Assembly (NCBI GenBank): GCA_029263275.1
Contig: JAJCXU010000251.1
Coordinates: forward strand, 1-12,021
Length of the DNA: 12,021 bases
Source of the DNA: Ilumatobacter sp.
Lineage (GTDB): Bacteria > Actinomycetota > Acidimicrobiia > Acidimicrobiales > Ilumatobacteraceae
Direction of reading: 5' to 3'
The translations under genes were made by a program, and so were the position numbers. How positions within the stretch are numbered: the stretch's first letter is position 1; each line of letters begins with the position of its first letter. The notes below the pieces were generated by a model. That model was not told the origin of the DNA. It ran no database searches and saw only the letters and a list, made by a program, of their open reading frames with translations. Positions 1-12,021 of the stretch are shown one piece after another.

Positions 1-2
1 AA

Positions 3-1364
3 GTGGTTGCGCCCCTCGTCGAGCTGTCGCCCGAGGAGGCATCGGCAACCGCCCGCTCGTTGTGGCCCGACTTGCCCGACCGAATTGCGGCCGGCGAACT
101 GCTGAGATTCCTGGGTCAAGGCGCGATGTTGTCGGCGGGTCCGGGGATGTTCGCGTCCGGACGCCAGATGGTGCGCTCGGCGATGCGAATTCTGGAAGAC
201 GAGCAGAGCGTTCGATCCCAGCAAGGCTGGCTGCTCTACATCGAGGCCCTGATGCTCGTGGAGGAGCCATCGAAGGTTGTCCTTCGAGTCCGAACGATTG
301 CCATCGAACTCTGGCGGGCTCGGCATTCCGACGCACCATTGCGCCTGAGTGAGCTCGCGATTCTCGAGTTCTTCTTAGGGTGGTACGACCGCTCACGGTC
401 AACGATCGAGCTCGCACGCGAAGCATCGGCTGAGACCGGCAACGACCTGGCTGCGCTCCCACTGATCGCACTGGAATGCGCACTCGATGTGATTGATGCT
501 CCGGGTTCACCGGAGCCGATCGAAGCGTTCGAACATGCGATCTTCGAGTTACTCGATCACGATTACCTCGCGGTGTTTCATCAGGTCTTCGCCGCTGAAT
601 TCGGTTTGCTCCAGATTCATCTTGGAAACACCGCTGTTGCATCACACTTCGCAGCCGTGGCAGACCAGTCGCCCAACAACTTCATGTCAGCGTCGTTCTC
701 GTTGCGGCGACGTCGGCTGAACGCCCTGCTCCTGAACGAGCATGACCGAGCACGCGGACGTGCTGACCTCGTGGAGCTTCGATCTCTTGCAGTGGAGCTC
801 GATCGACCAGCGCTGGCCAGCCAGATCGATGGCGACCTGGCCGACGTGTTCGTCACCGAGGAATCCGACGGCGACACGACCGAGACACTGCACATCGTCG
901 CGTTGGCTCCGGCGTTCTCCATTTGGCGTGGCGGATTCGAACTCCCAGCCCCGAGCGGGTACACGGCAAAACTCCTGGCACTGCTGATTGCATCGTCGGG
1001 CATCGTGACGATCGACGTGGCACTCGAGGCGCTCTGGCCGAACGCTGACCCTCGAGTCAGTCGCAACCGTTTGCACGGCGTGCTGCTTCGACTCCGGCGG
1101 GCGCTCGGGTTCGGCCCCGATGGCCCAGTCACGTGTCGAGATGAACTGATCCGACTCGAGGCAGGCCCAACGCTGAGCTGTGATGTGTGGGACCTCGAGG
1201 CGGCGATCGACTCAGAAGAAGACATCGTCAACATCGGAGACGTGGCCGACGTGCTCTTCGAACAGTTCCGCTATGACGACCGCGTCTCGATCTATCGCGA
1301 TGACCTTCGGCGGCGAATCAACCGGGCCAGATCAGCAGCAGACTTCGAGACAACCACCAACTGA
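3..1364 (+). CDS. SARP/MalT-like transcriptional regulator, C-terminal part (5' partial)
   Basis: The frame is open from the window edge, so the GTG at 3 is probably an internal codon and the N-terminus lies outside. The visible 453 residues have two parts. Residues ~1-290 are alpha-helical and rich in Leu, Ala and Glu, like the degenerate TPR arrays of MalT/SARP-type regulators. Residues ~295-390 look like an OmpR/SARP-type winged helix, with an aromatic beta-strand start (FSIWRGGFEL), the helix ALEALWPNADPRVSRNRLH and then VLLRLRRALG. A short acidic/basic tail follows. The family binds DNA to activate or repress transcription, often under an N-terminal ATPase domain, which may be missing here. 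A winged helix at the C-terminus is the reverse of classical AfsR/SARP order. The gene is convergent with the ECF41 operon across a 78-bp gap, and its target is unknown. The DNA-binding domain is fairly sure; the family name is less so. Confidence 0.75.
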   Translation: MVAPLVELSPEEASATARSLWPDLPDRIAAGELLRFLGQGAMLSAGPGMFASGRQMVRSAMRILEDEQSVRSQQGWLLYIEALMLVEEPSKVVLRVRTIAIELWRARHSDAPLRLSELAILEFFLGWYDRSRSTIELAREASAETGNDLAALPLIALECALDVIDAPGSPEPIEAFEHAIFELLDHDYLAVFHQVFAAEFGLLQIHLGNTAVASHFAAVADQSPNNFMSASFSLRRRRLNALLLNEHDRARGRADLVELRSLAVELDRPALASQIDGDLADVFVTEESDGDTTETLHIVALAPAFSIWRGGFELPAPSGYTAKLLALLIASSGIVTIDVALEALWPNADPRVSRNRLHGVLLRLRRALGFGPDGPVTCRDELIRLEAGPTLSCDVWDLEAAIDSEEDIVNIGDVADVLFEQFRYDDRVSIYRDDLRRRINRARSAADFETTTN

Positions 1365-1425
1365 ACGAGCGGCGTGGTGGTCAGTAGCTGCATTGCCCGC
1401 TCACGGTTGCACCCGGTCCGGACGT

Positions 1426-1437
1426 GAGGCGAGCCTC
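1426..1437. terminator. Small GC hairpin between convergent genes (weak)
   Basis: GAGG-CGAG-CCTC forms a short 4-bp stem in the gap between the partial regulator and the sigma-factor stop. There is no T-tract, so it may be chance. Confidence 0.15.
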
Positions 1438-1442
1438 GGCCG

Positions 1443-2300
1443 TCAGCGTGGGGTGCGCAGCTGGAGATTGGTCAACTTGTCCGGGTTGATGACCCAACGA
1501 ACGGCCACGATCTGGTGCTGGGCAACATCAACCGTGGCCGCAAGCGTTGTTGCACCGTCGTGGGTGATGACGAAGCCGGGCGCGCCGTTAACGTCGACGG
1601 GCACCACCTCCCCGCCGATGAGGAAGCGAGGCAGGACGGAAGCGACAAACCGCACGACCCGCTCGCGACCGACAATCGGGTGGCGAGCAGCCTTGCGATC
1701 GGCTCCGCCATCACTGACGAGTTGTGCATCGCCAGAGAGCATCGCACTCAGTCCGTCGACGTCCGCGCCGCTGGCTGCATCAAGAAATCGCTCGACCAGT
1801 TCGCGGTGAACGTCGCGGTCGACGTCGAGTCGCAGTCGACCGTCGGCGACCCGCCGGCGAGCGCGCGTGACGAGCTGGCGAGACGCTGGTTCGGTCCGAT
1901 CCAAGGCGCGGGCGATCTCCGGGTAGGAGTACGCGAACACATCGTGGAGGAGAAATGCCGCCCGTTCGACCGGCCCGAGGGTCTCAAGGACCACCAGGAG
2001 GGCGTACGAGATCGTGTCGGCTCGGTCGCTGTCGTCATCGGGCCATTCGACGATTGGCTCAGGGAGCCACGGACCGACGTATTGCTCCCGGCGCGCATGC
2101 GCGGAACGAGCCCGGTCGATTGCGAGTCTCGTCGCGATCGTCGTGGTGAATGCTTCGGGGACTCGGACTTCGCCGCGCTCCAGCGGTTCACGCACACGCA
2201 GCAGCGTTTCTTGGGCGATGTCGTCCGCATCCGCGTGGCTCCCGGTCATGCGGTAGCCAACATCGAATGCACGTTGTCGGAGCGCGGCGAGTTCCGTCAT
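1443..2300 (-). CDS. ECF41-family RNA polymerase sigma factor with fused SnoaL-like domain
   Basis: This 285-aa protein should direct RNA polymerase to its own promoter class. Residues ~5-70 are sigma region 2 (DADDIAQETLLRV, then FTTTIATRLAIDRARS) and ~95-155 are region 4 (LGPVERAAFLLHDVFAYSYPEIA, then RARRR). Residues ~162-285 are a SnoaL/NTF2-like extension. The ECF41 signatures are all present: linker WLPEP at 78-82, DGGA at 197-200 (DGGG in the usual form) and NPDKL at 272-276. In ECF41 the fused domain is known to control activity in place of a separate anti-sigma factor, and no anti-sigma gene is seen here. The ATG overlaps the stop of the upstream CMD gene in an ATGA and has no clear Shine-Dalgarno, so translation is probably coupled. 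A matching ECF41 promoter precedes the operon, implying autoactivation. Confidence 0.95.
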   Translation of the reverse strand: MTELAALRQRAFDVGYRMTGSHADADDIAQETLLRVREPLERGEVRVPEAFTTTIATRLAIDRARSAHARREQYVGPWLPEPIVEWPDDDSDRADTISYALLVVLETLGPVERAAFLLHDVFAYSYPEIARALDRTEPASRQLVTRARRRVADGRLRLDVDRDVHRELVERFLDAASGADVDGLSAMLSGDAQLVSDGGADRKAARHPIVGRERVVRFVASVLPRFLIGGEVVPVDVNGAPGFVITHDGATTLAATVDVAQHQIVAVRWVINPDKLTNLQLRTPR

Positions 2301-2743
2301 CTGTCGTGGGGAGGCTGGTCGGCTCGGGTCGAGATCGCCAGTCGATTCAACACATTGTTGGTGGCGATCGCCACCACCAGTTCGCTGACCTGTTCATCGC
2401 CGAACGTGTTGACGGCGTCTGCCCACGCCATGTCGTCGACACCCCCATCGCCGATGTTCGTCACCGCGTCCGTCAGGGCCAGTGCGGCCCGTTCGCGATC
2501 GGTGAAGAACGGCGACTCAACCCATGCAGCCACGGCCATCACCCGACGAACGTCTTCGCCGTCGCCCAGCGCCTCGGTGCTGTGCATGTCGACACAGAAC
2601 GCGCAGCCGTTGATGATCGAGGCTCTCAGTTTCACCAGGTGCAACAGCGATGCATCCAACGCCGAGCGCACGTGTTGTTCGAGCGCAAAGACCGCCTTGT
2701 AGGCGTCGGGAATCACACTCGCCATATCGATTCGTTGCGTCAT
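2297..2743 (-). CDS. Carboxymuconolactone decarboxylase / AhpD-like protein
   Basis: This ~148-aa alpha-helical protein is of the CMD/AhpD type. The core signature NGCAFCVDMH supplies a CxxC pair followed by His (C48, C51, H55, counting from the upstream ATG at 2746), as in AhpD-like thiol peroxidase/disulfide reductase proteins. A classical decarboxylase role is unlikely in this context; redox activity is inferred from the CxxC. It is the usual partner of ECF41 sigma factors and here is the first gene of a two-gene operon, overlapping the sigma gene by 4 bp. Two ATGs stand side by side (2746 and 2743). The Shine-Dalgarno GGAAGGA at 2749-2755 lies 2 nt from the first and 5 nt from the second, so 2743 is preferred. 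The operon is expected to depend on the ECF41 promoter 40-70 bp upstream. The substrate is unknown. Confidence 0.93.
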   Translation of the reverse strand: MTQRIDMASVIPDAYKAVFALEQHVRSALDASLLHLVKLRASIINGCAFCVDMHSTEALGDGEDVRRVMAVAAWVESPFFTDRERAALALTDAVTNIGDGGVDDMAWADAVNTFGDEQVSELVVAIATNNVLNRLAISTRADQPPHDR

Positions 2744-2748
2744 CATCG

Positions 2749-2755
2749 TCCTTCC
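2749..2755 (-). promoter_or_regulatory. Ribosome binding site deciding the CMD start
   Basis: GGAAGGA on the minus strand lies 5 nt before the ATG at 2743 and only 2 nt before the ATG at 2746. It therefore favours the second of the tandem ATGs. Confidence 0.6.
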
Positions 2756-2786
2756 AGATTGGCGGCCGAATTGCCGTCATCTACTT

Positions 2787-2813
2787 GACGAGACCCGCCT
2801 TCATTCTGTGACA
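2787..2813 (-). promoter_or_regulatory. ECF41-type promoter (TGTCACA-N16-CGTC)
   Basis: Read on the minus strand, TGTCACA (2813-2807) is followed by exactly 16 nt and then CGTC (2790-2787). This equals the promoter motif known for ECF41 sigma factors in every fixed base. Transcription would start near 2780, giving a leader of about 35 nt before the CMD start. It lies 20 bp past the stop of the upstream gene at 2833, so it separates the CMD-sigma operon from that gene. I saw no second full copy in the window. Confidence 0.88.
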
Positions 2814-2832
2814 GCGCGCGCTCGGACCGGTG

Positions 2833-3720
2833 CTACTGGGGTGGCTTCACTCGAACAGCCGGCATCCAACGCGGGCCCGCCGTTGCGTCGATTCGGGCCA
2901 CGAACGCGTCGTGATGCGGCTCGACCAGTTCGCAGAATGCGCGAGTGGCATCGACACCGACCGCCGCCCACGCTGGTGCGGTCAACGCATCCGTGCGGGT
3001 TTCGAGGTCGAGACGGAAGCGGCGACCTGCGTCGCTGATCGCACCGTTTGAGGCAAAGCCCTTGGCTTCGAGGCGCTTCCAGGCGGCTGCGATCGCCTCA
3101 TCATCGTTGCCGCGGCTGCGAGCGATCCATTCTTCGCTGCCGTACTCCTCGATGTCGACCATGGCCGAGTGGATGAGCCCAACCTCGACGTCGTCAAGAT
3201 CTTCGCTGGCGCAGAGGGCCCAGTGGTTGTCGCCGCGCAACTCACGCATGCAGTTTGCGGCAAGCCATGCCGACAGCACCAGACTCATGCCCTCGGGCCG
3301 GGGGCGCTCGCGATGTGCGGCGAACATGGGGCGAGCACCGAAGTGGACGGCGTCGACGCCGCGCCAGAGCGGTTCGGCAAGCTCGGCGAGGCCGGTGGCC
3401 AACCCTGGAGCGATCTCGTCGAGGCCCGGCCCGACTGCAGCAGCACGCACCTCGAGGATCGACTCGACATCGGTGACGTCTTGGTACAGCTTCATCACGT
3501 TGCCGATCACACCCGGATTGATCGAATACGCAGCGGCCGCGGCAACGGCCGGGTTCGCGTTTCCAAGAGATGCGAGGCGCCACGCGACGATCCACCCGAT
3601 GCCGTCCGGCACCCCGAGCGCTTTGTACCCGGCGATGGCAGCCGGATCCCACATCATCCAGCCCACCAAGTCATGGCAGGCAACACCTGCTCGAGCGGTC
3701 AGGTCCTCGGCGTCAGTCAT
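2833..3720 (-). CDS. Probable SCO6745-family (HTH-like) protein of unknown function
   Basis: This 295-aa soluble, mostly alpha-helical protein has no signal peptide or membrane segment. Its pattern recalls the actinobacterial SCO6745 family. It has a small N-terminal helical region followed by GYKALGVPDGIGWIVAWRLASLG at ~31-53, with F/Y-x-x-P-G around 66-73. The central block LRGDNHWALC is at ~161-170. A C-terminal part resembles a winged helix: AWKRLEAKGFASNGAISDAGRRFR at ~213-236, then LETRTDALTAPAW. The family has no firmly established biochemical role, and the winged-helix-like end suggests nucleic-acid or regulatory binding. The ATG at 3720 has no Shine-Dalgarno, but TACTCT lies 6 nt upstream, so a leaderless mRNA is possible. 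It is divergent from the exchanger gene. Its tie to the CMD-ECF41 operon is only positional. Family assignment is from memory of the pattern. Confidence 0.75.
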   Translation of the reverse strand: MTDAEDLTARAGVACHDLVGWMMWDPAAIAGYKALGVPDGIGWIVAWRLASLGNANPAVAAAAAYSINPGVIGNVMKLYQDVTDVESILEVRAAAVGPGLDEIAPGLATGLAELAEPLWRGVDAVHFGARPMFAAHRERPRPEGMSLVLSAWLAANCMRELRGDNHWALCASEDLDDVEVGLIHSAMVDIEEYGSEEWIARSRGNDDEAIAAAWKRLEAKGFASNGAISDAGRRFRLDLETRTDALTAPAWAAVGVDATRAFCELVEPHHDAFVARIDATAGPRWMPAVRVKPPQ

Positions 3721-3807
3721 GGCGACAGAGTAGGTGCCTGCTCAATCTGCCTTTCGATCGACGGCAGTGATGATGATGTGGGCCGTCGTTCGCCGAGCGC
3801 GCCTCCG

Positions 3808-4776
3808 GTGAGCGATGTCGATTACACATGTGTCGTGTCGAGCGTGTTCTGGTTGGTTGCAATGGGTGTTGGCACGGCAGCAATCGTGTGGGGCGCCGAG
3901 AAGTTCGCCGAACATCTCGCCGACGCGTCGAAGCGACTCGGCATCACCGCATTCGCACTTGCGATCTTGCTCGCTGGCGCTGAGCCAGAGGAACTGGCGA
4001 CCGTTGTCACTGCGTCGGCCCGTGGTGTTGATGGGGTCGCGTTCGGCGATGTGATCGGAGCCAACGCTGCGATCGTGACGATCGCTCTCGGGGTCGGGGC
4101 TTGGATCGTGACGATCCCCTTCGGGCGCAACATCCAGCTGTACGGAGCGGGTGGGCTCATCACTGGGCTACTCGCAACGGTCTTGATGTGGGACGGTGCC
4201 CTCGGTCGAGCTGAGGGAGCCATGCTCGTGTGCGCCTACGTCCTCTTCGTGGCAGCAATCTGGCTGCGCGAACGCCGACCGCCATCGTTGGGTGAAGCGG
4301 GCGAACTCAGCGAGGAAGCCGACCCCGACGGCCGGGTCGGCCGTGACCTTGGGTGGGTGCTCGCTGGCCTGACTGCGCTGACGTTGGGTTCGATGGTCCT
4401 GGTTGAAGGCGTCCGCCAGATCACCGAGATCGAGGAAAGCCAAACGCGGCTCGGTCTGACGGTGGTGGGATTTGCGACGGCGTTCGAGTTGGTCGTGCTG
4501 GCCTTCTCGGCAAGCCGACACGGCGTGACCGAGGCAGTGATTGCCGGGGTGATCGGGTCGTACGCCTACAACATGACCATGAGTCTTGGCGTGGGCGCGT
4601 TGGTTGCTCCGATCGCGATTGGCGATGCCGAACTCATCCACACATCACTGATGGTCATGCTGGTCCTGCTCGTGGTGGCCGTCAGCCTGGGAATGCGCGG
4701 CAACCGTCTCGATCGCCGCGACGCGTACGTGCTCTTCGCCGGATATCCGGTGTTCGTGCTCTTCGCACTGTTGTGA
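3808..4776 (+). CDS. CaCA-superfamily (sodium/calcium exchanger-like) membrane protein
   Basis: This ~322-aa protein, counted from GTG 3808, has about ten hydrophobic segments in two inverted halves with a charged loop between them (~154-180), as in YrbG/NCX-type cation antiporters. The first repeat has GAEPEE (57-62) in place of GTSLPE and GDVIGANAAI (80-89) in place of GNVIGSNIFN. The second has FATAFE (222-227) and GVIGSYAYN (247-255). Acidic residues E62 and E227 remain at the ion site, but several other usual ligands differ, so ion specificity is uncertain. The open frame runs further upstream but is antisense to the neighbouring gene. Possible starts are GTG 3778, 3808, 3835 and 3844 and ATG 3862. 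None has a good Shine-Dalgarno, and 3835 would fit a leaderless mRNA behind TACACA. It is convergent with the 2TM gene, with an 11-bp gap. Confidence 0.85.
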   Translation: MSDVDYTCVVSSVFWLVAMGVGTAAIVWGAEKFAEHLADASKRLGITAFALAILLAGAEPEELATVVTASARGVDGVAFGDVIGANAAIVTIALGVGAWIVTIPFGRNIQLYGAGGLITGLLATVLMWDGALGRAEGAMLVCAYVLFVAAIWLRERRPPSLGEAGELSEEADPDGRVGRDLGWVLAGLTALTLGSMVLVEGVRQITEIEESQTRLGLTVVGFATAFELVVLAFSASRHGVTEAVIAGVIGSYAYNMTMSLGVGALVAPIAIGDAELIHTSLMVMLVLLVVAVSLGMRGNRLDRRDAYVLFAGYPVFVLFALL

Positions 4777-4787
4777 CGGTCGGACGA

Positions 4788-5054
4788 TCAGTCACGGTGC
4801 CCCCGACGGCTTCGACGTTGCGCGACCACGTGCGCCGGTTGATTCAGCCACACAACGAAGCCGTGGACGGCGATGCCCAGGCTCCAACCGATGAGCGCCC
4901 ACACCGACCACCACGCCGACCAGTTGCCCGCGATCCCGGCCGAGACATTGGTCGCCAGGTTGACGGCGAACATGACCACCATTCCTGCGACGAACACAGC
5001 TGCGTGAGCCTGAAACGCTCGTCGCTGCTCGTCGTACAGGTGCTCGGCGCTCAT
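4788..5054 (-). CDS. 2TM-domain small membrane protein
   Basis: This 88-aa protein has two hydrophobic helices, ~17-38 (HAAVFVAGMVVMFAVNLATNV) and ~48-70, joined by a short Trp-rich turn (GNWSAWWSVWALIGW). The tail is strongly basic (QRRSRRGHRD). The arrangement FxxHxxVF ... W ... GWxLGIAVH matches the bacterial 2TM domain family, whose function is not established. The gene begins in an ATGA overlap with the stop of the MDR oxidoreductase gene, so it is translated as the second gene of that operon and should share its TetR control. Possible roles are membrane anchor or partner of the oxidoreductase, but this is inference from the coupling alone. Confidence 0.85.
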   Translation of the reverse strand: MSAEHLYDEQRRAFQAHAAVFVAGMVVMFAVNLATNVSAGIAGNWSAWWSVWALIGWSLGIAVHGFVVWLNQPAHVVAQRRSRRGHRD

Positions 5055-6100
5055 GATGGGCCGGCGACCGAAACGAGGGTCTTGCCGATGACACCGGTCG
5101 TTTCGAGCTGCTCGATGGCGTGCGCGACGCCTGCGAGATCGGTGTGAGCGCCGACATGTGGCGTGATGCTGCCGTCGGCAAGCAGACCAGCGAGGGGTTC
5201 GATGTATTCGAGCGTCTCTTTCGAGATGAATGCGGTGAGCCGCTGACGGACGAACAATGAGAGGAGCACGGCGCGAACGTTGCGTCCGATGCCGCCGGTG
5301 ACCCGACCGCCATCTTCACCGCCGACGATGACCAAGGTGCCGGTCGGCGTGAGCGTCCGGCGGATGCGTCGGAGCGAGTTGCGCCCGGCGATGTCAATGA
5401 CGAGGTCGAAGGTCTGGCCGATCTCGTCGATGCGGGTCTGTCGATAGTCGACGGCGCGGACGGCTCCGAACGATCGCACGGCGTCGAGGCTGGATCTTCC
5501 GGCGACGCCAGTGACCTCTGCGCCGAGAGCAGCTGCGATCTGGACGGCGAAACTGCCGACGCCACCGGACGCGCCGATGACGAGAACTCGTTGACCCGGG
5601 CCGACTCGCCCGACCGTGGTGAGTGCCTGCAGCGCGGTGATTCCCGAGATCGTGGAGACCGCAGCGTGTTCCATCGAGACCTCGGCGGGCAGCATCACCA
5701 ACTTGTCAGCGTCGGCGACCGCGTACTCGGCAAATGCGCCGCTCGCGATGCCCATCACCTCGTCACCGGGGCGAAACCGTCCGACACCGGAGCCGACGGC
5801 CACCACGCGGCCGGCGACGTCGGCGCCCAACACCGGCTGCTTCGGACGCATGACCCCGAACCCGGCGAGACGGATGAGGAGCGGGAGCCCGGTCATGAGG
5901 TGGACGACGCCGCGGTCGATGCCGGAGGCGGCGACGTGCACGATGACCTGGCGGGGGCCGGGCTCGGGGGTGGCAACGCGTTCCAGCTCGACGACCTCGG
6001 CGTTCCCATACCGGTGTTGTACTGCCGCATTCATCGACGTCGGGATGGGCTCGTCGATCGCCTCGGCAAGATGGGGTTTGGCGGTTGTGGCTGTGTTCAT
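5051..6100 (-). CDS. Zinc-independent quinone-oxidoreductase-like MDR enzyme, NAD(P)-dependent
   Basis: This 349-aa enzyme is of the medium-chain dehydrogenase/reductase superfamily. Residues ~23-145 are the GroES-like catalytic domain (AAVQHRYG, VLGADVAGRVVAVGSGV, FRPGDEV). Residues ~146-290 are a Rossmann fold with the cofactor loop GASGGVGSFAVQ at 176-187. The Cys/His residues of the catalytic and structural zinc sites are not seen, which fits the quinone oxidoreductase / enoyl-reductase branch reducing quinones or alpha,beta-unsaturated carbonyls with NAD(P)H. The substrate is not predictable. The N-terminus extends ~22 residues beyond the usual family start, but the ATG at 6100 has AGGAG 7 nt upstream, whereas Met23 has none. 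It is the first gene of an operon with the 2TM gene (4-bp overlap), divergent from a TetR gene, with operators over the promoter. Confidence 0.92.
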   Translation of the reverse strand: MNTATTAKPHLAEAIDEPIPTSMNAAVQHRYGNAEVVELERVATPEPGPRQVIVHVAASGIDRGVVHLMTGLPLLIRLAGFGVMRPKQPVLGADVAGRVVAVGSGVGRFRPGDEVMGIASGAFAEYAVADADKLVMLPAEVSMEHAAVSTISGITALQALTTVGRVGPGQRVLVIGASGGVGSFAVQIAAALGAEVTGVAGRSSLDAVRSFGAVRAVDYRQTRIDEIGQTFDLVIDIAGRNSLRRIRRTLTPTGTLVIVGGEDGGRVTGGIGRNVRAVLLSLFVRQRLTAFISKETLEYIEPLAGLLADGSITPHVGAHTDLAGVAHAIEQLETTGVIGKTLVSVAGPS

Positions 6101-6119
6101 GATGTGCTCCTGTTCAGGT

Positions 6120-6134
6120 TCGTACTTTGTACGA
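6120..6134. promoter_or_regulatory. TetR operator copy 1
   Basis: TCGTACTTTGTACGA is a dyad with perfect 6-bp arms around TTT. It lies near the inferred transcription start of the MDR gene and is identical to the second copy 33 bp away. Confidence 0.8.
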
Positions 6135-6139
6135 TAAGG

Positions 6140-6168
6140 TGGACCATGCTACTCGTACTTTGTACGAT
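6140..6168 (+). promoter_or_regulatory. Putative promoter of the divergent TetR gene
   Basis: TGGACC (6140-6145), 17 nt, then TACGAT (6163-6168). The -10 box forms the right arm of operator copy 2, which suggests autorepression. The -35 match is only moderate. Confidence 0.4.
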
Positions 6169-6173
6169 GTCAA
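6146..6173 (-). promoter_or_regulatory. Putative promoter of the MDR-2TM operon
   Basis: On the minus strand TTGACA (6173-6168) is followed by 16 nt and TAGCAT (6151-6146). The -35 box is perfect and the -10 matches TATAAT at 4 of 6 positions. The spacer contains operator copy 2, and the start would fall near 6139, just before operator copy 1. Confidence 0.55.
6153..6167. promoter_or_regulatory. TetR operator copy 2
   Basis: A second exact TCGTACTTTGTACGA. The repeat period of 33 bp is about three helical turns, placing both sites on the same DNA face. This copy lies inside both divergent promoters. Confidence 0.8.
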
Positions 6174-6200
6174 CAGCGAATCGGAATGAGAGGCGACGCG

Positions 6201-6872
6201 ATGGCAGTTGAACGCACCACCAAGCGACAGCAGATGACCCGAGAGCGGGTCCTCGAAGGCGCGCTTCGTCTCGCTGACGAGATCGGTGTCGCCGAGTTCA
6301 CGATCCGCCGACTCGCCGACGCCCTCGACAGCAAGCCGATGACCATCTATCACCATGTGCCGAGCAAGGACGAGATCCTCGACGGCATCGTCGACATGGT
6401 GTTCGCCGAGATCGCGCTCCCCGATCCAGCATGCTCGTGGAAGCCCGCCGTCCGAGCTCGCTGCGTGTCTGCCCGCGAGGTTCTCGCTGCGCACCCCTGG
6501 GCGGTGCCACTGATGGAATCTCGTCGTTCACCGGGGCCGGCAACGCTGAGGCACCACGACGCCATGGTGGCCTGCCTGCTGGGCGGGCTCTCGCTGCCGA
6601 TGACTGCCCACGCCTATGCCCTGCTCGACGCGTTCGTCTACGGATTCGCGATCCAGGAGGCCGCACTGCCGACCCCCGGTGACGAGATGACTGAGGTGGC
6701 CAGCAGCCTCATCGACGACGGCTTCGCAGAGCAGTTCCCCGCACTCCATACCTTCGCGACCGAACACGCAATGCAGCCCGGCTACGACTTCGGCAACGAA
6801 TTCGACTTCGGTCTTGATCTCATCCTCGACCGCCTCGAACAACTCGCCGGCGAACATCCGTCAGAGGCCTGA
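6201..6872 (+). CDS. TetR-family repressor (tetracycline-repressor-like C-terminal domain)
   Basis: This is a 223-aa one-component regulator. The N-terminal TetR helix-turn-helix is at ~13-63, with TIRRLADALDSKPMTIYHHV as the recognition segment followed by SKDEILDGI. Residues ~75-215 form the helical ligand/dimer domain and resemble the TetR_C_1 type (HPWAVPLMESRRSPGP, ALLDAFVYGFAIQE). ATG 6201 is chosen over ATG 6186 because GAGAGG at 6188-6193 sits 7 nt upstream of it. It is divergent from the MDR-2TM operon and shares a 100-bp intergenic region with two identical operators covering both promoters. It therefore most likely represses that operon and itself until an effector binds. The effector is unknown. 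The gene ends in a hairpin that separates it from the convergent TetR gene. Confidence 0.93.
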   Translation: MAVERTTKRQQMTRERVLEGALRLADEIGVAEFTIRRLADALDSKPMTIYHHVPSKDEILDGIVDMVFAEIALPDPACSWKPAVRARCVSAREVLAAHPWAVPLMESRRSPGPATLRHHDAMVACLLGGLSLPMTAHAYALLDAFVYGFAIQEAALPTPGDEMTEVASSLIDDGFAEQFPALHTFATEHAMQPGYDFGNEFDFGLDLILDRLEQLAGEHPSEA

Positions 6873-6892
6873 CCGGCCACGGTGGTCAGGCC
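6866..6892. terminator. Perfect 9-bp hairpin between convergent TetR genes
   Basis: GGCCTGACC (6866-6874) pairs perfectly with GGTCAGGCC (6884-6892) across a 9-nt loop. The left arm overlaps the TGA of the upstream TetR gene, and the right arm ends 3 nt before the convergent stop. No U-tract follows on either strand, so it may be a bidirectional GC-type terminator. Confidence 0.6.
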
Positions 6893-6894
6893 GG

Positions 6895-7542
6895 TCAGAA
6901 AGGTCGTGGTGACTCCGTTGCCCCGAGGCGCGCTCTGACGAATGCCTCGACTTCGCGGCGCGCCGATGTGAGATCGGTGGAGGGATCGAGCATCGACGCG
7001 AACGCGATGCCGCGCAGCATGCCGACCAGGGTCGTCGCGAAGCCAGCGGGGTCGATCGCTGGCAACATCAGCTCGTTGGTTCTCGCCAGAGTGACCCGGT
7101 TGGCGATCAGTGTCCGGAAGTGCTGATCGGCTTCGACAATCGCGTCGCGACCGGCGGTGTGGCGGTGCGCGATCGACTCGGCGATCAACGCCAGCCGCGC
7201 TCGGTTGAGCGCAGGTGGGTCGACGATGATGTCGAAGTACACGCCGACCAAGACGAGCACCTCGTCGAGCAGTGACCCATCGTTCGATCGCGCCGACGCC
7301 ATCGCGTCGCGGAACTCGGTGGTGACGGTTTCGGCCACGGCACGCACGAGCGCTGCCTTCGACCCGAAGTGGTAGGCGACGAGGCCGCGGCTGTAGCCGG
7401 CGCGCTCGCCAACCTTGGCGAGTGTGAGGTGAGACGTGCCGTTCTCGCTGATGAGGAGCGACGCCGCCTCGATGAGTCGACGTTCCGCCTCGGTGCGGCG
7501 CTCGGCCTGGGTCCGGCGCTCCGACGTGGCGGACGTGCTCAC
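6895..7542 (-). CDS. TetR/AcrR-family regulator, coupled to the SnoaL gene
   Basis: This 215-aa protein has an Arg/Glu-rich lead (ERRTQAERRTEAERR at ~8-22). A TetR helix-turn-helix follows at ~23-70, with LTLAKVGERAGYSRGLVAYHF as the core and then SKAALVRAV. A helical ligand domain of unassigned type occupies ~80-215. The frame continues upstream, but that part is antisense-style shadow of the SnoaL gene. The chosen start is GTG 7542, which overlaps the SnoaL stop as GTGA, so it is the second gene of the operon and translationally coupled. It probably binds the 26-bp palindrome upstream of the SnoaL gene and so controls its own operon. The inducer is unknown. It is convergent with the preceding TetR gene. 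Confidence 0.92.
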   Translation of the reverse strand: MSTSATSERRTQAERRTEAERRLIEAASLLISENGTSHLTLAKVGERAGYSRGLVAYHFGSKAALVRAVAETVTTEFRDAMASARSNDGSLLDEVLVLVGVYFDIIVDPPALNRARLALIAESIAHRHTAGRDAIVEADQHFRTLIANRVTLARTNELMLPAIDPAGFATTLVGMLRGIAFASMLDPSTDLTSARREVEAFVRARLGATESPRPF

Positions 7543-8012
7543 ATCATCTGGGCCGCAGCGAAGTCGGCGGTGCCCACGGCCGGGAGGAGGTCCTCGCGTC
7601 CGATCTGGCGAACGAGGCTGCCCGTGTCGAGATAGACGCGTTCGTTGATGATGCGGTCGCCGTCGAAGAAGAAGACGGCGATCACCGCGACTCGAAACGC
7701 CTTGCCCGTGGGTGGGCCGCCGACGAACTCTCCGTCGTTGGTGCCGAGCAAGTCGAACTCGGCGATGATCGTGTCGTCGGAGGCCACATGCATTCGCACG
7801 TTCTCGTGGCGTTGGTCGGGGAACGCCTCGCGTTGCGCACGGTGGTAGGCCACGACCGCATCGCGCCCTTCGTGCACCTGCCCGGTTGCGACGATCTCGT
7901 ACCGAGGTGTCTCGCGAAATGTGCTCAAGCACCGGTCCCAGTCGTGATCGACTTCGGACTGGAAGTGCTCCTCGAGCACGGCCAGACGTCGAGCCGTCAA
8001 TGTGTCGTCCAT
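7539..8012 (-). CDS. SnoaL-like / NTF2-fold protein
   Basis: This 157-aa single-domain protein has the alpha+beta cone fold of SnoaL/NTF2-like proteins. An N-terminal helix pair (VLEEHFQSEVDHDWDRCLSTF) leads to RYEIVATGQVHEGRDAVVAYHRAQREAFPD. The strands carrying NVRMHVASDDTIIAEFDLLGT, the FVGGPPTGKAF loop and VIAVFFFDGDRIINERVYLD follow. SnoaL-like proteins bind or turn over small hydrophobic ligands (polyketide cyclization, ester or epoxide hydrolysis), and the substrate here cannot be named. ATG 8012 is supported by AGGA 8 nt upstream. It heads an operon with a TetR gene (4-bp overlap) behind a 26-bp palindrome, so it is probably induced by a ligand of that repressor, perhaps its own substrate. 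The family call is good; the activity is open. Confidence 0.9.
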   Translation of the reverse strand: MDDTLTARRLAVLEEHFQSEVDHDWDRCLSTFRETPRYEIVATGQVHEGRDAVVAYHRAQREAFPDQRHENVRMHVASDDTIIAEFDLLGTNDGEFVGGPPTGKAFRVAVIAVFFFDGDRIINERVYLDTGSLVRQIGREDLLPAVGTADFAAAQMM

Positions 8013-8028
8013 TCGTTCGGTCCTTTCT

Positions 8029-8054
8029 ACTTACTTGTTAGCCAACAAGTTAGT
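8029..8054. promoter_or_regulatory. Operator palindrome of the SnoaL-TetR operon
   Basis: Arms ACTTACTTGTT (8029-8039) and AACAAGTTAGT (8044-8054) match at 10 of 11 positions around AGCC. It ends 17 bp before the SnoaL start codon, where a TetR repressor would block transcription initiation or early elongation. No convincing -10/-35 pair was identified beside it. Confidence 0.75.
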
Positions 8055-8066
8055 TCATCCATCCGC

Positions 8067-8093
8067 TGGGCGGGCACGGCTGATCGCCGCCCA
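8067..8093 (-). terminator. Hairpin downstream of the MarR gene
   Basis: TGGGCGG (8067-8073) and CCGCCCA (8087-8093) form a 7-bp perfect stem with a 13-nt loop, 30 bp beyond the MarR stop and before the SnoaL operator. No U-tract is visible on the minus strand. Confidence 0.4.
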
Positions 8094-8123
8094 AATTGCG
8101 CGACGGTCTTCGCGGCAGCTCAG

Positions 8124-8585
8124 TCAGTCGTGGAGGTGTTGTTGGGCGGCATCTCGAAGGGTGCGCAAGCTGGTTTCGAGGTTCCCGATGTCGGCGCTAC
8201 TCAGCTGGCTGTGAATATGTGCCTCGACTGAGCGGAGGAGCTGTTCGGCCATCCGGGTGGCTTGTCGCTCACCCTTTCTTGACAGCGAGATCGTCGTGGC
8301 GCGTCCGTCGGTCGGATCCGGTGTGCGTGCGATGAGTCCATGCTGTTCGGCTCGATCAAGAAGCGTGCTGGTGTGCGGCCGAGTCGTTGCAAGTGCGGCG
8401 GCAATCGCAGCTGGGCGCAGCCGACCCTCGGGGGTTCGAGCGAGACGGATGATCAGATCGACCACTTGGCGGTCGTATTCGATCGTCTCGTACGTATCGC
8501 ACGCGATAGCTGCATCGACAGCTCGGTATGCCTCGAGCAGCAGACCGAAGGTGTCCCACCGCGGATCGTCATCAAGGAGTGCCAC
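8124..8585 (-). CDS. MarR-family transcriptional regulator
   Basis: This 153-aa protein has the MarR winged helix. Helices at ~38-80 contain IAAALATTRPHTSTLLDRAEQHGLI, and the wing is DPTDGRATTISLSRKG (90-105) with the typical D-x-R-A. Terminal helices at ~107-152 form the dimer interface. No Cys is placed as in OhrR-type sensors; the only Cys is C29. Such proteins repress genes until a phenolic, oxidant or other ligand binds. The start is GTG at 8585; no better ATG is in frame and its Shine-Dalgarno is weak. The gene is divergent from the pirin gene, with a 13-bp inverted repeat between the two, so control of pirin and of itself is likely. MarR-pirin pairing is a recurrent arrangement in bacteria. 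Confidence 0.92.
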   Translation of the reverse strand: MALLDDDPRWDTFGLLLEAYRAVDAAIACDTYETIEYDRQVVDLIIRLARTPEGRLRPAAIAAALATTRPHTSTLLDRAEQHGLIARTPDPTDGRATTISLSRKGERQATRMAEQLLRSVEAHIHSQLSSADIGNLETSLRTLRDAAQQHLHD

Positions 8586-8602
8586 CGGATCAACCTACCC
8601 GA

Positions 8603-8657
8603 ATGTAGTTACGTGGGAATACTATTTCTCGGATATGGTTACATCACATAACTACAT
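8603..8657. promoter_or_regulatory. Inverted repeat in the MarR/pirin intergenic region (putative operator)
   Basis: ATGTAGTTACGTG (8603-8615) and CACATAACTACAT (8645-8657) are inverted copies matching at 12 of 13 positions, 29 nt apart. The right copy overlaps a smaller dyad, GTTA-N7-TAAC (8638-8652). The interval is AT-rich compared with its surroundings and carries -10-like TAGTAT on the minus strand at 8623-8618. MarR dimers binding at both copies would cover both divergent promoters. Confidence 0.65.
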
Positions 8658-8670
8658 CGGAAGGAATCGC

Positions 8671-9507
8671 ATGACTACTCACACAGGCCACACCTCTCGC
8701 TCGGTCGAGTTCACCCACTCCGCCGACAACGGCGGTCCGATCCACGGAGTGATCGGCACCAACGAACTCCGTCGGCGACTGAACCCGTTCGTGTTCCTCG
8801 ACCACTTCGACGTGACCACTGACAGCAAGTGGGGATTCGATTGGCACCCCCACAGTGGCGTCGGCACCTTCACCTACGTGCTCGCCAGCGATCTTGACCA
8901 CGCCGACACCGGCGGAGCAGTCGAACGACTCGACGAAGGCGGGGTGCAGTGGATGGCCTCCGGAGGCGGGATCTGGCATCAGGAGTACTACCACCCACGC
9001 GCCGAGCACCAAGTCAGCGGATTTCAACTCTGGATTGCGTTGCCACCGGATCTCGAGAACGGTCCCAGCAACTACCAAGACGTCGCATCCGATGATCTGC
9101 CCGTGGTCGACACCACCAGCGTCCTCGCCGGCACCTTCATGGCGGCGACCAGCCCGATCGATGTGCCCGTCAACTTCAACTACTTCGACGTCACGCTCGA
9201 CGCCAGTACCGAATGGAGCTTCACACCGCCAGCTGACCACGATGTCGCCTGGATCTTCACCCACGACGGAAACGTCGAGACCGGAGGCACAACCGTCGAG
9301 CCTCGGACACTTGCAGTGTTCGAAGCCAGCATCGACCCCATCGTCGTCACGTCCGCCAGCGAAGGCGCCAAGTTCATGGTCGGCACCGCTGCAGCAAGCA
9401 CACAGCCGATCGTCGCGAGGGGCGGATCCATGCACACCACTGCCGAGGCACTGCAGTCCGGCCAACGCAGAATCGCCGAACTCGCAGACCAAACACGAGG
9501 CCACTGA
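8671..9507 (+). CDS. Pirin-family bicupin protein
   Basis: This 278-aa protein has two cupin domains. The N-terminal one holds the pirin metal site: H59 and H61 in FDWHPHSGVGTFTYVL, and H103 and E105 in GGGIWHQEYY. All four match the His-His-His-Glu iron ligands of known pirins. LNPFVFLDHFD at ~37-47 and HQVSGFQLWIALP at ~113 on are also typical. The C-terminal cupin (~165-270) is more divergent. Bacterial pirins include quercetin 2,3-dioxygenases and proteins acting on redox metabolism; which applies here is unknown. ATG 8671 has GGAAGGA 5 nt upstream. An upstream in-frame extension crosses the intergenic operator and is rejected. It is divergent from, and probably repressed by, the MarR gene. 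It is convergent with the next TetR gene. Confidence 0.95.
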   Translation: MTTHTGHTSRSVEFTHSADNGGPIHGVIGTNELRRRLNPFVFLDHFDVTTDSKWGFDWHPHSGVGTFTYVLASDLDHADTGGAVERLDEGGVQWMASGGGIWHQEYYHPRAEHQVSGFQLWIALPPDLENGPSNYQDVASDDLPVVDTTSVLAGTFMAATSPIDVPVNFNYFDVTLDASTEWSFTPPADHDVAWIFTHDGNVETGGTTVEPRTLAVFEASIDPIVVTSASEGAKFMVGTAAASTQPIVARGGSMHTTAEALQSGQRRIAELADQTRGH

Positions 9508-9544
9508 CCAAGACACCACCACCGGCGCTCACGTCTGAGAGCAA

Positions 9545-9558
9545 CGTCGATATCGACG
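9545..9558. repeat. 14-bp perfect palindrome between convergent pirin and TetR genes
   Basis: CGTCGATATCGACG is self-complementary and ends just before the TetR stop codon. It could fold into a 5-bp stem with an ATAT loop, which is weak as a terminator. The function is unknown. Confidence 0.3.
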
Positions 9559-9559
9559 G

Positions 9560-10186
9560 TCAGGTGGGCTTGGCTGCGTCGAGCACCCGCTCGATGGCGG
9601 ACCGAGCACGAGAGATGATGACGGGGTCGTCATGGAGGATGAAGCCGGTGTTCGCGGAGATCACTATGGCGTTGAGTTCGAACACGAGCCCTGCTACGTC
9701 GGTGTCTGAGCGAAGCTGCTGGTTCGTCACGGCTTGTGACGCAGCAGCACTCAGGAGGCCGATCCAGTCCCTCTGGTTCGTCGCGACCAGTTCTCTCAGT
9801 GGGCCGGCGCGCCCACCAAGCTCAGATGCTGCGGCGGCGAAGAAGCAGCCGCCCGGAAGCGTGCGCTGCTCGACGTAGGACAAGAACATCTCACACAATC
9901 CGGTGAGGCGTTCGAGTCCTTCGTCCCTCAGGGCCGGCACAACGACGACGTCCACGAAGAGCTTGCGGGCGTTCTCGACGGTTGCCAACTGCAGGTCTTG
10001 TTTGGAGTCGAAGTGGGCATACACACCGCTCTTGCTGACGGCTGTGGCGTTGGCCAGCTTGCCGATGGTGAGTCCATCGAGACCTTCGACGGTTGCGAGC
10101 CGAACGGCCGTGTCGAGGATCAGTTGCTTCGTTCGATCGCCATCGGCTCGAGTGCGACGTGGCGTCTTGACTGATCTGTCGGTCAT
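9560..10186 (-). CDS. TetR/AcrR-family regulator, divergent from a methyltransferase
   Basis: This 208-aa protein has a basic N-terminal arm (KTPRRTRADGDRTK) and a TetR helix-turn-helix at ~17-70, with LTIGKLANATAVSKSGVYAHF as the core and then SKQDLQLATVE. The C-terminal domain carries the block GGCFFAAAASELGGRAGPLRE seen in a common AcrR subgroup. ATG 10186 is chosen over GTG 10204, which lies inside the operator. There is no Shine-Dalgarno, but TAACTT sits 8 nt upstream of the ATG, so a leaderless transcript is likely. A 45-bp perfect inverted repeat begins 14 bp upstream and covers the promoters of this gene and of the divergent methyltransferase, implying joint repression. The effector is unknown. 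Confidence 0.92.
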   Translation of the reverse strand: MTDRSVKTPRRTRADGDRTKQLILDTAVRLATVEGLDGLTIGKLANATAVSKSGVYAHFDSKQDLQLATVENARKLFVDVVVVPALRDEGLERLTGLCEMFLSYVEQRTLPGGCFFAAAASELGGRAGPLRELVATNQRDWIGLLSAAASQAVTNQQLRSDTDVAGLVFELNAIVISANTGFILHDDPVIISRARSAIERVLDAAKPT

Positions 10187-10189
10187 CGA

Positions 10190-10219
10190 TTGACAAGTTA
10201 GCACGATCGGTCGTACTCT
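10190..10219 (+). promoter_or_regulatory. Putative promoter of the methyltransferase gene
   Basis: A perfect TTGACA (10190-10195), 18 nt, then TACTCT (10214-10219), for a start near 10226. The left arm of the operator (10200-10217) lies in the spacer and reaches the -10 box, as expected for repression. Confidence 0.5.
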
Positions 10220-10244
10220 GACATCTAGTACGACCGATCGTGCT
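10200..10244. promoter_or_regulatory. Perfect 18-bp inverted repeat (TetR double operator)
   Basis: AGCACGATCGGTCGTACT (10200-10217) is repeated in perfect inverse at 10227-10244 around a 9-nt centre. Each arm itself contains a smaller dyad ACGA-N4-TCGT (10203-10214 and 10230-10241), with centres 27 bp apart. This fits two TetR dimers, or one large site, between the divergent genes. Confidence 0.85.
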
Positions 10245-10261
10245 CACTACGAGGAGAAGCG

Positions 10262-11083
10262 ATGACCGAGCAGATGTTCACCGAGCAACCCGACTCCGAG
10301 GCACGTCGCCACGCTTGGGTGGAGGCTGGAACCGGTTGGGGTGCGCGTGCCACGCAATGGGCTTACCTCTTCGAGCCCTACGCCCTTCCTGCGAATCATC
10401 TGCTGTTCGATGCGCTCGGTCTCGGCGAAGGGACAGCCCATCTCGATATCGCCTGTGGTTCGGGTCTGGCAGCAAGTCTCGCAACCCGTCGCGGGGCCTC
10501 GGTGAGTGGTCTCGACGCTTCGGCCAACTTGATCGACATCGCTCGAGCCCGCACTCCCGGCGGCGATTTCCGGGTCGGTGACATGTTTGATCTCCCGTTC
10601 GAGGACGATTGCTTCGATGTCGTCACGAGCTTCAACGGGATCTGGAACGGGTGCGACGAAGCACTCCGAGAGACTCACCGTGTTCTCACCGCCGACGGAC
10701 AGCTCGGAATGACGTATTGGGGCCCGTTCGAGCGGATGGGGCTCCTGCCCTACTTCGCCAAGATCATCGAGCTCTCACCTGAAAGTCACGGATCGTCGAC
10801 GATTGAACTGGGCGAAACCGGTGATGTGGTCAACGCCATGCTCGAGCGGACCGGCTTCGAGGTCCAGCGGCGAGGAACCGTCGAAGTGACCAACGAGTGG
10901 CCCGACATCGAAACCGCCGTCTGCGCACTCGCGTCCGCTGGCCCATCAATACCCGCCATCGAAGCGGTCGGCTACGACGTGTTCTGCGAAGCCCTGCATG
11001 ATGTTGTCACGCCACTCCACAATCCAGGAACCGGAGTGCGAATCAGTTCCGACCTCGGATGGATTACCGCACGGCCTGTATAG
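10262..11083 (+). CDS. Class I SAM-dependent methyltransferase
   Basis: This 273-aa protein has a Rossmann-type SAM-binding core at ~45-160. Motif I is LDIACGSGLA (61-70), with the acidic residue after strand 2 at GLDAS (D85). Motif II is GDMFDLPFEDDCFDVVTS (106-123), and motif III region is VLTADGQLGMTYWGP. These match the Methyltransf_11/25 group (UbiE-like small-molecule methyltransferases). The N-terminal ~40 residues (HAWVEAGTGWGARA, WAYLFEPY) and the C-terminal ~110 residues probably form the substrate lid. The substrate is not predictable. ATG 10262 has GAGGAG 5 nt upstream. It is divergent from the TetR gene across a 45-bp operator, so expression is probably induced by the repressor's ligand. 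Methylation of a toxic small molecule is a reasonable but unproven role. Confidence 0.92.
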   Translation: MTEQMFTEQPDSEARRHAWVEAGTGWGARATQWAYLFEPYALPANHLLFDALGLGEGTAHLDIACGSGLAASLATRRGASVSGLDASANLIDIARARTPGGDFRVGDMFDLPFEDDCFDVVTSFNGIWNGCDEALRETHRVLTADGQLGMTYWGPFERMGLLPYFAKIIELSPESHGSSTIELGETGDVVNAMLERTGFEVQRRGTVEVTNEWPDIETAVCALASAGPSIPAIEAVGYDVFCEALHDVVTPLHNPGTGVRISSDLGWITARPV

Positions 11084-11118
11084 CTGGGCACACAGAAACC
11101 GATTCAAGCAACGCGAAC

Positions 11119-11147
11119 CCGAGCCTGCCCGAACAGCGATGGCTCGG
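11119..11147 (+). terminator. Hairpin downstream of the methyltransferase gene
   Basis: CCGAGCC (11119-11125) and GGCTCGG (11141-11147) form a perfect 7-bp stem around 15 nt, 35 bp past the stop. There is no T-tract. Confidence 0.35.
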
Positions 11148-11192
11148 CACTTCCGATCGAGGATGCCCGCTCGTCTCAGCGATCTCCGTCGG

Positions 11193-11214
11193 CATGAGCA
11201 ATCGGTTACTCATG
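11193..11214. repeat. 22-bp near-palindrome upstream of the secreted-protein gene
   Basis: CATGAGCAA, TCGG, TTACTCATG: arms match at 8 of 9 positions around a 4-nt centre. It lies 32 bp before the start of the following gene and could be an operator or an RNA hairpin. The rest of the 163-bp interval shows no gene. Confidence 0.45.
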
Positions 11215-11246
11215 ACAATCCGCCTGGCGTGTGTTTTTCTGGCTCC

Positions 11247-12021
11247 ATGAAAGCCAAACTCCTCGTCGGTGGCACCGTGGCTGTGCTCACAGCAGCCACC
11301 GTCGCCTCAGTCCATGCTCAACCACCCATCGAGGTCGAGTACGCCGACGACCGAACCGGCTGCGGCGACGAAGCTGCGCTGGCACTCTGCGACGGGTTCT
11401 GGTGGGGCACCGCGGACGCGACATTCCCGCACCTCACCGCGACGCAAGACGGGGTCCAACTCACCGTGTCAGCTGACTTCGACTCGACGTTCTACGTCGA
11501 CGTGGCGGAGCAACAAGCCACTGGAGAGTGGCTGATCGGGGGCGATTGGAAGATGCTGTTCAGCGGCAAGGCCGACGGAACAGCCGACGTTCGCCTCGAC
11601 GGAACGGGCACGATTGCTGGTCCAGCCAATCGCTTCGGAGTGTCGGGCTCTCAGACCAATACGGGCACCGTGATGATTGGCGGCCGATCGAACGCCATCA
11701 ACAACACCGAGGCAATCAGTGGCCTCGAGGTTGAAGTCACCGGTGGCAGCTGCGTCGAAGCAACTGGCGAGTGGCGGTACAGCTGGGCGTCGCTTGCAGC
11801 ATCGGTCGGCTGGACAGAATCTGACACGATCACCGGCAGCTTCACTGCCGTCCGGCAAGAGCAAGACGATCTCGACACGACCAACGAACTCCTGGCCAGC
11901 AAGGCGTCCGACGAAGAAGTCGACGCTTCGTCGCTCCCGAGTTTCATGAAGACGTTTCTCAAAGCATCAGTGGCATTCAACAAATTGGTGGCCTCGTGGG
12001 ATGCCGCCGACACGCCGATCA
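11247..12021 (+). CDS. Secreted protein of unknown function (3' partial)
   Basis: The frame is open from ATG 11247 to the window end (258 residues seen). I do not recognise the family. The N-terminus is a clear Sec signal peptide: MKAK, then a hydrophobic core (LLVGGTVAVLTAATVAS), with cleavage probable after VHA at residue 24. The mature part to ~200 is rich in Thr, Gly, Ser and Asp with alternating patterns typical of beta-sheet (GEWLIGGDWKMLFSGKADGTADVRLDGTGTIAG; TNTGTVMIGG). It has three cysteines (C39, C48, C169), so one disulfide is possible. From ~200 an acidic helical stretch follows (VRQEQDDLDTTNELLASKASDEE, SFMKTFLKASVAFNKLV). No catalytic motif is seen. No Shine-Dalgarno is evident before the ATG. 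A 22-bp palindrome lies just upstream. Possible alternatives are an adhesin-like or cell-envelope-associated protein. Confidence 0.8.
   Translation, partial: MKAKLLVGGTVAVLTAATVASVHAQPPIEVEYADDRTGCGDEAALALCDGFWWGTADATFPHLTATQDGVQLTVSADFDSTFYVDVAEQQATGEWLIGGDWKMLFSGKADGTADVRLDGTGTIAGPANRFGVSGSQTNTGTVMIGGRSNAINNTEAISGLEVEVTGGSCVEATGEWRYSWASLAASVGWTESDTITGSFTAVRQEQDDLDTTNELLASKASDEEVDASSLPSFMKTFLKASVAFNKLVASWDAADTPI

Follow-up and report, generated by a model that had tools for sequence, protein, structure and literature searches.

We found that the sequence at 2787-2813 on the minus strand very probably serves a CMD-ECF41 operon as its promoter and is very probably recognised by the operon's own sigma factor, an arrangement that would amount to positive autoregulation. 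The window, by which we mean the whole 12,021-nt stretch of Ilumatobacter sp. DNA analysed here, carries the features collected in Table 1.

Table 1. Features of the CMD-ECF41 region in the window
Feature	Position	Strand	Evidence
ECF41/SigJ-type sigma gene (285 aa; C-terminal SnoaL/NTF2-like domain at about residues 162-276)	1443..2300	-	
ATGA, 4 bases shared by the CMD stop and the sigma start	2297..2300	-	Sequence
CMD (AhpD-like) gene	2297..2746	-	PF02627, E 1.8e-19; TIGR00778 ahpD_dom
GGAAGGA, Shine-Dalgarno-like	2749..2755	-	Sequence; 5 nt ahead of ATG 2743
Putative transcription start, a G 6-9 nt past CGTC	2778..2781	-	Inferred from mapped ECF41 promoters
-10 element CGTC	2787..2790	-	Exact match, 16 nt past -35
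-35 element TGTCACA	2807..2813	-	Exact match
HTH_67 (SCO6745-family) gene, upstream and co-directional	2833..3720	-	PF21863, E 2.2e-55; NF047719

An exact ECF41 motif lies in the gap ahead of the CMD gene

The original prediction placed TGTCACA-N16-CGTC at 2787-2813 of the minus strand, and we confirmed that every fixed base matches. The HTH_67 gene stops at 2833 and CMD has its first ATG at 2746. The motif lies in the 86 nt that separate them, 40 nt ahead of that ATG, and has what is expected of an ECF41 promoter, namely TGTCACA and CGTC separated by 16 ± 1 bp upstream of a COE or ECF gene. When the window was scanned with up to two mismatches, 2787-2813 was the sole match, and shuffled sequences averaged 6.8. 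Because dinucleotide shuffles of the whole window contained at least one exact match with a spacer of 14-18 in 19 of 200 cases, the presence of the motif in 12 kb is not significant by itself. Given the 86-nt stretch and a spacer of 15-17, a match arose in 71 of 400,000 first-order Markov simulations. As a bare string the motif is weak to modest evidence; its placement is strong evidence. Mapped ECF41 promoters start at a G and give leaders of 22/23 nt, with 31/32 nt listed in Table 5 of the same study (PMC3426412). At gathering thresholds, Rfam matched no RNA element in the window.

The operon encodes a CMD protein and an ECF41-type sigma factor

The CMD product has 149 aa when read from ATG 2746 and 148 aa from ATG 2743, and the Shine-Dalgarno-like site favours the second start. 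A CxxC motif, which is a stated feature of the AhpD-like CMD proteins linked to ECF41 (PMC3426412), is present as CAFC at residues 48-51, and both this motif and the PF02627 match agree with the earlier identification of the first gene as a CMD gene. The ATGA overlap is consistent with translational coupling of CMD and sigma, and the two genes are probably carried on one transcript. The upstream HTH_67 gene is a possible source of read-through into the operon. We found no terminator-like site in 1300-3900 and no sigma-70-like promoter match in the gap between HTH_67 and CMD. The closest database relative of the CMD protein is 79% identical; a search of nine congeners at E 1e-15 gave no match to it, so the operon looks accessory within the genus, although incomplete genomes weaken this reading. 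Elsewhere in the window, no operon link was seen for the Na/Ca exchanger (3724-4776), SnoaL-family (7539-8012), pirin (8644-9507) and TetR regulator (9560-10204) genes.

The sigma protein passed the cut-offs for regions 2 and 4 (Sigma70_r2 PF04542 and Sigma70_r4_2 PF08281) and that of the SigJ model NF007214 (280.4 versus 271 bits). It missed the curated cut-off of TIGR02957 (SigX4), which we take to correspond to ECF41 (299.6 versus 323.25 bits); we did not treat this cut-off as defining. M. tuberculosis SigJ (5xe7), whose structure has been solved, aligned over essentially the whole length (residues 2-282, E 1.1e-41). We then built an alignment of 30 proteins, the window's and 29 chosen from the 119 other relatives listed. 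WLPEP (78-82, in the sigma2-sigma4 linker), DGG (197-199) and, within NPDKL (272-276), N272 and K275 were invariant in all 30. WLPEP in this linker is a stated ECF41 feature (PMC3426412). A SnoaL-like C-terminal extension of about 100 aa and an adjacent COE gene, both ECF41 hallmarks, are present. Pfam SnoaL_2 was sub-threshold in the window sigma (E 0.003; 18.6 of 27 bits), and 29 of the 30 aligned proteins, again including the window's, reached this model at E 0.01. A structure model built from the alignment had a mean pLDDT of 82 and a pTM of 0.51, with a poor linker (72-88); a fold search with it returned SigJ, the best match, and SigG1 on top, while the C-terminal part matched ketosteroid isomerases. 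Whole-chain TM-scores were low (0.36-0.37 against SigJ) because domain placement is uncertain, and we therefore relied on the domain folds only. The closest database relative of the sigma is 66% identical, and the named relatives of the sigma and CMD proteins include Acidimicrobiales and Ilumatobacter. The neighbours of the window sigma gene are the CMD gene directly upstream, HTH_67 and a 453-aa ORF without a Pfam match at E 0.001; as had been claimed, no obvious anti-sigma gene is found among these immediate neighbours.

The 16-nt spacer is almost always kept across ECF41 loci

We compared 43 ECF41 loci, comprising the window, a second locus of the same assembly on contig C101, L066-L083 (18 loci) and L124-L146 (23 loci); L084-L094, which were weaker and showed little match past the sigma domains, were left out. 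The upstream stretch was mostly about 1.5 kb per locus and shorter in some (156 nt in L126, 299 nt in L145). The full TGTCACA-N16-CGTC stood ahead of the sigma gene, on its strand, in 24 of the 43 loci, window included; the shorter TGTCAC-N17-CGTC was seen in 31. When spacers of 8 to 25 were tried, all other lengths were found in 0 or 1 locus, save spacer 13, whose five loci are all N16 loci reading CGTCGTC. On the opposite strand, the exact N16 form was present in 3/43 loci, L068 being one of them, with the match ahead of a divergent gene, and all other spacers gave zero. TGTCAC-N17-CGTC was absent from the upstream stretch of 12 loci (L071, L076, L080, L081, L124, L131, L138, L139, L140, L144, L145 and L146), of which L080 carries an exact site farther upstream on its contig. 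The L124 sigma is the closest among the genomes searched (51% identical) and has a CMD gene in front; inspection by eye gave CGTCACG-N16-CGTC as its promoter, with a -35 element off at two of seven bases. No strict motif match was found in L005, L006 and L007, relatives apparently from other classes. By tblastn, a relative of the C101 oxidoreductase lies beside the sigma gene in 23 of the 43 loci, and a CMD relative in four (the window, L124, L133 and L139).

Several further arrangements were observed. By eye, the ECF41 gene of L068 is divergent from an epimerase-like gene; at L068 1375-1434 (sigma orientation) the exact motif faces the epimerase-like gene and the one-base variant TGTCACG faces the sigma. 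In 12 of the 31 motif-bearing loci (L054 236, L067-L070, L072, L077, L078 and L125-L128) the first gene has an in-frame ATG 8-10 nt past CGTC, and the mRNAs of these loci would be leaderless if transcription started about 9 nt past CGTC. The window operon is unlike these 12, since its gap measures 40 nt and contains a Shine-Dalgarno-like site. Moreover, the CMD loci examined in other genomes (L148-L150) yielded one near-consensus site, in L150, where GTCACA-N16-CGTC, lacking the first T, lies at 1385, about 116 nt ahead of the CMD match. The genome concerned (G028) has ECF41-like genes on other contigs, and this CMD gene is possibly an ECF41 target in trans.

A second operon in the assembly has the same promoter core

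The assembly of the organism (3.54 Mb, 672 contigs, about 70% complete) was scanned for exact matches to TGTCACA-N16-CGTC, and four were found. Two of them precede COE-ECF41 operons, that of the window and that of C101. The C101 match (3109-3135) lies 9 nt ahead of an in-frame ATG and precedes a gene for an amino-oxidase-type FAD oxidoreductase, which overlaps the following ECF41 gene by 4 bases at the first possible start of the latter. This ECF41 gene ends at the contig edge, where its C-terminal domain is incomplete. The two sigma factors are 49% identical over query residues 13-204 by HMMER (44.7% by tblastn) and similar in region 4, and their promoters have an identical core and differing spacer sequences. 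Another TGTCACA (L054 160-166) is found 40 nt ahead of the C101 promoter, with no CGTC at spacer 16. Several ECF41 copies per genome are already known in actinobacteria (PMC3426412). The third match falls within an FkbM-like methyltransferase gene, in antisense orientation. The fourth is in a 35-nt gap flanked by two minus-strand ORFs and is oriented opposite to the second of them; both look like chance matches. The window site is thus not the only candidate target in the genome, as a scan had been expected to decide, and the original idea of a self-contained switch was overstated, given the same exact promoter core at the C101 operon. With four exact matches, no large exact-motif ECF41 regulon was seen in this assembly, and further targets may be missing because the assembly is incomplete.

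Alternative readings of the motif

Could the motif be a chance match without function? We scanned 60 genomes, including the organism's own, with an N18 spacer as the control pattern, and found 62 exact N16 matches versus 56 for N18, which rules out genome-wide enrichment of the motif as functional proof; likewise, half of the four matches in the assembly look accidental. A scan of the genome contigs returned mostly distant ECFs; a separate HMMER search provided 30 ECF41-like places, at about 70 bits or more, among the matches listed. Within 2 kb upstream of such a listed place and on the same strand lay 15 of the 62 N16 matches, the window and C101 among them, with one more in divergent orientation, whereas none of the 56 N18 matches lay near one. 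Together with the simulations of the 86-nt stretch, this position effect makes a functionless match very improbable. It is also improbable, if less so, that the operon is expressed mainly by HTH_67 read-through or from a housekeeping promoter, with ECF41 activity minor or silent. The co-directional HTH_67 gene, ending 86 nt before CMD with no terminator-like site in 1300-3900, would allow such expression, but the gap holds no sigma-70-like match, and motif position and spacer are conserved at ECF41 loci.

A further reading, compatible with autoregulation by the window sigma rather than exclusive of it, is that the two operons form a cross-regulated pair, in which both sigma factors serve the window promoter. 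The loop would then be open, with the C101 sigma as a possibly important or even main driver. The identical promoter core and the resemblance of the two sigma factors speak for such a pair, and because the cores are identical the two sigmas may cross-activate. However, the spacer sequences differ, other promoter bases may insulate paralogues from each other, and the C101 sigma is known only as far as the contig end. We regard this reading as tenable, although the odds are against it. A little more doubtful still is a coupled, mutually activating two-sigma circuit made of the CMD-sigma and FAD oxidoreductase-sigma operons, which the sequences could accommodate.

Probable gated positive autoregulation and published ECF41 systems

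Gated positive autoregulation by the window sigma is the best explanation, because published ECF41 work shows the layout, the promoter response and the roles of the extension. RNA polymerase with the ECF41 sigma, the product of the second gene, would read 2787-2813. Basal transcription, by leak or HTH_67 read-through, would supply some sigma, whose fused SnoaL-like domain would turn permissive on a signal; the permissive sigma would then drive CMD transcription and, via the shared transcript with its ATGA-overlapping frames, yield more sigma. The output of the loop would be the CMD redox enzyme. The sequences themselves show the gene layout, the families of both proteins, and a promoter and spacer conserved ahead of ECF41 operons in this class. 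For the window operon we infer an active, sigma-dependent promoter, its start site, translational coupling and feedback, and the comparison of loci supports the earlier proposal that the sigma probably drives its own synthesis. The accompanying proposal of bistability is unsupported. Positive feedback alone does not yield bistability, for which cooperativity is needed. The available portions of PMC3426412, PMC8999054, PMC6180224 and PMC8103513 report no cooperativity for the ECF41 group, and in the papers surveyed on ECF feedback and bistability ECF41 is absent from titles and abstract openings, which is no proof of absence.

The window operon is an ordinary member of the ECF41 kind, whose layout is already documented. 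R. sphaeroides, which we take to belong to a different phylum from the window organism, has a similar operon. Like the window, RSP_0606-ecf41Rsp has overlapping CMD and ECF41 genes, proposed to be bicistronic and to form the single target transcript, with TGTCACA and CGTC 16 nt apart and no anti-sigma gene nearby; unlike in the window, the promoter was mapped and tested (PMC3426412). The native and plasmid-borne sigma transcripts were indistinguishable there (PMC3426412). S. meliloti SMb20029-rpoE9 shares the gene order and TGTCACA-N16-CGTC, with a mapped start, and was the single target in that study, from whose target lists sigma genes were omitted (PMC6180224). One ECF41 sigma, RpoE9, is listed for S. 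meliloti, whereas in the assembly studied here two ECF41 operons share one promoter core. B. licheniformis ydfG/ecf41Bli likewise has a CMD target and an identical -35 element, but its -10 element is TGTT (PMC3426412). Sigma-responsive promoters were mapped in B. licheniformis, with a reporter in B. subtilis, a host that lacks an ECF41 factor, and in R. sphaeroides, and among 107 COE-then-ECF41 loci the promoter lay before the COE gene in 97 and before the ECF gene in none (Wecke et al. 2012, PMC3426412). Resemblance to the motif does not suffice, because three other, inexact sites tested in B. licheniformis were not activated (PMC3426412). Even in the R. sphaeroides and S. meliloti cases, as far as these accounts go, self-activation would follow from the operon layout. 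ECF positive autoregulation is described as common, applying to most operons by one statement and to about 55% in a promoter-prediction study cited in the same paper (PMC8103513).

The suggestion that the SnoaL-like domain is simply the sigma's only restraint was overstated. When the extension was partly removed, activity rose about 20-fold in B. licheniformis and about 120-fold in R. sphaeroides, and complete removal abolished it in both (PMC3426412), so the extension is mostly inhibitory and also partly required. A review states that the ECF41 C-terminal extension contacts the linker and blocks core polymerase binding, and proposes that a conformational change activates the sigma (PMC8999054).

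Significance

With the window operon, one more member joins a group of sigma factors that is well described although its physiology is unexplained, and for which the ECF41 study obtained no reproducible phenotype (PMC3426412). The spacer and position controls show how strictly ECF41 operons across the class keep the 16-nt spacer. Moreover, two ECF41 operons with one promoter core in one genome pose a testable question of cross-talk: if the two-sigma circuit were true, either fused C-terminal sensor could switch on both redox outputs.
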